Positions 1 through 7,826 of a DNA stretch of 7,826 nt are shown one piece after another. The notes under the pieces are model-generated. The model did not search any database. It saw only the letters and a program-made list of their open reading frames with translations, and had not been told where the DNA came from. Numbering within the stretch: the stretch's first letter is position 1; every line of letters starts with the position of its first letter. The stretch spans positions 1-7,826 of the forward strand of contig JALOPA010000164.1 of assembly GCA_025454125.1 (NCBI GenBank). The letters are read 5' to 3'. Origin of the DNA: Thermodesulfobacteriota bacterium (GTDB taxonomy: Bacteria; Desulfobacterota; DSM-4660; Desulfatiglandales; HGW-15). Made by a program: the position numbers and the translations under genes.

Positions 1-778
1 CGATGATCTTCTTCTCCTTCTCCTCTTCTCCGGAAAAGGTCATCATGTACACGATGTCGAACAGGGCCAACGGCATGTTGATCGCGCCCTTGATGTGCTT
101 TTGATCATAGAAGTTGGCAGGGCCGGCGTCGATCACGATCGTTTGACCCTTCTTCATTTCCTCCATGGCCGCGGCCGGGGCTATCAGGGTAAAGGCGCTC
201 TTGTCCGGAAGCTTGGGGAACAGAGGAATGCCGTTGGGATTGGATTGGTTGAAAACATACATCAGGATGAGGCTCACCCCGATGATCAGCACAAAATCGA
301 ACCAGGACATGCGCGGCGCCCGGTACTGCTGCTGCGCCTCCTTCTCGATGACCCTCTCGTCCCTCAAAAGCCAGCCCGACATCTGCTTCACAAAAGCCAG
401 AGAGAGATTGGGGTAGTCCTTCAGGATCCGCTCGAACTGCTCTTTGGAGAGCACCATGAACCCGGTCTCTTCCAGAGTCTCCACGTTCGCCGACCGCGCT
501 TCCCCTGTGAGCAGCGCCATTTCCCCGAAGCTCTCCCCCGCACCCAGCACGGACAGCTGAGTCTCCAGCCCGTCCTTGTCCTTCCTGAAGACCCTGACCT
601 TGCCCGAGGTGATGATGTAAAAACAGTCTCCAGGGTCCCCCTGCCTGAAAATCATGCGGCGGGGGGCTACGGTGAGTTTCTCCACGGCGTGGGTGAGTTC
701 CTCCCACTTCTCTTTGGGCAACTCTCCAAAGACACCGCTTCCCGAGAAATCGTCCTTCTTGCTCTCGTTGTCGCTCAT
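1..778 (-). CDS. Cyclic-nucleotide-binding / TM / rhodanese fusion protein (3' end outside window)
   Basis: 259 residues are visible. Residues ~16-130 form a Crp/CAP-type cyclic nucleotide-binding beta-roll; the phosphate-binding cassette is at 84-97 (FGEMALLTGEARSA), with the family's Gly-Glu and Arg. Residues ~159-177 are one hydrophobic helix, preceded by basic residues (YRAPR), so the N-terminus should be cytoplasmic and the part after the helix periplasmic. From ~200 a rhodanese-like domain begins (VIDAG, then HIKGAINMP at 228-236, matching the usual H-x-x-G-A-x-N/H-x-P). The window ends a few residues before the expected active-site Cys loop, so catalytic competence cannot be judged. 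There is no helix-turn-helix in the visible part, so this is not an ordinary Crp/Fnr regulator. The ATG lies 6 nt after the upstream gene's TAG, which is in the same frame, so no earlier start is possible; a GGGAG sits unusually close to it. The ligand and sulfur substrate are unknown. Confidence 0.9.
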   Translation of the reverse strand, partial: MSDNESKKDDFSGSGVFGELPKEKWEELTHAVEKLTVAPRRMIFRQGDPGDCFYIITSGKVRVFRKDKDGLETQLSVLGAGESFGEMALLTGEARSANVETLEETGFMVLSKEQFERILKDYPNLSLAFVKQMSGWLLRDERVIEKEAQQQYRAPRMSWFDFVLIIGVSLILMYVFNQSNPNGIPLFPKLPDKSAFTLIAPAAAMEEMKKGQTIVIDAGPANFYDQKHIKGAINMPLALFDIVYMMTFSGEEEKEKKII

Positions 779-784
779 CGCTCC

Positions 785-1363
785 CTACTGCTTCTTTTGG
801 ATGTCTCTCAGTTCCTTCAACAGGGCATCGAAATCCTTGATCACTCCCCCGTGGCTCCAGAGCACCTTCCCGCCGGGGGTGGTCACCACCATGGTCGGGG
901 TGTTCGGCTTTCCTGCAGCCACGTAAATGAGACCTTCCTTGTCCGGGAAAATGGGAAACACCGCCTTGAACTGGGTCTTGTACGCATCGACTTGTTTCTT
1001 GTCGTTCCCTATGGCGATCCCCATGATCTTGATGTCCTTTGCCAGCACCGCATCTCCCTGTATCGCGTTGTAGAGCCTGTTCACGACAGGCGCGTTCTTG
1101 TGACACGCCGGTCACAACGCGTTCATGAACTCGATCACCACCATCTTGGCGCCGATGTCGGTGAGCTTGAAGGGATCGCTGCTTTTCAGACCCAGGTATT
1201 TCTGCACTTCAGGGGAATCGGGCACTCCCACGGTAAAGGGGTTGATCTGGGATCCCACAGGGTACAAATCGCCCTCCGCGGCGTGCACGGAGTACACTTG
1301 CACCAGGAACAGGAGACAGGCCAACAACCGGAAACTCCTTAGAAACCATTTTTCCATTTTCAT
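785..1363 (-). CDS. Exported thioredoxin-fold (TlpA/redoxin-like) selenoprotein, Sec at residue 84 (UPAC motif)
   Basis: Seen: one frame from ATG 1363 to TAG 785, 192 codons, interrupted only by TGA at 1112-1114. Residues 1-~29 are a signal peptide (basic start, hydrophobic core, VHA-A cleavage site). After TGA the frame continues PACHKNAPVVNRLYN, then DIKIMGIAIGND, then a TPT cis-proline motif and a C-terminal helix: a complete thioredoxin fold. The TGA occupies exactly the first Cys of CxxC, following the beta-strand VVIEFMNAL, so the active site reads Sec84-Pro-Ala-Cys87. Known: bacterial thioredoxin-like selenoproteins carry Sec at this nucleophilic position. Inferred: a periplasmic thiol-disulfide oxidoreductase. 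Its partner is unknown. GGAGG lies 7 nt before the start. The next gene starts 6 nt after the stop, so the two are likely co-transcribed. Conceptual translation needs a TGA-as-Sec exception; otherwise it appears as an 83-residue fragment plus a 99-residue fragment. The alternative is a Cys-to-stop mutation. Confidence 0.85.
1075..1114 (-). promoter_or_regulatory. Candidate bacterial SECIS element (UGA plus apical hairpin)
   Basis: Starting 21 nt after the TGA, GCCTGT (1091-1086) pairs perfectly with ACAGGC (1080-1075) around the 5-nt loop CGTGA (1085-1081). The loop begins 27 nt past the UGA and has G as its second base. Known bacterial SECIS elements place a small apical loop roughly 16-37 nt after the UGA with G among its first two bases, so this fits. 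A competing 7-bp hairpin (GGCGTGT/ACGCGCC, 1109-1089, one G-U pair) starts 3 nt after the UGA and cannot form together with it. Confidence 0.65.
1112..1114 (-). other. In-frame TGA, probable selenocysteine codon
   Basis: The TGA codes for residue 84 of the thioredoxin-like protein, replacing the N-terminal Cys of the CxxC motif. It is one substitution from TGC or TGT, and everything downstream stays in frame and family-like. Recoding needs SelA, SelB, SelD and tRNA-Sec, which are not in this window. Confidence 0.82.
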
Positions 1364-1571
1364 GTTTCATCCTCCGAGAGTCTTTGCGGAATGTGCTTCA
1401 CCGTTCCCATATAAGGGAGCGGCTTCTTCGCAATAAGGAATGCTTGGCGATTGGGTTAGGGCGGTTGCCGATGGGGTTGGAATGACAGCTTTCATGTCTG
1501 GGACCCGGATCCTTCCGTTCCTGAACAAGCTGTTCCTTGAAAAAACGCGCACTGACCGTGACCGTGCAACG
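1364..1571 (-). promoter_or_regulatory. Spacer upstream of the selenoprotein gene; possible promoter region
   Basis: No gene is supported in these 208 nt. Reading toward the selenoprotein start, it holds a weak terminator-like structure (1540-1568), a 13-bp interrupted palindrome GAACAAGCTGTTC (1523-1535, possible operator), an AT-rich TTATAT (about 45 nt before the start) that could be a -10 box but has no good -35 match, and the GGAGG ribosome site. If the selenoprotein/rhodanese pair has its own promoter it should lie here; the promoter itself is not convincing by eye. Confidence 0.3.
1540..1568 (-). terminator. Weak candidate intrinsic terminator
   Basis: TGCAC (1568-1564) can pair with GTGCG (1552-1548, one G-U pair) across an 11-nt loop. 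Two bases later comes a run of six T (1545-1540). The stem is short, so this is tentative. It would separate the lipid-transport genes and DUF3300 remnant from the selenoprotein gene. Confidence 0.28.
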
Positions 1572-2173
1572 CTACATGAGCCGGGATGCAAAAGCAAGCG
1601 AAAAAAGCCTTAGGCCGGAGGAGTCTCTTCGCTGCTGGGCGCCGCCGCGGTCCAGCGACCCGGCATCCCGTTGCCCCTGAGCGCCCGGACGGCTCCCGGC
1701 TGAACGGTCCCTGACCTGACCGCCACAGTTCACGTCCTGCCGGCCTGTCGCCGACCGGTCACGGTACTGATCGGCGCCCCCTCGCGCAATGTCCTGTCTT
1801 CCCGCTTCGGCGCGGCCGCGGAACGCTTCTCATTCATCATGTCCAGCACTTGGGGAAAATTCACCAGCGACTTGACGCTCGGGTCCCAGGGCTGCTGTTC
1901 AAGAGCATCCGCAAGGGCCTCTCCCTTGAGGTTCTGGTTCGTCTTGACCCACCGCCCGGCCTGGACGACCTCCAGAGGCTAGGTGGAGGCCATGAAGATC
2001 TGCGACAACAGCGAATCGGGGTAAAGGGCAACGGGCGCCAGAAGCTGGTCCAACTCCTCCTGTTTGAAGGGTTTGTCTCCGCTTCCGACCTGGGCCACGA
2101 CCCCCGGAGGCGCTCCCATCAGGAGTGCCAGCACAACGGCCAGTGCTTTGATCCACGGTCTCTTTTTTTTCAT
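1572..2173 (-). pseudogene. DUF3300 family protein, broken: amber codon plus frame-shifting internal deletion
   Basis: ATG 2173 opens a signal peptide (MKKKRPWIKALAVVLALLMG) followed by the DUF3300 hallmark EELDQLLAPVALYPDSLL and QIFMAST. TAG at 1979-1981 then replaces the Tyr usual in MAST-Y-PLEVV; the same frame continues as family sequence to about 1826 (PLEVVQAGRW, QQPWDPSVKSLVNFPQVL, DMMNEK). At ~1826-1829 the recognisable sequence jumps to another frame (EAFRGRAEAGRQDIARGGAD, then YRDRSATGRQDV), which resembles the Arg/Gly-rich C-terminal tail of DUF3300 proteins and runs to TAG 1572. The central part of the family protein is missing; I recall full members as several hundred residues. 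So the gene has at least one nonsense codon and a large deletion that shifts frame. DUF3300 proteins are exported and of unknown function. The upstream lipoprotein frame overlaps it. Confidence 0.78.
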
Positions 2174-2786
2174 GCCCTTCTTCTCTTTCCTGCACCGGCC
2201 TGATCGCTTCGGCGATTTCGCGGCTGAGTGCGATGACCGCCCTGCTCTGCGCTGCCACCAAGGCTTCGTAAGTGGGCGCTCCCGTGGGCTCCCTCAATGA
2301 GGATCTTTTTCCCAGCAGAAGCTTCTTGCCTTCACGCTCAAAGAGGCCCCATTTCGCGATCAAGACCACCTCCCCGCCAAGACTTCCGTCAAACTGCACC
2401 ACCTCCACCCCAACCTGCAGCCTCTGAGGCGAGCCCGTGGTCTCCGTGGTGTTGATGACCTTCGCCGTGTTGAGAAGGCTTGAGAGATTCTGAACCAGAG
2501 CACGGGTGAAGCTGCTCTTGAGAGGCTCGGCCCACCGGCTGAACTCATCGAGCTTGATTTCGTTCTCGCTCACCCGCGTCACGATCTGGGGCCTGTCCAG
2601 GTAATCCGGCATGGCCACAGGAAAGACCCCGATCACGGTTCCCTCCGCAGCGCTCAGACCAGGCTGGGGCAAAGAGCTGAGAACATAGAACTGTGAGGAG
2701 GCGCTCTTCCCTGCGCAACTAGACAGGCAAACGGCCAAGGCCAAAAGTCCAATCACCGCGTGAACTGAAGATCGATGGGTTCTCAT
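1899..2786 (-). CDS. ABC-type transport auxiliary lipoprotein (PqiC/ABC_trans_aux-like), over-long C-terminus
   Basis: Residues 1-24 are a lipoprotein signal peptide ending in lipobox LSSC, with Cys24 as the lipidation site. Residues ~30-195 match the ABC_trans_aux/PqiC family: FYVLSSL near the mature start, then FPVAMPDYLDRPQIVTR (55-71) and RWAEPLKSSFTRAL (84-97). Family members accompany MCE importers in the periplasm or outer membrane and help pass lipids between membranes. ATG 2786 was chosen over one 57 nt upstream because it has GGAGG 8 nt before it, starts the signal peptide, and follows the MCE gene's TGA by 1 nt (translational coupling). Family-like sequence ends near residue 196; the last ~100 residues are an out-of-frame reading of the DUF3300 remnant, with no family character. 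The natural stop seems lost: a one-base indel would restore TGA at 2170-2172, inside the ATGA of the DUF3300 start. Confidence 0.85.
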   Translation of the reverse strand: MRTHRSSVHAVIGLLALAVCLSSCAGKSASSQFYVLSSLPQPGLSAAEGTVIGVFPVAMPDYLDRPQIVTRVSENEIKLDEFSRWAEPLKSSFTRALVQNLSSLLNTAKVINTTETTGSPQRLQVGVEVVQFDGSLGGEVVLIAKWGLFEREGKKLLLGKRSSLREPTGAPTYEALVAAQSRAVIALSREIAEAIRPVQEREEGHEKKETVDQSTGRCAGTPDGSASGGRGPGRKRRQTLQTGGVGPASGARCPLPRFAVVADLHGLHLASGGRPGRAVGQDEPEPQGRGPCGCS

Positions 2787-2787
2787 T

Positions 2788-3867
2788 TCATTTTCCTCCG
2801 CCTTCCCCCTTGCCGCCGAGAAGGGCTTCGGGGTGTCTTTCAAGATAATCGGTCAGGGTGCTCAGGGACCGGGCCGCTTTTTCCACCTCGCGCAAGGTCT
2901 CGTTCAGTCGGTACATGAGCGTGGAGTCCTCTCTCGCTGAACTCTCCAGCTCTTGGATCAATTTCCTCGCTTCCGCGAGGGCCGAAGTCGCCTCTGTGAG
3001 CGTGCCGTCGATCTTCACCTTGATGGATTCCACGGTGCCGTCGGCGTTTCGAATGAGCTTCCGGCCGTCGCCGATGGCCTCGTTCAGATTCGTCCCGAGG
3101 GATGCCACCTGAGAGTCTGCATTCCTGACAAGCTTCTGGGCGTCTCGGATCGTATCGGTCAGACCCGCGCTCAACGGCTTGACCTGGTCATTCACATTGC
3201 GCACCAGAGTCTGGATGTCTTTGAGAGCGATGTTGAGATTGGCGATGCTTTCCTTGAGCTCCCGCGAGTTGGCAAGCTTCGCGATCCCGTCCGCCGCGGA
3301 ATTGATGTTGTTCAGAATATCCTCAACAGGAAGGCTTTCCAGCTTCTTGGTCAGTTCCTGAAGAGGGGTGGGGATCGTCGGGATTTCCTGTATCGTCTTG
3401 TCAATCCCTGTGTAAATCGCCGGCTTGTCGGGAAAGAAATCCAGAGCGATCTGCAGCTGGCCTGTAACAATGCTCTGCATTTCCAACTGGGCACGAAGCC
3501 CGCGGCCGATCAGCTCTCTCATGTTTGAATATCGATCTTTGAGGGCGCCCAGCTTGGCCGCCGCGTCATCCATATTGGTGATTTCTATTTTTGTCGGTTC
3601 GAAATCCGCATACACGAGAATCGTCAATGCCTTGGTCGAGTAATTGAAGTGCATGTGAATGCTGCTGACCGCGCCGATCTTGACTCCCCGGAACACCACC
3701 GGTGACCCGATGTTCAACCCTTTCACCGACCCCTCGAAAACCATCACGTAGGGAGTGCGTTCTTTGAACAGCTTGCCCGAGCCCAGCACCCCGATCGCCA
3801 CAACGATCAGCGCAAGGGATCCCACCACAAAGAGCCCAATCATCGTCTTGTTCACCGGTTTGCTCAT
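2788..3867 (-). CDS. mlaD: MCE-family lipid-transport protein (MlaD/PqiB type)
   Basis: 359 residues. Residues ~9-29 are a single N-terminal membrane helix; ~38-145 hold the MCE domain (FEGSVKGLNIGSPVVFRGVK at 44-63, the usual G-L-x-x-G-x-x-V-x-x-x-G-V-x-x-G pattern). Residues ~165-340 are a long helical region with three ~25-residue repeats starting at 221, 246 and 271 (LVRNVNDQV, LVRNADSQV, LIRNADGTV), ending YLERHPEALL (341-350), a tail common in PqiB-like MCE proteins. MCE proteins form a periplasmic ring attached to the MlaFE transporter and carry lipid between membranes. The long helical tail suggests a needle or extended channel, unlike the ~183-residue E. coli MlaD, so PqiB or LetB-like function is also possible; the symbol refers to operon position. 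GGAG lies 6 nt before ATG 3867. A gap of 189 nt separates it from mlaF, unusually long for this cluster. Confidence 0.93.
   Translation of the reverse strand: MSKPVNKTMIGLFVVGSLALIVVAIGVLGSGKLFKERTPYVMVFEGSVKGLNIGSPVVFRGVKIGAVSSIHMHFNYSTKALTILVYADFEPTKIEITNMDDAAAKLGALKDRYSNMRELIGRGLRAQLEMQSIVTGQLQIALDFFPDKPAIYTGIDKTIQEIPTIPTPLQELTKKLESLPVEDILNNINSAADGIAKLANSRELKESIANLNIALKDIQTLVRNVNDQVKPLSAGLTDTIRDAQKLVRNADSQVASLGTNLNEAIGDGRKLIRNADGTVESIKVKIDGTLTEATSALAEARKLIQELESSAREDSTLMYRLNETLREVEKAARSLSTLTDYLERHPEALLGGKGEGGGK
2962..3207 (-). repeat. Three in-frame ~25-codon repeats in the MCE protein
   Basis: Codons 221-245, 246-270 and 271-~302 each begin L-V/I-R-N-x-(N/D)-x-x-V, followed by a helix ending in D-x-x-K/R or similar. 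The repeats are clear at protein level and diverged at DNA level, so they are an old duplication in the helical tail. Confidence 0.7.
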
Positions 3868-3878
3868 AGCCTTCTCCG

Positions 3879-3893
3879 CAACAAGTATTGTTG
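3879..3893 (-). promoter_or_regulatory. Small perfect hairpin just before the mlaD ribosome site
   Basis: CAACAA-TAC-TTGTTG forms a 6-bp stem with a 3-nt loop, ending about 2 nt before the GGAG of mlaD. It may affect ribosome access or mRNA stability; chance is also possible for so short a structure. Confidence 0.35.
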
Positions 3894-3943
3894 AGGCACA
3901 GGGTACTTGCTTCTCATCAATTCATCCGTGATCAAGTAAATTA

Positions 3944-4031
3944 TGGAATTCTGGAATTGTGGGATTCTGGAATTTGGAGATTTGACAATCCCTCAATTCG
4001 CAATTCCAGAATTCGCAATTCCAGAATTCCA
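3944..4031. repeat. Intergenic octamer-periodic inverted repeat (mlaF-mlaD gap)
   Basis: On the plus strand the left arm (3944-3975) is four octamers, TGGAATTC, TGGAATTG, TGGGATTC and TGGAATTT. The right arm (4001-4031) is close to its reverse complement, built from CAATTCCA and GAATTC(C/G) units, with a 25-nt loop. In RNA the two arms could form a stem of about 30 bp with one bulge and a few mismatches. There is no coding sequence here. Related units occur on the other side of mlaF. Confidence 0.85.
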
Positions 4032-4056
4032 GCATTCGCAATTTCCCGATTTGCCC

Positions 4057-4812
4057 TTATTCTTCACCTCTCGTCAGAAACTTGTGCACCCTCGGGTTCG
4101 GAGAATGGTCCCGCAGCTTTTTCGGATCCCCGCTCGCCGACATGGTCCTCTCTTCCACATCCAGGTACACCGAGTTGTTCCCTATCGTGAAGATGCTCGC
4201 CAGCTCGTGCGTCACCACCACGATCGTCGTCTTGAGGCTCTCCCGCAGCTCCAGAATCAGGTCATCCAGCAGCCGCGAACTCACCGGGTCCAGCCCCGCC
4301 GAAGGCTCGTCAAAAAACAGAATGTCCGGGTCCATGGCCATGGCCCTCGCCAGGCCTGCCCTCTTCTTCATCCCCCCGCTGATCTCCGAGGGATAGAAAT
4401 CCTCGAACCCGGCCAGCCCAACCAGCGCAAGCTTCAGAGACGCCACTTCCCTGATCTGCTTCGAGCTCAGTTCCGTGTACTGCTCCAGCGGCAGCGCGAT
4501 GTTCTCCGCCAAGGTCATGGAACTCCACAGCGCCCCGCTCTGATACAAGATCCCAAACCGCCTCTGGATCCTCTCCCTCGCCTCAGGGTCTCCTCCCCAG
4601 AAGTCCGTCTCTCCGTAGAACACCTTTCCTTTAGACGGGGTCTTGAGACCCACCAGGATCTTGAGCAGCGTGCTCTTCCCGCACCCGCTTCCCCCCATGA
4701 TGATGAACACGTCCCCTCGGTTCACCGTAAAGTTGAGGTTCCGCATGAGCACGAAATCCCCGTACCCCATGTCCAGGTCCTTCACCACAATGGCCGGTTG
4801 ATGGTCAGTCAT
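4057..4812 (-). CDS. mlaF: MlaF-type ABC transporter ATP-binding protein
   Basis: 251 residues; it powers lipid movement by the MlaFE-type inner-membrane complex with the STAS-MlaE permease upstream and the MCE protein downstream. All ABC ATPase motifs are intact: Walker A GGSGCGKST (40-48), Q-loop Gln91 (LYQSGALWSSMT), signature ISGGMKKR (144-151; the Met-Lys-Lys-Arg ending is typical of MlaF/Ttg2A rather than LSGGQ), Walker B ILFFDEP (164-170, catalytic Glu169), D-loop SAGLDP, and switch His202. ATG 4812 (MTDHQPAI) is preferred: an in-frame ATG 60 nt upstream would only add residues encoded by the octamer-repeat spacer. The Shine-Dalgarno is weak (GAG about 9 nt upstream). Both flanking gaps carry related inverted repeats. 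Confidence 0.95.
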   Translation of the reverse strand: MTDHQPAIVVKDLDMGYGDFVLMRNLNFTVNRGDVFIIMGGSGCGKSTLLKILVGLKTPSKGKVFYGETDFWGGDPEARERIQRRFGILYQSGALWSSMTLAENIALPLEQYTELSSKQIREVASLKLALVGLAGFEDFYPSEISGGMKKRAGLARAMAMDPDILFFDEPSAGLDPVSSRLLDDLILELRESLKTTIVVVTHELASIFTIGNNSVYLDVEERTMSASGDPKKLRDHSPNPRVHKFLTRGEE

Positions 4813-4829
4813 AAAGAAACTCGGATTCA

Positions 4830-4925
4830 GGAATAATGGAATACTGGAACGGTGGAATACTGTTTGACCCACACGGACTTCTTACCAGATCGGCCATCAT
4901 TCCATTATTCCATTCTTCCACAGTT
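4830..4925. repeat. Intergenic octamer-periodic inverted repeat (mlaE-mlaF gap)
   Basis: On the plus strand, 4830-4862 reads as octamers GGAATAAT, GGAATACT, GGAACGGT and GGAATACT. At 4898-4927 the complementary register appears (CATTCCAT, TATTCCAT, TCTTCCAC, AGTTCCGG). A perfect 13-bp inverted core is GGAATAATGGAAT (4830-4842) against 4899-4911. It has the same unit family and period as the repeat on the other side of mlaF. Confidence 0.8.
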
Positions 4926-4932
4926 CCGGTTT

Positions 4933-6114
4933 TTATAGCTTCAACACTTCACACATGAACGTGATGATCGCCGTGGCCACGATGATCGACACAATGCTCG
5001 TCACCACCGCAGAGGTCGCCGCATACCCCACGTCCGAAGCGCTCCTCCCGCACTGCATCCCCCTCAGACACCCGGCCAACGCCACGAGCACGCCAAACAC
5101 CGCACTGTGGAACAGTCCGATCCACACCGTCGTCAAGGTCAAGGTCTCCTGGGTCCGGGTCAGATACTCCACAAACCCAATGTCCAGCATCCCCACCCCA
5201 ACGATCAGCCCGCCTGCGATCCCCATCAGATCGGCATACAGGCACAACAGCGGCATCATGATGATCAGGGCAATCATCCTCGGCAGCACCAGAAACTCCA
5301 CCGGGCTGATCCCCATGGTCTCCAGCGCATCAATCTCCTCGTTCACCTGCATCGTCCCGATCTGCGCCGCAAAAGCCGCCCCGGTCCTCCCGGCCATGAT
5401 GATCCCGGTCATGATCGCTCCCATCACCCTCACCATGGCGATCGCCACGATGTCCGCCACATAAACCTGCGCACCGAAAAGCTTCAGCTGGATCGCTCCC
5501 ACAAACGCCAGAATCAGACCCACCAGCAGGCTGATGAGCGACACGATGGGAAGGGCCTGGGCACCGCACTCCTGAAGCAGCAGCGTGAGGTCGGATCGCC
5601 GAAAAGCCGCCTTGCCTCTTACGAGCCTCATCAGCGCCAGGGACGACTCTCCCAGAAACTCCATGATATCCAGGAAAGACCGGTAGAAGGCCACGGCCTT
5701 CCCCCCCACCATGGAGAAGAAAGCCTCTTTCTTGGCCTCTTTTCTCGCCCCTTTTCTCTCGGGAACCGCTGTGGCCAGATCGATCAGCCTCCGGACCCCT
5801 TCCGGCAGACCGTCTTTTGCGACCTCGATCTCGGCTTTGGAGCATGTTTCGAAGATCTTGATGAGAAAGGTGAGAAGCCCGCTGTCCCAGGCGCCGAGTT
5901 CCCGGGCGTCAAAAGCGACACGCCGGATGCCTTGTCCGGATTCCAGGGACTTCTCCACTTCAGAAGTAGAAGGGAGCGTCGCGGTAAGCTTCCAATCCCC
6001 TGAGAGCCTGACAAGGAGCGCCTCCGCCGTTGGCGACGTGACGCTCAGGCCCGCTGTCGTTGGTCCTCTTTGTTCGGATGCATCCATCGACTGCACTACC
6101 CCGTGCTGCACCAC
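4933..6114 (-). CDS. mlaE: MlaE-family ABC permease with N-terminal STAS domain
   Basis: 393 residues. Residues ~30-120 form a STAS-like domain (MlaB-like; AFDARELGAWDSGLLTFL at 67-84 is the beta-strand/helix around the usual Asp-Ser). Residues ~140-393 are the MlaE permease with five or so membrane helices and the diagnostic block GRTGAAFAAQIGTMQVNEEI (242-261) then DALETMGISPVEFLVLPR (262-279), which contacts the ATPase. In E. coli MlaB is a separate protein; here it is fused, as in many other proteobacteria. It moves phospholipid or a similar lipid through the inner membrane with MlaF. The GTG start at 6114 lies 3 nt after the pgk TAG, with AAGGA about 10 nt upstream; ATG 6087 (MDASEQ) is an alternative start that also keeps the whole STAS domain. 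No mlaC-like soluble carrier is visible in the window. Confidence 0.94.
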   Translation of the reverse strand: MVQHGVVQSMDASEQRGPTTAGLSVTSPTAEALLVRLSGDWKLTATLPSTSEVEKSLESGQGIRRVAFDARELGAWDSGLLTFLIKIFETCSKAEIEVAKDGLPEGVRRLIDLATAVPERKGARKEAKKEAFFSMVGGKAVAFYRSFLDIMEFLGESSLALMRLVRGKAAFRRSDLTLLLQECGAQALPIVSLISLLVGLILAFVGAIQLKLFGAQVYVADIVAIAMVRVMGAIMTGIIMAGRTGAAFAAQIGTMQVNEEIDALETMGISPVEFLVLPRMIALIIMMPLLCLYADLMGIAGGLIVGVGMLDIGFVEYLTRTQETLTLTTVWIGLFHSAVFGVLVALAGCLRGMQCGRSASDVGYAATSAVVTSIVSIIVATAIITFMCEVLKL

Positions 6115-6117
6115 GCC

Positions 6118-7293
6118 CTACTTGTCCTTCAGCGCTACCACCCCTGGAAGAGGCTTCCCCTCCAGAAACTCCAGGGAAGCGCCGCCTCCTGTGCTGATGT
6201 GGCTGATTTTGTCTGCCAGGCCTGCCTGGGTGACGGCGGCCACGGAGTCCCCGCCTCCTACCACCGTGGTCGCACCCTTCAGGTCCGCAAGCACAGAGGC
6301 CACCGCCTGGGTTCCTGCTGCAAAGGGGGGCATCTCAAACACGCCCATGGGCCCGTTCCAAACCACGGTTTTTGCCGGCAGAAGGGCTTCCTTGAACTTC
6401 TTCAGTGTTTCAGGGCCCACATCCAGGATGCGCCACCCTGCGCTCACCTTATCCGCAGCCACAGTCCTGGCGGCAGCACCGGCCTCCATGGCCTGCGCGA
6501 TAACCACATCCACCGGAAGAAGCATCCTTGCCCCTGCCTTGGCCATCAGCTCTTTGGCGGTTCCAAGGACCTCGTCCTCCACCAGCGAATCGCCCACCAC
6601 CAGGCCTTTTGCCTTCAGGAAGGTGTTGGCCATGCCTCCGCCGATGAGGAGGGTGTTCGCCTTTTCAAGCAAGGAGCTGATGACGCCGATCTTGTCCGAC
6701 ACCTTGGCCCCTCCCAGAATCGCTACAAACGGTCTTCCAGGGTTTTCCATGACGCCGCCCAGGTAGTCGAGCTCCTTCTCCATGAGGAACCCTGCCACCG
6801 CCGGCAGGAATTTCGCTACGCCCTCGGTGGAGGAGTGAGCGCGATGAGCCGAGCCGAAGGCGTCGTTCACGTAGACCTCCGCAAGCCTGGCCATCTGCTC
6901 GGCGAGCTTGGGATCGTTCTTGGTCTCAGTTTTGTAAAAACGCGTGTTTTCCAGCACCAGGACATCCCCCGGCTTCAGGGTCGAGGCCGCGGCTTCGGCT
7001 TTGGGGCCGACGCAATCGTCCACAAAGGCCACGGGTTTTCCCAGGAGTTCGGCCAGACGGGTCGCCGTGGGCTTCATGCTGTACTTGGGGTCCGGGCCCT
7101 CCTTGGGTCTTCCGAGGTGGGACATGAGGATCACGGCCGCACCCTTTTCCAGCAGGTACTGGAGGGTCGGAAGAGCCGCACGGATTCGCGTGTCATCCGT
7201 GACCTTGTCGCCTTTGAGGGGCACGTTGAAATCCACGCGCACGAGCACGCGCTTGCCCTTCACATCAATATCTCGCACGGTTTTCTTCTTCAT
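6118..7293 (-). CDS. pgk: Phosphoglycerate kinase
   Basis: 391 residues, full length for bacterial Pgk. It catalyses 1,3-bisphosphoglycerate + ADP = 3-phosphoglycerate + ATP in cytoplasmic glycolysis/gluconeogenesis. Visible motifs: RVDFNVPL (19-26) and SHLGRP (58-63) for substrate binding, [26 protein letters not shown], the hinge-side [34 protein letters not shown], and the C-terminal nucleotide site [11 protein letters not shown] followed by [14 protein letters not shown]. Nothing is missing. ATG 7293 has AGGAG 6 nt upstream. gap lies 130 nt upstream and mlaE begins 3 nt downstream, so this glycolytic gene probably shares a transcript with the lipid importer. Confidence 0.98.
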
Positions 7294-7355
7294 AATTCAC
7301 TCCTAAGAGATCAAACACCACCAGGTTGCCAAGCAGCAGCCTTCTCCGTCCTTGC

Positions 7356-7402
7356 TGTCATGCCCGTCCGCCAGAGGCGGATGAACTCCGGCGGGAATCC
7401 AG
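7356..7402. repeat. REP-like palindromic element between gap and pgk
   Basis: Plus strand: TGTCATGCCCG at 7356-7366, then the perfect inner stem TCCGCC-AGA-GGCGGA (7367-7381), then CGGGAATCCAGT ending at 7402. Outer CCCG (7363-7366) can pair with CGGG (7392-7395). The TGTCAT...CCCG...CGGGAATCCAG layout resembles dispersed REP-type repeats of proteobacteria. It lies in a 130-nt spacer with no gene and could act as an mRNA stability or attenuation structure. Confidence 0.6.
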
Positions 7403-7423
7403 TGCAACCCCCCTCTCCCTTTT

Positions 7424-7826
7424 CTACAGCTTGCTCGCCATCAGGTTCGCGAGGTCAGCCGTCCTCACGCTGTAGCCCCATTCGTTGTCATACCAGGTGA
7501 CTACCTTGATGAAGTCCCCTTCCCCGCCGAGCACGGAGGTGAAAGGGAGGTCCACGGAAGAGGAGTGGGCATCCCCCTTGTAGTCGATGGACACGAGCGG
7601 CTCCTCCACGGCAGCCAGAATGCCCTTCATGGGGCCAGAGGCTGCGTCGCGAAAAGCCTGGCGGAGCTTTTCCGTAGTCGTGGGCACCTCGATGCGAGCC
7701 GTAAAGTCCACCACCGAAACCGTGGAGGTCGGAACACGGAGCGAATACCCGTCGAACCTCCCCTTGAGGTCCGGGATGACTTTGGCCACGGCCTTTGCCG
7801 CGCCGGTCGACGTGGGAATGATGCTC
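7424..7826 (-). CDS. gap: Glyceraldehyde-3-phosphate dehydrogenase, C-terminal part (5' end outside window)
   Basis: 133 C-terminal residues are visible; the active-site Cys and NAD domain lie beyond the window. [20 protein letters not shown], then the phosphate-binding Arg in [30 protein letters not shown] and the near-invariant WYDNEWGYS close to the C-terminus identify type I GAPDH. It makes 1,3-bisphosphoglycerate from glyceraldehyde 3-phosphate, NAD(P)+ and phosphate, feeding the Pgk encoded next. The stop is TAG at 7424. There is no obvious terminator between it and pgk. Confidence 0.97.

Follow-up and report, generated by a model that had tools for sequence, protein, structure and literature searches.

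A very probable exported thioredoxin-like selenoprotein with a UPAC active site, encoded by a gene seemingly interrupted by a stop

The window protein and its described counterparts

Selenoproteins that combine a UxxC motif with an AhpC-TSA domain (PF00578) appear in the tables of PMC13188914, PMC9312934 and PMC1794560, where cd02966 is also found among the domains and Deltaproteobacteria among the holders; in the tables of the first two, UxxC selenoproteins are likewise listed with PF08534 or related domains. Two of these kinds, namely the Prx-like thiol:disulfide oxidoreductases (PF00578 with UxxC or UxxU) and the UxxC forms with cd02966/PF08534, have the same domain and motif as the protein considered here, with the likeness to the Prx-like group (representative WP_010940744.1) resting on domain and motif rather than on a sequence alignment. 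A further parallel might be struck with the MauD/MauE pair of methylamine dehydrogenase maturation, in which a thioredoxin-like protein and a membrane protein of the MauE family (PF07291) likewise occur in one set, and in which MauE is suspected, in a passage of PMC7794033, of a role in disulfide formation.

The locus lies in a window that comprises the whole analysed stretch of 7,826 nucleotides from a Thermodesulfobacteriota contig (JALOPA010000164.1). The coordinates given in the initial annotation, 785..1363, are right, and the strand, which it had left unstated, is the minus strand: translated from 1363 to 785, there is a single 192-residue frame whose sole interruption is a TGA at residue 84 and which closes with TAG. 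The interruption falls, as had been claimed, exactly on the first Cys of a CxxC-type motif, the active site reading ALU-P-A-C-HKNAP, i.e., UPAC, and the 192-codon frame is free of any second stop or frameshift. Its parts are as follows.

785..1363, minus strand: proposed selenoprotein gene in full, with 192 codons and a closing TAG, one in-frame TGA, and family sequence on both sides of it
1371..1375, minus strand: GGAGG, resembling a ribosome-binding site in sequence, 7 bases upstream of the ATG
1280..1363, minus strand: signal-peptide-like start, residues 1–28 (VHA/AE), read by eye from the translation; helix 3–25 in the structure model
1112..1114, minus strand: TGA codon 84, proposed selenocysteine; TGA at the identical codon in loci L030, L002/L129, L060 and L131, Cys in 34/44 homologues
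1103..1105, minus strand: Cys87, second active-site residue and proposed resolving Cys, from the translation; invariant in alignment A2
1075..1091, minus strand: hairpin resembling a SECIS, GCCUGU-CGUGA-ACAGGC, whose loop begins 26 nt past the UGA, from folding, comparison with relatives and published limits
893..901, minus strand: TPT, residues 155–157, from the translation and alignment A2
2..778, minus strand: next gene, running off the edge of the window; it encodes a cNMP-binding domain, a membrane helix (by eye) and the beginning of a rhodanese domain

The protein is predicted to have a thioredoxin fold of the ResA/TlpA type. The structure model made from alignment A2 (mean pLDDT 91.6, pTM 0.80) has its C-terminal helix at residues 178–191, and among solved structures ResA comes out best in the profile search (3c71_A, E 2.1e-16) as well as in the fold comparison (1st9_A, E 7.5e-11). 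The TPT at 155–157 is presumably the cis-Pro position of that fold. The likeness to the exported ResA/TlpA-like thioredoxins extends to fold, profile match, CxxC-type site and cis-Pro, whereas the window protein differs from them in having a proposed selenocysteine for the first Cys, in its gene neighbours and in a sub-cut-off score against the NCBIfam ResA model. At E 0.001 the NCBIfam matches are the ResA and StoA models alone, both far below their cut-offs, and none of the NCBIfam selenoprotein models matched at that threshold; since ResA equivalence requires 170 bits and the protein reaches 40.2, it is not filed as ResA itself. Among Pfam domains, AhpC-TSA is matched at 27.5 bits against a cut-off of 26, whereas Redoxin and Thioredoxin_8 stay below theirs. 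With this domain and the UPAC motif, the protein would, judged from its sequence, belong among the UxxC selenoproteins with PF00578 that are already published.

Given that published tables already contain UxxC forms with the domains PF00578, PF08534 and cd02966, the suggestion of the initial annotation that an exported thioredoxin-like selenoprotein is worth describing loses part of its novelty. It is the context that was not found described in the open-licence literature searched: a set of four genes, for this protein, a cNMP-binding/rhodanese-like protein lacking the catalytic Cys, a MauE-like membrane protein with a CGC motif and a small lipoprotein.

Relatives with TGA at the active-site codon

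A protein search returned 44 database homologues, in which the residue aligned with position 84 is Cys in 34 and Trp in two, the others being seven C-terminal pieces of 105–107 residues, which start at most four codons past the site, and one N-terminal piece, which ends just short of it. The in-frame TGA is thus aligned with a Cys conserved in homologues, and this alignment, proposed at the outset as a check, favours the selenocysteine reading. The closest database relatives are themselves pieces (P0017, P0019 and P0022, with 81–83% identity over 55% of the query), a pattern that, judged from the protein records, would be expected if a stop lay at the identical place. Gene callers split such genes, as they do with the window under table 11 (an 83-aa piece at 1112–1363 and a 99-aa piece at 785–1084), and 8/44 database matches are fragments that end or begin here, so that the redox protein in its full length escapes annotation. 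The two homologues with Trp listed at the selenocysteine site, P0002 and P0016, are metagenome proteins of the selenocysteine group; this Trp may be real, or may be a TGA translated under code 4 in gene calling.

At the level of DNA, scanning genome contigs yielded 13 loci, 11 of them covering the site and two (L002 and L011) bearing a stop there. Whole-genome protein searches covered 85, 155, 55, 85, 395 and 5 genomes; those made by class or phylum (55, 85, 395 and 5 genomes) added two TGA loci, L131 and L127, the second 85-genome search yielding no additional one. Across 93 distinct sites (E 1e-18 or better) the codon is TGA in 8, Cys in 85 and nothing else in any. The eight are the window, L030, L129 (the same gene as L002), L060 (the same gene as L011), L131, L127, L090 and L091. 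Four of them, L030, L129, L060 and L131, are close, window-like loci with intact frames from three genomes, while L127, L090 and L091, together with the weaker relative L094, are more distant. The search for other TGA-containing orthologues that had been called for was thus rewarded, with the codon conserved in other species. In genome G002 the family is represented by two TGA paralogues, which share 61% and 49% identity with the window protein.

The family sequence was said to be intact on both sides of the TGA, and the comparison with L030 bears this out: 32/54 positions are identical over residues 30–83 and 70/108 over residues 85–192, without gaps. The corresponding values are 30/54 and 53/106 for L129, 21/54 and 53/102 for L060, and 18/54 and 45/108 for L131. 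Four weak matches (L092, L093, L095 and L096) also have a TGA inside. No relative was found among the viral contigs and plasmids searched.

Hairpin, selenocysteine machinery and competing readings

The window, L030, L129, L060 and L131 all have a stem of 6 bp closed by a 5-nt loop at an identical offset, the loop lying 26 nt after the UGA. The limits for a bSECIS in the Fig. 2 legend of PMC13188914 are a loop of 3–9 nt with G in its first two positions, a stem of 4–16 bp, a loop placed 16–37 nt after the UGA and an energy of -7.5 or lower; against this legend, the window hairpin falls within all of them (5 nt, CGUGA, 6 bp, 26 nt), in energy narrowly so at -7.6. Folded alone, the hairpins of the five window-like loci range from -7.4 to -7.9, and that of L131, at -7.4, narrowly misses the legend's -7.5. 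All six pairs are present at the homologous place in 5/8 TGA loci, namely all five window-like ones, against 2/85 Cys loci (2/17 among Cys loci of at least 44% identity). Of 120 synonymous shuffles, those reaching the observed energy number 6 for the window, 2 for L030, none for L129, 6 for L060 and 9 for L131; the counts are 30 for L127 and zero for both L090 and L091. A different, competing structure of lower energy, -16.6, is also open to the 60 nt that follow from the window UGA. The covariation test is too small for strong support, as it consists of one pair in one sequence, the outer pair being U-A in L131 versus G-C with both sides changed, and 97/500 shuffles score equally. Neither Rfam nor tRNA scans found a match in the window. 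Among the distant TGA relatives, L127 has a weaker hairpin, a GGC loop stands at +17 in L090 and L091, and L090, L091 and L094 show a very different hairpin, GGAGGCUCC around a loop 17 nt after the UGA. The two Cys homologues with the six-pair hairpin, L102 and L104, have it after the Cys codon with the loop AGUCA; it may be a relic of a former selenocysteine codon or a chance product of codon choice.

The genomes of the TGA relatives are equipped for selenocysteine. The three that hold the four close relatives have selA, selB, tRNA-Sec (anticodon TCA) and a TGA-bearing selD throughout. More widely, selA is present in 7/7 genomes with TGA relatives (12/12 of the genomes examined); selB scores above cut-off in G002 and G010 (10/11 genomes in one scan, with G005 the exception) and in 5/5 others; selD is present in 5/7, each with a TGA-bearing copy, while G234 and G235 yielded none in a search at E 1e-30. 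The tRNA-Sec model also scores above cut-off in 5/14 control genomes (E 1e-7), some of which we do not expect to use selenocysteine, and the tRNA-Sec evidence was therefore taken from ARAGORN, which reports a tRNA-Sec with anticodon TCA in 10/10 loci scanned, including all seven genomes with TGA relatives. A second, weaker tRNA-Sec (52–60 bits, TCA) adjoins a SelB gene in L155 (G006), L156 (G010), L157 (G001), L158 (G008) and L159 (G009); an ordinary one of more than 74 bits is also present in G006, G008 and G010, and in G001 and G009 the weaker one is the best found.

A midpoint-rooted tree was built from 83 loci (6 Sec, 77 Cys). On it the label has to switch between Sec and Cys four times, with three of the switches forced by well-supported branches, and 3/500 label shuffles are as low. 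The window groups with L129 and L060 (support 96/84) with L030 next to this group, L131 is joined to the Cys form L111 (100/95), and L127 falls within a large Cys group; the placement of L060 and L127 is unsure because their branches are long. When database forms are included, the window, L030, L129, four pieces and both Trp forms come together (97/90), adjoining a 37-row Cys group (99/99) that includes the piece P0044. That L131, the window group and two Cys members share the hairpin would be compatible with selenocysteine as the older state.

Three other readings of the TGA have to be weighed against selenocysteine. That it is a nonsense mutation or a sequencing error in a Cys gene, i.e., that the gene is a recent pseudogene, draws some credit from Cys being the commonest residue at the site, from the broken look of the neighbouring DUF3300 frame (an internal TAG) and from the window being a single sequence without reads for checking; we nonetheless regard this as improbable, given that the frame has no second stop or frameshift, that four close loci in three genomes and four distant ones have TGA at the identical codon, and that the hairpin sits at one offset common to the window and the four close loci. 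It is harder still to credit that the UGA is a true stop separating two proteins, the second starting at an internal GTG (1084): although ORF calling yields 83-aa and 99-aa pieces and such pieces occur in the database, the break would split a single thioredoxin domain between its active-site residues, most homologues (36/44) are one chain, and no good ribosome-binding site is seen by eye upstream of 1084.

The reading to which we attach the least weight is that TGA encodes tryptophan, giving WPAC. It could appeal to the Trp listed in P0002 and P0016, which is possibly just code-4 gene calling, but TGA terminates MlaD in the same window, the site is Cys and not Trp in 34/44 homologues, and the genomes with TGA relatives have the selenocysteine machinery. 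The selenoprotein reading of the initial annotation is thus supported by the TGA at the identical codon in four loci, by the hairpin and by the sel genes of the relatives' genomes. This gene that looks stop-broken very probably encodes, judging by these comparisons, a full-length exported protein with selenocysteine at its active site.

Conserved neighbours and the proposed redox exchange

Gene order was compared in 26 distinct loci with longer flanks, a subset of the 93 sites. The cNMP-binding/rhodanese gene adjoins the homologue in 21/26, and a set of four, consisting of the thioredoxin-like protein, the cNMP/rhodanese protein, a MauE-like membrane protein and a small lipoprotein, is complete in 18/26. 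The set is absent from L136, L140, L145, L090 and L091, has parts missing in L135 and L143, and is cut at the contig end in L005; L002 was left unscored because its contig ends at the gene. TGA members with all four genes are L098/L030, L142/L060 and L139/L131, and the window shows the first two and then ends. The MauE-like protein (PF07291, E 1.8e-25 in L098) carries CGC(Y/F)D in 19/20 distinct loci in which it is matched; in the remaining one, L135, the match spans just 26 residues. These loci differ from the MauD/MauE pair in that those examined showed no further mau genes and in that the thioredoxin-like and MauE-like proteins are accompanied by the cNMP/Cys-less rhodanese protein and the lipoprotein. 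The rhodanese loop, (V/I/L)YGxT(I/V)S(R/K), is without Cys in 19/19 distinct loci that cover it, its Gly standing at what we take to be the position of the catalytic Cys. Sulfur transfer by this neighbour was dropped as the default because of that Cys-less loop; we infer rather that the protein is a sensor or scaffold.

We hold it highly probable that the gene yields one full-length exported selenoprotein, with selenocysteine inserted by way of the hairpin, that acts in ResA/TlpA-like periplasmic thiol-disulfide exchange, probably with a MauE-like partner. A ribosome starting at 1363 would meet the UGA at 1114–1112, and the hairpin 26 nt downstream would recruit SelB with Sec-tRNA, such that selenocysteine would be inserted instead of termination occurring. 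The product, with its signal-peptide-like start, would be exported to the periplasm, where Sec84 of the thioredoxin fold would serve as the attacking nucleophile and Cys87 as the resolving residue of the exchange, whichever direction the reaction takes. Its likely redox partner would be the MauE-like membrane protein with the CGC motif, whose gene in relatives lies two places further along, and the cNMP-binding/Cys-less rhodanese protein might act as sensor or scaffold.

A broader scheme can be entertained only tentatively, and we consider it rather unlikely as a whole: the set might constitute an undescribed selenium-dependent redox relay of the periplasm in which the selenocysteine protein, as its soluble half, exchanges electrons with the CGC motif of the MauE-like membrane protein and the membrane-bound cNMP/Cys-less rhodanese protein reports its state to the cytoplasm, with selenocysteine as the older state and L102 and L104 keeping an old SECIS. 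Sec and Cys forms occur in one gene set and so lend themselves to a comparison of what makes selenium necessary in an exported thioredoxin, and the conserved neighbours are testable partners for a selenoprotein class of mostly unclear function.

Elsewhere in the window, a lipid-transport-like set (PqiC-like lipoprotein, MlaD, MlaF and MlaE; 2169–6114, minus strand) lies between the proposed selenoprotein gene and PGK/GAPDH; in the 30 sequences compared, no such set was found beside a homologue, except for a weak MlaF-like match in L008. At 1650–2173, on the minus strand, a DUF3300-like frame starting at 2173 is broken by a TAG at 1979–1981, with similar-looking sequence beyond it and a later stop, and may be a degraded copy, a sequencing error or, less likely, a case of recoded TAG.
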